Assembly (NCBI RefSeq): GCF_000187935.1
Contig: NZ_AEUT02000001.1
Coordinates: 1,798,001 to 1,862,000 of the forward strand
DNA from: Streptococcus parauberis NCFD 2020
GTDB taxonomy: Bacteria; Bacillota; Bacilli; Lactobacillales; Streptococcaceae
Direction: 5' to 3'
DNA: 64,000 bases
The notes below the pieces were generated by a model. The model was not told where the DNA came from. It ran no database searches and was given only the letters and a program-made list of their open reading frames with translations. Below are positions 1 to 64,000 of this stretch, piece by piece. Numbering within the stretch: the first letter of the stretch is position 1; the number at the start of each line of letters is the position of its first letter. Position numbers and translations under genes: made by a program.

Positions 1-834
1 TCTTGCCTCAACCATAATTTGTCAAAGCAACTAGCTCAATCTCCAAAAAATCACTTTCTGTGCCAGCGATTCCACGAAAACTTCAAAAAACCTTTAGACG
101 ATCAGACCTTTACAGACCTTTTTTCCTCTTTCTTGTCAGAGGAATTGCTGTGCAACCCAAAGCAAGTTTCCTTGTCTGAAAATAAGTTTTTACATTTCAA
201 AACTTGGCGTCACCTCTTGCTTTGCTTAGAAGGCGAAATTCATCTTCCTATCACCAACAAAGATGAGATTATCATGCGCTGTCATAATGCACTGGAACTC
301 GGAAATGAGGACTTTTATCTTAATTTCTTGGTTTACGACTATCGTAAAGAATTCTTAGATTACTTTAGTCAAGATTATCCTCATTTTATGCAAGAAGTCC
401 AAAAGCATGCTAATTTGATGATCCGCGAATATCCTAGTGAGATTATTGATTATACTGTTGACCATTTAACTTATCTTTTACTGATGACTTGGGAAAATCT
501 GTTCCTCCATTTAAGTCAGCATATTGAGAAACAGAAGTTGATGGTCGTTGAACGCGGGAAAGGGAGCCTTGGTCATTTTCTTCAAGTCTATTTGGGACAA
601 TTTTTTGAAATTTCGATTTTCACAGATTATAACTTAGCCCACTTAAATACCGATGACTGTGATCTAATCATCACCGACACACTTTTAAGTGAAATGGAAG
701 GCGTGACCGTTCTTTACTTTAATAAATTGGTTCCTGCAGAAGTCTTGTGTCGTTTAAATGACTATTTACGAAAACAATTAAAATTGCAATTTCAATCTAA
801 ATATGAAAGAAGTCAGTTATCTCATAAGTCATAA
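1..834 (+). CDS. RofA/Mga-family transcriptional regulator, C-terminal part (5' end outside window)
   Basis: The frame is open to the first base, so this is the 3' part (about 277 codons) of a longer gene; the TTG at 19 is not a convincing start. The protein is soluble, lacks a visible helix-turn-helix in the part present, and matches the middle and C-terminal (PRD-like and EIIB-like) portion of stand-alone RofA/Mga regulators, which are about 500 residues long. The position supports this: in S. pyogenes rofA lies directly upstream of the hsp33 gene at the edge of the pilus (FCT) region, and here hslO follows 27 bases downstream on the same strand. RofA-type proteins control adhesin and pilus genes, which would lie to the left of the window. 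Family is well supported by context and moderately by sequence; target genes cannot be seen. Confidence 0.72.
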   Translation, partial: SCLNHNLSKQLAQSPKNHFLCQRFHENFKKPLDDQTFTDLFSSFLSEELLCNPKQVSLSENKFLHFKTWRHLLLCLEGEIHLPITNKDEIIMRCHNALELGNEDFYLNFLVYDYRKEFLDYFSQDYPHFMQEVQKHANLMIREYPSEIIDYTVDHLTYLLLMTWENLFLHLSQHIEKQKLMVVERGKGSLGHFLQVYLGQFFEISIFTDYNLAHLNTDDCDLIITDTLLSEMEGVTVLYFNKLVPAEVLCRLNDYLRKQLKLQFQSKYERSQLSHKS

Positions 835-848
835 AATTGTCTTTATGC

Positions 849-861
849 TATAATATTAGCT
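849..861 (+). promoter_or_regulatory. hslO extended -10 promoter, predicted leaderless transcript
   Basis: TATAAT at 849-854 is preceded by TGC, giving an extended -10 (TGnTATAAT). Only seven bases separate it from the hslO ATG at 862, so the expected transcription start falls on or within a base or two of the A of the start codon. No purine-rich Shine-Dalgarno precedes the ATG. No good -35 is visible, which is normal for extended -10 promoters. Confidence 0.55.
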
Positions 862-1734
862 ATGGATAAACTAATTAAATCAATAGCCAAATCAGGCTCG
901 TTTAGAGCCTTTGTTCTTGACAGCACTGAGACAGTCAGAACTGCTCAAAAAAAACATGAAACTCTTTCTTCATCTACTGTTGCTTTAGGACGCACTTTAA
1001 TTGCCAATCAAATCTTAGCAGCTAATCAAAAAGGGGATAGTAAAATTACGGTCAAAGTCATTGGTGACTCTTCATTTGGCCACATTATCTCTGTTGCTGA
1101 TACCAAAGGCCATGTTAAGGGCTACATCCAAAACAGAGGCGTTGACATTAAAAAGACTGCTACTGGAGAAGTTCTAGTCGGACCTTTTATGGGTAATGGC
1201 CATTTTGTATCAATCATTGATTACGGAACAGGTAACCCATATACGTCGACGACCCCTTTAATTTCTGGTGAAATCGGTGAAGACTTCGCCTACTATTTAA
1301 CTGAATCTGAACAAACACCATCTGCTGTCGGCTTAAACGTTCTTTTAGACGAGAATGATCAGGTCAAAGTTGCTGGTGGCTTCATGCTCCAAGTTTTACC
1401 TGGTACATCGGACGAAGAAATTGCCCGTTATGAAAAGCGTCTTCAAGAAATGCCCGCCATTTCTACTCTCTTAGAATCAGATGACCATATTGAAGCTCTC
1501 TTATCAGCTATCTATGGAGAAGATGAATACAAATGTTTATCAGAAGAGCCTCTCAGCTTTACCTGTGATTGTTCTAAGAAACGGTTTGAGTCTGCACTAA
1601 TCTCTTTACCGACCAGTGATTTAAAAGCCATGATCGATGAAGATCATGGTGCCGAAATCGTCTGCCAATTTTGTCAGACTGTCTACACATTTGATGAAAC
1701 AAATTTGGAAGGAATCATCAATGACAAAGCTTAA
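862..1734 (+). CDS. hslO: Hsp33 redox-regulated chaperone
   Basis: 290 residues, the usual length for Hsp33. The protein is a cytoplasmic holdase switched on by oxidation plus unfolding. The four zinc-binding cysteines are present near the C-terminus as CDC (in FTCDCSKK) and, about 30 residues later, CQFC, the CxC...CxxC redox switch. The N-terminus [20 protein letters not shown] is the conserved start of the family, so the ATG at 862 is trusted even though no ribosome binding site precedes it; an extended -10 element ends only seven bases upstream. The 3' end overlaps dusB by 14 bases, so the two are co-transcribed and probably translationally coupled. Confidence 0.96.
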
Positions 1735-2698
1735 TTCTTCCTTTATGATTGGGAATGTTGAGATACCTCATCGTACAGTGCTAGCACCGATGGCTGGTGT
1801 GACTAACTCAGCATTTCGGACAATCGCCAAAGAATTTGGAGCTGGTTTAGTTGTCATGGAAATGATTTCGGAAAAGGGACTACTTTATAATAACGAAAAG
1901 ACCCTGCACATGCTTCATATTGACGAGACTGAGCATCCAATGTCGATTCAACTCTTTGGAGGTGATATTGAAGGCTTAAAACGAGCCGCTGATTTTATTC
2001 AGACCAATACAAAAGCAGACATCGTTGATATAAATATGGGTTGCCCGGTCAACAAAGTGGTTAAAAATGAGGCTGGCGCCAAATGGCTCCGCGACCCAGA
2101 GAAAATCTACCAGATTATAAAAGAAGTCACAGCTGTCCTTGATATACCATTAACCGTCAAAATGCGGACCGGCTGGAACGACAGCTCTCTTGCTGTTGAG
2201 AATGCATTAGCTGCTGAATCAGCAGGTGTCGCTGCGCTAGCCATGCATGGCCGGACCCGGAAACAAATGTATACGGGCACCTGTGATCATGAGACACTAG
2301 CACGCGTTTCAAAAGCCATCACTACAATTCCATTTATTGGCAACGGTGATGTTCGCAATGTCCAAGATGCCAAATTTATGATTGAAGAAATTGGTGTCGA
2401 TGCCGTGATGATTGGGCGCGCAGCTATGAGCAACCCTTACCTTTTCACACAAATTAACCATTTCTTTGAAACGGGTCAAGAATTGCCAGATCTTCCATTT
2501 ACCAAAAAATTAGATATTGCTGAAGATCATTTAACGCGGCTGGTTTCACTGAAAGGTGAAATGATTGCTGTTCGTGAATTTCGTGGTTTAGCACCGCACT
2601 ACCTTCGCGGTACGGCAGGTGCTGCAAAGGTTCGTGGGGTAGTATCACGCGCCGAAACATTAAGTGAAGTTCAGGACATTTTTGCAACTGTCCGCTAA
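1721..2698 (+). CDS. dusB: tRNA-dihydrouridine synthase (DusB type)
   Basis: An FMN- and NADPH-dependent enzyme that reduces uridines in the tRNA D-loop. I chose the ATG at 1721 (about 325 residues, family-like length) because GGAAGGA lies eight bases upstream and the conserved N-terminus [15 protein letters not shown] begins soon after; an ATG 84 bases earlier would extend far into hslO. The TIM-barrel Dus signature with its catalytic Cys is visible as [12 protein letters not shown], followed by [12 protein letters not shown], and the FMN phosphate site as [10 protein letters not shown]. The gene starts inside the end of hslO and is followed 17 bases later by the nucleoside kinase gene, making a three-gene operon. 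Confidence 0.94.
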
Positions 2699-2715
2699 GA
2701 TAAAGAAGGAGAATC

Positions 2716-3357
2716 ATGTTGATAGTATTAGCTGGAACAATTGGTGCAGGAAAAAGTTCTCTTGCAGCCGCACTTGGTGAACACCTCGGAACTGAAGTCT
2801 TTTATGAGGCTGTGGATAATAATCCAGTTCTTGATTTATATTACGAAGACCCTAAGAAGTATGCTTTTTTACTTCAAATTTTCTTTTTAAACAAACGGTT
2901 TAAATCAATCAAGGAAGCTTACAAAGCAGATAACAATATACTAGATCGTTCTATATTTGAAGACGAGTTGTTTTTAACCCTCAACTATAAAAATGGCAAT
3001 GTAACAGAAGCTGAATTAGAAATCTATAAAGAATTATTGGCAAATATGCTTGAAGAACTTGAAGGCATGCCAAAAAAACGTCCCGATCTCTTAATTTATA
3101 TTGATGTTTCCTTTGAACGGATGCTAGAACGCATTGAAAAACGTGGCCGTAGCTTTGAGCAAGTGGATGATAATCCAAGTCTTGAACACTACTACCAACA
3201 AGTTCACGGTGAATATCCAGAATGGTATGAAAACTACGATGTATCACCAAAAATGAAAATCAATGGCGACGTTCTTGATTTTGTCCAAAACGAAGATGAC
3301 CTCAAACGCGTCTTAGCAATGGTCGATGAAAAACTTAAAAAATTAGATTTACTATAA
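2716..3357 (+). CDS. deoxynucleoside kinase (dAdo/dGuo kinase family)
   Basis: 213 residues. The P-loop GTIGAGKSS is at residues 7-15 and the DRS motif that follows the substrate pocket is seen in LDRSIFEDELF. The ERI-KRGR-FE region matches the LID of the deoxyadenosine/deoxyguanosine kinase family, which phosphorylates salvaged purine deoxynucleosides. RBS AAGGAG precedes the ATG by about seven bases. It is the last gene of the hslO-dusB operon and is followed by a strong hairpin. Substrate choice between deoxyadenosine, deoxyguanosine and deoxycytidine cannot be read from sequence alone. Confidence 0.9.
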   Translation: MLIVLAGTIGAGKSSLAAALGEHLGTEVFYEAVDNNPVLDLYYEDPKKYAFLLQIFFLNKRFKSIKEAYKADNNILDRSIFEDELFLTLNYKNGNVTEAELEIYKELLANMLEELEGMPKKRPDLLIYIDVSFERMLERIEKRGRSFEQVDDNPSLEHYYQQVHGEYPEWYENYDVSPKMKINGDVLDFVQNEDDLKRVLAMVDEKLKKLDLL

Positions 3358-3360
3358 TAA

Positions 3361-3400
3361 AAAACCCAGTATAGAAAATAGCTCTATACTGGGTTTTTTA
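3361..3400. terminator. bidirectional intrinsic terminator
   Basis: A perfect 14-bp inverted repeat (AAAACCCAGTATAG at 3361-3374 and its complement at 3384-3397) with A-rich and T-rich flanks. It sits between the convergent kinase gene and ABC ATPase gene and can stop transcription in both directions. Confidence 0.9.
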
Positions 3401-3439
3401 TCTTATCATTTTTCCTGTTTTAAACGATATGGTAGGTAT

Positions 3440-4243
3440 TTAGCCTAAAACTAGGGCATCATCATTAAGTTCTTGACCACTTCTTTCTTGGAAAAGATTT
3501 AGCAGCTGTGGGACGGTGAGCTTTTGCTTTTCTTCCCCTGAAATATCTACAACAATTTTACCTTGATGGAGCATCACTAGTCTATTGCCATAGGCAATGG
3601 CATTCTCCATATTGTGTGTAATCATTAAGGCTGTTAATTGATGTGTCTGGACAATTTTATCAGTCAAGCGCATCACCATATCACTGGTTTTTGGGTCAAG
3701 GGCCGCTGTATGCTCATCCAACAACAAGAGTTTGGGCTTTTCTAATGAAGCCATTAATAGAGTTAAGGCTTGTCTTTGTCCACCAGATAGGAATTGTGTG
3801 TCCACTTTCATCCTATTCTCTAAAGACAAATCTAGTTCTTTTAAAGCTTCCTTGAAAATCTGCCGTTCGTTTTCTTTAACTCCCCAAGATAAACCACGTT
3901 TTTTACCACGGCGGTAAGCAATAGCCATGTTTTCTTCAATACTTAGGCGTGATGCTGTCCCCATCTTAGGGTCTTGGAAAACACGGCTGATGAATTTTGC
4001 GCGACGAGAAGCTGGTTGATTTTTGATCGATTGAGTTTCTAATAAAATATCTCCTTGATCAAGACTGAGAGTTCCTGCTAAGCTATTCATTAATGTTGAC
4101 TTACCGGCTCCATTGCCCCCAATAATAGAAATGAAGTCACCTTGCTCAACTTCCAAAGATAGACCTCGCAAGACATGGTTTTCATTAACAGTGCCTGCTT
4201 CAAATACTTTGTGAATCGAATCGATTGTTAATAATGCTGTCAT
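3440..4243 (-). CDS. ABC transporter ATP-binding protein (TrpXYZ-like importer)
   Basis: 267 residues with Walker A GGNGAGKST, Q-loop, signature LSGGQRQAL, Walker B LLLLDEHTAALDP and the H-loop ITHN, so a complete nucleotide-binding subunit. It is the last gene of an operon with a permease and two lipoproteins; the permease stop lies eight bases upstream of its ATG. The set belongs to the uncharacterised COG2984/COG4120/COG1101 importer group; members in streptococci have been called TrpX-TrpY-TrpZ from regulatory predictions. Here the leader peptide suggests that aromatic amino acids (Tyr/Phe) are sensed, so an aromatic substrate is plausible but unproven. Confidence 0.88.
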   Translation of the reverse strand: MTALLTIDSIHKVFEAGTVNENHVLRGLSLEVEQGDFISIIGGNGAGKSTLMNSLAGTLSLDQGDILLETQSIKNQPASRRAKFISRVFQDPKMGTASRLSIEENMAIAYRRGKKRGLSWGVKENERQIFKEALKELDLSLENRMKVDTQFLSGGQRQALTLLMASLEKPKLLLLDEHTAALDPKTSDMVMRLTDKIVQTHQLTALMITHNMENAIAYGNRLVMLHQGKIVVDISGEEKQKLTVPQLLNLFQERSGQELNDDALVLG

Positions 4244-4251
4244 ATGAACTC

Positions 4252-5136
4252 CTAACCTAATTTGGGTTGACGAATACGTAATTTCTTTTGAACTTCTGGA
4301 ACATAAAGAACGCTGGCTAAAAGAATAGCTGAGAAGAGTTTAACTAAGTCTGCATCCATACCAGGAATAGATAAAATGGCTAGAATAATCAGACGGTAGA
4401 TAATTGAACCGATAACAATTGAGGTTAGGCGCCAGCCTATGCTCAAATTCCGAATCACTACTTCTGCAATAATAATTGATGCCAGACCGATAACAATGGT
4501 TCCTACCCCAGAATTCAAATCTGCGTAGCCATTATTCTGACAAAGAAGTGCCCCACAAAGAGCAATTAAGCCATTGGAAATCATGTATCCTAAAATCTTC
4601 ATATTGTCCGTTTTAATGCCGTTGGACTCACTCATCGGAATGTTATCTCCGGTCGAACGAAGTGCTAATCCTAGTTGTGTTTTCATGAGTAAGGTTAGGA
4701 CAGCAATAACCATTAAAACAAAGATGCCACCAAGAATCATGACTGAGGCCGTTTTGGTAAAGCCCAGATCATAGACTTGGCTAACTAAGGTTTTTTGTCC
4801 TAATAAGGCGACATTAGCACGACCTAGCACCTTCAGATTAATTGAGTAAAGGCCTGTCAAAGTGATGATCCCCGTCAAAAGAGCTGGAATTTTTAGCTTG
4901 GTATGAATTAATCCAGATACAAGTCCGGCTATGAACCCGGCAGCTAAAGCTAAGAGAGTGGAAAGTAAAGGATTGAGACCAGATACAATTCCTGTCGCAC
5001 AAACCGCTGCACCTAAGGGATATGACCCTTCTGCTGTTAAGTCCGCGATGTCCAATATTCTAAATGTGATGTATACGCCAATTGCCATCACGGACCATAA
5101 GAGCCCTTGTGACAAGCTTGATAATATTAATGCCAT
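4252..5136 (-). CDS. ABC transporter permease (TrpXYZ-like importer)
   Basis: 294 residues with eight or nine predicted hydrophobic segments and the pattern of the branched-chain-like (LivH-type) permease family used by COG4120 importers: an N-terminal SQGLLWSVMAIGVYITFRIL and a glycine-rich LTAEGSYPLGAAV stretch. It lies between the second lipoprotein gene and the ATPase gene in one minus-strand operon. One permease gene implies a homodimer in the membrane. The substrate is not identifiable from the sequence; see the attenuator entry for the hint that it may be aromatic amino acids. Confidence 0.87.
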   Translation of the reverse strand: MALILSSLSQGLLWSVMAIGVYITFRILDIADLTAEGSYPLGAAVCATGIVSGLNPLLSTLLALAAGFIAGLVSGLIHTKLKIPALLTGIITLTGLYSINLKVLGRANVALLGQKTLVSQVYDLGFTKTASVMILGGIFVLMVIAVLTLLMKTQLGLALRSTGDNIPMSESNGIKTDNMKILGYMISNGLIALCGALLCQNNGYADLNSGVGTIVIGLASIIIAEVVIRNLSIGWRLTSIVIGSIIYRLIILAILSIPGMDADLVKLFSAILLASVLYVPEVQKKLRIRQPKLG

Positions 5137-5170
5137 GTTTCCCCCTTAAGTAGTTACCACTACTTGTTTA

Positions 5171-6157
5171 TTATTTAACTGATAAGTGATTAAGATCTAA
5201 GCCTAATTTCTTGGCTTGCTCCTTATTGATATGCAACTCAAGTGTCTTTGGATACTCAACCGGAATCTCAGCTGCCTTTTTACCTTCGATGATTTTAATA
5301 GCTTGTTTTGCTACTTGTTTACCTAACTGACGATAGTTTGTACCATAAGTCAGCAAGCCACCCGCATCGACCATATCTGTTGACCCACCAATGATTGGAA
5401 CCTTGTGCTCTACTGACAATTGACCAATCATTGACATGGTTGAAGCAACCGTGTTATCTGTCGGAACGAAAACAGCATCCACTTGTGACATCAGACTATT
5501 AGTCGCATCTTGCACATCATTGGTCGAAGAAATAGCTTTTTTAACCACTTGATAGCCAGCTTTCTTCAAATCTTTCTCAGCTTCTTTAACTTGTACTTCT
5601 GAGTTGCGCTCACTATTTGTATAGAGAATTCCGACTTTTTTTGCCTTGGGAAGTGCTTGCCCCAGTAAATCAACTTGCTTATCGATTGGTGCTTGGTCAC
5701 TTGCTCCGGTCAACAGCCCCCCAGGTTTTTTGATAGAAGAAACTAATTTAGCAGAAACAGGATCTGTTACAGCTGTAAAAACAATCGGTTTATCAGTAGA
5801 GGCTGTTGCCATTGCTTGCGCTGCCGGTGTTGCAATAGCTAAGACCAAATCATTTTTTTTGACCAACTGTTCTGAGATAGTCTGTAAATTAGATTGATCC
5901 CCTTGCGCATTCTGGTAATCAAAGGTTACATCCTCACCTTCAGTGTAGCCCTGCGCTTTTAACTCGTCTTTAAACCCTTTACGAGCTTGATCTAAAGAGA
6001 CATGTTCCATATACTGCAGAATTCCAATTTTAATTTCTTTTTTTGAGGTTCTCACATTTTCCGTTGCACTTGTCCGACATGCAACTAAGACAATGCTAGT
6101 AAGAGCTAAGAAGAGTAATTTGCTTAATTTTGTGATTCTTTGATAGTTAACTTCCAT
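5171..6157 (-). CDS. ABC transporter substrate-binding lipoprotein 2 (TrpX-like)
   Basis: 328 residues with a lipoprotein signal: basic N-terminus, hydrophobic core and lipobox LVAC with Cys near residue 27. The rest is a periplasmic-binding fold of the COG2984 group (ILQYMEHVSLDQARKGFKDE, ATPAAQAMA, VFTAVTDPVSAKLV, FVPTDNTVASTM). It is clearly a tandem paralogue of the protein encoded immediately upstream, sharing most of these motifs. Eleven bases separate the two genes. Two binding proteins feeding one permease suggest two related ligands or a recent duplication. Confidence 0.9.
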   Translation of the reverse strand: MEVNYQRITKLSKLLFLALTSIVLVACRTSATENVRTSKKEIKIGILQYMEHVSLDQARKGFKDELKAQGYTEGEDVTFDYQNAQGDQSNLQTISEQLVKKNDLVLAIATPAAQAMATASTDKPIVFTAVTDPVSAKLVSSIKKPGGLLTGASDQAPIDKQVDLLGQALPKAKKVGILYTNSERNSEVQVKEAEKDLKKAGYQVVKKAISSTNDVQDATNSLMSQVDAVFVPTDNTVASTMSMIGQLSVEHKVPIIGGSTDMVDAGGLLTYGTNYRQLGKQVAKQAIKIIEGKKAAEIPVEYPKTLELHINKEQAKKLGLDLNHLSVK

Positions 6158-6168
6158 GTCAGTGTCCT

Positions 6169-7140
6169 CTATTTGCTTTCTACTAATTGTTTTTCAAGTT
6201 CTTTAGGATTTAATCCAAGTGATTTAGCCATGTCTTTATTAATAGCTAGTTCAGGTTTTTCTGGTTTGGCAACGGCGATGGTTGAAGCTTTTTTGCCATT
6301 GAGTATTGCTACAGCTTCTTCCCCGGCTTGCCTACCAATCGCTTCATAATCAACGCCTGATGTGAAGAGTACTGCGTCAAGGTAAGCTTTGTCACTGCCA
6401 ATTGCCGGGGTTTTATTTTCTTTTAAAATTTGACCAATTGTCATCGCTGTTGATGCAACTGTATTATCAGTCGGTAAGTACACAGCATCAACTTGACCAA
6501 CTAAACTTGTCATCACTTGTTGCACATCATTACTTGTTGTAACTGTCTTTTCAACAGCTATAATTCCTTTTTTCTTCAGAGCTTTTTTTGCTTCTTTAGC
6601 TTGCATCTGTGAATTTACTTCACTGGAATTATAAAAGATGCCCACTTTTTTAGAAGTCGGAACAGCTTTTAGCAACAAGGCGACTTGTTGTGGAACATTT
6701 CCAGCATCAATTGAACCGGTCATGTTTTTACCAGGTTTTTCCATTGAATCAACTAAACCTGCTCCAACGGGATCAGTAACGGCAGTAAAAACGGCGGGTG
6801 TATCTGGATCACTAGTCAAGAGTGCCTGTGCTGCCGGTGTTGCAATGGCAAAATTCAAATCATTCTTACCAGTTAATTGGTCAACCATGGTTTGGAGATT
6901 AGCTTGTTCACCTTGAGCATTTTTACTGGTAATTTGTAAGTTCTTGCCTTCTTTATAACCACCATCTCTAAGTGCCTCGATAAAGCCTTTTCGTGAAGCA
7001 TCTAAAGCAGGATGCTTGGCATATTGAATAATCCCTACTTTAACTTGTCCTTTGTTTTCTGTCGCTTCTCTACGACAAGCTGATAAGATAACCAATAAGC
7101 TTAATACACCGACTGTAAAAAATAATTGTTTAAATTTCAT
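6169..7140 (-). CDS. ABC transporter substrate-binding lipoprotein 1 (TrpX-like)
   Basis: 323 residues, first structural gene of the importer operon. It has a lipobox LSAC with Cys near residue 22 and the COG2984 binding-protein pattern (GIIQYAKHPALDASRKGF, ATPAAQALL, VFTAVTDPVGAGLV, YLPTDNTVASTA). RBS GAGGAG precedes the ATG by about six bases. It is separated from its promoter by a leader of about 310 nt that contains a leader peptide and competing RNA hairpins ending in an intrinsic terminator about 30 bases before the ATG. Confidence 0.9.
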   Translation of the reverse strand: MKFKQLFFTVGVLSLLVILSACRREATENKGQVKVGIIQYAKHPALDASRKGFIEALRDGGYKEGKNLQITSKNAQGEQANLQTMVDQLTGKNDLNFAIATPAAQALLTSDPDTPAVFTAVTDPVGAGLVDSMEKPGKNMTGSIDAGNVPQQVALLLKAVPTSKKVGIFYNSSEVNSQMQAKEAKKALKKKGIIAVEKTVTTSNDVQQVMTSLVGQVDAVYLPTDNTVASTAMTIGQILKENKTPAIGSDKAYLDAVLFTSGVDYEAIGRQAGEEAVAILNGKKASTIAVAKPEKPELAINKDMAKSLGLNPKELEKQLVESK

Positions 7141-7164
7141 TCGACTCCTCTTTCATTTGTGTAC

Positions 7165-7200
7165 AAAAATAAGACCATTTAGATATATCTAAATGGTCTT
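7165..7200 (-). terminator. attenuator terminator in importer leader
   Basis: Read on the minus strand, 7200 to 7171 is a perfect palindrome (AAGACCATTTAG, short AT loop, CTAAATGGTCTT) followed by ATTTTTG. It lies upstream of the first gene and downstream of the promoter, so it can only act as a leader terminator. Its 5' arm (7186-7196) can alternatively pair with 7246-7256. Confidence 0.88.
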
Positions 7201-7357
7201 ACACAAATACAAGAGTGCTAAAAATACACTGCTCTATGGTGGTGTCCACTTAGATATGATTTATCTATGTGGACATACAACTCAAATAGCCCTAGCCTCA
7301 TAGATACAAACTTACGTTTCACGTGTTTGTATCCATGTTTACCATGACTACAAACAC
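7171..7357 (-). promoter_or_regulatory. leader RNA with serial mutually exclusive hairpins (transcription attenuator)
   Basis: On the transcript seven segments can pair only with a neighbour at a time: 1 (7357-7349) with 2 (7331-7323), 9 perfect pairs; 2 (7337-7325) with 3 (7311-7299), 13 pairs with one G-U; 3 (7306-7299) with 4 (7269-7262), 8 perfect pairs; 4 (7275-7262) with 5 (7256-7243), 13 of 14; 5 (7256-7246) with 6 (7196-7186), 11 with one G-U; 6 with 7, the terminator. Segment 1 starts at the last base of the leader peptide stop codon. If the ribosome reaches the stop it hides segment 1, so 2:3, 4:5 and the terminator form. If it stalls earlier, 1:2, 3:4 and the antiterminator 5:6 form. 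No T-box sequence is present. Confidence 0.75.
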
Positions 7358-7419
7358 TATCTAAAGAAGCTAAAGTAATAACGCTTATTGATGTTATGAG
7401 TTGTGCAAATGTTTACCAT
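7357..7419 (-). CDS. 20-residue leader peptide with Tyr/Phe cluster
   Basis: A short ORF directly after a strong ribosome binding site (AGGAGG ending six bases before the ATG) and about 30 bases after the predicted transcription start. The peptide is MVNICTTHNINKR followed by YYFSFFR. Four of its last seven codons are Phe or Tyr in the run Tyr-Tyr-Phe-Ser-Phe-Phe, the kind of regulatory codon cluster seen in amino-acid leader peptides. Its TAG stop shares its last base with the first segment of the leader hairpin chain. No Trp codon is present, which argues against tryptophan as the signal. Confidence 0.72.
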   Translation of the reverse strand: MVNICTTHNINKRYYFSFFR

Positions 7420-7456
7420 AGGGCACCTCCTGTTTTCCTTCGTTTAATTTTTTTAA

Positions 7457-7485
7457 ATTATAATCCATTTTTTTAGGCCTGTCAA
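7457..7485 (-). promoter_or_regulatory. consensus sigma-A promoter of importer operon
   Basis: Minus strand: TTGACA (7485-7480), a 17-base spacer, then TATAAT (7462-7457). Both hexamers are perfect. The start should be near 7450, giving a 5' leader of about 310 nt before the first lipoprotein gene. Confidence 0.9.
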
Positions 7486-7608
7486 CACCTAAAAATACAA
7501 ATCATCTCTTTTAGTTGAAATATTCTGACAAATGATTCACTGCTAAAGCCTATTATGACAGGGCTAAGCAGACATATAAGACAAAATCAAAAGTTTAATA
7601 AAAAAATT

Positions 7609-8007
7609 TTAGAAGGGTAGGTCATCTTCCTCATCAAGAACTAAGTCAGAGAGATCATTCGTCATGTTATTTTCACGCATTGCTCGCTGCGCACGACTTT
7701 CTAATAATTGAAAAGTATGACACAAAACCTCGGTCACATAACAGTTCTTCCCATCTTTTTCATAGCGACGTGTTCGCAACTCGCCTTCCAAAGAAATTAG
7801 GCTGCCTTTACTACCATAGGAAACTAGTGATTCAGCAAGTTTCCCCCATAAGACTAAATTGACAAAGTCCACTTGCCTTTCACCTTGAGCATTTTTATAA
7901 CGACGATTAACAGCAACTGAAACACGACAAACCGACTTATCTTTCGGTGTCTTGATTAATTGTGGGTCGGCAACTAAGCGTCCTATCATGATTACTCTAT
8001 TGTACAT
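7609..8007 (-). CDS. ssbB: competence-type single-stranded DNA-binding protein
   Basis: 132 residues, much shorter than the housekeeping SSB of streptococci (about 160-165), with an OB fold (MYNRVIMIGRLVADPQL, VCRVSVAVNR, DFVNLVLWGKLAE) and only a short tail, which ends in the acidic DDLPF tip used to recruit partner proteins. A perfect sigma-X box lies just upstream, so this is the SsbB/CilA form that protects incoming DNA during transformation. It is transcribed alone; the next gene upstream ends in its own terminator. Confidence 0.9.
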   Translation of the reverse strand: MYNRVIMIGRLVADPQLIKTPKDKSVCRVSVAVNRRYKNAQGERQVDFVNLVLWGKLAESLVSYGSKGSLISLEGELRTRRYEKDGKNCYVTEVLCHTFQLLESRAQRAMRENNMTNDLSDLVLDEEDDLPF

Positions 8008-8028
8008 TTTTGTACCTCCTTAACTAAT

Positions 8029-8036
8029 TATTCGTA
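8029..8036 (-). promoter_or_regulatory. sigma-X (ComX) CIN box of ssbB
   Basis: Minus strand TACGAATA, an exact match to the streptococcal com/CIN box, preceded by a short T-rich stretch and followed after about 20 bases by AAGGAGG and the ssbB ATG. Confidence 0.88.
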
Positions 8037-8075
8037 AACGAAATGTTTAGTTAAGGTATTTGTCTATATTTAAAC

Positions 8076-8136
8076 AAAAAAAGGGGAACAACTAAATCAG
8101 TCATTTCTACGAAATGACTGATTTTTGTCCCGCTTT
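8076..8136 (-). terminator. intrinsic terminator after ytpR
   Basis: Minus strand: a long stem containing AATCAGTCATTTC and its complement around a 3-base loop, extended by GGGAC / GTTCCC, then CTTTTTTTG. It separates ytpR from ssbB. Confidence 0.82.
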
Positions 8137-8144
8137 CAAATTTA

Positions 8145-8771
8145 TTAAACTTGCCAATGTTTTTCTGGATTGAATGATTCGCCAACAACTGCACTATCAT
8201 CAAGTTCGATGATGCCACGTTTTTGCGGGGCATTTGGAAGTGCCAATTCACGTGGAGAGCACATCATCCCATAGCTGTCTTGTCCTCGTAGTTTGCCAGG
8301 GAAAATAAGGCTGCCGCTTGGCATCATTGCGCCTGGTAAGGCGACAATCGTCTTCAAACCAAGAGCTGCATTTGGTGCTCCTGCTACGATTTGGACTGTT
8401 TTATCTTCTCCGATGGCCACTTGGCAAATATTGAGGTGATCACTGTCAGGATGAGCTACCATTTCTGTAATTTGTCCAATAACAAACACAGGAGACACTG
8501 TCTCAGTTAATCTTTCTTCAAATCCTTCTTTTGCTAATTCTTGATTTAAACGATCAAGTTCTTCTCGACTTGGGAAAACTTGGCCGTTTCCTTCAACCTT
8601 AATCAAGCTAGAGACATCAAAGATATTCCAAGCAAGCGTCTTGCCAGTTTCATCAGCAGTAATTCGGGCAACTTGTCCCTTACGTTCAACAGAACGTTTG
8701 ATATCTTTAGTGTCTTCTAAGATGACCATCAAGACATCACCGACTTGTTCTTTATTATAAGCAAATATCAT
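8145..8771 (-). CDS. ytpR: YtpR-type tRNA-binding domain protein
   Basis: 208 residues with a C-terminal tRNA-binding OB fold of the PheT-N/EMAP-II type (VFVIGQITEMVAHPDSDHLN, ICQVAIGE, QIVAGAPNA, SYGMMCSPRELAL). This is the stand-alone streptococcal YtpR family; the function is not established, although the fold binds tRNA in other proteins. It follows the thioredoxin-like gene by 15 bases, so it belongs to the three-gene operon running from 9385 to 8145. Confidence 0.88.
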   Translation of the reverse strand: MIFAYNKEQVGDVLMVILEDTKDIKRSVERKGQVARITADETGKTLAWNIFDVSSLIKVEGNGQVFPSREELDRLNQELAKEGFEERLTETVSPVFVIGQITEMVAHPDSDHLNICQVAIGEDKTVQIVAGAPNAALGLKTIVALPGAMMPSGSLIFPGKLRGQDSYGMMCSPRELALPNAPQKRGIIELDDSAVVGESFNPEKHWQV

Positions 8772-8786
8772 TTTTCTTCCTATTCC

Positions 8787-9104
8787 TTACTTGTTACTTG
8801 AAATGAACTGATTAATTTCAGCTTTAGTTTTTCTTAATTTATTAACCAGTCTCGCCTTCTCTTGTCCATTTTCAATGATTAAAAAGCTTGGAATGCCAAA
8901 AATATTCCACTTTTGTGCAAGATCCATAAAATCATCGCGATCTAAACGGACAAAGGTTAACTCTTGATTTTCTGATTCAATTTCTGGCATGACTGGATAT
9001 ATAAATTGGCAATCTGGGCACCAATCGGCAGTAAAGAAAAGCAATAGTTTTTCTTTCTTTTCAAGCAATTCAGCGATTTCTTCATAGTTTTTTGGAATAA
9101 TCAT
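8787..9104 (-). CDS. thioredoxin-like protein
   Basis: 105 residues, a single thioredoxin fold with active site WCPDC (near residue 27) and the conserved cis-proline region GIPSFLII. No signal peptide, so it is cytoplasmic. The active site is CPDC rather than the CGPC of housekeeping thioredoxin, as in the thioredoxin-like proteins next to ytpR in other streptococci. Its ATG overlaps the stop of the gene upstream by one base (TAATG), so translation is coupled. Confidence 0.87.
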   Translation of the reverse strand: MIIPKNYEEIAELLEKKEKLLLFFTADWCPDCQFIYPVMPEIESENQELTFVRLDRDDFMDLAQKWNIFGIPSFLIIENGQEKARLVNKLRKTKAEINQFISSNK

Positions 9105-9385
9105 TATTTTTCCTCCTGAAAGACAATATCGCCCCGACTATAGGTAAATTGGTAAGCTCTGCTATCAGCCATGACGACTCCTCCATTAATAACCCTAAAA
9201 CTTGAGGAATAGTCATTGATATAAAGAACATCAATTTCTCCTAAATCAGAAAAATACTGACGAATCTCATTTGTGATTTTTAGTCTTCTGTTTTCTTGGT
9301 ATTTTTCCTTGAGTACTAGGGCTGTCACTGCAACTGCTGATAGCCCTACTAACCCAGAAATACCTTTTTGTTTTCTATTAGTCAT
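9104..9385 (-). CDS. conserved streptococcal protein (DUF4651-like)
   Basis: 93 residues: a basic N-terminus, one hydrophobic segment (GLVGLSAVAVTALVL), then a small soluble domain (INDYSSSFRVINGGVVMADSRAYQF). It looks like a membrane-anchored protein facing outward or a short bitopic protein. I recognise the streptococcal family that precedes the thioredoxin-like gene, but its role is unknown. It is the first gene of the operon and ends in a one-base overlap with the next ATG. Confidence 0.75.
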   Translation of the reverse strand: MTNRKQKGISGLVGLSAVAVTALVLKEKYQENRRLKITNEIRQYFSDLGEIDVLYINDYSSSFRVINGGVVMADSRAYQFTYSRGDIVFQEEK

Positions 9386-9529
9386 ATCCTATATTTTATC
9401 ATAAAATGGAGTATTTGGGATAGGTCTGAGTCTAGAATGATAAATGAAAAATTTCTTTATATTAGTTTTTGGTTAAAATATTGACATTTAATTGTAATTT
9501 AGGTAAGTTAGTCATAAAAAGGAGGCCCA

Positions 9530-9658
9530 ATGTCCCAATTATGTAGTCAACTTATTGCTTGTACAAACGAAACACAAATTTCCATATTTTGTGCCACCAT
9601 CTTTCTTCTTTTTTCATTAGTAATTCTCCTCTATTTTCTTTTCACCTTACACTACTAA
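9530..9658 (+). CDS. 42-residue predicted membrane micropeptide
   Basis: A micro-ORF in the 360-base gap before pepA. AAAAGGAGG ends five bases before the ATG, an excellent ribosome binding site, and TTGACA at 9481-9486 could be its -35. The peptide has a polar N-terminal half with three Cys (MSQLCSQLIACTNETQISIF) and a hydrophobic C-terminal half rich in Leu, Ile and Phe that forms one membrane span, ending in LHY. I do not recognise a family. The strong RBS is the main support. Confidence 0.5.
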   Translation: MSQLCSQLIACTNETQISIFCATIFLLFSLVILLYFLFTLHY

Positions 9659-9747
9659 TCTATATTTATAGGGCTTTTCTGCTATAAAAATGGTAAAATA
9701 TATAATGATAATAGGGAAATCCCTTAATAGATAAAGGAAGTGTAATA

Positions 9748-10815
9748 ATGACAGAATTATTTTCTAAAATTAAAGAATTAACCGAACTTGATGGCATTGC
9801 TGGCTATGAGCATAATGTCCGTGATTTTTTGCGTCAAAAAATGACCCCCTTGGTTGATCGTGTCGAAACAGACGGTCTTGGAGGAATTTTCGGTATTAAA
9901 GAAAGCAAAGCAAGTGATGCCCCACGTATTTTAGTCGCTGCTCACATGGATGAAGTCGGCTTTATGGTTAGTCAAATCAATGCTAACGGGACTTTCAATG
10001 TTGTTGGGATCGGTGGATGGAATCCATTAGTTGTGAGTTCCCAACGCTTCACCCTCTATACTCGCCGAGGACAAGCCATTCCAGTTATTTCTGGTTCTGT
10101 TCCCCCTCACTTTTTACGCGGAGGAAATGGCTCTGCAGGTCTCCCAGCTATCAGTGATATCACATTCGACGGTGGCTTTGCTAACAAGGAAGAGGCTGAA
10201 AGCTTCGGAATTACACCAGGTGATATCATCGTGCCACAGTCTGAAACCATTTTAACAGCAAATAAAAAGAATATCATTTCAAAAGCGTGGGATAACCGAT
10301 ATGGTGTCTTAATGGTCTCTGAGTTACTGGAAAGTCTTAAGGGAGAAGAATTAGGAAATACCCTAATTGCGGGTGCTAATGTTCAAGAAGAAGTTGGTCT
10401 ACGTGGAGCTCATGTTTCCACTACTAAATTTGATCCTGAACTTTTCTTTGCCGTTGACTGCTCACCTGCAGGTGATATCTCAGGTAATCAAGGAGCTATT
10501 GGAGAAGGCACATTAGTACGTTTCTATGACCCTGGCCATATCATGCTCAAAAATATGCGTGATTTCCTTTTAACAACAGCTGAAGAAGCTGGTGTCAAAT
10601 ACCAATACTACTGTGCAAAAGGTGGTACTGATGCTGGTGCTGCACACCTTAAAAATGGCGGCGTTCCATCAACTACAATTGGTGTTTGTGCCCGTTACAT
10701 CCACTCACATCAAACGCTTTATGCTATGGATGATTTCCTTGAAGCACAAGCTTATTTACAAGCCATTATTAAAAAACTTGACCGCTCAACTGTTGATTTA
10801 ATTAAGAAATACTAG
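9748..10815 (+). CDS. pepA: glutamyl aminopeptidase (M42 family)
   Basis: 355 residues. A cytoplasmic two-zinc aminopeptidase that removes N-terminal Glu/Asp from peptides. Metal and catalytic motifs are visible: AHMDEVGFMV (His ligand and following Asp), SKAWDNRYGV (bridging Asp), VQEEVGLRGA (catalytic Glu-Glu), VDCSPAGD (Asp ligand) and RYIHSHQTL (His ligand). RBS AAAGGAAG precedes the ATG. TATAAT near 9702 is a probable -10. proC follows 11 bases after the stop. Confidence 0.95.
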   Translation: MTELFSKIKELTELDGIAGYEHNVRDFLRQKMTPLVDRVETDGLGGIFGIKESKASDAPRILVAAHMDEVGFMVSQINANGTFNVVGIGGWNPLVVSSQRFTLYTRRGQAIPVISGSVPPHFLRGGNGSAGLPAISDITFDGGFANKEEAESFGITPGDIIVPQSETILTANKKNIISKAWDNRYGVLMVSELLESLKGEELGNTLIAGANVQEEVGLRGAHVSTTKFDPELFFAVDCSPAGDISGNQGAIGEGTLVRFYDPGHIMLKNMRDFLLTTAEEAGVKYQYYCAKGGTDAGAAHLKNGGVPSTTIGVCARYIHSHQTLYAMDDFLEAQAYLQAIIKKLDRSTVDLIKKY

Positions 10816-10826
10816 AAGGTAGACCT

Positions 10827-11597
10827 ATGAAAATTGGATTTATCGGAGTCGGAAAAATGGCTAGCGCTATTATCCAAGGTTTGAAAAAGACCGAGCATGA
10901 GATCCTCATCTCTGGTTCTTCCTTGGATCGCTCAAAAGAATTAGCGAGACAGCTCAATCTAAACTATGCCGACTCACATCAAGATTTAATTGATCAAGTG
11001 GATTTAATTGTCTTAGGCATAAAACCCCAGATGTTTGAATCAGTGCTCAGCCCCTTACATTTCAAGCAAACTGTTTTATCAATGGCTGCTGGTTTAAGTT
11101 TAGAGCGGATCAGTCAACTTGTTGGTTCTGATCTACCTGTGATTCGAATTATGCCCAACATGAATGCTCAGATTTTGCAATCTACAACTGCTTTAACAGC
11201 CAACGATTGGGTGTCAGATAATCTGTTAGAAACTGCTAAAGAGATTACTGATAGTTTTGGTTCGACTTTTATTATCGATGAGAAGGACTTTGATACTTTT
11301 ACTGCATTAGCCGGCTCTAGCCCTGCTTACATCTACCTCTTCATCGAAGCCATGGCAAAGGCCGGGGTTAAACATGGATTGCCAAAGGACAAAGCTTTAG
11401 CAATCGTAGCTGAAACTGTTCAGGCCAGTGCCCAACAGTTATTAGTTGGCAATGATAGCCCTAACGACTTAATTGATAAGATTTGTAGCCCCGGCGGAAC
11501 TACAATTGCTGGTCTAATGGAACTTGAAGAAAAAGGTCTGACTTCAACTGTCAGCTCTGCAATTGACAAAACAATCGAAAAAGCAAAAACCTTGTAA
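10827..11597 (+). CDS. proC: pyrroline-5-carboxylate reductase
   Basis: 256 residues. Catalyses the last step of proline synthesis, NAD(P)H-dependent reduction of pyrroline-5-carboxylate. The Rossmann motif GFIGVGKMASAIIQG is at the N-terminus and the family signature near the C-terminus is seen as SPGGTTIAGLMELEE. It is co-transcribed with pepA, 11 bases apart. The terminator hairpin overlaps its last codons and stop. Confidence 0.95.
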   Translation: MKIGFIGVGKMASAIIQGLKKTEHEILISGSSLDRSKELARQLNLNYADSHQDLIDQVDLIVLGIKPQMFESVLSPLHFKQTVLSMAAGLSLERISQLVGSDLPVIRIMPNMNAQILQSTTALTANDWVSDNLLETAKEITDSFGSTFIIDEKDFDTFTALAGSSPAYIYLFIEAMAKAGVKHGLPKDKALAIVAETVQASAQQLLVGNDSPNDLIDKICSPGGTTIAGLMELEEKGLTSTVSSAIDKTIEKAKTL

Positions 11598-11615
11598 AAT
11601 TTACAAGGTTTTTTT
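11588..11615 (+). terminator. intrinsic terminator of pepA-proC
   Basis: Inverted repeat AACCTTGTAAA / TTTACAAGGTT followed by seven T. It overlaps the proC stop codon and lies between convergent proC and the CPBP protease gene. Confidence 0.88.
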
Positions 11616-12267
11616 ATGTTATATGAGGGAGCAAGAGCATGAGAACAACAGCTAAGCCATTGTTGATAAAATGGATAATCATGCAATAGCTTAAATTTCT
11701 AGTTTTATGATAAACGAAGCCTAAAACCAGTCCCATACCAGCATAAATAATCCAACTGCCGATGTCTGATGGCATGTGTAGACCACCAAACAGCAAACTG
11801 CTGACAACTAAGCCAAGATAGGATTCACTACCAAAGAGTTTCCCAAAGATAATGCCACGAAAGACTGTCTCTTCAACGACCGGTGCAACTATTGCTGCTA
11901 GAATGAAGAGCAAGATCGGATGCAGACCAGCCTGTACTAAAGCCGCCTGGTTAGCTGTGTTAGCATTAGCTCCGTGTTCTAAAAATAGAACCATACCACC
12001 TATGAATTTGGTGATCGTTAATGCTGCAAAACCCAGCCCTATCCAAAGGATGGCAGAATCACCATCTGAAATGAGTTTATTTTCTAGCAGTTCCGATTTT
12101 TTCGCAAAATAATAAGTTAGCCCAGTGATAATTAATAATATACTTGAAATGGCTAAAACTTGCCATAGTGGTTGGCCTTTTTTTACCAATAGAATTGGTA
12201 ATTGCTCGACAACAACAATCCCCAGAGCAATAAAAAACCACTTAATTTTTGATAGAGCTGTATCCAT
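11614..12267 (-). CDS. CPBP-family intramembrane metalloprotease
   Basis: 217 residues with about six hydrophobic segments and the Abi/CAAX (CPBP) motifs: EETVFRGIIFG (Glu-Glu...Arg), GGLHMP (His) and HFINN near the C-terminus. Members process lipidated proteins or bacteriocin peptides or give self-immunity; the substrate here is unknown. It is the last of three genes that start with an XRE regulator, eight bases after the membrane protein gene. Confidence 0.87.
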   Translation of the reverse strand: MDTALSKIKWFFIALGIVVVEQLPILLVKKGQPLWQVLAISSILLIITGLTYYFAKKSELLENKLISDGDSAILWIGLGFAALTITKFIGGMVLFLEHGANANTANQAALVQAGLHPILLFILAAIVAPVVEETVFRGIIFGKLFGSESYLGLVVSSLLFGGLHMPSDIGSWIIYAGMGLVLGFVYHKTRNLSYCMIIHFINNGLAVVLMLLLPHIT

Positions 12268-12275
12268 GAAACCTC

Positions 12276-12728
12276 CTATATGACTTTATCTAAAATTATT
12301 TTAGTTCCTATGAAACTGATCAATAAGACATACAAATCAATGATCAGAAAACCAATGATTGACCATTCAATTGACCAGAAAGCAAATAGGATTAATCCTA
12401 TACTAACGATTATTGCTTGCAAACTCAAGGCAAAAGCACTGGCTACTAAAAAAATTTGCTGATTTCTTTCATCATAGGCACTTAAGTAAGCTTCTTTTAA
12501 TTTCTTTTCATTACCTAATAAATAGTAATTTCTACCAATTAAAACGAACAAGGCTAATGCTACACCAATTAAAACCCCTTTACCAAACGAAGTAAGATGC
12601 AGTTTTCCATTTATAATTAATGTAAGTGATGCAATAAAAAATAAAAGAATAGACCAAAATTGAATTGATTTTTTATAATCTTCAAGTGTTTTCTTACCTG
12701 TTAACACATTAACTAATCCTTTAATCAT
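12276..12728 (-). CDS. four-helix membrane protein (DUF3278-like)
   Basis: 150 residues, four hydrophobic segments with a soluble loop between the second and third (LKEAYLSAYDERNQQIF). This fits the DUF3278-type membrane proteins commonly paired with a small XRE regulator in Lactobacillales; no biochemical role is known. The start overlaps the end of the XRE gene by eight bases, so translation is coupled and the two probably act together, for example as a sensor and regulator pair (inference). Confidence 0.75.
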   Translation of the reverse strand: MIKGLVNVLTGKKTLEDYKKSIQFWSILLFFIASLTLIINGKLHLTSFGKGVLIGVALALFVLIGRNYYLLGNEKKLKEAYLSAYDERNQQIFLVASAFALSLQAIIVSIGLILFAFWSIEWSIIGFLIIDLYVLLISFIGTKIILDKVI

Positions 12729-12933
12729 TTTCTAATCCCTCTTCTTCATAGATAAAAATATCTTCAATACCCACATGAAAATACTTTGATAATTTAAAGG
12801 CTAATTCTAAAGATGCATTGTAGCGACCTTTTTCTAGTGAGATAATCGTCTGCCTTGTAACTCCAACTTGTTCAGCTAAATCTGATTGACTTATTTTACC
12901 TTCTTTGCGGAGTTCTTGAAGATTATTTTTCAT
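12721..12933 (-). CDS. XRE-family transcriptional regulator (YozG/Cro type)
   Basis: 70 residues, nearly all one helix-turn-helix domain: LRKEGKISQSDLAEQVGVTR followed by QTIISLEKGRYNAS, the classic Cro/CI pattern, and an acidic tail. RBS GGGGAAA precedes the ATG. It heads an operon with the membrane protein and CPBP protease genes. Its own promoter carries direct and inverted repeats, suggesting autoregulation. Confidence 0.9.
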   Translation of the reverse strand: MKNNLQELRKEGKISQSDLAEQVGVTRQTIISLEKGRYNASLELAFKLSKYFHVGIEDIFIYEEEGLEND

Positions 12934-12947
12934 ATTTCCCCTTTTAT

Positions 12948-12998
12948 GTCAACTTAACTTTACATTTATAGTATAGTTGACTTTACATTTTTTGTCAA
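12948..12998 (-). promoter_or_regulatory. promoter and candidate operator of the XRE operon
   Basis: Minus strand: TTGACA (12998-12993), 17-base spacer, TATACT (12975-12970). ATGTAAAGT occurs twice as a direct repeat, once in the spacer and once just downstream of the -10. GTCAACT (12981-12975) and AGTTGAC (12954-12948) form a perfect 7-bp inverted repeat around the start region. Confidence 0.7.
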
Positions 12999-13003
12999 GA
13001 GAA

Positions 13004-13035
13004 AAATAAAAAACACATTAAGAATAATGTGTTTT
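13004..13035 (-). terminator. ackA terminator
   Basis: AAAACACATT (13010-13019) and AATGTGTTTT (13026-13035) form a 10-bp stem; on the minus strand it runs into a T-rich tract after the ackA stop. Confidence 0.8.
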
Positions 13036-13043
13036 CTTGTTTC

Positions 13044-14237
13044 TTATTTTTGGCGTAGACGTTCAACGTCACGGGCAATACATAACTCTTCATCAGTTGA
13101 AATAACAAGTACTTTAACTTTTGAATCCGGAGTAGAGATTTCACCACGGTAACCAAATACATTTTTCTCAGTATCTAGTTCCATACCAAACCACGACATA
13201 CCAGCAATAACGTCTTGACGCATTAATGGTGCATTTTCACCCATACCTGCTGTAAAGACAAGCACATCAGCTCCATTTAAAACTGCAAAATATTGACCAA
13301 TATATTTTTTAATACGATCGATAAACATATTGTAAGCCAACACAGCCTCTGGATTATGTTCTTGTAGTCCAGCTTCAATATCACGCATGTCACTTGAAAT
13401 ACCAGATACGCCACCTAAACCAGACTTTTTATTAAGCATATTTACGGCATCAGCTGCATCTTTTAATTCTGGATCACGTTCAATGATATAAGGAATAATT
13501 GCAGGGTCAATATCACCTGAACGAGTTCCCATCATTGGACCTGCTAGTGGAGTGAATCCCATTGATGTATCAACAGACTCTCCATGGTAATTAGCAGTTA
13601 TTGAAACACCGTTACCAATATGAGCAGTAATGATCTTTAATTCTTCAACAGGACGGTTTAACATTTTTGCTGCTTCATTGGCAACATACTTATGACTAGT
13701 TCCGTGTGCACCGTATTTACGAACTTTATGTTCAGTATAATATTTTTGTGGGATTGGATATAAGTAAGTATGTTTTTGCATTGTCATATGATAAGCATTA
13801 TCAAAGACACATACACTTGTGATATCCGGTAAGATTTCGCGGAAAGCACGAATACCTGCTGCTGCACCTGGGTTATGTAATGGTGCCAAAGCTGCTAATT
13901 CTTCAACTCGTTCGACAACTTTTTCATCAACTAATACTGAATCCGTGAAATATTCACCACCAGCCACAATACGGTGACCAACGCCTGTAATTTCATCATA
14001 AGATGCAATAATCCCTAAATGAATTAAATCATTCAATAAAATTTTAACTGCTGTTGAATGATCTGGAATATCAGTAATATCTTCTTCTTTTTGACCATTA
14101 AACTTAACAGTTGAAATTGAATTTTCTAATCCAATACGTTCAATAATTCCTTGTGCAAGAACTGTTTCTTCAGGCATTTGATATAGTTGCCATTTAAGAC
14201 TTGAACTACCAGCATTAATTGCAATTGTTTTTGACAT
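13044..14237 (-). CDS. ackA: acetate kinase
   Basis: 397 residues. Converts acetyl phosphate and ADP to acetate and ATP in the cytoplasm, a main energy step of mixed-acid fermentation. Signatures are intact: [13 protein letters not shown] at the N-terminus, [10 protein letters not shown], and the phosphate-binding [10 protein letters not shown] plus GTRSGDIDP. The RBS GCGAGG lies about seven bases before the ATG. It lies immediately downstream of the comYH-type methyltransferase, the standard streptococcal arrangement, but has its own promoter and a possible CcpA site. Confidence 0.97.
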
Positions 14238-14250
14238 GTTTTACCTCGCT

Positions 14251-14283
14251 TGTAATCGTTTTCTGTAATGCTCTACTATTATA
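14251..14283 (-). promoter_or_regulatory. ackA promoter with near-consensus cre site
   Basis: TATAAT on the minus strand (14283-14278) with an upstream TGA giving an extended -10. Just downstream, 14251-14264 reads TGTAATCGTTTTCT on the plus strand, differing at one position from the cre consensus bound by CcpA. The placement in the 5' leader would favour repression or roadblock; direction of control is not known from sequence. Confidence 0.45.
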
Positions 14284-14292
14284 TCAAAAATT

Positions 14293-15249
14293 CTATGAAA
14301 TGACATTAGCAAGTTTCCAATTTTTAAACTTGTTCATGAAATCTTGAATAAGCTCTGTGGATTGAATGTTAGTAATTGGAAAGACAAATGTTTCAACCGC
14401 TTGATTTTTCGTTTTTCCTAAGACAAAAATCGACTTGGCATTATTTGGATTGCCAAACATCGTTTCAGGTAAAGTAACAACTGCCATAACCTGGGCATAG
14501 TTTTTTAACCATTGCTTCAACAGATCGCTTTGTGGACTAGTTAAAATATTAGTTGGAGCTAAAAATATAGCATAACCACCTTCTTTTAGATACTTCAATG
14601 ACTGTTCCATTAATAAATGGTGAGCATAAGTATGCTCTTCCTTACTAGCTACTTTATAACGACTTGCTATATCGTCATTTGGGTAATAACCAACTGGTAA
14701 GTCACTAATGATAACATCACTTACTTTAAGAATTTGTGGTCTCACAGCATCTTCCTGTAAAAATTTTGCAGAAGAATCCATTATTTCAGAAATACTTGCT
14801 GATAAATCGATAAGCAAGTCATCCAGCTCAATACCAAGATAGTCAATAGACTTACTCGTATTGTTTAAGATAGTTTGAGCCAAATTACCAGTTCCACTAC
14901 CAATTTCTAATAAATCAAATGAATGATTAGATACTAAAGTCTCCATCATATAGAGCAAGATAAAACCAAGACTGTCTGGAGTAAATTGATGATTGGCTTG
15001 CAATCTCTCGGTCTGTGAGGCCTTAATAAATACAAATTGAAAGGCACGTCGCCATTCTTCTTTTGTTAAGTGTAATTCTTTTAATGCTTGAATATTTCCT
15101 TCAACTTGTTTGTTTGCCCCTTTTGCACCCAATAAGTAGGAATTTTGTTCAATAATTGCATCATAAATATGTGTATGTAAGTCCGTTTCAATAAGCTGAC
15201 TATTCTCTAAAATAAGCTCAAAGGCTTTTTCTATTTTTTCAAAATTCAT
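14293..15249 (-). CDS. class I SAM methyltransferase (ComYH/YtxK type)
   Basis: 318 residues. SAM-binding motif I is LEIGSGTGNLAQ and motif IV is SDLPVGYYP, the variant of the adenine-type (N/D)PP(Y/F) motif found in the YtxK/ComYH group. This gene sits between the comG operon and ackA in many streptococci, where it is called comYH in S. mutans. Whether it methylates DNA or another substrate is unknown. The 150-base gap from comGG lacks a clear terminator, so read-through from the late competence promoter is possible. Confidence 0.85.
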   Translation of the reverse strand: MNFEKIEKAFELILENSQLIETDLHTHIYDAIIEQNSYLLGAKGANKQVEGNIQALKELHLTKEEWRRAFQFVFIKASQTERLQANHQFTPDSLGFILLYMMETLVSNHSFDLLEIGSGTGNLAQTILNNTSKSIDYLGIELDDLLIDLSASISEIMDSSAKFLQEDAVRPQILKVSDVIISDLPVGYYPNDDIASRYKVASKEEHTYAHHLLMEQSLKYLKEGGYAIFLAPTNILTSPQSDLLKQWLKNYAQVMAVVTLPETMFGNPNNAKSIFVLGKTKNQAVETFVFPITNIQSTELIQDFMNKFKNWKLANVIS

Positions 15250-15400
15250 AATTCTATCATAACAAAATAAGCCTTAATTGAAAAGGAAGTTTCTTTCAGT
15301 TAGTAATCTTGCTTTATAATTTCAATAAATTTCATTATTCTTTTCATATTACCAATTATTCAACAACTGATAATATCTTATCCTCATCATCTTTTTCAAA

Positions 15401-15877
15401 TTATACTGTATGATCTTTGACTTTACCTTGCCTCTCCTCTTGGTTTGTTGATGGTTTTTCTTTTCGAACTTTTCTCTTTTTACTTGGTATATTTGGATTT
15501 TGGTTATCTTCAATTAATGAGTTTTTTTCTAGATTTTCTTGTTTTTGATTGCCATAACTAAAGTGATAATCAAAACCTCCTTCCACATTAATTTGCATAT
15601 GAAGTTGATCATTTTTATTAGAATATTTTACAGTACCTGTATTAAATGAGATTTGTCCATTCTGTTTGTCAGAACGAGAAGACTTTGTCATTTCAGCCAT
15701 TGCATAAGCCTTAGCAATTGCAAGATGAGCTTGATGTTCAACTTGTAGTCGGTTGCTCTGAATAATGTAAACCTGAACAATTAATATGAAAATTGAAGCC
15801 ATCAAAAGTGAATATAAGAGAACTCCTGCTTTAACTTGGCTTCTCAAATGCATAGATAAAATCCCTTTCCAGGCCAC
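15401..15877 (-). CDS. comGG: ComGG pseudopilin-like protein
   Basis: 158 residues as drawn from the first ATG; the ATG at 15853 (MHLRSQVKAGVLLYSLLM) is an equally good start and avoids most of the overlap with comGF. One N-terminal hydrophobic segment is followed by a lysine-rich tail. Sequence conservation in this family is poor; the call rests on being the last small single-span protein of the comG operon. The tail carries a charged stretch (KKRKVRKEK) that is typical of streptococcal ComGG. Confidence 0.8.
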   Translation of the reverse strand: MAWKGILSMHLRSQVKAGVLLYSLLMASIFILIVQVYIIQSNRLQVEHQAHLAIAKAYAMAEMTKSSRSDKQNGQISFNTGTVKYSNKNDQLHMQINVEGGFDYHFSYGNQKQENLEKNSLIEDNQNPNIPSKKRKVRKEKPSTNQEERQGKVKDHTV

Positions 15878-16292
15878 TTTGCCAGATCAAATGAAGAGTT
15901 AGTTGGTGATTTACTGTCGTCATTTGAATATCCTGTAAGTTTAACAACATTGGATTTAAGCCTTTCCCACTAGCCGCCGATTTTCTAAAGTCATTTTTTT
16001 CAGTTAATCTAAAAGAAACTACCTTTTCATCTTTTTTAACAAGCATTTTTTTTCCTTTAATTTCAATAAATTGTGAACCTTCCAATTCAGCTCTAAACTG
16101 ATTTGCAAATAAGAGCCAACTATCTTGATCACTTTGACTTAGATAGTTCATATTGGCAAACGTTGACTTAGTTAAACCTTGATAAACCAGTAGAGATCCA
16201 GAGATAACTAAAAGTGCAATTAAGGCTTCAAATAAGGTAAAACCCTTAGTCACTAATTTTTGTAACATGAAACAACTCTTTACTTTTGTCAT
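15831..16292 (-). CDS. comGF: ComGF competence pseudopilin
   Basis: 153 residues from the first ATG; an internal ATG at 16268 (MLQKLVTKGFTLFEAL) is the more likely start because it places the type IV prepilin cleavage site KG-FTLFEALIALLV eight residues in. ComGF is a minor pseudopilin of the transformation pilus. It overlaps comGE and comGG, in line with tight translational coupling along the operon. Confidence 0.86.
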   Translation of the reverse strand: MTKVKSCFMLQKLVTKGFTLFEALIALLVISGSLLVYQGLTKSTFANMNYLSQSDQDSWLLFANQFRAELEGSQFIEIKGKKMLVKKDEKVVSFRLTEKNDFRKSAASGKGLNPMLLNLQDIQMTTVNHQLTLHLIWQSGLERDFIYAFEKPS

Positions 16293-16545
16293 TGACTCTC
16301 ATTTCCTTTGCTGTTGAATGAACAATAATTTCTACATTATTAATAGCCAGACTGTCCTTTTGAGTCTGAATAGCTGATATTGCAGCATTTAGAGCCTCTT
16401 CTTCCTGTATGTACCGATTATGAAGTTGTTGATATTGCTCAATTGCGCCTAAAATAACTAATACAATATAAACAAGAATACCTAAAGCAAGAAGACTTTC
16501 AAAAAGGATATAACCTTTAATTTTTTGTTTTTTTATAAGTACCAC
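16246..16545 (-). CDS. comGE: ComGE competence pseudopilin
   Basis: 99 residues with a prepilin-like N-terminus (KIKGYILFESLLALGILVYI): Gly at the cleavage site, then the Glu at position 5 of the mature chain and a hydrophobic helix. The rest is a short charged domain. ComGE is a minor pseudopilin needed for transformation pilus assembly. It overlaps comGD by 29 bases and comGF by 47 at the annotated starts. Confidence 0.86.
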   Translation of the reverse strand: MVLIKKQKIKGYILFESLLALGILVYIVLVILGAIEQYQQLHNRYIQEEEALNAAISAIQTQKDSLAINNVEIIVHSTAKEMRVNDKSKELFHVTKISD

Positions 16546-16960
16546 TTCCTAAATTTAGAGTATAAGTAACAGTTTCATCCGAACTAATAAAATTTATTTT
16601 AGCAAGAGAATGATTTCCACCAAACTGGTTTATCTTTACCTTGTTAACAAATCCAAGTCTGATTGTATCTGGTAAGGTAATTGTTTCATTGTGATATGAA
16701 ATTGATTTTTCCTTAAATACCATTGTTCCTGCAACCCGTTTTAGTATGGAAATTTTTTGACTATGCCGATAAAAATTTTCAAATTCAATATAGAATAGAT
16801 TATTTGTAACTTTTTCAAATACTGTACCCACACTTGTTGTCAATATAATAACTGAAAAACAAGTAATTACTAGACATAGTAAAGATTCAAAATAGGTAAA
16901 CGCTGATACTTCCTTATTTAACATTTGGGATTTTATCACTGTGTTTTTTATAATAATCAT
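16517..16960 (-). CDS. comGD: ComGD competence pseudopilin
   Basis: 147 residues from the first ATG; MLNKEVSAFTYFESL beginning at 16924 is an alternative start overlapping comGC by 11 bases. The processing region reads SAFTYFESLLCLVITCFSV: Ala replaces the usual Gly before the cleavage point, which is seen in some minor pseudopilins. Neither ATG has a clear ribosome binding site, so coupling to comGC translation is likely. Confidence 0.84.
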   Translation of the reverse strand: MIIIKNTVIKSQMLNKEVSAFTYFESLLCLVITCFSVIILTTSVGTVFEKVTNNLFYIEFENFYRHSQKISILKRVAGTMVFKEKSISYHNETITLPDTIRLGFVNKVKINQFGGNHSLAKINFISSDETVTYTLNLGSGTYKKTKN

Positions 16961-17240
16961 TATAAGCGGTTATTTGCTTTTCTGTTAAATTTACATTGCT
17001 CTTTAAATCATTTAATGATGGCACTTTGCCAGCATTATTCAATGCATAGAGTTCAGCTTGATTTTCAACTATTTTAACTAGAGCCTCTCCTCCGGTATTC
17101 AAGACTTTTTCTTTTTGTTTGTTTAAATTTGGAATAAATAAGAGCATCAGTATAGAAATAATAAGAATAACCATTAGCATCTCTAAAAGAGTGAATGCTT
17201 GTACTGATTTGTTTTTAAAATTAATAATAAATTTTTTCAT
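16914..17240 (-). CDS. comGC: ComGC major competence pseudopilin
   Basis: 108 residues from the ATG at 17240, chosen because GGAGG precedes it by six bases and because the comGB stop overlaps it as ATGA. A longer reading from 17378 has no family resemblance in the added part. The protein has the type IV prepilin signal QAFTLLEMLMVILIISI (Ala in place of Gly at the cleavage position) and the small domain of ComGC, the main subunit of the DNA-uptake pilus. Confidence 0.93.
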   Translation of the reverse strand: MKKFIINFKNKSVQAFTLLEMLMVILIISILMLLFIPNLNKQKEKVLNTGGEALVKIVENQAELYALNNAGKVPSLNDLKSNVNLTEKQITAYNDYYKKHSDKIPNVK

Positions 17241-18328
17241 AAATTTCCTCCCATATTTTGATAAATTGGCAATAGCATTGCTGCATAAATCATGACAATA
17301 ATTAGAGCAACTGCTAAAAATACAATTGGTTGAATCAGCTGAGTAAGTTGTATGAGGAACCTGAAGTAAGACTCCCATGTATTTTGAGAATATATTTCTA
17401 ACTCCTTCCCTAATTTTGATTTAACTTGTCCATATGAAATAATTAAACTCAATTCATTTTTAAAAAATGGATAATCTAGTACCTTTTGCTCAAACGGAAT
17501 CCCCTCTACAAAAGCACTATTCATTTCTATACCTATTTCCCGTACCAAAAGTGATTTTTCCTTACTCATAACAGACAAAATCGTACTTAATTCAAGCCCC
17601 TGATCTAATAAATTTCCCCATTCTCGAGCATAGAAGGCTGTCATATATAACTGGATGACGTATCCTATTAAAGGCAATCGACTAATTTGGCTAATTAGCT
17701 TGAGTGGTGAACTGCGTCGCCATTTATAAATAACTACTATAGAGACAAAGAGGATTATCACAATTAGGATTATTAAAAGGTGAGGAAAATAGGTTAGTAG
17801 GAACATAAGTGGACCTTCCTCATTAAGCGAAGGCAATAAATATTGTCTCAAACCAAGTAGTATAGTTGTTAGAAAAAATAGTAATACAAGTGGATACATT
17901 ACCACTTCGAAAGTTTTCTTTTTAATATGATTCACTTGCAAAAGGTATGTTTCTATATTTTCAAGACTCCCCAAAATATTCCCATGTAATTCTGCTAAAC
18001 TCAATTGAGTTATAATACTATCTGGGTAACCTAAATCAAGCATGATTTTTGATAAACTACTACCATTGAGCATGTGAAATTCCATAATTTTAACCTGCTC
18101 TTCAGATATTAATTTACTTTTCTTCAGAAAAGATACCATTTCAACTAAATTAAATCCGCTTGCTTGGAGATTATGTAACAATTGGATAAGTTGATATTGT
18201 TTTTTACTTGATAATCTTTTCTTTTTCCCCTTTTTCTTCAGGGAAATGTCCTTTTGCAACCAACTGATCAATAGCTTGATTCCATTTTTCATGCGAATGA
18301 CTAATATAGTTTTTGTTAGTAAAATCAA
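17237..18328 (-). CDS. comGB: ComGB competence pilus membrane platform
   Basis: A GspF/PilC-type inner-membrane protein with three large hydrophobic segments and two cytoplasmic domains (SLAELHGN, YPLVLLF, AFVEGIPFEQKV). It anchors assembly of the transformation pilus. The drawn start gives 363 residues and overlaps comGA by 125 bases. The ATG at 18292, or a TTG at 18271 that would give the family-like start MISWLQKDIS, would make it 350 or 344 residues, closer to the usual length. I favour a start in that region but cannot decide between them. Confidence 0.9.
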   Translation of the reverse strand: MILLTKTILVIRMKNGIKLLISWLQKDISLKKKGKKKRLSSKKQYQLIQLLHNLQASGFNLVEMVSFLKKSKLISEEQVKIMEFHMLNGSSLSKIMLDLGYPDSIITQLSLAELHGNILGSLENIETYLLQVNHIKKKTFEVVMYPLVLLFFLTTILLGLRQYLLPSLNEEGPLMFLLTYFPHLLIILIVIILFVSIVVIYKWRRSSPLKLISQISRLPLIGYVIQLYMTAFYAREWGNLLDQGLELSTILSVMSKEKSLLVREIGIEMNSAFVEGIPFEQKVLDYPFFKNELSLIISYGQVKSKLGKELEIYSQNTWESYFRFLIQLTQLIQPIVFLAVALIIVMIYAAMLLPIYQNMGGNL

Positions 18329-19145
18329 TTAAACCTTTCCCTCCCATTAATCTTTGATAAACTATTAATCTTAAGGCGTTTTCTAATTCATTTTGATTAA
18401 TTCCTAATTCTAAAAGGCGATAATATACCCCTGGAATACTTTTTGCATGTACTGTTGAAAAGACCATAATTCCTGTTAAACTTGCTCTAATCACAGCCTG
18501 TGCAGTCTCCCTATCTCGAATTTCACCAATTACTAAAATATCCGGTCGATGACGCAGAGATAACTTTATGAGATTATCATAAGTCATTCCAATACTATCA
18601 TTAACTTGTAATTGTAAGAATTTGGGATTCTTTATTTCAACTGGATCCTCAATCGTAATCACTTGCCTGTCATGGAAATTTTTCTCAATAAGTCTATACA
18701 TTAGACTTGTTTTACCTGATCCAACTGGTCCAGCAAAAAGATAGAGTCCACGTCCGATTATAAATTGATTAATTTTTTCATCCATATCCTCCCAATAGGT
18801 TTGATTCTCTTGATAAGGATAAAGAATACGAATAACCATACTTTCACGCCCACGATAATCACCAACTGTAGAAAGTCTTAATGAGATTGATATAGAATCA
18901 TCTATATCATAATTACAAGAACCTAACTGACACCTTCTTTTTTCGCCAACATTCATACCAGCCAAAAACTTAAAATGACTCATTAATTGTTGTAATTGAC
19001 TTGTTTGAAAATTTTCTAATTTTTGCCTTTCATCATGAATTCGGAAAAACAATTGATACCCATTCTCTTCAGGTAAAATATAGATATCTTGAACTTGCAA
19101 CTCCATCGCTTCACTTATTATTTGCTTACCCAAACCTTGGATCAT
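18204..19145 (-). CDS. comGA: ComGA competence pilus assembly ATPase
   Basis: 313 residues, GspE/PilB-type secretion ATPase. It has Walker A GPVGSGKTS, the Asp box ITIEDPVE, Walker B ILVIGEIRDRETA and a His box (FSTVHAKS). It powers assembly of the competence pilus and is the first gene of comGA-GG, preceded by AAGGAGG and a sigma-X box. The operon is complete through comGG with no frameshift, so the DNA-uptake pilus should be functional. Confidence 0.95.
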   Translation of the reverse strand: MIQGLGKQIISEAMELQVQDIYILPEENGYQLFFRIHDERQKLENFQTSQLQQLMSHFKFLAGMNVGEKRRCQLGSCNYDIDDSISISLRLSTVGDYRGRESMVIRILYPYQENQTYWEDMDEKINQFIIGRGLYLFAGPVGSGKTSLMYRLIEKNFHDRQVITIEDPVEIKNPKFLQLQVNDSIGMTYDNLIKLSLRHRPDILVIGEIRDRETAQAVIRASLTGIMVFSTVHAKSIPGVYYRLLELGINQNELENALRLIVYQRLMGGKGLIDFTNKNYISHSHEKWNQAIDQLVAKGHFPEEKGEKEKIIK

Positions 19146-19165
19146 TATTTACCTCCTTATCAATT

Positions 19166-19173
19166 TATTCGAA
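19166..19173 (-). promoter_or_regulatory. sigma-X (ComX) CIN box of comG operon
   Basis: Minus strand TTCGAATA, one base off TACGAATA, preceded by a run of T and followed after about 20 bases by the comGA ATG. Spacing matches the exact box of ssbB at 8029, so both belong to one late-competence regulon. Confidence 0.8.
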
Positions 19174-19177
19174 AAAA

Positions 19178-19212
19178 AGTTAACTTATTAATAATAAGTT
19201 AACTTTTTTTTA
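19178..19212 (-). terminator. terminator after DUF1033 gene
   Basis: AGTTAACTTATT, short loop, AATAAGTTAACT with T-rich flanks on both sides; it overlaps the end of the DUF1033-type gene and isolates comGA from it. Confidence 0.75.
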
Positions 19213-19579
19213 GTCTTAATTTACAAATAAATGGTACTGGTGGGATATCATTACGCTGTTCGAAGGAAGCAATATTTTTTTCAAGTGGGATAATGTCATT
19301 ATTTTTTAAAAGTAAAATAGAATGGTATTGTTGTAAATCATCAGCACAATCTTCACACCATTTCTTTTCACTTTCTTGCCAAAAAGTAGCTAGTAAATTT
19401 TTCTGACTATGAATACTTGGGTAAGTTTCCTTTAAGTGATTCCACTGATTTTGAAAATCAGCTAAAGCATCTTCCCATTTTTCATATTCTTTTTGATAGA
19501 TAATATCATCTCTCCAACCGTCAATGAACCACCAAGGTTCCCAGTCACCATACATTTTTATTACTTCATACATATACAT
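19199..19579 (-). CDS. DUF1033-like cytoplasmic protein
   Basis: 126 residues, rich in Trp and acidic residues (MYGDWEPWWFIDGWRDDI), no membrane segment. The sequence and its position between rpoC and comGA match the conserved streptococcal DUF1033 family of unknown function. The second Met (19573) is an alternative start. GAAGGAA precedes both. It is followed by a terminator hairpin overlapping its last codons. Confidence 0.85.
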   Translation of the reverse strand: MYMYEVIKMYGDWEPWWFIDGWRDDIIYQKEYEKWEDALADFQNQWNHLKETYPSIHSQKNLLATFWQESEKKWCEDCADDLQQYHSILLLKNNDIIPLEKNIASFEQRNDIPPVPFICKLRLKKS

Positions 19580-19650
19580 TTTTCCTTCTCTTTAGTATAT
19601 TATAGCTAAATAGTAGGCTTTTTAAAAAGTTTCTGCTCACGAAGAAAATA

Positions 19651-19674
19651 AAAAAGAGTCAATAGACTCTTTTT
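19651..19674. terminator. rpoC terminator
   Basis: AAAAAGAGTC, loop AATA, GACTCTTTTT: a perfect 10-bp stem directly after rpoC with T-rich flanks. Confidence 0.88.
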
Positions 19675-19676
19675 CA

Positions 19677-22600
19677 TTAGTTTTCAGTAACCACAATTTC
19701 TTCTGAAACAGGTTCTTCAATAATTTCAACTTCATTCATTGCTTGTGGTTCAATGTTACGATAACGAGCCATACCAGTACCAGCTGGAATGATTTTACCA
19801 ATAATAACATTTTCTTTAAGACCAAGTAGATGGTCTTTCTTACCACGAATTGCAGCATCTGTAAGAACACGTGTTGTCTCTTGGAATGAAGCAGCAGATA
19901 AGAATGAGTTAGTTTCAAGTGAGGCTTTAGTAATACCCATAAGAACTGGACGAGAAGTTGCAGGGATTCCACCAGCGATAACAATATCTTTGTTAGCAGT
20001 AGTGAAGTCAGCAATATCCAGTAGTGTTCCTGGTAACAATTCAGTATCACCTGGATCCATAACACGAACTTTACGAAGCATTTGGCGAACCATTACTTCA
20101 ACGTGTTTATCTCCGATTTCAACCCCTTGGCTACGATATACTTTTTGTACTTCAGCCAATAGATATGTTTCAACTGACAGTGTATCACGAACTTCTAACA
20201 AACGTTTAGGTTGAATAGAACCTTCAGTTAGTGAAGCTCCACGATTAATCTCATCACCAATTTCAACTTTCATACGAGCTGTAAATGGTACAACATATTC
20301 ACCTTTACCCGTTTTGCCTTCAACAAATACTTTCTTAGTACGTGTAGAAGCATCTTCTTCAATATCAACCACTTTACCTTTAACTTCTGTGATAACAGCT
20401 TCCCCTTTAGGGTTACGTGCTTCAAAGATTTCTTGGATACGAGGAAGACCTTGAGTAATATCGGTATTTGACGCAACACCACCCGTATGGAAGGTACGCA
20501 TTGTAAGCTGTGTACCAGGTTCACCGATTGATTGGGCAGCAATTGTACCAACTGCTTCACCAACTTCAACCGCATCACCAGTTGCAAGGTTAATACCATA
20601 ACAGTGACGACATACACCATGACGTGTTGCACATGTAAATACTGAACGGATTGTAACTTCTTCAACACCAGCTTCAACAATTTTGCGTGCGATGTCTTCA
20701 GAAATTAATTGATCAGCTCCGATAAGTACTTCGCCAGTTTCAGGATGTTTTACTGATTTACGAGTATAACGACCTTGTAAACGTTCTTCAAGAGTTTCTG
20801 TAACTTCTTTACCATCTGTAATAGCTTTGATAAGTAGACCACGGTCTGTTCCACAATCATCTTCACGGATAATAACATCCTGAGCCACGTCCACCAAACG
20901 ACGAGTAAGGTAACCCGAATCGGCTGTTTTAAGGGCTGTATCGGTCATCCCCTTACGAGCACCGTGAGTTGAGAAGAACATTTCCAAAACGGTCAAACCT
21001 TCACGGAAGTTTGAGAGGATAGGAAGTTCCATAATGCGACCATTCGGAGCAGCCATCAAACCACGCATACCAGCAAGCTGTGAGAAGTTTGAGATATTAC
21101 CACGGGCTCCTGAGTCCATCATCATAACGATAGGGTTCTTAGGATCTTGAGTTTCAATTAAGCGTTTTTCAAGAGCCTCTTTTGCTTCACGCCATGTTGT
21201 TGTAACGGCAACATAACGATCTTCATCAGTCATCAAACCACGACGGAAACCTTTGTTGATTTCTTCAACGCGATGGTGAGCAGCTTCAAGAATCTCAACT
21301 TTATTATCAATTACAGGGATATCGGCAATACCCACTGTCAAACCAGCGAGTGTTGAATGATAGTAACCTAAATCTTTAAGACGGTCAAGGAATGCTGAAG
21401 TTTCTGTTGTACGGAAACGTTTAAAGGTTTCAGCGATAATGTTTCCTAGGTTTTTCTTCTTGAATGGTACATTGATTTCTAATGAATCAATTAATTCTTG
21501 AATTTCTTTACCAGGTTCAAGGAAGTATTTGTCTGGAGTACCTTCAGTTAAATTCACATTGTTTGGTTCATTTAAATAAGGAAGGTCTTCAGGCATGATA
21601 GCATTGAACAAGATTTTACCAACTGTTGTTACTAAAATTTTATTTCTTTGACTATCTTTCCAAGGTTTGTTAGGCATACTTTCAACTGCAATACCTACAC
21701 GACTATGTAAATGGGCAAAGCCATTTTGATAAGCCATAACAGCTTCATCTAAGTCCTTGAAGATCATTCCTTCGCCTTCGCGACCTGGATCTTCCATAGT
21801 AAGGTAATAATTACCTAAAACCATATCCTGTGAAGGTGTAACAACTGGTTTACCATCTTTAGGGTTAAGAATATGCTCCGCTGCAAGCATCAATAGACGA
21901 GCCTCAGCTTGCGCTTCTTCTGAAAGTGGTACGTGGATGGCCATTTGGTCACCATCGAAATCGGCATTGTAGGCTTCACACACAAGTGGGTGAAGACGAA
22001 GTGCCTTACCATCAATCAGAACTGGTTCAAATGCTTGAATACCAAGTCTGTGAAGAGTCGGTGCGCGGTTAAGTAGAACTGGGTGTTCTTTAATAACATC
22101 TTCAAGAATATCCCAAATGCGTTCATCTCCACGTTCAACCATACGTTTAGCAGCTTTTACGTTACCTGCGAATTCGCGAACAACAATTTCACGCATAACA
22201 AATGGTTTGAAGAGTTCGATTGCCATTTCACGTGGTACACCACATTGGTACATTTTAAGAGTTGGACCAACTGCGATAACTGAACGTCCTGAGAAGTCAA
22301 CACGTTTACCAAGCAAGTTTTGACGGAAACGACCTTGTTTACCTTTAAGCATATGACTTAAAGATTTCAATGGACGACTTCCTGGTCCTGTAATTGGACG
22401 ACCACGACGACCATTATCAATCAAAGCATCAACTGCTTCTTGTAACATACGTTTTTCATTTTGAACGATAATACCTGGGGCATTTAGTTCTAATAAACGA
22501 GCAAGACGGTTGTTACGGTTGATAACACGACGATACAAGTCATTCAAGTCAGACGCAGCAAAACGGCCACCATCTAATTGAACCATCGGACGCAAATCTG

Positions 22601-23336
22601 GTGGGATAACTGGTAAGATGTTAAGAACCATCCACTCAGGTTTATTACCAGATTTGTTAAAGGCATCAAGAACATCTAAACGACGAACAGCTTTAATCCG
22701 TTTTTGACCAGATGCTGATTTAAGTTCTTCTTTTAACTCAGCAATTTCTGCTGGTAAATCAACACGTTTCAAGAGATCTTGAATAGCTTCGGCACCCATT
22801 TTTGCGATGAATGATCCATAACCATATTCTTGAACTTTTTCACGATATTCACGTTCTGTTAAAAGTGATTTAGGTTCAAGAGGTGTGTCCATTGGATCAA
22901 TAACAACATATGCTGCGAAGTAAATAATTTCTTCCAAGGCACGAGGACTCATATCCAATGTTAGTCCCATACGTGATGGAATTCCTTTGAAATACCAAAT
23001 ATGAGATACAGGTGCTTTCAACTCAATATGTCCCATACGTTCACGACGAACTTTGGCACGAGTTACTTCTACACCACAACGGTCACAAACGATTCCTTTA
23101 TAACGGATACGTTTGTATTTACCACACGCACATTCCCAGTCTTTTGTTGGGCCAAAGATGACTTCGTCAAATAGACCTTCACGTTCTGGTTTTAACGTAC
23201 GGTAGTTGATTGTTTCAGGTTTCTTAACTTCCCCGTAAGACCATGAACGGACTTTACTTGGTGAAGCTAATGTGATTTGCATACTTTTAAAACGATTTAC
23301 GTCAACCACTAGTTTTACCTTTCTTCGTTTTATCAT
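19677..23336 (-). CDS. rpoC: RNA polymerase beta' subunit
   Basis: 1,219 residues, the expected size for streptococcal RpoC. It has the N-terminal zinc site [20 protein letters not shown], the catalytic magnesium motif [10 protein letters not shown], and the second zinc cluster ([19 protein letters not shown]). It forms the active site of core RNA polymerase with RpoB. It follows rpoB by 59 bases in the usual order and ends at a terminator. No anomalies seen. Confidence 0.99.
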
Positions 23337-23395
23337 TTTACTAGTTACTAGAGCTCCTGCTCTAGTCTAGTAAATTCACTTCAATGTTATTATTC

Positions 23396-26300
23396 TTAGT
23401 CTTCAGTTGTTTCAGCTACTTCAGTTGTTTCTGGAACTGGAGTTTCTTGAACTTGTTTTTCACGTGCTTTTTCAAGATCATCAACGTGCATCACGTCATC
23501 ATCTTCACCTTCGTCAAGATCACGAAGTTCAACTTCGTTATCATCTTCATCAAGGACACGCATATCAAGACCTAGAGATTGTAATTCTTTTACAAGCACG
23601 CGGAATGATTCTGGAACACCTGGTTTTGGAATTGGTTTACCTTTTGTAATAGCTTCATAAGCTTTCAAACGTCCAGTTACATCATCTGACTTGTAAGTCA
23701 AGATTTCTTGAAGAACATTTGAAGCTCCATAGGCTTCAAGGGCCCAAACTTCCATCTCACCAAAACGTTGTCCACCAAATTGTGCTTTACCACCAAGAGG
23801 CTGTTGTGTAACGAGTGAGTATGGCCCAACAGAACGCGCATGAAGTTTATCATCAACCATGTGGTGAAGTTTAATCATATACATGACACCAACAGAAACG
23901 CGGTTATCAAATGGTTCACCTGTACGGCCATCATAAAGAACTGTTTTAGCATCTGAATCCATGCCAGCTTCTATAACTGTTTCCCAAAGGTCATCGGCAG
24001 TAGCACCGTCAAAGACTGGTGTTGCAATGTGAATTCCTAAATTACGAGCAGCCATACCAAGGTGGAGTTCCATAACTTGTCCAATGTTCATACGTGAAGG
24101 TACCCCAAGAGGGTTCAACATGATATCAACTGGTGTTCCGTCTGGTAAATAAGGCATGTCTTCCACAGGAACGATACGAGAAACAACCCCTTTGTTTCCG
24201 TGACGACCAGCCATTTTATCTCCAACTTTGATTTTACGTTTTTGGGCAATGTAAACACGAACTAACATGTTTACGCCTGATTGTAATTCATCTCCGTTAG
24301 CACGTGTAAAGATTTTAACATCACGAACGATACCATCTCCACCGTGAGGAACACGAAGTGATGTATCACGAACTTCACGAGATTTATCACCAAAGATTGC
24401 ATGCAATAGACGTTCTTCAGCAGACAAGTCTTTTTCACCTTTAGGTGTAACTTTACCTACAAGAATATCGCCTTCTTTAACTTCAGCACCAATACGGATA
24501 ATCCCCATTTCGTCAAGATCTCTAAGAGCTTCTTCACCAACGTTTGGTACTTCACGTGTAATTTCTTCAGGGCCGAGCTTTGTATCTCTAGTTTCTGATT
24601 CAAATTCTTCTAAGTGAACTGATGTATAAACATCTTCTTTGACAAGACGTTCACTCATGATGACAGCATCCTCGAAGTTATAACCTTCCCAAGTCATATA
24701 GGCTACGACTGGGTTTTGTCCAAGTGCCATTTCTCCATTTTCCATTGAAGGTCCATCAGCAATGAAGTCACCTTTTTCAATGATATCGCCAGCTTTAACA
24801 AGTGTGCGTTGGTTATAGGCTGTACCAGAGTTTGAACGACGGAATTTTGTAATATGGTAAACATCTAGAGAGCCATCTTCACGACGAACTTCTACTTTCT
24901 CAGCATCTGAGAAAACAACTTTACCACTGTATTGAGCAATAACGGCAGCTCCTGAGTCATGAGCTGCTTGATATTCCATACCAGTACCAACAAATGGTGA
25001 TTTTGGATTAATCAATGGAACAGCCTGACGTTGCATGTTGGCACCCATAAGGGCACGGTTTGAGTCATCGTTTTCCAAGAAAGGAATACATGCTGTCGCA
25101 ACAGCAACTACCTGTTTAGGAGAAACGTCAACAAAGTCAACAATACTTGCAGAGAACTCTTGGTTATTACCTTGGTGACGACCCATTACAATTTCTTCCG
25201 CAAATGTGCCATCTTCATTTAGTTTTGAATTTGCCTGTGCAACTGTGAACTCATCTTCCTCATCAGCTGTTAACCAGACGATTTCGCTAGTAACGATACC
25301 AGTAGAACGATCAACCTTACGATAAGGCGTTTGAATAAAGCCATACTTGTTCAAGTGACCAAATGATGACAAGTTATTAATCAAACCGATATTTGGTCCT
25401 TCAGGAGTTTCAATTGGACACATACGACCATAGTGAGTGTAATGTACGTCACGTACTTCATACCCTGCACGGTCACGAGTCAATCCACCAGGGCCTAAGG
25501 CTGATAAACGACGTTTATGAGAAAGCTCAGACAATGGATTATGTTGGTCCATAAACTGTGACAACTGAGAAGAACCAAAGAATTCTTTAACCGCAGCAGT
25601 TACAGGACGAATATTAATAATTTGTTGTGGTGTTAAAACATCGTTATCTTGAACAGACATACGTTCGCGAACGTTACGTTCCATACGTGCAAGACCAATA
25701 CGGAATTGGTTAGCAAGTAATTCACCAACGGCACGAATACGACGGTTACCAAGGTGGTCGATGTCATCTACTTTACCAATACCTTCAGAAAGGTTTAAGA
25801 AATAAGACATTTCTGCAAGAATATCAGCAGGTGTCAATGCACGAACTTTATCATCAGGAGCGGCATTACCAATCAAGGTAACAACACGATCCGGATCAAT
25901 TGGTGAAACCACTTTGAATTTTTGAAGAATTACGGGTTCAGTGACAACTGCATAATCATTTGGTGTATATGCAAATTTGTTCAAATCTCCATCAATATGT
26001 TCTTCAATTGATTCAATCACTTCACGAGTCATTACTGTACCAGACTCAACAAGAATTTCACCTGTTTCAGCATCAATCAAGTTTTCAGCAATTGTCTGAT
26101 TCAACAAACGTGTTTTGATGTTCAATTTTTTATTGACTTTGTAACGTCCAACAGCTGCTAAATCATAACGACGAGCATCGAAGAAACGAGCAATCAATAA
26201 ACTACGTGAACTATCAGCAGTTTTAGGTTCACCCGGTCTTAAGCGCTCATAAATTTCTTTAAGGGCTTCGTCAGTACGTGAATCACTTGGGTTTTTGTGA

Positions 26301-26974
26301 ATATCCTTTTCAATTGTATTACGAACTAAATCACTTTCACCAAAGATATCAACAATTTCATCGTCACCTGAGAATCCTAAAGCACGAACAAGTGTTGTAA
26401 ATGGAATTTTACGAGTACGGTCGATACGCGTATAAGCAATATCCTTAGCATCAGTTTCCAATTCTAACCATGCACCACGGTTAGGGATTACAGTTGAACC
26501 ATAACCAATTTTGCCATTTTTGTCCACTTTATCATTAAAGTAAACACCAGGCGAACGAACTAATTGAGATACGATAATACGTTCACCACCATTGATGATG
26601 AATGTTCCCATTTCAGTCATGATTGGGAAATCGCCAAAGAAAACTTCCTGAGTTTTAATTTCACCAGTTTCTTTGTTAACTAAACGGAAAGTAACAAAGA
26701 TTGGTGCAGAATAACTTGCATCATGGATACGAGCTTCTTCTAAAGTATACTTTGGTTCTTTAAATTCATAACCTACAAATTCAAGTTCCATTGTGTCAGT
26801 AAAGTTTGAAATTGGTAATACATCTTCAAAAACTTCTTTTAATCCTGCATCAAGAAACTCTTGGAATGAGTCAGTTTGAATTTCAATTAAGTTTGGTAAA
26901 TCAAGAACTTCTTTGATTCTTGAAAAGCTACGACGTGTACGGTGTTTTCCGTATCGAACTTCATGTCCTGCCAA
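23396..26974 (-). CDS. rpoB: RNA polymerase beta subunit
   Basis: 1,192 residues. It includes the rifampicin-binding region ([33 protein letters not shown]) with wild-type-looking residues, and a very acidic C-terminal tail. The start is TTG at 26974 (TTG GCA GGA CAT GAA), the conserved streptococcal rpoB start, with AGGAGC upstream. It is transcribed from a promoter about 230 bases upstream, with a terminator-like hairpin in between. Confidence 0.99.
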
Positions 26975-27105
26975 GTTTTTAGCTCCTTTTTCTTTTTAAC
27001 ATTTGCATGATAGCAAATAGGTCTAATTTTATAATTTATCCCAATTGTGAATTTTTAGAATCTTTAAATATAGATGACAAATGACTATATTTAGCAAAAA
27101 TAGGC

Positions 27106-27154
27106 ACAAAAAGAGCAGCTAAATCTGACTGAATCAGTTTGATTTAACTGCTGT
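27106..27154 (-). terminator. terminator-like hairpin in pbp1b-rpoB gap / rpoB leader
   Basis: Minus strand: AGCAGTTAAATC (27152-27141) and GATTTAGCTGCT (27125-27114) pair with one mismatch-like shift, followed by CTTTTTG. It lies downstream of both the pbp1b stop and the strong rpoB promoter, so it can end pbp1b transcripts or attenuate rpoBC. Confidence 0.7.
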
Positions 27155-27207
27155 ACTTCCTAGTTGGACAATATTTCAACTAGATTGGACGACAAATAGT
27201 TATTAGT

Positions 27208-27236
27208 ATTATACACTATTTGTCACTAAAATTCAA
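27208..27236 (-). promoter_or_regulatory. rpoBC promoter
   Basis: Minus strand: TTGAAT (27236-27231), 17-base spacer, TATAAT (27213-27208). It directly abuts the pbp1b stop and gives a leader of about 225 nt that contains two hairpins. Confidence 0.78.
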
Positions 27237-27237
27237 G

Positions 27238-29547
27238 CTATTTTTTTCTAATATTGAAACTTGCCCAAGCTTTTTGATAGTCTGCATCCGTACCACCAAT
27301 ACCATATTTATAAGTCATCGGACCAGCTCCATTTTTCGCCCATAAACTAGTCACTGTTTGGCCTCCAAGTGTGATGCGGCGACCATTGACTGTTACAGTT
27401 CCTGGTTGTAGCCCTGTTGTTTTCAAGACATTAGATTTTATTACACCTTTGTCTAATCCAAATCTTCCTGATTTAAATAAACTTGGATCTGCTTGGTTAA
27501 TGGCATTTACTAAATTTGCCATATAATTTGAATTATTATTATAGCCTGCCATCGGTGTTAAGGAATTATTATTATCATGTCCAGCCCAACCACCTAAGGT
27601 TACTTTTGGAGTAGCAAGCATTAGCCAAACATCAGAATAATTCTCAGTAGTACCCGTTTTACCTATCCAATCAACTGAACCCAAAGATGGATTAAGTCCA
27701 TTCAAACGTGATTTGAAAGTTGTAGTTGCACCAGAATCAATTGGACCACGTAATAATTGCTGTAATATTGTCGCTGTTGGCGCTGAAAAAACACGTTGTC
27801 CTTTTTTCTCATGTTGGTAAACGACAGTTTCGTCACTAGCAGTAATCTTTTCAACCATATATTGCTCATGAAACTCACCATTATTAGCAATCATCTGATA
27901 AGCATTTGTCTGTGTTCCAACAGATACATCGATACCTCCGCCAAGTGGAAGACTTTCAATTGAATAATCATTGATTCGATATCCCATCTTAGACATATAG
28001 GCTTCAACATCAACACCTTGATCACGAAGCAATTTCTCAGTCCAATATGCCGGAATATTCCAAGAAGTGTTTAAAGCTTCCTGAAGATTCATCATTGCCG
28101 TACCTTCACTGTCAACGTGCATAATTTTTTGTCCACTAGAATAGGTTGTCGGGTAATTAGAAAGCATACTTTCACTCCCCATCAAACCTTGGTCAATAGC
28201 AGGGCCATATGCAATAATTGGCTTAATACTTGATCCTGGAGAACGCATGGTATTGAAAGCATGATTATTTTGGTTCATGGTATAATCACGTCCGCCAATA
28301 AAACCAATAATTGCTCCATTAGAATTATTGGTTAAGACATTCCCGACCTGAACCATACCAGAGCCATCATCAAGCAAGCCGCCAAATCGGTTAACAGCAT
28401 CTTGCATAGCATTGTATACATTCTTGTTGATTGTTGTTTTTACAGTGTAACCACCTTGTTGTAGCTCTTTCATAGCCATCTCTTCATAAGAGGCTTTTAT
28501 CTCATCATTTTTCAAATCTCGTGGCGAAATTTTATCTCGTTTAATAAGATAAGTGAACATGGCTTTTTTAGCATCTTCTAAAACAGCATAATAAAGATAG
28601 TCATGCTTATTAATTTTGATAGATTCTGGTTTTTTAAAATCTTTACTAATCTGATAGTTTTTATAAGATTCATAATCTTTCTTAGAAAGGAATCCTGTCC
28701 GATACATATTATAGAGAACATTATGTTGTCGTGTAATACCGAAAGACATTTCTTTTTCAGATTTTAACTGACCAGTTGCTAAATAAGGTGAATAAACAAT
28801 TGGACTTTGTGGCAAACCAGCTAAAAAAGCTGCTTGCGGTACTGTTAAATCTTTTGCTGAAACACCGAATATCCCTTGAGCAGCTTCTTCGATACCAGCA
28901 ATATTTTGTCCTTTATTATTACGACCAAAAGGAGAGACATTCAAATAAGTAGATAAAATATCATCCTTATTAATATATCTTTCTAAAGCTAAAGCATAAA
29001 TAATTTCTTTGGATTTACGTTTAAAGGTTGGATCATCCCCAAGCACTTGCTGTTTAATTAACTGCTGAGTTAAGGTTGACCCCCCACTAGATTCTCCTAA
29101 ACCTAGGATAGATCCTAGAGTTGCCCTAAAGACTGCCTTGGGAACAACACCTTTATGTTCTTTAAAGTTTTCATCTTCAGTTGAAATAATGGCATTCTTC
29201 ATATTTGGTGAAATAGCATCATTAGCTACAGGCGTTCTCAATAAATCAGTATCAATCGGAGAAATCATACTATCATCTGAATACTTAAGTTGTGAAATCA
29301 TCGTGATAGTCTTAACTTCTTTGACTAAACTATCCTTACTAGGAACTTTAACCGAGTCAATCTGACTAGCTAAATAGCCAAAAGCCATCCCAGCACCAAG
29401 CATACCAAATAGGAAGATTGTAATATATATAAAATTGGTTAGTAATTTTGCAGTTCTTAAGGCAACAAAGCTAATATCTTTAGCATCCAGATTTTGCTTT
29501 CTACCTGTTTTTTTCTTCTTTAATTGGTTCACTATAAAATACCTCAA
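27238..29547 (-). CDS. pbp1b: penicillin-binding protein 1B (bifunctional transglycosylase/transpeptidase)
   Basis: 769 residues. A basic cytoplasmic tail and one membrane span near residues 37-60 lead into a GT51 transglycosylase domain (ISTEDENFKEHKG, GGSTLTQQLIKQQ) and a class A transpeptidase domain with SxxK (SPGSSIKP), SxN (TSWNIP) and KTGT (IGKTGTTE). It builds septal and peripheral peptidoglycan at the outer face of the membrane. Divergent from tyrS, as in other streptococci. Confidence 0.96.
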   Translation of the reverse strand: MRYFIVNQLKKKKTGRKQNLDAKDISFVALRTAKLLTNFIYITIFLFGMLGAGMAFGYLASQIDSVKVPSKDSLVKEVKTITMISQLKYSDDSMISPIDTDLLRTPVANDAISPNMKNAIISTEDENFKEHKGVVPKAVFRATLGSILGLGESSGGSTLTQQLIKQQVLGDDPTFKRKSKEIIYALALERYINKDDILSTYLNVSPFGRNNKGQNIAGIEEAAQGIFGVSAKDLTVPQAAFLAGLPQSPIVYSPYLATGQLKSEKEMSFGITRQHNVLYNMYRTGFLSKKDYESYKNYQISKDFKKPESIKINKHDYLYYAVLEDAKKAMFTYLIKRDKISPRDLKNDEIKASYEEMAMKELQQGGYTVKTTINKNVYNAMQDAVNRFGGLLDDGSGMVQVGNVLTNNSNGAIIGFIGGRDYTMNQNNHAFNTMRSPGSSIKPIIAYGPAIDQGLMGSESMLSNYPTTYSSGQKIMHVDSEGTAMMNLQEALNTSWNIPAYWTEKLLRDQGVDVEAYMSKMGYRINDYSIESLPLGGGIDVSVGTQTNAYQMIANNGEFHEQYMVEKITASDETVVYQHEKKGQRVFSAPTATILQQLLRGPIDSGATTTFKSRLNGLNPSLGSVDWIGKTGTTENYSDVWLMLATPKVTLGGWAGHDNNNSLTPMAGYNNNSNYMANLVNAINQADPSLFKSGRFGLDKGVIKSNVLKTTGLQPGTVTVNGRRITLGGQTVTSLWAKNGAGPMTYKYGIGGTDADYQKAWASFNIRKK

Positions 29548-29596
29548 CTTCTATTATACCAAACTTTGATAAAGCTTGCATAGCAGTTGCTTTTTT

Positions 29597-29602
29597 TGAT
29601 AT
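29597..29602 (+). promoter_or_regulatory. tyrS -10 element
   Basis: TATAAT about 40 bases before the tyrS ATG, with TTGCAT 18 bases upstream as a possible -35. The 93-base divergent gap is too short for a T-box leader, so tyrS seems not to be controlled by one. Confidence 0.6.
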
Positions 29603-29640
29603 AATGATTTCCGTAACTAAAAAGAAAATGGAGAAAGCCT

Positions 29641-30897
29641 ATGAATATTTTTGAAGAACTCAAAGCTCGTGGCTTGGTCTTTCAAACGACCGACGAAGAA
29701 GCCCTTGTCAAAGCACTAACAGAAGGGCAAGTATCCTATTATACAGGTTATGATCCAACAGCTGATAGCTTACACCTAGGTCACTTAGTGGCGATTTTGA
29801 CTTCACGTCGCTTACAGCTTGCAGGGCACAAACCATATGCTCTTGTCGGAGGAGCAACAGGTTTAATTGGTGATCCTTCATTTAAAGATGCTGAACGTAG
29901 CCTTCAAACCAAAGAAACTGTTTTGGAATGGAGTGACAAAATTAAGGGACAACTATCTAATTTCCTTGATTTTGAAAATGGTGACAACAAAGCTGAACTT
30001 GTAAACAACTATGATTGGTTCTCTCAAATTAGCTTCATCGACTTCCTCCGAGATGTTGGTAAGTACTTTACCGTTAACTACATGATGAGTAAAGATTCTG
30101 TTAAAAAAAGAATTGAAACAGGAATTTCATACACTGAATTTGCCTACCAAATCATGCAAGGATATGACTTCTACGAATTGAACGCAAAACACAATGTCAC
30201 TCTCCAAATTGGTGGTTCTGACCAATGGGGAAACATGACTGCCGGAACAGAGCTGCTTCGCAGAAAATCAGACAAGACCGGTCATGTTATGACCGTTCCG
30301 TTAATCACAGATGCAACTGGTAAAAAGTTCGGTAAGTCTGAAGGTAATGCAATATGGCTAGACGCAGATAAAACATCTCCTTATGAAATGTACCAATTCT
30401 GGTTAAACGTAATGGACGATGATGCTGTTCGCTTCTTGAAAATATTTACTTTCTTAAGCTTAGACGAAATTAATGCCATCGAAAAAACTTTTGATGCTGC
30501 GCGACATGAACGTCTAGCTCAAAAAACATTAGCTTGTGAAGTTGTTACTCTAGTCCATGGTAAGGCTGCTTACGATCAAGCTGTCAAAATCACTGAACAA
30601 CTTTTTGCCGGAAATATCAAAGAATTATCAGCAAGTGAATTAAAACAAGGTCTTAGCAATGTGCCAAACTATCATGTATCTTCCGAAGCTAATATGAATA
30701 TTGTTGAGATGTTAGTTACAGCTGGTATCTCCCCATCAAAACGTCAAGCACGCGAAGATGTAAGTAATGGTGCAATCTATGTCAATGGCGAACGCCTTCA
30801 AGATTTAGACTATCAATTACAAGATGAAGATAAAATCGATGGACAATTAACTGTTATCCGTCGTGGCAAGAAAAAGTACGCTGTATTAACTTATTAA
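29641..30897 (+). CDS. tyrS: tyrosyl-tRNA synthetase
   Basis: 418 residues, class I aminoacyl-tRNA synthetase. HIGH-type motif is HLGHL ([11 protein letters not shown]), the KMSKS-type motif is KFGKSEG, and the C-terminus has an S4 RNA-binding domain ([20 protein letters not shown]). RBS GGAGAAAG lies a few bases before the ATG. Single gene bounded by the divergent pbp1b and a downstream bidirectional terminator. Confidence 0.98.
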
Positions 30898-30905
30898 TCA
30901 CAAGA

Positions 30906-30937
30906 AAAAATGTCCTACCTCAAGGTAGGACATTTTT
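30906..30937. terminator. bidirectional terminator between tyrS and adcB
   Basis: AAAAATGTCCTACC, loop TCAA, and its perfect complement: 14-bp stem with A and T flanks between convergent genes. Confidence 0.92.
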
Positions 30938-31751
30938 ATTTAACTAATTTTTTGAGTATCCCGATAATATTCACAATCAAGAAAATTGTGATAAAAATCA
31001 TTGTGATAGTGGCACTTGCTGGTGTTTCCCAGAAATAGGACAGGAAGATTCCGGCAGTCATACCGACAAACCCAATGCCAATACCTAAGAAAATCACGGA
31101 AGTGAAATTTTTACCTATTCGCATAGCAATACTTGCTGGCAAGACCATGATTGTCGAAACTAGTAAGGCTCCTGCCGCGGGGATTGTTAACGCGATAGCT
31201 ATACCGGTTACAACATTAAACAGAACTGACATCAATCTAACAGGTAAGCCATCGACATAAGCGGTATCCTCATCAAAGGTCAAAATATACATGGGTCTAA
31301 TAAAGAGCATAGTCAAGACAAGGATTAGAATAGCTATAACGAAGAGGGCAATAACCTGCTCCATGCTAATTGTAATGATTGATCCAAAGAGATACTGCTC
31401 TAGGCTAACATTGGAGTTGCTTGAAGATTTGCTCATAATAATGAGCGAGATTGCTAACCCCATTGACATGAGAATGGCTGTTGAAATTTCCATGTAGTGC
31501 TTGTAAACTACACGAAGATACTCAAGAACCACCGCTGCAATCGCTACGACAATAATCGTTGTCCAAGTTGGATTAACACCCAGGACCACGCCAAGTGCCA
31601 CCCCTGCTAAGGAAACGTGACTCAGTGTATCACTCATTAGACTTTGGCGACGCAGAATTAAAAAGATACCAAGTATAGGAGCAAAAATACTAATAGCGAT
31701 AACAGCCATTACAGCTCTCTGCATAAAATCATAAGATAATATCTCTAACAT
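30936..31751 (-). CDS. adcB: zinc ABC transporter permease AdcB
   Basis: 271 residues with seven or eight hydrophobic segments and the ABC-3 family pattern (SLMSDTLSHVSLAGVALG near residues 33-50, VVTGIAIALTIPAAGALLVS). It forms the membrane channel for zinc uptake with AdcC and an AdcA lipoprotein encoded elsewhere. It starts two bases after the adcC stop and is the last gene of adcRCB. Confidence 0.94.
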   Translation of the reverse strand: MLEILSYDFMQRAVMAVIAISIFAPILGIFLILRRQSLMSDTLSHVSLAGVALGVVLGVNPTWTTIIVVAIAAVVLEYLRVVYKHYMEISTAILMSMGLAISLIIMSKSSSNSNVSLEQYLFGSIITISMEQVIALFVIAILILVLTMLFIRPMYILTFDEDTAYVDGLPVRLMSVLFNVVTGIAIALTIPAAGALLVSTIMVLPASIAMRIGKNFTSVIFLGIGIGFVGMTAGIFLSYFWETPASATITMIFITIFLIVNIIGILKKLVK

Positions 31752-31753
31752 AC

Positions 31754-32452
31754 TTAAACCTCCTTGCTTTCTTGGTCATGGACATTAAAACAACGCCATG
31801 GGAGGTTTTCATTACGAACCAAATGAATATTACGATCAGCATAATCTTTGACCTCTTCAGGGTCATGGGTAATCATTAAAACAGCTTTACCATGTTTATG
31901 TGCACTATGATTCATTAACTGATAAAATGTTTCAGTCGTTCCACTATCCATACCAGTAGTCGGTTCATCGAGGACAAAAACATCAGGGTCAGAAGCAAAC
32001 ATTCGTGCAATCACAACCCTTTGCTTTTGTCCACCAGATAAACTACCAATCCGTTTGTTACGACTTTCCCACATGCCAACTGATTCCAAGCTAGCTTTGA
32101 TATGTTCTTCATCATGCTTTGTAAGACGTCTGAACCAACCATTACGAGGGTACCGTCCTGATTTCACAAACTCATAGACAGTTGATGGAAACCCAGCATT
32201 AAAACTGGCAACTTGCTGCGGTAGGTAGGCGATTCGAAGTTTTTTTCCTTCTTTATTCGTTTTCGAAAAAGTTACTGTACCAACCTTTGGTGTCAATATA
32301 CCTAGAGTCGCTTTAATTAAGGTTGATTTCGCGGCACCATTTTCTCCGGTTAAGGTAACAAACTCTCCGCTGTCTAAATGATAAGTGACCCCCTCTAGGA
32401 CGGGATCACTTTCATAATAGAAGGAGAGATTTTCAACTGTTAAATATCTCAA
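31754..32452 (-). CDS. adcC: zinc ABC transporter ATPase AdcC
   Basis: 232 residues with Walker [11 protein letters not shown] (Ala in place of the usual Gly before Lys), signature LSGGQKQRV, Walker [13 protein letters not shown] and ITHDPEEV. It energises zinc import with AdcB. It lies between adcR and adcB with gaps of three and two bases, so the three are one operon under AdcR control. Confidence 0.94.
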
Positions 32453-32455
32453 AAT

Positions 32456-32899
32456 TTACCTTTCTAATTCCTTGGCAAATACAGTCAAGAATTTTTCAAC
32501 GACTGCTTCCTCTTCCTCTGAGAAGTTTTCAAGCAGTCTCTTATAGACATCTAGTGTTTGATCATGATGATGTGTATGTTCTTGGGCAATTGGCATAGCC
32601 AGTTCAGTTAATTCAAAATAGGTAACACGCGCATCTACTGCATCCTTAGATGAAGCCAGCATGCCTTGCTTAATTAAACTTTTAATTGCTTTTGTAACAG
32701 CAGCCTGACTGATATTTAATTTTTTTGCTAATTCAGTATTTGTCAGTTTATCCTGTGACAGGAGCATCAAAATATGTTCCTGAGTATTTGTCAATTTAAC
32801 ATCACTTTGGCATGAGCCAAATAATAGTTCGTGCTGATTTTCAGCCTTCATCAAAATTCGATTAACCAAGCTATCAATTTTCTTTTCTAAAGTCCCCAT
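32456..32899 (-). CDS. adcR: zinc-responsive MarR-family repressor AdcR
   Basis: I chose the ATG at 32899 (147 residues) because GAGGTG sits nine bases upstream and this fits the family length; an ATG four codons earlier has no RBS. The winged helix is visible as LTNTELAKKLNISQAAVTKAI, followed by a His-rich zinc-sensing stretch EHTHHHDQ. Zn-bound AdcR represses zinc uptake genes. Its own operator lies just upstream, so adcRCB is autoregulated. Confidence 0.95.
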   Translation of the reverse strand: MGTLEKKIDSLVNRILMKAENQHELLFGSCQSDVKLTNTQEHILMLLSQDKLTNTELAKKLNISQAAVTKAIKSLIKQGMLASSKDAVDARVTYFELTELAMPIAQEHTHHHDQTLDVYKRLLENFSEEEEAVVEKFLTVFAKELER

Positions 32900-32915
32900 A
32901 ACACACCTCATTTTC

Positions 32916-32927
32916 TTAACCAGTTAA
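32916..32927 (-). promoter_or_regulatory. AdcR box
   Basis: TTAACCAGTTAA, an exact match to the streptococcal AdcR operator consensus TTAACYRGTTAA, 17 bases upstream of the adcR start codon. Confidence 0.9.
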
Positions 32928-32967
32928 TTATAACAAAAAGAAATCAAAGAAGCAAGATGAATTGCCT

Positions 32968-33819
32968 CTATAATGTTCTTACTTTATAAACTTCCTTACA
33001 AAATCCTTTTAGACTATTGACGACCCGATTGGCCTGTTTTTCTGTCCGACATAGAGCAAACACTGTTGGTCCACTCCCAGTCATCAAGGCAACATCTGCT
33101 CCCGAAAAAATCATTTTATCTTTTATTTTCTGAATAAATGGCTTTCTTGTAATACTAATATTTTCCAAAGAATTTCCCATGCTAGTAATCAAAGCCTGAT
33201 AGTTATTAGTTTCTAAAGCATTTATTATGGCAGAAATATCAACACGAGAAATTTCTTGACAATCAACCTCAGAAAAAATCGTTCGCGTTGAAATCCCAAA
33301 TTCAGGCTTAACCAGAACAACCCAAGATGACAATTTCCCATCTATACAATCTACCTGCTCTCCCATGCCGCCAACCTGAGCACAGCCACCTGAAATACAA
33401 TAGGGAACATCACTGCCAATACGTTTGCCAATTGCAATCATTTCCTCTTTAGTTAGATTTAATTGCCAAAGCTTATTGAGTCCTCTAATTGTCGCCGCTG
33501 CATCGCTTGAGCCACCACCCATACCTGCACAAATTGGAATTTTCTTGTCCAAATTGATGCTTACTCCTTTTTTTATACCATAATCAGCTTTTATCAGTTG
33601 AGCTGCTTTAAAGACATCATTTTTATCATTTACTGGCATTTTAGGAGAATTAGAAGTTATCACAATCTTATTGTCTTCTCTGTCTGACAATGTAATATAG
33701 TCACATAAATCAACACTTACCATGACCATTGATAAATCATGATAGCCATCATCCCGCTTACCAAGCACATCCAAGCCTAAATTAATTTTTGCAGGAGCTC
33801 TTTCAATTATTGAAACCAT
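32968..33819 (-). CDS. ispE: 4-diphosphocytidyl-2-C-methyl-D-erythritol kinase homologue (GHMP kinase)
   Basis: 283 residues from the ATG at 33819, which has GAGGGG upstream; a GTG four codons earlier is possible. GHMP kinase motifs are intact: APAKINLGLDVLGKRDDGYH and PICAGMGGGSSDAAA. IspE acts in the MEP isoprenoid pathway, yet streptococci generally make isoprenoids through mevalonate and lack the rest of the MEP genes. The same orphan gene stands next to adcR in other pyogenic streptococci, so its real substrate is unclear. Confidence 0.9.
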   Translation of the reverse strand: MVSIIERAPAKINLGLDVLGKRDDGYHDLSMVMVSVDLCDYITLSDREDNKIVITSNSPKMPVNDKNDVFKAAQLIKADYGIKKGVSINLDKKIPICAGMGGGSSDAAATIRGLNKLWQLNLTKEEMIAIGKRIGSDVPYCISGGCAQVGGMGEQVDCIDGKLSSWVVLVKPEFGISTRTIFSEVDCQEISRVDISAIINALETNNYQALITSMGNSLENISITRKPFIQKIKDKMIFSGADVALMTGSGPTVFALCRTEKQANRVVNSLKGFCKEVYKVRTL

Positions 33820-34048
33820 AAGACCCCTCACTTAATCTTTGATATATCTTAAAATATACACAATATTAATAAAAAACTCAACTATCTGTTATTCCAATTT
33901 TATGTCAACTGACTCTGTCAATTCCTCAAAAGCCAAGTCTATCAATAGCTTATGCCTGCTAATAATACTTTTCTCCGAATATTATTCTAGCAATCACCTT
34001 CTATTTAAGGTAGAATAGAGAGGTAAAAGTATGCAAGGAGAACCATAG

Positions 34049-35029
34049 ATGTCACGTTATTGGAACAAGTTTCCAGAAATCCAAAAAGAAATTGATGCCG
34101 TTGTAGAATTAATCGGTCAACGTGCCAATGTTCGAAATTCGGATATAAAAGCTGCAATTGTAGATTTAAGTACAGCCGGGGGAAAATACCTGAGACCAGC
34201 CTTTTTCTTTTTCTTTTCTCAATTCGGAGACCAAGAACAAAAAAATCGTGACCAACTCCGTCAAATTGCTGCCTCTCTAGAGATTCTCCACATGGCCACC
34301 TTAATTCATGATGACGTCATTGATGATTCTCCGCTTAGACGAGGTCAAAAAACAATTCAAACCCAATTCGGAAAAGATGTGGCCGTATATACAGGTGATT
34401 TTCTTTTCACCATTTTCTTCGAATTAATCCTCGAAAGCATGCAAGATTCTCCTTACATGACCATCAATGCCAAAGCCATGAAACAGATTCTAATTGGCGA
34501 ATTGGAACAAATGGAGCTCTACTTCAATCAAGAACAAGATGTGGAAAGTTACCTAACTGCTATTTCGGGGAAAACGGCAGAGCTTTTCCAATTAGCTAGT
34601 CAAGAAGGGGCTTATTTTGCCGGAGCAAGTCAAGATGTAGTAAGCCTTGCTGGTAGAATTGGCCATCACATCGGAATGACATTCCAGATTTTAGATGACA
34701 TCTTAGATTACACAGCAGACCCTAAAACTTTCAACAAACCTGTATTAGAAGACTTATGCAATGGTGTCTATAGTCTGCCTCTTTTACTAGCAATGAAAAA
34801 AAATCCTGCTGCCTTTAAACCCCTACTCGATAAGCAGCGAGACATGACCTCCGCAGATCGGTTACAAGTCAAAGAATTAGTTTTAACTTATGGTGGTGTT
34901 GAGGAAGCTAAAGCATTGGCTAATAAGTACACCGAAAAAGCACTGGCCGATATTGAACAACTACCAAAAATAAAAGCCCAAAAACAACTCTTAAAAGTAA
35001 CCAAGGAATTGTTAAAACGAAATATATAA
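34049..35029 (+). CDS. polyprenyl diphosphate synthase (menaquinone side chain)
   Basis: 326 residues. Both Asp-rich motifs of trans-prenyltransferases are present: LIHDDVIDDSPLRRG and FQILDDILDY. It makes a long-chain polyprenyl diphosphate by adding isopentenyl units, at the membrane face. Its position opposite cydABCD, ndh and menA argues that the product is the side chain of a (demethyl)menaquinone rather than undecaprenyl phosphate. RBS AAGGAG lies 11 bases before the ATG. Chain length (HepT, IspB or similar) cannot be told by eye. Confidence 0.88.
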   Translation: MSRYWNKFPEIQKEIDAVVELIGQRANVRNSDIKAAIVDLSTAGGKYLRPAFFFFFSQFGDQEQKNRDQLRQIAASLEILHMATLIHDDVIDDSPLRRGQKTIQTQFGKDVAVYTGDFLFTIFFELILESMQDSPYMTINAKAMKQILIGELEQMELYFNQEQDVESYLTAISGKTAELFQLASQEGAYFAGASQDVVSLAGRIGHHIGMTFQILDDILDYTADPKTFNKPVLEDLCNGVYSLPLLLAMKKNPAAFKPLLDKQRDMTSADRLQVKELVLTYGGVEEAKALANKYTEKALADIEQLPKIKAQKQLLKVTKELLKRNI

Positions 35030-35062
35030 AAAGAGCAAAGGATTTCTTCCCTTGCTCTTTTA
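35028..35062. terminator. bidirectional terminator between polyprenyl synthase and cydC
   Basis: AAAAGAGCAAAGG and CCCTTGCTCTTTT form a stem around a short loop, with T-rich tails on both strands, between convergent genes. Confidence 0.85.
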
Positions 35063-36805
35063 TTTACCATCATCGATAGCTTTTAATTGACGGTAACGGT
35101 CATTCGTTTCTTGTAAAACAGAAGGTTCACCTGAAATTTCAATTTGACCATCCTCAATAAAGATGACCTTATCAACTTTTTCAATTCCCTTCAGATGGTG
35201 TGTAATCCAAATAAGAGTTTTACCTTGTAAGGCTTCCAAAACTGTCTCTAATAATGCTTTTTCAGTAATTGGATCCAAACCAACAGTTGGTTCATCTAAA
35301 AGTACAATCGGTGTGTCTTGCAAGAGTATCCGAGCAAGGGCAATCCGATGTCTTTCACCACCTGAAAAACGCAAACCTGCTTCATCAACCATGGTATGGA
35401 TACCGTGGGGTAGTGCTGAAACCATTCCTTTTAAACCAACTTGTGCTAGGACATCCCAGACATCGGATTCACTCGCTTGATTATTGCCAAGGCGAATATT
35501 GTTCAAGAGACTTGTGTTAAAGAGGTAGGGTGCTTGTTGAATCACACCGATATAATCTGAAATGTGTTCTCCTAACTCACCAACAGGTATTCCAGAAAGA
35601 GAAATAGATCCCGCTGATACTAGTAAATCTCCACGTATTAAACTGGCTAAGGTACTTTTACCTGAACCACTTTTACCAAGAATAGCTAGTTTTTGGCCAG
35701 CTGTTATTTCCAAATTCAAGTCAGACAGGACTAACTTATCCGAATCAGCATAATGGAAATCTAAATTTCTGATACTCAAATTAAATGGTGCAGCAGGAAG
35801 CTGTCTAGTGACCTGTTGTTCTTTGATCTGTGGCAAATCGTTTAAACGATTTAAAGATTCTGCGTAACTTGATGATTCTTGACTTGCAGCAGCTAAGCCT
35901 GAAAAGGCATCAATCAGTGGAAAGACTGATAAAACAAAGGCAGCAATCCAGTTAGCCGCACCTCCATGGTCACCTGGGAACTGATTTGAAGCCCAAGCTA
36001 GGGTGACAACTGCTAGGATGGCAAAGGCTAATTGAAAAATGAAATTACGTTTATTATTAAAATGCTTCATTTTGGCTTGAACACTTGCCAACTTCGCTTC
36101 AGATTCTGCATGTAAGGCAACATATTCTTGACCACGTTGACTAAAAATCCAATCTGAAATTCCTAACACATTATCTGTTAAATCTGTATATAATTTACTT
36201 TTTAACTGTTTTTCCTGCTCTTGTCTGGCACCATTAATAATAACTGACCAAAGTGGAAAAAGAAAAACAAGAACTCCCAAATACAGAAGTACAAATAGGG
36301 CAAACCAGATATTAAAGTAACCCAGTCCAACAATAATAAAGACATATAAGACCCAGGCAATAATGGTAGGGAAGACAGTTCTCAAATATAGATTTTGAAT
36401 ATGATTGATGTCTTCAGCTAACAGACCCATGATATCGCCTAGTCGATAATTCTTCCTGAGAAAAATTGCGTCTTCCTCTAATGTTTCATAAAGTTTTAGG
36501 CGCAGCTTAGAAGTCATTTTTAATACCCAATTGTGACTTGTTAGTCGTTCGACATATCGAAAAACAGGGCGACCAATTCCAAAGGCGCGAGTTAAAACAA
36601 TTGGTATGTAAACTAAGAGGATATTGCTTGGTAGTGATGCCGACTTACTGATGAGAAAACCTGAGTTAAACATGAGTGAGCTGGCAGCAAAGAAAGTTAA
36701 AAATCCTAAAAACAAGGCCAATATTAATGATTTCTTATAGCGTTTGAAAAAAGGTTTGACCCATTGATCTTTTGCTAGGGCTTGAATTATTGGTATTTTA
36801 ATCAT
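35060..36805 (-). CDS. cydC: CydC subunit of thiol/cytochrome bd assembly ABC exporter
   Basis: 581 residues from the ATG at 36805, which overlaps the previous stop by eight bases and follows GGGAGG. Six-span membrane domain then ATPase domain: Walker A LGKSGSGKST, signature FSGGERHRIAL, Walker B IVLLDEPTVGLDP. With the partner encoded upstream it forms the CydDC-type exporter of cysteine/glutathione needed for cytochrome bd assembly. It resembles E. coli CydC; in Firmicutes literature this second gene is often called cydD. Confidence 0.92.
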   Translation of the reverse strand: MIKIPIIQALAKDQWVKPFFKRYKKSLILALFLGFLTFFAASSLMFNSGFLISKSASLPSNILLVYIPIVLTRAFGIGRPVFRYVERLTSHNWVLKMTSKLRLKLYETLEEDAIFLRKNYRLGDIMGLLAEDINHIQNLYLRTVFPTIIAWVLYVFIIVGLGYFNIWFALFVLLYLGVLVFLFPLWSVIINGARQEQEKQLKSKLYTDLTDNVLGISDWIFSQRGQEYVALHAESEAKLASVQAKMKHFNNKRNFIFQLAFAILAVVTLAWASNQFPGDHGGAANWIAAFVLSVFPLIDAFSGLAAASQESSSYAESLNRLNDLPQIKEQQVTRQLPAAPFNLSIRNLDFHYADSDKLVLSDLNLEITAGQKLAILGKSGSGKSTLASLIRGDLLVSAGSISLSGIPVGELGEHISDYIGVIQQAPYLFNTSLLNNIRLGNNQASESDVWDVLAQVGLKGMVSALPHGIHTMVDEAGLRFSGGERHRIALARILLQDTPIVLLDEPTVGLDPITEKALLETVLEALQGKTLIWITHHLKGIEKVDKVIFIEDGQIEISGEPSVLQETNDRYRQLKAIDDGK

Positions 36806-38516
36806 CAAAACCTCCCATCGCATGTTGCAGATTATAAAGATGTTCTTTTTTAGCCAACAACTCTTGATAAGAACCCATTTCCACAACCTTTCCTTGATCC
36901 ATAACCAAAATCTGATCCATCTCTTTTAACCAGTGAAGACGATGAGTGGCAAAAAAGACAAGACGATTAGCCATAAGTGGAACCATTTTCTCTTTTAATT
37001 CCAGCTCTGTTTCAATATCTAGGTGAGCACTGGGTTCGTCCAAAAGCATAATACGGCGTTCCTTATCCAGAAAAGCACGAGCTAAAGCTATCCGTTGTGC
37101 CTGACCTCCACTCAAAGGTCTCGCCCCATTACCAATTTTTGTATCTAACCCTTGCGGTAATTCCGCAACTAATTCTTGGAGACCAACGACCGCAATTGCT
37201 TGATCAATCTCCTCTTGGTTTGCATTTGGTGTATAGAAGGTCAAATTGTCTCTTAATGTCATTTCAAAAACATAAGGATTTTGTGGAATATAAAGCATCT
37301 GCTTCTTCCAATCATCTTGATCCATATTTTCTAGTTTCTGACCATCAAGTACAAATTGTCCTTTGCTTGGCGCTAAAAATCCACTAAGGAGATTTATCAG
37401 ACTTGATTTCCCAGAACCACTCATGCCGATGATACCAATCTTTTGAAAACCAGAAATACTAATGCCTGGAATTGACATAAAATGATTACCATCATATGCT
37501 AGTTCAATGTTTTCTAAATCTAACCGACTATTTTGAGACCAACTTTTTAGAGTAACTTGGTCTTTTTTAAAACTATTTTTACTTAAAATGGACTGAATAG
37601 CTTGGAATGCATTTTTTCCGTCAAGAGTTGCATGATAATCACTTGAAAAATCACGAACTGGTGTGAAATAGTCTGGAGAAAGAATCAAGACTGTTAAGGC
37701 AGGGAAAAGTAAGATTTCTTCATTAATTAATCTTAACCCAAGAAAGACAGCTACAATAGCTATTGATAAGGTAGTAAAAAAATCTAAGGCAAAGGTCGAC
37801 AAAATTCCAATTCGTAATGCCGACATGGTCGACTTGCGAAAGTTTTCACTGGTACTATAAATACTTTTAGCATAACGTTTACTTAAACCAAAAAATTTTA
37901 AAGTGTCAATACCTCTTAGTGAATCTAAGAAATGGTTCGATAAGACTTGATAAGAAGCATATTGTCGGTCAGCCTTTGCTTTAGCAGCCAAACCTAGTAT
38001 TATCATAAATAGAATAATTAAAGGAAAAACCAAAGTTAAAATGATCCCTGAATCAATATCCAAATAGTAAATGAAAGCAAGTATGATTACTGGTATTACT
38101 GTCATATTCATCATCTTATTGAGAACAAGATGTAAGTAATTTTCTACGAGTGAGACACCATCTAAAGCCATAGTAATCATATTCCCTGAGCCTTGTTCCT
38201 GCACTACACTTGGTCCTAATTCAAAAACTTTTTTCAAAAGTTGCGTTCGAATTTCTTTTGCGTGCCTAGCAGAGAATTTATCTAAACTTTCATCCTTAAT
38301 ATAGTTAATCAGATGTCGGCAAAAATAAGCTCCAACAAAAAACATTATAGATAGCAACTGAGCATTTAGGCTCTGGCCTTGCCAAAGTCCTGTAATGGCA
38401 CTACTTAAGAAATAAGCTTGTCCTATAATAAAGATTGCTTGAAGGAAATCTAATCCTGCAAGCAATCCTAATATTTTATGAATACCGAACAAGCGCATAA
38501 CTGCTTTATCTAGCAT
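36798..38516 (-). CDS. cydD: CydD subunit of thiol/cytochrome bd assembly ABC exporter
   Basis: 572 residues with an N-terminal membrane domain (LDFLQAIFIIGQAYFLS is typical of CydD) and ATPase motifs Walker A GMSGSGKSS, signature LSGGQAQRIAL, Walker B IMLLDEPSAHLD. Needed with CydC for assembly of cytochrome bd. It starts at the cydB stop (one-base overlap) and is translationally coupled to its partner. Called cydC in Firmicutes cydABCD nomenclature. Confidence 0.92.
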   Translation of the reverse strand: MLDKAVMRLFGIHKILGLLAGLDFLQAIFIIGQAYFLSSAITGLWQGQSLNAQLLSIMFFVGAYFCRHLINYIKDESLDKFSARHAKEIRTQLLKKVFELGPSVVQEQGSGNMITMALDGVSLVENYLHLVLNKMMNMTVIPVIILAFIYYLDIDSGIILTLVFPLIILFMIILGLAAKAKADRQYASYQVLSNHFLDSLRGIDTLKFFGLSKRYAKSIYSTSENFRKSTMSALRIGILSTFALDFFTTLSIAIVAVFLGLRLINEEILLFPALTVLILSPDYFTPVRDFSSDYHATLDGKNAFQAIQSILSKNSFKKDQVTLKSWSQNSRLDLENIELAYDGNHFMSIPGISISGFQKIGIIGMSGSGKSSLINLLSGFLAPSKGQFVLDGQKLENMDQDDWKKQMLYIPQNPYVFEMTLRDNLTFYTPNANQEEIDQAIAVVGLQELVAELPQGLDTKIGNGARPLSGGQAQRIALARAFLDKERRIMLLDEPSAHLDIETELELKEKMVPLMANRLVFFATHRLHWLKEMDQILVMDQGKVVEMGSYQELLAKKEHLYNLQHAMGGFDD

Positions 38517-39535
38517 TATTTTTCCCCCGTTACAATAACTGGTAGAGTAATCCGTTTTCTAAAGATATAATATGCCCAAGCTGTGTAAGCAAGTACAAAA
38601 GGTATTAAACCGATAGCTACAAAGGACATCACTTTTAAAGTATATGGTGATGACGATGCATGTTGAATTAGCAAATCATATTTTGAGCCGATAGAGCTAA
38701 TCATTACACGTGGGAATAATCCTTGGAAAATCAAGACAACAACTGCCACTAATGTCAATCCACTAGCAATAAAAGCTTGCATCTCAGCTTTTTTAAAGCT
38801 TGAGATATGAGCAAAAACTGTTAGCCCAACAATTAATAAAACTAAGAGAGTTGTTACTATTGGATGATTACTGAAGAAGTCTGTTTGGAAGAATAAAAGA
38901 ATAGCAAATGCTACTAATCCAAGATAGAGAACAAAGTAAAGAAATTGTGCGAAGTTGTTTGCACGTTCTCTAACAGGTCCTTCTGTTTTTAAAGCAATAT
39001 AATTTAGACCGTGAAGATAAGATAACAAGACCATGGCAACACCACCAACGATAGAGAAGATATTGAAATAATCTCCAAAATGAGCAGTCATATTTGCTTT
39101 AGCATCTAAAGGCATCCCTTGAATTAAACTAATGAACATAACCCCAAAGAAAAAGGGAACAATGGCAGAGCCAATTGATAAAGTCCAATTCCAAATTTGT
39201 TTTTGAGATTTAGGAACATTATGTCTAAATTCAAAGGAGACACCACGAATAATTAATCCAAATAAGATTGTTAATAAAATTAAGTAATAACCACTAAATA
39301 GAGATGCATACCAGTATGGGAATGATGCAAACATTGCACCGCCACCAGTAAGCAACCAAACTTCATTACCATCCCAAACTGGACCAATGGTAGAAACAAT
39401 TTGATCTTTCTCTTCTTCATTATGGGCGAGTGTTTGAACCGCCATACCAACACCAAAGTCAAAACCTTCCAAGAAGAAGAAACCTGAGAAAAGCACTCCG
39501 ATAAGGATGAACCAAAAAATTTGTAAACCGCTCAT
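38516..39535 (-). CDS. cydB: cytochrome bd ubiquinol/menaquinol oxidase subunit II
   Basis: 339 residues, eight or nine membrane spans, with the CydB N-terminal signature FFLEGFDFGVGM and WDGNEVWLLTGGGAMFASFP. It forms the terminal oxidase with CydA. Overlaps cydA and cydD by one base each, so the four cyd genes are one coupled operon. Confidence 0.96.
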   Translation of the reverse strand: MSGLQIFWFILIGVLFSGFFFLEGFDFGVGMAVQTLAHNEEEKDQIVSTIGPVWDGNEVWLLTGGGAMFASFPYWYASLFSGYYLILLTILFGLIIRGVSFEFRHNVPKSQKQIWNWTLSIGSAIVPFFFGVMFISLIQGMPLDAKANMTAHFGDYFNIFSIVGGVAMVLLSYLHGLNYIALKTEGPVRERANNFAQFLYFVLYLGLVAFAILLFFQTDFFSNHPIVTTLLVLLIVGLTVFAHISSFKKAEMQAFIASGLTLVAVVVLIFQGLFPRVMISSIGSKYDLLIQHASSSPYTLKVMSFVAIGLIPFVLAYTAWAYYIFRKRITLPVIVTGEK

Positions 39536-40962
39536 TAGTAGGCTCCTTTCTCAAATGGATCAACAACTGCATTTTTCATAAGTAACAATTGTTCTTCTTC
39601 AAATTCCGGACCTTTTTTCAACTCACGAATAGTCAGATAGACCATCATAGCACCCAGTCCACTAAATAGTAAAAAGTAAACAGTATTAGAAACAAAAAGC
39701 GAGGTTACTGAAACGTTTGGTGAGACACTATCTTTGATTTTGAACAATCCATAGACTGTCCATGGGTAACGTCCTTGTTCTGTAATAATCCACCCAAATG
39801 TATTTGATAGGAAAGGTGCAACTGTTGTTAGGGCAACAATCCAAAGCATCCATTTTTGTCTAAATAGAATTGGATTTTTCTTACGTGTTAAGAATAGTCC
39901 AATTGTTGATACACCAAGCATCAATGTCCCAAATGCAGCCATCGTACGGAAGCCGTAGAATAATAGATTGACCATTGGGTAATAATTGTCTTCGCCATAT
40001 TTAGCAACTAATTCTTTGTTTGCCGTTTCCATCCCCTTAACAGCTCCAGAAGGTTTACCATAGGATAGGATACTCAACATGTAAGGAACTTTAATACCAA
40101 AGACTTGTTCTTTTTTTGCTTCATTTGCCCAAGCAACCACTGTCCATGCTGCAGGGTCACCAGAATCTTCATAGTCACCTTCCATAGCAGCAAATTTCAT
40201 TGGTTGGTCATTAAGCAAAGCTTTCATTTGCAAGTCTCCTGCACCCATAACTGAAATAGATCCAATTAAGGTAACAAGTAGCCCCAATCGTAATGACTTT
40301 TGATAAATTTTTTGAGTAGATTCAGATAAACTATCTTTTTTCAATAATCTAAAGGCAGCCATACCTGCAATAACTGTTCCACCCATTGTAATGGCACCAG
40401 TAATAACATGAGAAAATTCATAGAGAAATTGGTGGTTTTTAATAAGCGCGAAGAAATCCGTCATCTGAGCACGTCCATTGATTACTTCATAGCCCACTGG
40501 ATGTTGCATAAAGGCATTGGCAATAAGAATCCACATTGCTGACATCAATGAACCGAAAACAACTAACCAGATAAAGCTAGCATGCATCTTTTTACTAATT
40601 TTTTTATTGTCCCAAGTAAATATCCATAAACCTAAGAAAGTTGATTCCATAAAGAATGCAAGTAAGGCTTCAATAGCTAAAGGCGCCCCAAAGATGTCCC
40701 CTACGAAACGAGAATAGTCAGACCAGTTCATTCCAAATTGAAATTCCTGGATTATACCTGTAACAACACCAACAGCAAAACTGAGGAGCATGATATTGCC
40801 CCAGAATTTTGTCATCTTTTTATATTCTTCATTTTTAGTGACAACATAACAGGTTTCCATGATTGCAACAACAAAACATGTCCCGATTGTAAAAGGCACA
40901 AAAAAGAAGTGAAAAATCGTTGTCATGGCAAATTGAAAACGTGCAAGTGTTTCAATAGTCAT
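39535..40962 (-). CDS. cydA: cytochrome bd oxidase subunit I
   Basis: 475 residues with nine membrane spans. It has the expected heme environment: RFQFAMTTIFHFFFVPFTIG at the N-terminus (His ligand), the WILIANAFMQHPVGYE motif, and the quinol-loop region following. It reduces oxygen to water using quinol. Streptococci make no heme, so activity needs heme from the host or medium. First gene of cydABDC; AGGA precedes the ATG. Confidence 0.97.
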   Translation of the reverse strand: MTIETLARFQFAMTTIFHFFFVPFTIGTCFVVAIMETCYVVTKNEEYKKMTKFWGNIMLLSFAVGVVTGIIQEFQFGMNWSDYSRFVGDIFGAPLAIEALLAFFMESTFLGLWIFTWDNKKISKKMHASFIWLVVFGSLMSAMWILIANAFMQHPVGYEVINGRAQMTDFFALIKNHQFLYEFSHVITGAITMGGTVIAGMAAFRLLKKDSLSESTQKIYQKSLRLGLLVTLIGSISVMGAGDLQMKALLNDQPMKFAAMEGDYEDSGDPAAWTVVAWANEAKKEQVFGIKVPYMLSILSYGKPSGAVKGMETANKELVAKYGEDNYYPMVNLLFYGFRTMAAFGTLMLGVSTIGLFLTRKKNPILFRQKWMLWIVALTTVAPFLSNTFGWIITEQGRYPWTVYGLFKIKDSVSPNVSVTSLFVSNTVYFLLFSGLGAMMVYLTIRELKKGPEFEEEQLLLMKNAVVDPFEKGAY

Positions 40963-41043
40963 TAATAAATCCTCCGATTTGTATAGTGTCTTCCTAACCC
41001 ATCACAGCTAAGAAAAACCGATAATTAAATAGTAGCCTTTATC

Positions 41044-42258
41044 TTAATGATATAAATCGAAACGACCTTTGGCTAAGAGTTCTTTCAACCCCCCCATATC
41101 AACTAATGATTTATTCATAATTGCTTTTTTAATGAACGATGCTGGATAACCTTTAACTTTAGTTGATTTACCAACAATACCTAAGCCATGAGTATTACCA
41201 ACAGAGGCAACTGTTCCTTTCGATTCATAAGTAAAGTTCTCAGTAGCTTCATTGTTCAATTGATGCGAAATATTTTTTGCAGCATGCGCACCCATTTGTG
41301 TTGCAATTTGAGCAGTTGTTGGGTAAGGACGATCATTTGAAGGATCGATTAGCGCTGATACATCACCGATGATATAGACATTGTCATATTTAGGGTCACG
41401 TAAATCAGCGTTGATTATAACACGACCACGGCGTTCTGCAAATCCAGACTCTCCCATAACCTTACTTCCACTTACACCTGTTGTCCAGATGATTGTTTCT
41501 GCAGCGATTGATTGACGTTCAGCATTTTCATCAGGACTAGTTGCATATACGACTTCACCTGGTTTGATTTCTTTAATCATAGAACCAAGCATTAAATTAA
41601 TACCAAGTTTTTTAATCAATTCAAGTCCATGATTAGCTAACTCATCATCAAACATTGGAAGGATACGTGTTGCAGCTTCGATACATATGATTTCAATTTG
41701 ATCTGCAGTAACACCAGCAATTTCAGCATAACGTTTCTTTTCGTCAGTAAGAGCACCAGCTAACTCAATTCCAGTAAAACCTGCACCACATACTAAGATA
41801 CGTAAATAATTTTTATCCTTAGTTTCACGGTATTTTTCCATCATTTTAATGATATGACGGTGGATATTTTCTGCAGTGTTGATATCAACCATTTGCAAGG
41901 CATTTTCTTCCGCACCTACAATACCAAAGGTTTCAGAGCAGAAACCTAAAGCAACTACAACGTAGTCAAAATGGAGTGTCCCAGATTTTGCTAATTCAGC
42001 AGTTTTTTCTTCAGGATTAACTTTAACAACACTGTCTTGAATGAAAGTTACTTTTTTTTCATCAATTACTTCTTTGATTGAGAAAGTAATTTTTTCTTTT
42101 GGCTGTGAACCAGATGCTACTTCATGTAATTCAGTTGCTTCATAATGATAATCGTTCCGATCAACAAGCGTAATATGGAAATCACCAGCTTGTTTTTGTA
42201 AACTACGAACCGTTTTCAAGCCAGCGTAACCAGCTCCTAATACTAAAATTTCTTGCAT
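41044..42258 (-). CDS. ndh: type II NADH dehydrogenase
   Basis: 404 residues. FAD-binding GAGYAGLKTVRSL at the N-terminus, NADH-binding VCGAGFTGIELAG near residue 160, and IIGDVSALID near the C-terminal FAD site. It is a non-pumping, membrane-attached NADH:quinone oxidoreductase that feeds electrons to cytochrome bd through menaquinone. It lies between menA and the cyd operon on the same strand. RBS AAGGAG. Confidence 0.93.
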   Translation of the reverse strand: MQEILVLGAGYAGLKTVRSLQKQAGDFHITLVDRNDYHYEATELHEVASGSQPKEKITFSIKEVIDEKKVTFIQDSVVKVNPEEKTAELAKSGTLHFDYVVVALGFCSETFGIVGAEENALQMVDINTAENIHRHIIKMMEKYRETKDKNYLRILVCGAGFTGIELAGALTDEKKRYAEIAGVTADQIEIICIEAATRILPMFDDELANHGLELIKKLGINLMLGSMIKEIKPGEVVYATSPDENAERQSIAAETIIWTTGVSGSKVMGESGFAERRGRVIINADLRDPKYDNVYIIGDVSALIDPSNDRPYPTTAQIATQMGAHAAKNISHQLNNEATENFTYESKGTVASVGNTHGLGIVGKSTKVKGYPASFIKKAIMNKSLVDMGGLKELLAKGRFDLYH

Positions 42259-42290
42259 AATATTCTCCTTGTAATATTAACGTCAATTTA

Positions 42291-43193
42291 TTATTTTAAA
42301 AATATACCAATAAAATAGGTTACAACCTGTGTAAATGATCCTAAAGCTAAAATGCGGACAGCGCAGATAAAGGTTTCTCTTTTGACTTGCTTTTGCCATA
42401 GTAAGCGACTTTGCTTATATATAAATGGTACCAAAAATAAGCACAATAATACAGTCACTGGAGCTAAACCAAGTAAGTATTGTCCTACAATTGCTAAAAT
42501 TGCTATGATATTTCCTAATGCAAATAGCATAAGTCCACCTTTTAGGCCCGTGTAATGGACCAAAGTATAACGGTGATTACTTTCATCTTCTTCTTTATCA
42601 CATAAATTATTTGCTAACATGAGATTTGCTATCCAAAGGGTGTTGGGTAGAGAAATCAAGAAAACAGCTGCTAAGTTAGGTAAATCCCACTTGAAATCTT
42701 GATAAGTATTGAGATAAACACAAATCAGTGAGATGACAAAGCCCATCGTAAAGCCAGAGAAAAACTCACCCAAAGGTAAACTAGACAAGGGTCTCGGACC
42801 ATAGGAATAAAGGATGCCGACACCAAAGCAAAAGAGTCCCATCACAAATAAGGGCCAACCCACTATTGCGGTTAACAGGATACCAATACTAGCTGAAATG
42901 AAGAGAAAGCCAGCCATCAGTTTTTCAATCAAACTGACCGATAAGCTTTCGCGGCCAATAATATTGGTCTTTGCTTGGTAATCCAAGTTAATAGCATTTT
43001 TATAATCGTTATAATTATCCCACATATCGACAAACATGTTGAAAAAGAACATGGCGATAAAGAACAAAAGAACTAAGAAGGGATGAAGACTATCATAGTA
43101 ATAATAGCTAAGGCATAAACCAATCAGAAAAGGTAAAACACTCGCTGTTTTAGCTTTCATTTCCACAAGCTCCAAAAATACAGGAATTGTCAT
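42291..43193 (-). CDS. menA: 1,4-dihydroxy-2-naphthoate polyprenyltransferase
   Basis: 300 residues from the ATG at 43193 (GAAAGG upstream, start MTIPVFLELVEMKAKTASV matches the family); an earlier ATG is less likely. UbiA fold with about eight spans and the Asp-rich motif NMFVDMWDNYNDYKNA, plus a second near LCDKEEDESNHRYT. It joins a polyprenyl chain to dihydroxynaphthoate. No other men genes are visible, so the naphthoate ring may be taken up, as shown for S. agalactiae. Confidence 0.92.
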   Translation of the reverse strand: MTIPVFLELVEMKAKTASVLPFLIGLCLSYYYYDSLHPFLVLLFFIAMFFFNMFVDMWDNYNDYKNAINLDYQAKTNIIGRESLSVSLIEKLMAGFLFISASIGILLTAIVGWPLFVMGLFCFGVGILYSYGPRPLSSLPLGEFFSGFTMGFVISLICVYLNTYQDFKWDLPNLAAVFLISLPNTLWIANLMLANNLCDKEEDESNHRYTLVHYTGLKGGLMLFALGNIIAILAIVGQYLLGLAPVTVLLCLFLVPFIYKQSRLLWQKQVKRETFICAVRILALGSFTQVVTYFIGIFLK

Positions 43194-43319
43194 AAAAAGC
43201 CTTTCTTTTAGATATCCTTTAACCCTTATATTATACTCCAATTTGTTTCAAGAATAAAACAAATGATTTTGAAATTTTTCATTTTGAAGTCATTTTTGTC
43301 ATTTTTTTACAGAAAGACA

Positions 43320-43360
43320 TGAGAAAAGACATCTCCTTGAAAAAGAAATGTCTTTTCTCA
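43320..43360 (-). terminator. probable terminator after alcohol dehydrogenase gene
   Basis: TGAGAAAAGACAT and ATGTCTTTTCTCA form a perfect 13-bp stem; the T tract after it is interrupted. Confidence 0.6.
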
Positions 43361-43404
43361 GAATTTTAAAGAATTATGCCCATTTAGCCTAGGTCAATTT
43401 AGCC

Positions 43405-44451
43405 TTATTCAGCAATGACTAACATAGATTTTATGGTCTTACGATCCTGCATATCTTGATAAGCTTGGTTGACATCTTCAAGCGCATAGGTCTGTGTGAA
43501 AACACGTCCTGGATTAATATCACCATCCAAGACCGCTTTTAAAAGAACTTTCTTATCATAAGTCGTCACTGAGGCAGAACCACCAGCCACTGAAATGTTT
43601 TGAGCAAAGGTTGACCCTAATGGACGGTTATTGTAGTGAGGAACACCAACAAAACCGACACGACCACCATTATGAAGAACACCTAAGGCTTGGTCCATCG
43701 CTGCTTCTGTCCCAACACATTCTAAAGCAGCATCCGCACCACCACCAAGGATTTCTCTAACTTTGGCAATACCTTCTTCGCCCCGTTCAGCAACAACCGC
43801 TGTGGCACCAGATGCTAAAGCCATTTCTTGACGATCCTGATGACGGCTCATTAAGACAATTTGAGATGCCCCCATCATTTTAGCAGCAATAACAGCACAT
43901 TGACCAACAGCACCATCACCTATGACAACTACCTTATCACCAGCCGAAACTTGTGCACAACGAGCAGCGTGATAGCCAGTTGGCATAACATCTGCAAGTG
44001 TCAATAATGATTTTATCATTCCTTCAGAGAAGTCTGAAGGTTGACCAGGAACTTTTACTAAGGCCCAATTGCCATAATGGAAACGAATGTATTCTGATTG
44101 GAAACCATTAGACCAATTACTGTAGCCAGGATGATTATCACATGTTCCATCAAAACCAGCTCGACAGGCATCGCAATGCCCACATCCGTGGGTGAAAGGA
44201 ACGATAACAAAATCTCCAGGTTGAACAGTCGTGATATCTGCTCCAACTTCCTCAACAATTCCTAGAGCCTCATGGCCGTCATTAATGGAATGAGCTGCTT
44301 TGTTGTCACCGTGAGCATATGCCCACAAGTCCGAGCCACAAACACATGCTCTGACAACTTTAATAATAACATCGTCAGCCTCTTGAATACTAGGCTTTGA
44401 GACTTCTTCAACTTCAACTAAGCCTGCTTTATGAAAAATAGTTGCTTTCAT
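43405..44451 (-). CDS. zinc-dependent alcohol dehydrogenase family protein
   Basis: 348 residues, medium-chain dehydrogenase. Catalytic zinc ligands CVCGSD and GHEALG, structural zinc cysteines GCGHCDACRAGFDGTC, and an NAD(P) Rossmann motif VVIGDGAVGQCAVIA. The substrate cannot be told; related streptococcal proteins are annotated as threonine-dehydrogenase-like or alcohol dehydrogenases. It is monocistronic. GGAGAAG precedes the ATG. Confidence 0.9.
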   Translation of the reverse strand: MKATIFHKAGLVEVEEVSKPSIQEADDVIIKVVRACVCGSDLWAYAHGDNKAAHSINDGHEALGIVEEVGADITTVQPGDFVIVPFTHGCGHCDACRAGFDGTCDNHPGYSNWSNGFQSEYIRFHYGNWALVKVPGQPSDFSEGMIKSLLTLADVMPTGYHAARCAQVSAGDKVVVIGDGAVGQCAVIAAKMMGASQIVLMSRHQDRQEMALASGATAVVAERGEEGIAKVREILGGGADAALECVGTEAAMDQALGVLHNGGRVGFVGVPHYNNRPLGSTFAQNISVAGGSASVTTYDKKVLLKAVLDGDINPGRVFTQTYALEDVNQAYQDMQDRKTIKSMLVIAE

Positions 44452-44557
44452 CTGACTTCTCCTTATTCTTTACCAGTTATGATTTTTAATAATTCTGATA
44501 ACTTATGTTAAGTATACACCTTGAAGTGGACTTTAAGTCAAGAAAAAATTTGTATAT

Positions 44558-44600
44558 AAAAAAAGACCCGGCTGATTCTTATCAACTGAGCCATTTATGA
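44558..44600 (-). terminator. possible terminator after small membrane protein gene
   Basis: Minus strand GGCTCAGTTGATAAGAATC then AGCCGGGTCTTTTTTT: an imperfect stem followed by seven T, just after the stop of the gene at 44618. Confidence 0.45.
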
Positions 44601-44617
44601 AATACACTTTTTACTTT

Positions 44618-44941
44618 TTATCCAATGGCAACTACAACTTGATGCTTGGTCAGGCCATATTCTTGCATCAAGAATTCTCTTAAGCTTTTGTCATTCATTT
44701 TAGACTGGACATTGTAAGAATTACCGTCACTGGTTTTAGAAACAATCCTGACTTTTCCCACCATCTTCTTGTTTTCTTTCAAGTCAATATGTCTATCAAC
44801 ATCATGAAAACTTACGACGTATAGAGCACCGACTGCCTTAGCAGCATCAATATTCCCCTTAAAAGGGAAGTAAACGAGAGCCACTAAAAATGCAAAGCCA
44901 ATAAGAGCAAAAAAGGGTTCCAATATAGTTTCCATTCTCAT
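44618..44941 (-). CDS. small bitopic membrane protein of unknown function
   Basis: About 107 residues from the Met at 44941 (MRMETILEPFF), or 111 from 44953. One hydrophobic segment (FFALIGFAFLVALVYFPF) followed by a soluble domain with a VVSFHDVDRHIDL strand and NDKSLREFLMQEYGLTKHQV. I do not recognise the family. The gene stands alone between an alcohol dehydrogenase and a methyltransferase, with a hairpin after it. Confidence 0.6.
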   Translation of the reverse strand: MRMETILEPFFALIGFAFLVALVYFPFKGNIDAAKAVGALYVVSFHDVDRHIDLKENKKMVGKVRIVSKTSDGNSYNVQSKMNDKSLREFLMQEYGLTKHQVVVAIG

Positions 44942-45080
44942 ATACCTTCTCATAAATTAATATGAGATGAAGTATACTCTTAAACATAAGGGAAAGCAAG
45001 TGGTTTAGATATCATATTTAACTATAATAAGAGGGTATTTCCACTTAGTTTTTAGCTAATATAGGCTTTCGAAAAAAGAA

Positions 45081-45791
45081 CTAATTTTTTAACCAAATAT
45101 GTTGTAAAAAGCTAATATCTTTATAGGGTTTCAAGTCACAGACAGCTAATTCTAGCTGGGTCATTTCTGCAAACCAATTATCGCCTGTTTTGAAGGCATT
45201 AGGTTGGAGGCTGTAGAAGCAGCGCAATCCCTGATATTTGACCAAGGTCATCTGCGAAGCGTCTAGCAATTCCTCCAAAGAATAAGTAGTGCCTTGCGTG
45301 AAAGACACAGACTCAAAGTCTTCACCGTTAAGTAGACCTAAAGCTTTATCGATTCGATTTTCAAAAACTGCTGCCTGCATGACCTTACCGGCCTGATTGT
45401 GCTTAATAATAGATAGTTGACCATCTGGCTTCAAGACACGCTTTAGTGCCTGCAAATAGGTCGTCCGTTCCTGCGGAGCTACATATTCCAAAACATTGTG
45501 GCAAATAATCAGATCGAAAGACTGAGCTTCTAACTCCTCTACTTTTTCGATGCTTCCTAAAATTTTCTGAAAAGCTTGCGGCGTCTGGGGATCAAGCACC
45601 GCCTCATTTGGCTCGATAGCGATGACCTCATTTTCTTTGGCTAAGAATTGACTGGTCAAGCCAAAGCCAGCCCCGAAATCTAGGACCCTCTGATTTTTGA
45701 TATGGGCAAGCTGGACAAAGGTTAATTCATATTGAATTTTACCCCAGGGTTGAGCAAGCATTTCTTTATATGATTCAAGATTAACTGACAT
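45081..45791 (-). CDS. class I SAM-dependent methyltransferase
   Basis: 236 residues from the ATG at 45791, chosen because AAAGG lies nine bases upstream; the frame is open further up but would overlap the previous gene. Motif I is VLDFGAGFGLTSQFL, motif II VIAIEPN, and the post-I region FDLIICHNVLEYV fits small-molecule methyltransferases of the Methyltransf_11 type. The substrate is unknown. It starts 22 bases after the nucleotidyltransferase gene, so they form an operon. Confidence 0.85.
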   Translation of the reverse strand: MSVNLESYKEMLAQPWGKIQYELTFVQLAHIKNQRVLDFGAGFGLTSQFLAKENEVIAIEPNEAVLDPQTPQAFQKILGSIEKVEELEAQSFDLIICHNVLEYVAPQERTTYLQALKRVLKPDGQLSIIKHNQAGKVMQAAVFENRIDKALGLLNGEDFESVSFTQGTTYSLEELLDASQMTLVKYQGLRCFYSLQPNAFKTGDNWFAEMTQLELAVCDLKPYKDISFLQHIWLKN

Positions 45792-45813
45792 AGAGTGCCT
45801 TTCTTTTGCGAGT

Positions 45814-46371
45814 TTATTCAGAGAAATAATAAATATCAAGTTGTGGCCAAGACTTTTGCCAATTCTTTTTGAGCATCCTCTGGTTATATACTTTATGACG
45901 TTGGGTATCTTCTTGGTAGAAAGGAGTTGGACTTACCTTAAATTCCAAAATATCACTTTCCCCATAAGGTAAAAAGACTTCTAAACAATTCTCTGGGTCG
46001 AGTCTTGCTGCAATGGCTGTGCATTTTTCCGGAAACTTAGCAATGGCATCACAGGCATTTAGATAGGGTTGCGCATTTGGAGTATGGACGTGCATATAGA
46101 CTTCATTTTTTATTTCCCAATCATACTGCGGGAACTTCTCTTTGATTTCTTGTTCTAAATTTAGAGTATCTTGATAGCTTATGTTTGGATCATAAAATAC
46201 TAAATCCACATCAGTTGTTTGCTCGTTTGCATTATTGGATAGTTGATTCCAAACAAAGTTTCGTAAGGTTCCTGCACAAAGCCATGAATCTTCTAACCCA
46301 ACACTTTTAATCATGGCTAATATATCCATAATTTCTGGACAAGAAGCAATCATATTTTTAATTTTATTCAC
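45814..46371 (-). CDS. nucleotidyltransferase family protein
   Basis: 185 residues, matching the NTP_transf_6 / COG3575 group. A divergent nucleotidyltransferase core is seen as LCAGTLRNFVWN followed by TDVDLVFYD, which carries the paired metal-binding Asp residues. The substrate is unknown. First gene of a two-gene unit with the downstream methyltransferase. Confidence 0.82.
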   Translation of the reverse strand: MNKIKNMIASCPEIMDILAMIKSVGLEDSWLCAGTLRNFVWNQLSNNANEQTTDVDLVFYDPNISYQDTLNLEQEIKEKFPQYDWEIKNEVYMHVHTPNAQPYLNACDAIAKFPEKCTAIAARLDPENCLEVFLPYGESDILEFKVSPTPFYQEDTQRHKVYNQRMLKKNWQKSWPQLDIYYFSE

Positions 46372-46544
46372 TTTTTGAACCTGCTTTCATTTCAAGAAAT
46401 CAAATGATTAAAAAATTTTTTCCTACTATTCTTATCATTATACTTCTTTTAACAGTGATCTTATCGATTTACTGAGTTTTTTGACAAAAACACTACTAAT
46501 ATCTCAGTTTCAGATGACAAGTTCTAGCACCAAAAATTAACTAG

Positions 46545-46581
46545 CTAAAAAACCTATGACCTTAATACAGCCATAGGTTTT
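46545..46581 (-). terminator. terminator of the subtilase gene
   Basis: AAAACCTATG (46549-46558) and CATAGGTTTT (46572-46581) pair perfectly; on the minus strand the stem is followed by six T. Confidence 0.86.
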
Positions 46582-46592
46582 GAGATGTTCCA

Positions 46593-49500
46593 CTAAAATT
46601 TTTTACCTTTAATTGGATTTTTTAGGAATATTGCCAGAGACATAACTACACTAAACAGTGCACCAAGCTTAGAACAATCATCTCGGCTTCCAGTTTCTGG
46701 TAAGGTATGTCCTCTGTTACCCTGCACTTTTTGTTGATGTTTTTGAGTTTCCTTTATTTTAAGTGGTATAGGATTAATAATATTTAAACCGTCTTGCACC
46801 TGTATTACTTCCTGACTATTTAAGTCATCTACCTGTTTTTGGCTCTCATCTTCAGTTAGTGGCAAATCTTTAATTTCCTTCTTTTGAATATTATCAGATT
46901 GTGGATCTGTAATAGTGAATGTAAGGATTTGGAATTGTCGTGTATTGCCTTTAAATAATTCAATACTCAGTTTTTTAATCCCTTCTTGCTGTGTTGATAA
47001 TGGTTCTTTAATACTATAAGAAGTGCCTTCTCCAACTTCTATTAAGTCATTGATTGAGTACTCTTTTCCTCTTTCAAGAATACCTTGTTTAACTTTAACA
47101 GGCAGAGTACTTGTTTGATTCCAATAACTTTTTGCCGTTACAAGTGTACTTGCTTGAATCACATCCTTTTTATCTTGGTAAGTCGGATCAATAACAACTA
47201 CATAATGGTCTTCAACGCTATTTCCATACCTATCTTCTAATCTGACACAGATTTTTTGCTTATCTTTAACTGGCATTGTATAGGACACAAATTTTTGATT
47301 TTTTTGATAATAGCCATCTAAACTAAAGGAATCAATCATATCATTATTGACGTATAGTTTCCAAAAATCAAGATTGTCTTTTACACTAAATTTCATAGTA
47401 AGTTGGTTGGTATTTGTTTTGATAATACCTTTATAATATCCTAGTTGTGAGGTATCACTTTCGTTGGCATCTTCAAAATCATCCAAATCGTCAGAATCGT
47501 TAGAAGTATCTAATACAGGAGTTAAATCTTCATCGTCTTTAAAGACCTCTTTGTTGAGTAACTCTAAAGTCGGAGTTTCTAAGTCTACAAAAATGAAATA
47601 ATTTTTGTGAAAGACTGTGGAACCTTTCTCATCAAGAATATCAACATAAACGAGATTATTCCCATTTGCCAATTTGAGCTTATCCGGAACTTTTTTAGTA
47701 TTATACTCCTGACTTTCCTTATTATAAGAGTCGTTTTCATATTTGAGTGTTGTATCATACATAGCTTTGTATGGATCCGAAAGATTGTTTTGAAGGCTGT
47801 TGTATTGAGTATTGATATTTCTAACACGAGCTTGATAGCCTTTCTTAAGATAAATAGCATAGTCTAAAGTTGCTATTTTTGAGTTATCATCATAAGTAAT
47901 ATGATTTTCTTGAAGACTAGCTAGTGTATGCAAAGTAATTTCTTTTCCATGCGTCAATACTATATTATGAGCATCTATATCCGAGTCTTCATCATCCTCT
48001 TCGTCATCGCTCCAGTCATCGTCATCATCATCTGAGTCTGCTCTATCTTCTAGTTCGTGTCTAGCTAGACTATGGAGGTCATTTTCAGCCTCATCATAAT
48101 TATCATCTGATTTTTTAGGCTGATAGTTATAGTTTGAAAGCGTCTCTTCTTTAACCGTCAGTTTCCCATTTTGGTCAAGGACTACTGTTTTTTCACAGGC
48201 GTTCCCTGCAATATCAGTCGCTACAATCCTTAAAGTGACTTGTCCTCCTTCTTTTTTCGGAATTTCGACAACATATGAGTCGTTTTGGTCTTTGCTTACA
48301 TTTAAAGCTTCATATCTATAGCCTTTTTCTAATGATACCTTAACGGATTCAACTTTATGGTTATCTGTCGCACTAATTTGAAGTGTTTGCTTTTTATACT
48401 TCAAGTCAAAGTCTGGTTTTTCATTATCAATTAAAATTGGTAAATAAATAGTTTCGAATTCATCCGATTTCCCAGCTTTAGCACGAATTCTAAAATAATA
48501 TTGGCCCGGATCAGCTTTCTTCAATTCTCCAAAGCTATTTTCATCATGGATTTTACCATCCCATAAGATATCGCTGTCAATATTTTCTAACTTAGCTTTA
48601 AGGTCTGCACTCTCACGGTAAGAACTTTCCATATACTTGAACGGGTAATGTCCAACTTTTAAAACACGGACAAGCTGATCTTTCTGTTCTCCTTTAACAA
48701 TGGCTACATCGTAGTCACTAGCATCTCTTAAAAAGATAAGTCGCGGTCCAACTTTACGATTTAGATTCGTTGTCATTGCATAATCTTTCGGATTTACTGC
48801 TTCGTCAGACTCATGTTTAATTAGAGGTTCATAATCATTTTTATCATGTTCCAGATATTTTTCCTTAACAAGTTCAACAAGATGTGTGTTAGCGTCTTTA
48901 TCCCACGCCGGCTTGTCTAAAACTGCCTCACTATTCCAATCCCCCATAAATCCCATAAATGGAACACTTAAATGTGGATGTTTTCCATCATGTGACTTGA
49001 AGTAAAGATAGCCTTCAATGAAATCATTAATTAATTCCGAACTTTGCAAATTAAAGGTGATTTCCATACTACCCTTGGCTGCTAAAGTAAGCTGTTTTGG
49101 ACCAGACAACTTGACATCACTTAGGATATTCGGAATGACAGCTTTTATTTTAACTGGACCATACTCATCATCTCGAGTGACTTCTTTAACACTTGTTGTA
49201 AAAATATCTCCCATTTCAATGTCAAAAGTTTGGCTTTGGTTACTCATATTATGTAAAGTCAAAGTAAAGGAGTGGTCCTTACCTATCTCACCTAATGATG
49301 CTCCACCACTTCGCTTACTTCTAATTAATACCTCAGAGTTAAAAGCTTTATTCACATTGATAAAACCAGCCCCTTGTTGTCGAGGAGAATGCTCAATCTC
49401 TTTTCCTAGATCAGAAGCTTGATGATTAATTAATGGAGTTGCCGTGTTCATCAATAAAATTTTCATGATGTCACTGTTAGTTAATTGAAAGCGGCTTTTT

Positions 49501-51449
49501 AATTCTGGGTTCTGATTAATCCATTCTTTAACTTTAGGCAATAGCAAAGCTGCTGAAGCGGCAACGTGTGGCGATGCCATTGATGTCCCGGAACTAATGA
49601 AATAGTCATCATCATTCCTAGTAGAATAAATATATTCTCCTTGTCCAAGAAGATCAGGTTTCATTTCTAAACCAAAATTTGGCCCCCAACTACTAAAGCC
49701 AGAAACACCGTTTTGATCAGCAATAATATATGGCTTAAGCTCCGTTTTAAATTGGAGATTTACTTTTTTGTTTCCAAGCTTTTGGACCTTGTCAATTAAC
49801 TCTTTACCGTCATCATGTGATAATGAAATAACCCAATTTTGTTTTAAATCCAAGTCATCATATCCCATAACAGGTGCCCTATGATAATTTCCACGTGTAG
49901 AAGAAACAATCTCATTCACTAAAATAACACCTTTTGAGTTTTTCAAAAATCGCTCAACTTTTGTTTTTAAAGATTCATCTCCACGTTGAATAAGAACGAC
50001 TTTATCCTTATAACTGTCATTATTTGGATTATACTTGGCAATATCCTCCGGTGTCCCTTTTCCTAAATAGATAATGCCGAAGTCTTCTTTGTTTTTTGGT
50101 AAGCGCTTAATAGAATGTGCACCAACTTCTGTGAATGGGTACTCTTTCCCATCAATCAAAACTCTTGGTAGTGGAACAACCATATTGTTGATCGACCCAA
50201 CTCCGATTGCTGATTCTGTTGCCGCAACTCCTACCGCTGTCGAGGTGTCTTTTAATCTATATTCATTATCAACATAAGTATCGTAAGAATTGGTGGAAGC
50301 TGAACCTGCGTAATTCCCCATAGCCGCAACTACAATTATACCTTCATCCGTAGCTTTCTTAACTGCGGCGTAAAAGTCATCATCAGATAAACCACTTGCT
50401 CGTTCACCGATACTCAAGCTAATGATGTCAGCTTTTCGTCTAATAGCGTCATCAATAGCATGGAATTTTGAATCTGGACCGACATAAGATGGATTATCTT
50501 CATCTTTAGGTTCCGTTGAAAAAACACGATAGGATAAAATTTGTGCATTTGGTGCAATACCTTTAAAGCCTCCAGGGATTTTTGAGTTCCCAGCCAAAAT
50601 ACCAGCAATATGCATCCCGTGCGGACGATTACTTCGGTCTTTTATATCGTATGTTCCAGTCAAATAATTAAAACCAAAAGGGATTTTTTCTGTAAAACCC
50701 AAGTCCTTATTAGCTGCTAATTTTAAATGCTTTTTAACATTTGGATCTTGATCAATTGTCATATCCTGACTATTAACGTCTGCACCAGAGTCGACAGAAG
50801 CAATGACAATTCCCCGTCCATCAAACTTTCGATCATTTGTCGATTTAATATAGGAATCAATTAATTTAGTGAGAGCTTCTTTTTCTGACTTTTCTAAATT
50901 TGTATTAGCAATTTCCTTGATATTCTTGACACCAACCAGTTTATTTAAATAATAAGAAAATTGTTCTGGGACTTGAATATTAACCTTGGAATCATTGAGG
51001 CTCTGTTTCCCTTTTTCCTCTTTTTTTGCTAACATTGCAATTAGCTCGTCATTAACATACTTGGTTTTCTGATCAAATTCTATTTCATATTCTTTTATTC
51101 CATGACTAGAAGCCTCATCAGCATTTTCTGACCTTATTGGCTGTTCTAAATTAACATGATTTGTAGGTAGAGGCTCACTCTTATTAGTGCTTTCATTTTC
51201 TGAATTAGTTTGCTCAACAAAAGCAGAAGACTGATTTGTTGCTTTCTCTTCATAAATTGACATAGGACTCGAGGAATTACTAGCATTTTCCACCTCTAGA
51301 GAACGAGACTCATCAGCTTTTACCTTGGAGAGATAATTACTTGTGTTTTCATTTTGTGATTCAGCTGCTGCTGCCTGACTAGTTAAAAGTAAGGTTAGCG
51401 GACAAACTAAACTTAAAATAGCAATTTTACAGATTTTTTTCTCTTTCAT
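46593..51449 (-). CDS. cell-wall-anchored subtilisin-like serine protease (C5a peptidase/lactocepin family)
   Basis: About 1,618 residues from the ATG at 51449 (GAAGGA six bases upstream; an in-frame ATG seven codons earlier lacks an RBS). It has a signal peptide ending near TSQAAAA. The S8 domain has catalytic Asp (SVDSGAD, ~220), His (PHGMHIAG, ~277), oxyanion Asn (AMGNYAG, ~378) and Ser (SSGTSMASPH, ~622), with an inserted PA-type domain around 430-585. Fn3-like and Ig-like repeats follow, then a very acidic stretch around 1118-1158, more Ig-like domains, and the sortase signal LPETG, hydrophobic segment and basic tail. It should cleave host or milk proteins or chemokines at the cell surface. 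It is monocistronic with its own promoter and terminator. Confidence 0.94.
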   Translation of the reverse strand: MKEKKICKIAILSLVCPLTLLLTSQAAAAESQNENTSNYLSKVKADESRSLEVENASNSSSPMSIYEEKATNQSSAFVEQTNSENESTNKSEPLPTNHVNLEQPIRSENADEASSHGIKEYEIEFDQKTKYVNDELIAMLAKKEEKGKQSLNDSKVNIQVPEQFSYYLNKLVGVKNIKEIANTNLEKSEKEALTKLIDSYIKSTNDRKFDGRGIVIASVDSGADVNSQDMTIDQDPNVKKHLKLAANKDLGFTEKIPFGFNYLTGTYDIKDRSNRPHGMHIAGILAGNSKIPGGFKGIAPNAQILSYRVFSTEPKDEDNPSYVGPDSKFHAIDDAIRRKADIISLSIGERASGLSDDDFYAAVKKATDEGIIVVAAMGNYAGSASTNSYDTYVDNEYRLKDTSTAVGVAATESAIGVGSINNMVVPLPRVLIDGKEYPFTEVGAHSIKRLPKNKEDFGIIYLGKGTPEDIAKYNPNNDSYKDKVVLIQRGDESLKTKVERFLKNSKGVILVNEIVSSTRGNYHRAPVMGYDDLDLKQNWVISLSHDDGKELIDKVQKLGNKKVNLQFKTELKPYIIADQNGVSGFSSWGPNFGLEMKPDLLGQGEYIYSTRNDDDYFISSGTSMASPHVAASAALLLPKVKEWINQNPELKSRFQLTNSDIMKILLMNTATPLINHQASDLGKEIEHSPRQQGAGFINVNKAFNSEVLIRSKRSGGASLGEIGKDHSFTLTLHNMSNQSQTFDIEMGDIFTTSVKEVTRDDEYGPVKIKAVIPNILSDVKLSGPKQLTLAAKGSMEITFNLQSSELINDFIEGYLYFKSHDGKHPHLSVPFMGFMGDWNSEAVLDKPAWDKDANTHLVELVKEKYLEHDKNDYEPLIKHESDEAVNPKDYAMTTNLNRKVGPRLIFLRDASDYDVAIVKGEQKDQLVRVLKVGHYPFKYMESSYRESADLKAKLENIDSDILWDGKIHDENSFGELKKADPGQYYFRIRAKAGKSDEFETIYLPILIDNEKPDFDLKYKKQTLQISATDNHKVESVKVSLEKGYRYEALNVSKDQNDSYVVEIPKKEGGQVTLRIVATDIAGNACEKTVVLDQNGKLTVKEETLSNYNYQPKKSDDNYDEAENDLHSLARHELEDRADSDDDDDDWSDDEEDDEDSDIDAHNIVLTHGKEITLHTLASLQENHITYDDNSKIATLDYAIYLKKGYQARVRNINTQYNSLQNNLSDPYKAMYDTTLKYENDSYNKESQEYNTKKVPDKLKLANGNNLVYVDILDEKGSTVFHKNYFIFVDLETPTLELLNKEVFKDDEDLTPVLDTSNDSDDLDDFEDANESDTSQLGYYKGIIKTNTNQLTMKFSVKDNLDFWKLYVNNDMIDSFSLDGYYQKNQKFVSYTMPVKDKQKICVRLEDRYGNSVEDHYVVVIDPTYQDKKDVIQASTLVTAKSYWNQTSTLPVKVKQGILERGKEYSINDLIEVGEGTSYSIKEPLSTQQEGIKKLSIELFKGNTRQFQILTFTITDPQSDNIQKKEIKDLPLTEDESQKQVDDLNSQEVIQVQDGLNIINPIPLKIKETQKHQQKVQGNRGHTLPETGSRDDCSKLGALFSVVMSLAIFLKNPIKGKKF

Positions 51450-51520
51450 ATTTATCCTTCTAATCGGCAAATGTTTTTAACGCCGTTTATTTTATTTATT
51501 AAGCTTACTTAATTTATTAC

Positions 51521-51550
51521 ATTATACACTATCGAAATCGATTTCTGCAA
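51521..51550 (-). promoter_or_regulatory. subtilase promoter with palindromic operator
   Basis: Minus strand: TTGCAG (51550-51545), 18-base spacer, TATAAT (51526-51521). The spacer and -35 edge contain the perfect 12-bp palindrome GAAATCGATTTC (51534-51545), a likely repressor site. The start lies about 70 bases before the ATG. Confidence 0.6.
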
Positions 51551-51695
51551 TGCTTATTTCATAAAATTATAAAAGACTTAATATTTTTTAATATTAAAAT
51601 AAACGTCACTCAATGAAGGGAGGGGTTCAAGCCTAGAAGCACATACTTGTAAAACAAAAATACAATAGAAGTCTTCTGAGATGTTAATCATGAAA

Positions 51696-51721
51696 AAAGA
51701 AACAGCCTCTACTGTTTCTTT
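51696..51721. terminator. intergenic hairpin
   Basis: AAAGAAACAG and CTGTTTCTTT pair around a six-base loop in the 340-base gap between the subtilase promoter and the IS fragment; no gene was seen in the rest of the gap. Confidence 0.5.
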
Positions 51722-51786
51722 AAATTAATATTATTTTATCGGTTTATTAATCTCTTTACCAATTCCAAATCCACATCCTCAGTCAA

Positions 51787-52035
51787 ATGTTCTTAATCCA
51801 TGGGATGAAACCCTCAATGTCTCGTAAAGGCAATAGCTTAGACAATGGCATGATGGAATCTTTCTTTGGAACACTGAAAACAGAAATGTTTTATGGGTTT
51901 GAGAAAGAATTTACTTCCCTTGAAGCACTGAAAAAAGCTATTTCAGTATATATCAACTACTACAATACTAAACGAATCAAACTAACATTAAAAGGACTGA
52001 GTCCTGTGCAATACAGAACTCAATCCTTAGTTTAA
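51787..52035 (+). pseudogene. IS3-family transposase orfB, C-terminal fragment
   Basis: 82 residues, of which about 76 match the C-terminal end of IS150/IS861-type transposases: NSLDNGMMESFFGTLK includes the last acidic residue of the DDE triad, the rest is the conserved tail. A full orfB has about 270-280 residues, so this is a broken copy without the first two catalytic Asp residues and cannot act. It lies in the same orientation as the N-terminal fragment at 53993. Confidence 0.85.
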
Positions 52036-52065
52036 ATATTTAGTCTAACTTTTGGGGGTCACTTC
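51800..52065 (+). mobile_element. IS3-family remnant, 3' end
   Basis: Holds the C-terminal part of an IS3-family orfB transposase (SMSRKGNSLDNGMMESFFGT with the catalytic Glu, then YINYYNTKRIK, LKGLSPVQYR) and ends with CTAACTTTTGGGGGTCA, the right terminal repeat. The 5' part is missing. The frame opens at 51787, but homology to the transposase only begins near 51805. Confidence 0.85.
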
Positions 52066-52098
52066 AGTTCTTGTCCAGCCTATAATGTTTTGTATGCC

Positions 52099-52551
52099 TT
52101 ATGTTATTGATTTAATGTATGGTTCTTTGGTAGTGCCAATTGAGTAAACATACTTATGACCTTGCGTCATACTGTGATAGAAACCTTCACCGTCATAGAT
52201 TTGGAATGCTTGCATAGTATTACTTTCTTCGTCAGTATAGATAAAGTTATAGTAGGGATTATTGGCAAAAATGGTTCGCAATTCTTCATTATTAATAGGG
52301 CGAGCCATTCCTTCAATTCGAATAACCTGTGTCAGATAACCATCTTCGACCATGGCTGTCAAAGCAATGCGTTCATCACCCATAAGCTGTTGGTAAAAAT
52401 GCGTTTTAGGACTGGTCATAAAGAAAACACCTTCTTCATTTGCAGCAACAATGTGTGCATGCCGTGCATGTGGTTTTCCATCTTTATCAACTGTAGCAAA
52501 GACTCCGACTTTCATGTCTTCAATGATAGTCATAATTTCTTTAATTTCCAT
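52099..52551 (-). CDS. pyridoxamine 5'-phosphate oxidase-like flavin protein
   Basis: 150 residues from the ATG at 52551 (AGGAGA eight bases upstream); 13 more codons are open above it but are unsupported. Split-barrel flavin-binding fold of the PNPOx-like group: VGVFATVDKDGKPHARHAHI, GVFFMTSPKTHFYQQL, VIRIEGMARP. Small stand-alone members bind FMN or F420-like cofactors and act as general reductases; the substrate is unknown. It is monocistronic and lies between IS debris and the tRNA scar. Confidence 0.85.
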   Translation of the reverse strand: MEIKEIMTIIEDMKVGVFATVDKDGKPHARHAHIVAANEEGVFFMTSPKTHFYQQLMGDERIALTAMVEDGYLTQVIRIEGMARPINNEELRTIFANNPYYNFIYTDEESNTMQAFQIYDGEGFYHSMTQGHKYVYSIGTTKEPYIKSIT

Positions 52552-52643
52552 AACTTTTCTCCTGTAACCGCTTTTACTATAGTATATCAAATTTTAGGAT
52601 AAGATGTTGTGAATAAAGGTAAATCAAATATTGAACTTTGAAA

Positions 52644-52679
52644 AATCAAAAAAGACAAAGTATAGAAACCTTGTCTTTT
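52644..52679 (-). terminator. terminator after tRNA fragment
   Basis: AAAAGACAA and TTGTCTTTT stem followed on the minus strand by TTTTTTGATTTTT, directly after the 3' end of the tRNA-Leu fragment, as expected for the original tRNA gene. Confidence 0.75.
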
Positions 52680-52685
52680 CAATTA

Positions 52686-52736
52686 TACCGGCGGTCGGGG
52701 TCGAACCGACACGTCCGTGAGGCACTGGATTTTGAG
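52686..52736 (-). tRNA. tRNA-Leu(CAA) 3'-half fragment, probable att scar
   Basis: Read on the minus strand: anticodon loop CTCAAAA (anticodon CAA), 3' anticodon strand TCCAG, a long class II variable arm (TGCCTCACGGACG), T arm GTCGG-TTCGACC-CCGAC, 3' acceptor strand and discriminator A. Upstream of the loop the sequence no longer pairs: the 5' anticodon strand should be CTGGA but reads TAGCA, and there is no D arm or 5' acceptor strand. So only the piece from anticodon loop to 3' end is present, the segment tyrosine integrases duplicate at tRNA sites. Confidence 0.78.
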
Positions 52737-52739
52737 TGC

Positions 52740-53145
52740 TACCAAGCACTTTTTAAAGATACCAAACCTTGATTTAACAAGGTTTGAGTTTTGGAAATCA
52801 ACTTAAAAAGCAAGTGATTTTGAAATTTTAGTAACTTTTTGGTTACCTATTTACATATACCAATAATAGAAAAACTATCCCAACTTTAATGGCTTCTTTA
52901 AATACTAATGTTAACAAAAATAAAGCAGTTATAATTTAACAGGTAACGAAGCACTACTTTGTTCTTATACGGTTACTTGTATTATCAGTCAAAGCAATAT
53001 TATTAGTGAACGACTTGATTTTTGGAGGAAAATGTAGGAATACAATAAATTAGCATATTAAACATTTATATATAATACTTAGTGAACGTTTTTACAATTT
53101 TTCAACATAATTTATAGCTATATCAACCGTCTTAAAAAGACCATA
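52740..53145. other. intergenic stretch without a convincing gene
   Basis: About 400 bases between the tRNA fragment and the PepSY gene. It contains an inverted repeat next to the scar (AGTGCTTGGTAGCACT) and repeats of GTTACC-type sequence, of the sort found at ends of integrated elements, but no ORF with a ribosome binding site and no integrase remnant I could read. Confidence 0.5.
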
Positions 53146-53149
53146 TCAC

Positions 53150-53178
53150 TTTACAAATAAGTGGTCACTTGGTATAAT
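53150..53178 (+). promoter_or_regulatory. PepSY lipoprotein promoter
   Basis: TTTACA (53150-53155), 17-base spacer, TATAAT (53173-53178), about 30 bases before the ATG at 53211. Confidence 0.8.
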
Positions 53179-53210
53179 ATATTTAAATTAAATATAGAAA
53201 AGGTGATTAT

Positions 53211-53732
53211 ATGAAAAAAACATTTACATCTACCCTAGTATTGTTATCAGCTCTAATGTTAACAGCTTGCTCTGAGAGCAATACAGGTAAAAGTATTTCT
53301 GAAGATAAAGCTACTGATATCGTTTTAAAAGATGCTAAGCTAACTAAAAAAGAAGTATCTAATTTCCAAATTAAGTCTGATAAAGAAGATGGTAAAGCTA
53401 CTTATGAAATTGATTTTGATACAGACAAAAAAGAGTATGATTATACTGTAAATGCTGAAACTGGTAAAATTTTAGAAAAATCGACTGATAGCAAAGGATT
53501 ATCCGGAGCTAAAGATTTAACTAAGGACGCTATCTCTCAAGATAAAGCTAAGAGTATTGTTTTAAAAGATGCTAATGTTAAAGAAGAAGATACATCTATG
53601 ATGTCTATTGAAAAAGATATGGATGGAACAACTAGCACTTATGAAGTAACTTTTACAGCTAACAATAAAGAGTATGAATACACTGTAAATGCCAAATCTG
53701 GTGAAATTATGGAAAAATCATCTGAAAACTAA
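53211..53732 (+). CDS. PepSY-domain lipoprotein
   Basis: 173 residues. The lipoprotein signal has lipobox LTAC (Cys near 20). The rest holds two PepSY repeats, each with the pattern ISxDKAxxIVLKDA...TYEIxF...EYxYTVNAxTGxIxEKS (first about 30-95, second about 110-170). PepSY modules in secreted proteins often restrain proteases or bind peptides at the cell surface; the target here is unknown. The large surface subtilase encoded 2 kb away is a possible partner, but that is only a guess. It is monocistronic, flanked by IS debris and the tRNA scar. Confidence 0.88.
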   Translation: MKKTFTSTLVLLSALMLTACSESNTGKSISEDKATDIVLKDAKLTKKEVSNFQIKSDKEDGKATYEIDFDTDKKEYDYTVNAETGKILEKSTDSKGLSGAKDLTKDAISQDKAKSIVLKDANVKEEDTSMMSIEKDMDGTTSTYEVTFTANNKEYEYTVNAKSGEIMEKSSEN

Positions 53733-53870
53733 GATAAGTTATAAAAAAACAACTCTAAAAATAAGGCAATTAAAAATACTCTGAGGAAATTTGACCTGCA
53801 CCCCAAAAGTTAAACTCAAGAAAAACACTCCTGATGAATTCTAGTAAAATAGAATCAGGAGTGTTTTTTT

Positions 53871-53999
53871 ATGTTCAAAAAAGCTTGTGCGTTAGAAACA
53901 AAATTAGCATGTATTGAAATAAAAAAAACAGGTAAAAGTGACAAAGTCATTATGGATACACTTGGAATAAAAATTAAAAGTCAGGTCTATACTTGGTGA
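53871..53999 (+). pseudogene. IS3-family orfA fragment
   Basis: 42 codons beginning MFKKACALETKLACIEIKK, like the helix-turn-helix leader protein of IS3 elements, stopped early by a TGA. A normal orfA is 90-100 residues or more, so the reading frame is broken here by the stop and a frameshift. Confidence 0.7.
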
Positions 54000-54631
54000 A
54001 GCTGCTATCAAAAAGGAGAGACTCATCGCTTCTTATAACCAGTAGGCAAACAATATACCTATGGAAAGGTATGGAGCAGTTATCCGAGGTTGAAGAATTG
54101 AGGCTTCAACTTGAGTTTTTAAAAAAACTATCGAAGCTTGATGAGAAAATCGACAAGGTAAGTCTTATCAAGCTCGTTGAACATTATAAAAATCAATATC
54201 CTATAAAATTCATACTTGACTGTTTTAAAGTGTCACGATCTACTTACTATCGTTGGAAATCTGATATGAGCCAACCTACTCATCACGATAGCATCGTTGA
54301 GAAAATTGAGAATTTATCTGTAAAATATGAATTTATCTATGGGTATAGAACTACCAGAATTTTACTGATTGATGAGTATGGGATTGTTGTGAATGTTAAA
54401 AAAGTCTATCGCCATTATGAAGAAAAATGGCTGGTTATATCGCACAAGACCAAAGAAGGATCCTCATTTAGGAAAACTTATTATGTCACTGATAATAAGT
54501 TAGACTGTCAATTTAACGTCGACAAACCACTTCAAAAACTTGTTACAGATATTACCTATCTCCATTTCGGAGGACGTAAACTTTATTTATCATCTATCAT
54601 GGACCTTTATCATCATGAGATTATGTACTGA
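53993..54631 (+). pseudogene. IS3-family orfA/orfB fusion, truncated transposase
   Basis: 212 codons: the remainder of orfA (TIYLWKGMEQLSEVEELRL), then orfB from LVEHYKNQYPIKFILDCFKVSRSTYYRWK through TDITYLHFGGRKLYLSSIMDLY, which includes the first catalytic Asp. It stops where another IS end begins, so the second Asp and Glu are missing. The missing C-terminal part corresponds to what survives at 51787. Confidence 0.82.
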
Positions 54632-54796
54632 CCCCCAAAAGTTGGACATTATATTTTTAGTTAAGCGAAAACTGTCAATAAAAAGTAGATATGAAATTAA
54701 GGGAATTAGGAGCTGTTTTCTGAGACTAAAAATTATATTTCGCCATAAGAAACCGACCTCAATTTATTAGATTATTTGTCTAACTTTTGAAAATTG
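54631..54796 (+). mobile_element. short internally deleted IS end pair
   Basis: Starts with TGACCCCCAAAAGTTGGAC and closes with TTGTCTAACTTTTGA at 54775-54790, matching left and right IS3-type terminal repeats around about 130 bases with no transposase. It could be a miniature derivative or debris of a second copy inserted into the first. Confidence 0.5.
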
Positions 54797-54828
54797 GTAA
54801 ACTTTATTTTTTATGATTAAACTAACTG

Positions 54829-56658
54829 TCAATCATCTTTTTCTTGAAACCACTTAAGAGGGTAATAGCCCGGTTTTATCTTTTTATTTGTCATTTTATA
54901 TACATTTGCTTTAAATGTATAGTGATTATTTAAAAGAAAAATACCATCATAATTCTTAATAGTCTTTTCAAACTTTTCCTCAGATGTCATAAAATCAAAT
55001 TTAACATCAACCTTGGAATTCCACAATTGATATCTCGAATAATAACTTAAAAAATAGTTATCAACTAATTCTTTGTTATCAGAAACTATCAAAAATTTCC
55101 CTTTCCCATAGTCTTTTTCTTTGGATAGTTTCTTTAGGATTATTTGATCTTTTGACTGTAGCATATTTTGTTTGATTATACCATTTGTATCAGATATCAC
55201 AAAACCTAGAAAGACAACGATTGCAAGAAGTGTCGCATTCTCGTAAATATTTTTATTTTTAAAATTTTTGAATGATCTATTATCTCTTTTGGAATAATTT
55301 TTCTCATAAAAAAGGTCATCTAATTGTCTAACTCCCTGTATGATAAACATAAAGAAATTAATAACAATGATTGTCAAAATATACCTTTCAAAACCAGCAA
55401 TTCTTTTTGCTTCCTCAACTGGCATTGCAGTAAGATACATTATTAAATTTCCAAAATAATAAAGAAATGTAATTAGTACGTTGGCCCAAAAAACCATTAT
55501 ATTAGTTTTCCAAGTCTTAAACTTTATTCCAATAACAAGACTAAATAATAGAAAAGAAGAAAAAATAACGATAATTTGAAGAGATGTGAGTGTGTGAATT
55601 GAGAATACCGTTTTTAGATAATTATTTAGTATAAGCTGCTGATTGATAGATAGCCTTCCCTCGAACACACTTGTGATTGGGCCAGCTGCAAAATCATGTT
55701 TTTTGCTAGCCATACCAGCAAAAACACTTTTCACATGAACTGACCATAATTGATTAAAAATAATTGGCAGTAGTAAAAGTAAGCTACTTAAATAGAGCTT
55801 AATATTTTTTTCATGTCTATTCTTTCTAATAAAAACACCTAGGTAAGCAATAATAATACATATTACAAAAAATAAAGCACTAGCTTTGACAAGAACTAAA
55901 AATGATAAAATAATAGAAATGAAAAACGATATTTGCAGAAAATTATTTTTCTGCAAATATAAGACCGAAATTGCTGAAATTGCCAAAATAGCAATTAATA
56001 AATCTACTAATAAATTATTAAATCTAATAGAAAAGTTTAAGTAAGTCATTACTCCCAAACTCGCAAAAATGATCGCATTCGGTAACAGCCTTCGATGATC
56101 TTTTACGACTCCAAAAATTGAGAACTGTGCGGCTGCGATTATTAAAAACTGACCAACCAGCATAATTCCTTCACTGAAGCCTACATATTTCGTTATATAA
56201 TATAAATACAATGAGCTCCCAACTGGATAAGTATTATATGATATAATACGATCTGCAACAGCCGGTAGTCTATCTTCTAGAAACAAGAATTTTACAATCG
56301 TAGCCCAATGAGTAAAATTATCATAATGCAAAAGTGATTGATTCCATAATGCTGCTATATAAACACCAACATAAAACAACATCCCAAAGGTAACAAAGTT
56401 TAAACGGTTTAAAAGATTTCCAATTGTTAATCCTTTTGCTTTCACAATACTAAAAATAAACAACAAAATACCTAGAAAATAAATCATTAAAGAAGCAGGA
56501 AATAAGAAATTTACTAATGAAGATAAATAAAGGATTACAACTTGACAACTAATGACAACTATATATATATGATATTTCGAAATACTGGTCATTAATCTAA
56601 TGAAACTTGTATATCCAACTAAAGAAACTATAAAAAATATAAACTTAATGATTTCCAT
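54829..56658 (-). CDS. multi-spanning GT-C-like membrane protein of the polysaccharide locus
   Basis: 609 residues with about 11-13 hydrophobic segments and a C-terminal soluble tail. An early outside loop contains HYDNFTHWATIVKFLF and YNTYPVGSS, with acidic and aromatic residues typical of lipid-linked-sugar-dependent (GT-C) transferases or polymerase-like proteins. I do not recognise a named family. Its ATG overlaps the end of the PilZ glycosyltransferase gene by 14 bases behind GGGGAG, so it is translated with it. Role inferred: transfer of sugars delivered on a lipid carrier by the GT2-GtrA protein, or decoration of the polymer. Confidence 0.62.
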   Translation of the reverse strand: MEIIKFIFFIVSLVGYTSFIRLMTSISKYHIYIVVISCQVVILYLSSLVNFLFPASLMIYFLGILLFIFSIVKAKGLTIGNLLNRLNFVTFGMLFYVGVYIAALWNQSLLHYDNFTHWATIVKFLFLEDRLPAVADRIISYNTYPVGSSLYLYYITKYVGFSEGIMLVGQFLIIAAAQFSIFGVVKDHRRLLPNAIIFASLGVMTYLNFSIRFNNLLVDLLIAILAISAISVLYLQKNNFLQISFFISIILSFLVLVKASALFFVICIIIAYLGVFIRKNRHEKNIKLYLSSLLLLLPIIFNQLWSVHVKSVFAGMASKKHDFAAGPITSVFEGRLSINQQLILNNYLKTVFSIHTLTSLQIIVIFSSFLLFSLVIGIKFKTWKTNIMVFWANVLITFLYYFGNLIMYLTAMPVEEAKRIAGFERYILTIIVINFFMFIIQGVRQLDDLFYEKNYSKRDNRSFKNFKNKNIYENATLLAIVVFLGFVISDTNGIIKQNMLQSKDQIILKKLSKEKDYGKGKFLIVSDNKELVDNYFLSYYSRYQLWNSKVDVKFDFMTSEEKFEKTIKNYDGIFLLNNHYTFKANVYKMTNKKIKPGYYPLKWFQEKDD

Positions 56659-58864
56659 TTACACTCCCCATATATAATTCGTTATAAAATCTTTGCATTC
56701 CTCCATTTGCTTTCTCTTCAAAACTTACAACATTATAACATACCAATTGATTAGAAGGGCTGATCATTTTTTTCTGAAGATTAAGTCTGATATCTGAATT
56801 ATCGAAAGTAATATAATCTTTTGGTGTTAACTGAGAATCATAACTCAATTCAATTTCACTAACATTAAATTTAGTTATTCGCATTGGTTCACTATTAAGA
56901 GATACTGGAAAATTTGTTGAAATTTCTGGAAACATGGTATTCCCTCTGGAACTTACTAAATTGTAATTCGTCATTAAATGTAATCGTTGAATTAAATTAT
57001 TATACAGATCATCCCAAATAGTAACCCAATTATCACGTACCTCAGTTAAATATTTATTGGAACGGTCATAGATATAGTAGAAATAAGCCTTTTTATTCTT
57101 ATTGTCTAAATCAACTATTTTAATTCCGTATAGCCATTTTCCCTTTTTACTCACAACTCTTGTAAGTTGACCTTTTATATCAAATTCATATTCACCATCA
57201 TATAATGATATTTGCATACTATCCCTTATGTAAAGCGGTTTTGAACTAACAAACGATAAACCATGTTCAGAAACATCCACAATTTGAATATTTTCTTGCA
57301 GTCCACCAACTGTTAAATTTGCATTTTCTTTAACCAAAAATCTCTCTTCTTTTCTAAAAATAGGTCTTCCTAAAGTCGAAAAAAGAGCAAAAGTTAAATT
57401 TATTAAATGATGCAACAACCAAAAGCTAATCACTGAACCATAAAATAGTTCCGATCCATATTTTCCAATATTAAAACTAATTAATCCATATAAAGATAAA
57501 ATCCATAAAATTAAATATGGTAAGGCGAAAAGATAGTCAAAATTACGATTACTTACTGATTTAGAGGTTACTTTAAATTTTTTTTCACTAATCCCGATTG
57601 ACTCTAAAAAAATAGGGATAACAAGATATGGGGCAAAGACTGTTTCTACTATTTCCCCCCAAGTTTGCGTACGGTAACTATCTGTCACATCTCTCATGGC
57701 TAACTTCGTTAAAATATAGGATGGCAACCAAAAAATTAATAGTAGCCAGACATTAGCTTTTACAATTCTAATATGGAATACAGTGTAAAGTATCGGAGCA
57801 ATAATATAGACTAATCTTCTAAAAAAAGAACTCCAATAAAAATAGCCATTTATATAGATCATTCTTTGTCCCAAAGTTAACTTTGGATTAAAAAAGATAT
57901 TTACATTATAACTACTTTTAATAACTCCTCTTCCCCACCTTATCCTTTGTTTAATGACACTTCTTAGGTCTGTTGGTGTTAAACCGCTTGCCATAGGTTT
58001 TGTGGTTGAATAATTGAGATAACCAGCAATATTCATTCTTACTCCGAGTTCAAAATCTTCTGTTATGGTTTGAGTAGGAAATCCACCAGCATCTTCAATT
58101 GCTTTTCTTCTCAATAATGTATTTGATCCAGTATAAACAGATGCTCCACGTGTATTATTAAGTACATTTACACTTTTTGAAAAAAAGTCCTGCTCATTTG
58201 GAAGTTTATCCTCGGAATAAAAATGAAATTGGAAAATATCTGGATTATAAAAACTCTGCGGTGTTTGAATTAATCCAATCGGCTTAGAGTCTCCTCGGTC
58301 TTTTAAAAAATAAGGGACAGTCTCTAATAAAAAATCTTTGTAGGGAATCATATCTGCATCAAATGTTGCAATATAAGGTGAGTTGGTCAGACTAAGTGCA
58401 TTATTTAGATTTCCTGATTTTGCGTGCTTATTATTTTCTAATCCAAAATAACCAACAGAAAACTCTTCAGCAAGTTTTTTAATTTCTGGACGATTTGTAT
58501 CATCTGCAATATAAATATGTACTTTAGACTTATCAGGATAATTCATTCTTACACAAGCATTCACTGTTTTGTACAAAATCTCGTAATCTTCGTTATGAGT
58601 TGCAATAAACACATCAATATCAGGTAAGTTTTCCTGTGTCATAACACCTTTTTCTAAATTAACTTCCTTACTTTTATTAACAATTAAAACAAAAGCTGTA
58701 AAAAAGGACGTCAGTTCACTAAACCATAGAATCAAACCTGAAATATATGAAAAATGTGAATCTTCCCAAGGTATTGTAAAAAATAATCTCCAAAATAAAT
58801 AAAGAACACTAGTAAGAAAGGCAAAAAAATATAGGATTTTATTAATTTTTGAATTTTTTAACAA
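56645..58864 (-). CDS. cellulose-synthase-like processive glycosyltransferase with C-terminal PilZ domain
   Basis: 739 residues from TTG at 58864, chosen because CGGAGA lies seven bases upstream and the gene before ends at 58842; an ATG at 58939 would overlap it by 98 bases. Two N-terminal spans, then a GT2 domain with Asp-Asp (YIADDTNR, ~121), DxD (TFDADM, ~169), TED (TITEDFELG, ~268) and QxxRW (KQRIRWGRG, ~306), further spans, then a PilZ domain with RxxxR (FRKEERF, ~504-508) and DxSxxG (DVSEHG, ~530-535). PilZ residues for c-di-GMP binding are complete, so the enzyme should be switched on by c-di-GMP like BcsA. The polymer is unknown; it may not be cellulose. Confidence 0.88.
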   Translation of the reverse strand: MLKNSKINKILYFFAFLTSVLYLFWRLFFTIPWEDSHFSYISGLILWFSELTSFFTAFVLIVNKSKEVNLEKGVMTQENLPDIDVFIATHNEDYEILYKTVNACVRMNYPDKSKVHIYIADDTNRPEIKKLAEEFSVGYFGLENNKHAKSGNLNNALSLTNSPYIATFDADMIPYKDFLLETVPYFLKDRGDSKPIGLIQTPQSFYNPDIFQFHFYSEDKLPNEQDFFSKSVNVLNNTRGASVYTGSNTLLRRKAIEDAGGFPTQTITEDFELGVRMNIAGYLNYSTTKPMASGLTPTDLRSVIKQRIRWGRGVIKSSYNVNIFFNPKLTLGQRMIYINGYFYWSSFFRRLVYIIAPILYTVFHIRIVKANVWLLLIFWLPSYILTKLAMRDVTDSYRTQTWGEIVETVFAPYLVIPIFLESIGISEKKFKVTSKSVSNRNFDYLFALPYLILWILSLYGLISFNIGKYGSELFYGSVISFWLLHHLINLTFALFSTLGRPIFRKEERFLVKENANLTVGGLQENIQIVDVSEHGLSFVSSKPLYIRDSMQISLYDGEYEFDIKGQLTRVVSKKGKWLYGIKIVDLDNKNKKAYFYYIYDRSNKYLTEVRDNWVTIWDDLYNNLIQRLHLMTNYNLVSSRGNTMFPEISTNFPVSLNSEPMRITKFNVSEIELSYDSQLTPKDYITFDNSDIRLNLQKKMISPSNQLVCYNVVSFEEKANGGMQRFYNELYMGSVNGNH

Positions 58865-59921
58865 TTTGATTCTCCGATTTTTTTGTAAAAATATATTTTT
58901 TTTGAATTTGATAACTGAAAATAAATAAAAATACATCAACCAATATTTTCACAAGTGTTAAATTAAATTGAGGGAGTACCTTGTTAATAATGGTTACAAA
59001 AGATGCTGACATTGTAATTTGAATTATCACCAGTAAAAAATACTTAATTAAGCTTGTTTTATCTCCTTTTTTAAATACAAATGCTTTATTCATGAAGAAA
59101 TTAAAGAGAGAAGAAATAAATCGAGATAAAAATGAAGCCAAAAATATAGTATTGATGCTGAAGTTTCTTAGAAGAAATATAAGAAATGCAAAAACTGAGA
59201 TATCGACAATAAATGAACTAGAAGAGGATATGATAAATTTTAAAAAGGTTGAATAGATTTTAAGTGAATCCTTAATAGGATTAAAATGTGATGAGTTATT
59301 TTCATCAATATAAATCGTATCAATTGGTACTTCTACAATTCTGATATTGTTCTCTTTTAAAAATAAAAGCATTTGCATCTCATATTCATAACGCTCACCA
59401 TTTAGTTCCAATAATTTGTTTAAGTATTGCACTGGAATAACACGTAAGCCTGTTTGAGTGTCTGAAATATTAAGTCCCATTGAAAAACTTAAAATATCTC
59501 TTGTCATAAGATTTCCAAACTTACTTCTTAATGGCACATTATCTTCAAAATTACGGGAACCTAATACGACTGGTTTTAATTTATTATTTGTTTCATAAGA
59601 TTTCAAACACCTTACTGTATCTCTTATGGTATGCTGACCATCACCATCAATTGTAACTACTGCATCTATAAAATCTAGTTTCTTCAAAATATATGTAAAA
59701 CCAGTCTTTAGAGCATACCCTTTTCCTCTATTTTCTTGATATGTGATAAAGTGTACATTCTTCTCTATCTCTGAGAAAATTTTCTTATAACCACTACCAC
59801 TTCCATCATCAATGACAATAATTGGACATTTTTTTAAATAATCATCCACTATTAATGTATTTATTAATTCTATTAATTTAAAATCCGGTTGATAACTTGG
59901 TATTAATATAGCGAAATTCAT
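58842..59921 (-). CDS. GT2 glycosyltransferase fused to GtrA-like membrane domain
   Basis: 359 residues: N-terminal GT2 domain of the dolichyl/undecaprenyl-phosphate sugar transferase type (ILIPSYQPDFKLIE, IVIDDGSGSG, VTIDGDGQH as DxD, DTQTGLRVIP) to about residue 215, then four hydrophobic segments of the GtrA family. Such proteins move a sugar onto a polyprenyl phosphate and flip or present it across the membrane for a GT-C enzyme. That fits the GT-C-like protein encoded two genes downstream. First gene of the second half of the locus, preceded by a 216-base AT-rich gap that may carry a promoter. Confidence 0.85.
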   Translation of the reverse strand: MNFAILIPSYQPDFKLIELINTLIVDDYLKKCPIIVIDDGSGSGYKKIFSEIEKNVHFITYQENRGKGYALKTGFTYILKKLDFIDAVVTIDGDGQHTIRDTVRCLKSYETNNKLKPVVLGSRNFEDNVPLRSKFGNLMTRDILSFSMGLNISDTQTGLRVIPVQYLNKLLELNGERYEYEMQMLLFLKENNIRIVEVPIDTIYIDENNSSHFNPIKDSLKIYSTFLKFIISSSSSFIVDISVFAFLIFLLRNFSINTIFLASFLSRFISSLFNFFMNKAFVFKKGDKTSLIKYFLLVIIQITMSASFVTIINKVLPQFNLTLVKILVDVFLFIFSYQIQKKYIFTKKSENQIVKKFKN

Positions 59922-60137
59922 CTAATAACTTCTCCAGTTTATTTATTAACTGAGTACATACATACTTTATAAAAAGAAATAATCATAACTCAAGTAAATA
60001 TTGTAATATTTAATGTAAAAACTATCTGCTAAAATTTCGTAGTCTATTATTGATATACATCGATAGATTTTTTTAATTTCAAATATCCTTCGACTATAAA
60101 CTTTCTTGTATTAAGTAAGAATAACTGAAATATCTAT
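59922..60137 (-). other. AT-rich gap inside the c-di-GMP locus
   Basis: 216 bases with no ORF. On the minus strand TTGAGT and TAAAGT 18 bases apart are a weak promoter candidate close to the GT2-GtrA gene. I saw no strong terminator and no c-di-GMP riboswitch-like sequence, so the upstream and downstream halves may be one or two transcription units. Confidence 0.4.
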
Positions 60138-60938
60138 TTAGTTTTCCTTGAGGTGTGGTTTTCCAATGTAATAACCTTGGCGGTTAGACATATCTAATTG
60201 ATCTGCTAAAGACATATCTTCTGTAGACTCAATCTCAGTTAAATCAATACTTATTTGATTTAACTGACTTAGTCTCACCCAGTCACCTATGTTCTTAAAA
60301 TACCATTCTTCATCATTTTTCTTTTGAAATTTGGACAATGGTATTTTAAGCCCAGACACCAGTTTCAGATATTTTTTAACCTTTTGATAATAGTTTTTGT
60401 CTGGACTTATTTGTTCCAAGATGACTTCTACGCCTAAGTCTTTACTTACTTTTAAATTCTTTTTCAGGCGCCAGCTGGTCCAAGGGCTAATAAATTGAGT
60501 TGAAGCAATATGAAATTCTATACGGACTTTCATTGGGTAAATGGCCCCTTTTAACCATTTGATAAAGTAGACATAACGAGGATCAACCAGTTGTTTTAAG
60601 CTAATATTGATAGCTAGAAAACCATTAGGGTATTCCTTTTTTAGTAGACTTTTATGAAGTAGGTAGATAACTTCACGTAGTGTAAAATGATCAATGTCTT
60701 CTGGTAAAGACCAGTTCTTATTTTCTTCATTATATTTCCTAAGTAGGGCTTCAAAGCCACTTACCCGACCATCTCTATCTATAATTTTCTGAAAATGAAA
60801 TGAGTAATTTTTGATATTTTTCATAGTTTTTGGGTAGATAGCATTTTGTCTTTTGGCCCCAATATAACTAATCAAAATTGTAACAATACTAACTATAGTA
60901 AAAATAATTGCAATGAGTAACAAGATTTCAATAAGCAT
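60138..60938 (-). CDS. membrane-anchored degenerate EAL-domain protein
   Basis: 266 residues: one N-terminal membrane span (about 2-27), then an EAL domain. FEALLR (E63, R67), Asn111 in AINISLK, Glu141 in RIEFHI, Lys198 and the closing QGYYIGKP are kept. The catalytic Asp-Asp of the DDFG motif is replaced by Glu-Gln (VILEQIS, ~175-176), and loop 6 is not conserved. Hydrolysis of c-di-GMP is therefore unlikely, and it more probably acts as a c-di-GMP receptor or scaffold at the membrane. Five bases after the PgaC-like gene with GAAGGA as RBS, so it should work with that synthase. Confidence 0.82.
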   Translation of the reverse strand: MLIEILLLIAIIFTIVSIVTILISYIGAKRQNAIYPKTMKNIKNYSFHFQKIIDRDGRVSGFEALLRKYNEENKNWSLPEDIDHFTLREVIYLLHKSLLKKEYPNGFLAINISLKQLVDPRYVYFIKWLKGAIYPMKVRIEFHIASTQFISPWTSWRLKKNLKVSKDLGVEVILEQISPDKNYYQKVKKYLKLVSGLKIPLSKFQKKNDEEWYFKNIGDWVRLSQLNQISIDLTEIESTEDMSLADQLDMSNRQGYYIGKPHLKEN

Positions 60939-60942
60939 CTTT

Positions 60943-62280
60943 TTATTCCTTCTTTAAGCTTTTTCGTGTAGGACTAACCCAAGCTCCATAATCTGTCTCT
61001 TTTCCTAGAAAGGCTCTTACTGCTGGTAGGAAAGTTGTTACGATAGTTAAAGGATTAATCATCCAGAAAAAAATCATATATAATGGTGAAAAAATAAAAT
61101 ACTTTAACTTTTCACCCTTACTGTCTAAAATAAGTGCAGCTAATAATTGAAGACAACCTGCCACCAATTCAAATGTAACAAAAATAAATGACATTATTAC
61201 AGCATGCCAAACTCTTTCAAAATTGCTAGTTGCCAAAAAGTAAGTGAGAGTTACTATGAAAACAAATGAAGAGATAAAAAAGAAGAAAGACCAGATAATT
61301 GAAAATGTCGTATCAACAAACATCGAAAAAACATAACGGTATTTGATTGGATGTTTGATAAACATACTAAAGTTGGTCAGCCATACTTCTGTACCTCCTT
61401 GTGCCCACCGTTGTCTCTGTTTATAAAGTTGTGACAAGGTCTCTGGCACATTCATATGGAAAATAATATCAGGGGCAAATCGAGGCACAATTCCAAACAT
61501 CAAGTGATCCCAAGCAATACTAATATCTTCTGTACTTCTGTCCTGACGAAACCCAGCAACATTAATTAAAAATTCTTTTTTATACATGGTATTAGCGCCA
61601 CTATAAGCATACATAGAATCATTGACCGCCGTCTGACTACGTTTAATAACGCCAACAATACTAGAAAACTCAACTGTTTGTGATTTCCCTAAAAGTGTAC
61701 TCCTATTTTGCACATCCATATTGGCCGTAACAGCTGCCGTATTGACATCTTTATCACTCATAAAATAGTTCATATATTTCATTAAAGCATCCGGTTCGGG
61801 AATGGTATCTGCATCGTTACTCAAAATATACTCCCCCTTTGCAAAGAAAAGACCTAAATTAAAGCCATGTGCCTTACCCTGGTTTTTTTGAATATTGAGA
61901 ACCCGTAACTTGTCATATTTTTCTTGTAATTTTTTTAAAATGTCCAGTGTAGCATCTTTACTGCCATCATTGATGACCAATATTTCGTAGTTAGTATAGT
62001 TTATTTGCGTGGCTAAATAATCGATTGTCTCTTCAATCATAACTTCTTCATTATGAGCAGGAATCATGATTGTAATCATTGGTTGGTCTTGAGGACTTAA
62101 GAACTGGAAATCATTTTCTTTTTTATCTTTTTTTAGAAATTTATAGCTTAAGGCTCCAAAAAACCAGAATAAGGCACCAATTACAGGATATAGACACAAA
62201 ATTAAGAATAAAATCAAAATAATATTATAAAGAAAATTTTCGGTTAAGGATAAATTATTAAAAATGGTATCGTTAATCAT
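60943..62280 (-). CDS. PgaC/IcaA-like processive GT2 glycosyltransferase
   Basis: 445 residues: two N-terminal spans, GT2 domain, three or so C-terminal spans. Catalytic motifs are complete: VINDGSKD (~105), SNDADTI (DxD, ~156-158), STEDISIAWD (TED, ~250-252) and KQRQRWAQGG (QxxRW, ~288-292). The QRxRWAQGG form is typical of poly-beta-1,6-N-acetylglucosamine synthases. It follows the PgaD-like gene by three bases with AAGGAG, as pgaC-pgaD pairs do in reverse order. No deacetylase (PgaB/IcaB) gene is in the window. Polymer identity is inferred, not proven. Confidence 0.86.
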   Translation of the reverse strand: MINDTIFNNLSLTENFLYNIILILFLILCLYPVIGALFWFFGALSYKFLKKDKKENDFQFLSPQDQPMITIMIPAHNEEVMIEETIDYLATQINYTNYEILVINDGSKDATLDILKKLQEKYDKLRVLNIQKNQGKAHGFNLGLFFAKGEYILSNDADTIPEPDALMKYMNYFMSDKDVNTAAVTANMDVQNRSTLLGKSQTVEFSSIVGVIKRSQTAVNDSMYAYSGANTMYKKEFLINVAGFRQDRSTEDISIAWDHLMFGIVPRFAPDIIFHMNVPETLSQLYKQRQRWAQGGTEVWLTNFSMFIKHPIKYRYVFSMFVDTTFSIIWSFFFFISSFVFIVTLTYFLATSNFERVWHAVIMSFIFVTFELVAGCLQLLAALILDSKGEKLKYFIFSPLYMIFFWMINPLTIVTTFLPAVRAFLGKETDYGAWVSPTRKSLKKE

Positions 62281-62283
62281 TGT

Positions 62284-62784
62284 TTACTCCTTATTGTTGA
62301 TAACATTAGCCAACTCATTATTCGCTAAGTTTTTCTCTGGCATAACATCATAATATCGAACATTAATCCGATAATCTTCCTTACCAAATCTATCTTCCAT
62401 AAATTGGGAAGCTTTCTTTTGCCTTTCAATGCTTGAAACTGAATCATAGGTTGGCCATTTTTCAACAAAAGATTCTCTACGGTTATTTTGAACGATTGTC
62501 ATTGTGACAGTATAGATCATTGTCATAAAAGCAGCAAAAATGAACAAAACAATTAAAAAGCTAACTAATTTGATCCCTTCTTGATAACTCCAAATTCCCC
62601 AACCAAGTTGATGCTGTGACACAAAGAATATGTAACTACTGACAGTGATAAATGTTGGTAGGATAAAAAAAAACCATCCAAAGAGGGCGTAGAATGTTTG
62701 TTTTATCTTTAACAGATAATGCCCCTCTTCAAAAAATGAATCTGTATAAGCATAGGTTACTTCTTTTTTTTTCATTTTTTCCAT
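62284..62784 (-). CDS. two-span membrane protein, PgaD-like synthase partner
   Basis: 166 residues: a short cytoplasmic N-terminus (Met1 or Met4), two hydrophobic segments (about 34-54 and 70-96), then a charged cytoplasmic tail. The size and topology match PgaD/IcaD-type partners, which bind c-di-GMP together with the glycosyltransferase in E. coli. Sequence identity in that family is low, so the call depends on topology and on lying directly before the PgaC-like gene. Basic residues just after the second span (QNNRRESF) could contribute to ligand binding. Confidence 0.6.
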   Translation of the reverse strand: MEKMKKKEVTYAYTDSFFEEGHYLLKIKQTFYALFGWFFFILPTFITVSSYIFFVSQHQLGWGIWSYQEGIKLVSFLIVLFIFAAFMTMIYTVTMTIVQNNRRESFVEKWPTYDSVSSIERQKKASQFMEDRFGKEDYRINVRYYDVMPEKNLANNELANVINNKE

Positions 62785-62818
62785 CGTATTTCCTTTTCTA
62801 AAATTGCATTTTTGATAA

Positions 62819-63532
62819 TTATTGATTTAATCTTAAGACTTTAGGAGATTTATTACCCTTGCCCCAATAAAATCCTTGCTGTAATGAGATCCCAATTTTT
62901 TGCAACATTTTCGATTTTTTGCGACTGTCTACTCTTTCCACAACAATTGCAATCTCTCTTTCAGATACAAGTTTTAACCATTTTGTATAGCACACCAGTA
63001 GAAGAATATAAAACAGTGAAAAAGTCCCCGTTAGGCTGATTTTGATGCGATCATAATAGTCTTTATATTTAATATAAAGCAAACAAGTATTAATTTCTTC
63101 CGTAAAATCATCTATGGCAATCGTAAAATGATAAGCTTTTAAGGTTCTTAAAATGTCAGTAAGACTGTCCATCAGCTCAGGTTTATGGCGAGGGCGATGT
63201 TCTGTAATTTCAATAATTAAGCGATCAGAAAATGAACTTACTCGATCAAAGAAAAAAGTAGTTGCTGAAAATTGAAATTGATCAATATCAAAATTTAGTG
63301 AAAAGATAGTCTTAGGATTTTCCTCTAACACCTTAAGAATCTCAATTTGAAACCACTGAAAAAAGTTCTGGTATTTTACCTCGTTTGAGAGAATCTCACA
63401 GAATAACTGGGTCGGAAATTGGTCCTTCTCAGTCGATCTGAGCAGCACTTCATATTCCTCTACGATTATTGAATTTCTTTTTTCGACTTTAACAATCGGT
63501 TGGAAGATCAAATATAATTGGTCTAATGACAT
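62819..63532 (-). CDS. EAL-domain c-di-GMP phosphodiesterase, probably active
   Basis: 237 residues, a bare EAL domain without membrane span or sensor. The residues expected for metal and substrate binding are there: E28 (YEVLLR, R32), N80, E108 (IIEITEH), D141-D142 (IAIDDFT), K164, E199 and Q219 (QGFYWGKG). Loop 6 is atypical (DDFTEEINTCL instead of DDFGTGYSSL), so activity could be weak. It is encoded just after the GGDEF gene (73-base gap) and 34 bases before the PgaD-like gene, in one minus-strand unit. Confidence 0.82.
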   Translation of the reverse strand: MSLDQLYLIFQPIVKVEKRNSIIVEEYEVLLRSTEKDQFPTQLFCEILSNEVKYQNFFQWFQIEILKVLEENPKTIFSLNFDIDQFQFSATTFFFDRVSSFSDRLIIEITEHRPRHKPELMDSLTDILRTLKAYHFTIAIDDFTEEINTCLLYIKYKDYYDRIKISLTGTFSLFYILLLVCYTKWLKLVSEREIAIVVERVDSRKKSKMLQKIGISLQQGFYWGKGNKSPKVLRLNQ

Positions 63533-63605
63533 TCTTTTCCTTTATCTTTCTTTTAGTATGAAGCAATGAATCATTTCCTCATTGATATTCGTTTAACTGA
63601 ATGTA

Positions 63606-64000
63606 TTAGGATAAAGACAGATGAACTCTCTTTTGTGAATTCTTGTGGTTGTACATCTCTTTATCTGCTTGATCCAAAAAGTATATTAAGTCATTACTTG
63701 CAGTATTTTCTGCAAAAACTTTACCAAACGACACAGAGACACCATATTTTTCAAAGTCATCCATGCGCATTTTAATATTGGATTGAATTCCGACAACATC
63801 TTGATAAGTTACATCTGGAATCAGGACACTAAACTCATCTCCACCTATCCGAGAGATGATAGCCTCAGATGGAAATTCCATCTTTAAAATATTTGCAAAA
63901 TCAATTAATAATTGATCTCCTATTTTATGACCAAACTGATCATTAGATTGTTTGAAATTATCTAAATCAAAGACAAAAATCCAGGTTGATTGATTATTTT
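63606..64000 (-). CDS. GGDEF diguanylate cyclase, C-terminal part (5' end outside window)
   Basis: The frame is open to the last base, so the start and any sensor domain lie beyond the window. The visible 131 residues are nearly a full GGDEF domain: FVFDLDNFKQSNDQFGHKIG (metal-binding Asp and nucleotide site), then SRIGGDEFSVLI with an intact GGDEF signature, and the closing QADKEMYNHKN. It should make c-di-GMP from two GTP. No RxxD inhibitory motif is seen five residues before GGDEF. First or near-first gene of the locus. Confidence 0.93.
   Translation of the reverse strand, partial: NNQSTWIFVFDLDNFKQSNDQFGHKIGDQLLIDFANILKMEFPSEAIISRIGGDEFSVLIPDVTYQDVVGIQSNIKMRMDDFEKYGVSVSFGKVFAENTASNDLIYFLDQADKEMYNHKNSQKRVHLSLS

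Follow-up and report, generated by a model that had tools for sequence, protein, structure and literature searches.

Much of what is studied about c-di-GMP comes from bacteria with many cyclases, in which specificity is hard to trace. The locus described here raises the question of whether a Streptococcus holds one complete c-di-GMP circuit, connected to two polysaccharide synthases within a single run of genes, and of where the parts of this circuit came from. It reaches the end of a 64,000-nucleotide stretch of DNA (the window, G000:C1:1798001-1862000) from a single-contig 2.16-Mb Streptococcus genome. Both halves of the locus are known from elsewhere, as are a streptococcal c-di-GMP module and an S. 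parauberis cluster that is almost certainly this one, according to the accessible parts of PMC10333796, PMC8153452 and PMC6123363. A degenerate-EAL receptor, a PAS sensor, a GT-C protein and a two-cassette origin are absent from what is accessible of the earlier S. parauberis account (PMC8153452).

Gene content of the locus

The locus consists of eight minus-strand genes; it begins at G000:C1:1862682, beyond the window edge, and ends at window position 54829. In 5' to 3' order, the genes encode a diguanylate cyclase (DGC), an EAL protein, a PgaD-like protein, a PgaC-like protein, a degenerate EAL protein, a GT2-GtrA hybrid, a BcsA-like synthase with a PilZ domain and a GT-C-like membrane protein (GTC). 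The eight frames are all open, and their coordinates equal or lie close to those given in an earlier, sequence-only reading of the window. That reading described genes that overlap or lie a few bases apart at most junctions; this is the case for the tight ones (34, 3 and 4 bp, and two overlaps) but not for the 73 bp after the cyclase gene or the 216 bp that separate the degenerate EAL gene from the GT2-GtrA gene. The latter non-coding gap (59922..60137, minus strand) is the seam between two modules. The G+C content is 28.4% for GtrA-BcsA-GTC, 32.5% for PgaD-PgaC-degenerate EAL, 31.7% for DGC plus EAL and 36.5% for window positions 1-54000.

Pfam scores and motifs bore out the GGDEF, EAL, degenerate EAL, GT2-GtrA and BcsA-PilZ assignments, with 82.1 bits for GGDEF (in-window part), 61.5 and 43.7 bits for the two EAL domains, 38.2 bits for PilZ and 32.4 bits for GtrA; GT2 domains were matched too. 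The PgaD-like and GT-C-like proteins matched no Pfam family. When the whole genome was searched with these models (HD-GYP and MshEN were outside the search), one GGDEF, two EAL and one PilZ matches were obtained, every one inside the locus. The domains, their motifs and the lack of any other GGDEF, EAL or PilZ match in the genome agree with the claim of a self-contained set that makes, breaks and senses the signal beside two synthases. From the gene content, motifs, module structure and predicted GT-C fold observed here, we infer the enzyme activities, the products, the signal sensed and a decoration step. Our preferred reading, which we consider reasonably probable, is that two joined cassettes form a closed c-di-GMP circuit that has two outputs, in which one signal pool acts through PilZ and degenerate EAL receptors on the synthesis of two polymers.

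Cyclase and phosphodiesterase

Extension of the window, proposed earlier as a way to find the end of the locus and its sensor domain, yielded both. The C-terminal part of the cyclase gene lies in the window (63606..64000, minus strand), and the gene continues for 682 bases past it to G000:C1:1862682 (L002:11609-12682 without the stop). The 358-aa protein has a hydrophobic N-terminus with two transmembrane (TM) segments by eye, followed by a PAS_4 domain that scores just over its cut-off (23.4 versus 23.1 bits) and by the GGDEF domain. Its RIGGDEF active site is intact, as had been claimed, and the inhibitory-site positions hold other residues, with no RxxD. This PAS-coupled membrane cyclase without a product-inhibition site would synthesise c-di-GMP.

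The next protein, a predicted EAL-only phosphodiesterase of 237 aa (62819..63532, minus strand), aligns with the EAL structure 3kzp, presumably a Listeria protein. Its catalytic core is conserved, with E28, L30, N80, E108, E111, D141, D142, K164, E199 and Q219 retained. The statement that all catalytic residues are present is correct for these ten but not for the EGVE motif, which reads ERVD, its second Glu being replaced by Asp; the relative in another streptococcal genome (G151) has the same Asp. The EAL catalytic base sits in the EGVE motif, according to the accessible part of PMC12900916. The protein would nevertheless be expected to break c-di-GMP down.

PgaD-like, PgaC-like and degenerate EAL proteins

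The PgaD/GtsA-like small membrane protein (62284..62784, minus strand; 166 aa) matched neither Pfam nor NCBIfam models up to E 0.1, and its predicted structure shows two long helices at low confidence (pLDDT 58.6). As this model is poor, the analogy to PgaD rests on position and on kinship to small proteins beside PgaC. The PgaC/GtsB-like GT2 synthase (60943..62280, minus strand; 445 aa) carries processive, secretory GT2 motifs, judged from its own sequence, and scores 314.8 bits against the PgaC/IcaA PNAG synthase model TIGR03937, below the curated cut-off of 422.3. The nearest named relatives of PgaC are from Lactobacillaceae (about 70% identical), unnamed proteins reach 71-84% with many on short contigs, and the representative of a cluster with 26 member sequences is 100% identical to the window protein.

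The 501-bp PgaD-like gene contains two 9-base homopolymers (window 62665-62772), on the coding strand A9 at codons 5-7 and T9 at codons 38-40; the window copy is intact. Some near-identical deposited PgaD frames (P0124-P0126, P0128) are N-terminally shortened and begin at the T tract or beyond it, which is consistent with strain-to-strain variation in tract length, another upstream change or sequencing error.

EAL residues have assigned roles, such as the metal Glu, the catalytic-base Glu and the Asp pair. The third protein of this module, a degenerate EAL protein of 266 aa (60138..60938, minus strand) whose hydrophobic N-terminus contains a membrane segment seen by eye, retains EALLR, N, K and Q; the Asp-Asp pair is gone, and so are two Glu residues, the second metal ligand and the catalytic base. 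A similar gene set, dgcA-pdeA/gtsA-gtsB-pdeB, is described for L. acidophilus in the accessible part of PMC6123363. We established the likeness by gene content and motif description; sequence kinship of PgaC, PgaD and the degenerate EAL protein was seen with other genomes of the order. Common to both are a GGDEF protein without an I-site, an EAL protein (active in L. acidophilus), a small TM protein, a PgaC-like synthase and a degenerate EAL protein with EXLXR and an N-terminal membrane signal. The L. acidophilus counterparts showed phosphodiesterase activity, GtsAB caused E. coli to bind Congo red and to form biofilm, PdeB bound c-di-GMP with a Kd of 4.87 uM without cutting it, and DgcA without its TM part had no cyclase activity in vitro (PMC6123363). 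DgcA has five TM helices, whereas the window cyclase has a short TM part plus PAS. The L. acidophilus genes form two operons and no adjoining PilZ synthase is named in the text available, whereas the window has one gene run joined to BcsA-PilZ (PMC6123363). By analogy with PdeB, the degenerate EAL protein is a probable c-di-GMP receptor; anchored in the membrane, it would bind c-di-GMP uncut and switch on the PgaD/PgaC synthase.

GT2-GtrA, BcsA-like and GT-C proteins

Beyond the seam, a GT2 (Dpm1-type)-GtrA hybrid (58842..59921, minus strand; 359 aa) is predicted to be a polyprenyl-phosphate sugar synthase plus flippase. The BcsA-like GT2 synthase with C-terminal PilZ (56645..58864, minus strand) probably starts at TTG 58864 instead of the listed ORF start at 58939. 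Its synthase motifs (DD, DAD, TED, QRIRW, FKVT) are intact, and the PilZ domain has both binding motifs, RKEER and DVSEHG (RxxxR, DxSxxG), in line with the claim of an intact PilZ. Among solved structures, its closest relatives are catalytic subunits of cellulose synthase (7lby, 4hg6 and others). The protein scores 363.4 bits against the UDP-forming cellulose synthase model TIGR03030, below the curated cut-off of 699.1; since both synthases fall below their NCBI equivalog cut-offs, PNAG and cellulose are not established as products. The nearest named BcsA is an S. uberis-labelled protein (91% identical), and unnamed relatives are 70-80% identical, many on short contigs. No BcsB-like gene was found within the locus. 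Binding of c-di-GMP to PilZ would open the active site, and a beta-glucan would be polymerised and extruded.

The GT-C-like character claimed for the last protein, a polytopic membrane protein of 609 aa (54829..56658, minus strand), is matched by its predicted structure, which has a GT-C (ArnT-like) fold. Its D113 and N114, invariant in 41 aligned sequences, are candidate residues for sugar transfer from polyprenyl-phosphate. The GtrA and GT-C genes point to a decorated BcsA product: the two proteins may make and flip a side-chain sugar and attach it to the polymer outside the membrane.

In a BcsA-PilZ protein of S. alactolyticus (P0099), about 90 internal residues, QxxRW among them, are absent, and this protein is therefore probably inactive as a polymerase. 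Further BcsA clusters are listed with the same length and coverage; P0099 alone was aligned. In G151, an insertion with two transposase-like frames (L032:2311-3993) interrupts BcsA.

Such copies bring up the alternative that the locus in its joined form is silent or undergoing decay, the polymers being off in many strains and broken copies tolerated. The truncated PgaD frames, the missing P0099 segment and the split BcsA of G151 fit this picture, together with shortened BcsA and GTC in G082 and a stop in the G231 cyclase. We regard it as improbable, given the eight frames open in the window's genome, the 26-member PgaC cluster with its identical representative, and the bcsA and cyclase genes transcribed and regulated in S. 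parauberis SPOF3K (PMC8153452, accessible part). The cluster of that strain has seven genes, among them bcsA (02074), pga (02077) and dgc/pde (02080) (PMC8153452); it is almost certainly the locus studied here, since the gene spacing of BcsA, GtrA, degenerate EAL, PgaC, PgaD, EAL and DGC fits. In fish serum, the log2 changes at 1, 2 and 4 h were -1.05, 0.97 and 0.95 for bcsA, and -3.10, 1.10 and 1.13 for adrA, the cyclase gene (PMC8153452).

Two cassettes across genomes

We called GtrA-BcsA-GTC cassette A, and PgaD-PgaC, with or without the degenerate EAL gene, cassette B. Cassette A was sampled by a BcsA profile search from which the best 80 named of 552 loci were taken; these come from Lactobacillales, Paenibacillaceae, Clostridia and others. 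Contig ends truncate many of the flanks, and a few organisms occur twice. Among these best 80 loci, GtrA, BcsA and GTC are found together in 59 (BcsA in 80, GTC in 76, DGC in 24, an EAL protein like the window's in 8). PgaD was found in none of them and PgaC in one (28% identity), while the degenerate-EAL query matched two, both active-looking EAL proteins. A PgaD search of 395 genomes sampled within the order, our own counted, gave family members in 60 (E<=1e-8). Forty PgaD stretches of 9.0-18.9 kb contain PgaC in 39 cases, degenerate EAL in 18 and DGC in one; GtrA, BcsA and GTC are found in none of the 40.

Sixteen stretches around other streptococcal GGDEF matches were also analysed (15 genomes, two with matches below the cut-off); five are on contigs that seemingly recur among the 80 BcsA loci. 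GtrA and BcsA are present in 12 of these GGDEF-chosen stretches and an EAL protein like the window's in one (G151), and PgaD, PgaC and degenerate EAL are found in none of the 16. As the cassettes are never joined in the 80 BcsA loci, the 40 PgaD stretches or the 16 streptococcal stretches, the joined form is, in this sample, confined to the window's genome. Two cassettes, each widespread on its own, make up the locus as a mosaic, with DGC and phosphodiesterase accompanying GtrA-BcsA-GTC, and their joining is new. A strong PgaD match (309.5 bits) was obtained in one of 284 Streptococcus genomes. The matches in 108 other streptococci (29.2 bits or less) were rejected as chance membrane similarity, because the best of them and the sole one inspected (L119) is a CvpA-like gene; it adjoins mutS2-like and rnhC-like genes, all three being named by recognition.

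These counts bear on two further alternatives. Both GT2 enzymes could cooperate on a single heteropolysaccharide, as co-location and shared signal enzymes would allow. We consider this very improbable: PgaD is found in none of the best 80 of 552 BcsA loci and BcsA in none of the 40 PgaD stretches, and both synthases have processive, secretory GT2 motifs. The other is that c-di-GMP controls the Pga/Gts half alone, BcsA-PilZ being constitutive and its PilZ structural. The accessible part of PMC10374906 describes RiGT2 of Romboutsia ilealis, a mixed-linkage glucan synthase which, like the window BcsA, is a GT2 with a C-terminal PilZ from a Gram-positive. RiGT2 makes its glucan without c-di-GMP, its PilZ is required for activity yet does not bind c-di-GMP, and no DGC or phosphodiesterase neighbours are mentioned in the text available (PMC10374906); an intact PilZ motif is therefore no proof of control. 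Moreover, in 56 of the best 80 of 552 BcsA loci no DGC was matched in the flanks retrieved, some of them truncated by contig ends. Set against this, BcsA shares its stretch with a cyclase in 12 of the 16 GGDEF-chosen streptococcal stretches, and RxxxR and DxSxxG are intact in the window PilZ, so that we find constitutive BcsA activity unlikely.

Streptococcal distribution and history

In the survey of streptococci proposed by the sequence-only reading, 14 of 284 Streptococcus genomes (own genome counted) had a GGDEF match above the cut-off, and 11 had one for PilZ. That reading's view that most streptococci lack c-di-GMP signalling holds by this count, but streptococcal modules were already published (PMC10333796, accessible part). 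The module described there (Liu 2020, cited in that review) comprises a PAS-GGDEF DGC, a Dpm1-GtrA protein, a cellulose-synthase-like protein and a polytopic protein, placed between trmB and rimP (PMC10333796). The window locus shares the order DGC, GT2-GtrA, BcsA-like, polytopic protein; it differs in its chromosomal site, in a BcsA of a separate subclade, and in having four genes, for a phosphodiesterase and PgaD-PgaC-degenerate EAL, between DGC and GtrA. In L023, L029, L030 and L031 the cassette is flanked by what we take to be trmB and rimP. This insertion site is not found at the window locus, whose flanks are, by recognition, a sugar-kinase/PTS operon and a transposase-like frame. G051 has a second cyclase, whose neighbour is a 1118-aa protein in which GGDEF is matched twice more (L028:8191-12910); this would fit S. 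henryi as described in the accessible part of PMC10333796; every other matching Streptococcus genome in the scan has one GGDEF.

A BcsA tree was built from 36 rows (31 loci, four proteins and the window), and a smaller tree with 22 of the 31 loci gave the same conclusion. The window BcsA groups with the S. uberis-labelled protein, G151, Lactococcus fujiensis, a Lactovum-labelled protein and P0010 (100/100), and a single clade of the 13 Streptococcus rows was rejected (p-AU 1.5e-5; the group was defined once the first tree had been seen). By this tree, the window BcsA falls outside the trmB/rimP-type streptococcal clade. The gene order in G151 is GtrA-BcsA-GTC-DGC-EAL. In the simplest account, a G151-like set of DGC, EAL, GtrA, BcsA and GTC would have undergone rearrangement and gained cassette B.

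The region upstream of the cyclase holds what we take to be a beta-glucoside-type PTS operon (L003:947-10319; G+C 0.37-0.45 per kb where profiled), with two 6-phospho-beta-glucosidase-like genes, a kinase, PTS parts and a regulator. A clean insertion site was sought in 30 other genomes with this right-flank regulator, which has no close full-length match there; no empty site could be defined, because the best full-length match is 29% identical. On the other side, two plus-strand frames that look like transposases (51787-52035, 53993-54631; 82 and 212 aa) lie beside the locus, and a large, presumably C5a-peptidase-like subtilase with an LPETG-type C-terminus (46593-51470) lies 3.4 kb from its end. 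The C5a peptidase gene of SPOF3K (00380) is far from the cluster in the accessible account, which is hard to square with the neighbour in the window, although gene spacing and gene count make S. parauberis or a very near relative the probable source of the window.

An Rfam scan of the window at the gathering threshold returned Lacto-rpoB only and no c-di-GMP riboswitch. A permissive scan of 11 kb (the whole locus plus 265 bp upstream of the cyclase) again gave no c-di-GMP riboswitch; its three matches belong to unrelated families, far below gathering scores. Terminator-like sites number 9, versus 5.8 (sd 2.1) in shuffles. We claim no promoter, since the 68 sites found compare with 70.5 (sd 9.0) in shuffles.

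A proposed circuit of one signal and two outputs

Several points speak against the closed circuit that we prefer: the activity of the PilZ-bearing RiGT2 without c-di-GMP (PMC10374906), the inactivity in vitro of L. acidophilus DgcA lacking its TM part (PMC6123363), the Asp in the EGVE motif, the lack of a BcsB-like gene in the locus, the poor PgaD model, and the fall of bcsA and cyclase transcripts at 1 h before their rise (PMC8153452, accessible part). A c-di-GMP-inducible exopolysaccharide in a Firmicute is reportedly made by Listeria too; its synthase and receptor differ from those of the window locus.

The two receptor classes presumably differ in affinity. It is conceivable, though we hold it only tentatively, that the signal level chooses the polymer and that the BcsA product is a new c-di-GMP-controlled beta-glucan, decorated outside the membrane by a GtrA/GT-C branching apparatus conserved in Firmicutes. 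Our literature search found no report of the product of the GtrA-BcsA-GTC cassette. With its sole GGDEF, EAL and PilZ matches in one locus with two outputs, this genome would be a natural example, reduced to the minimum, of one signal, two receptors and two polymers. GtrA-BcsA-GTC is a widespread Firmicute cassette, and its product may be a decorated beta-glucan.
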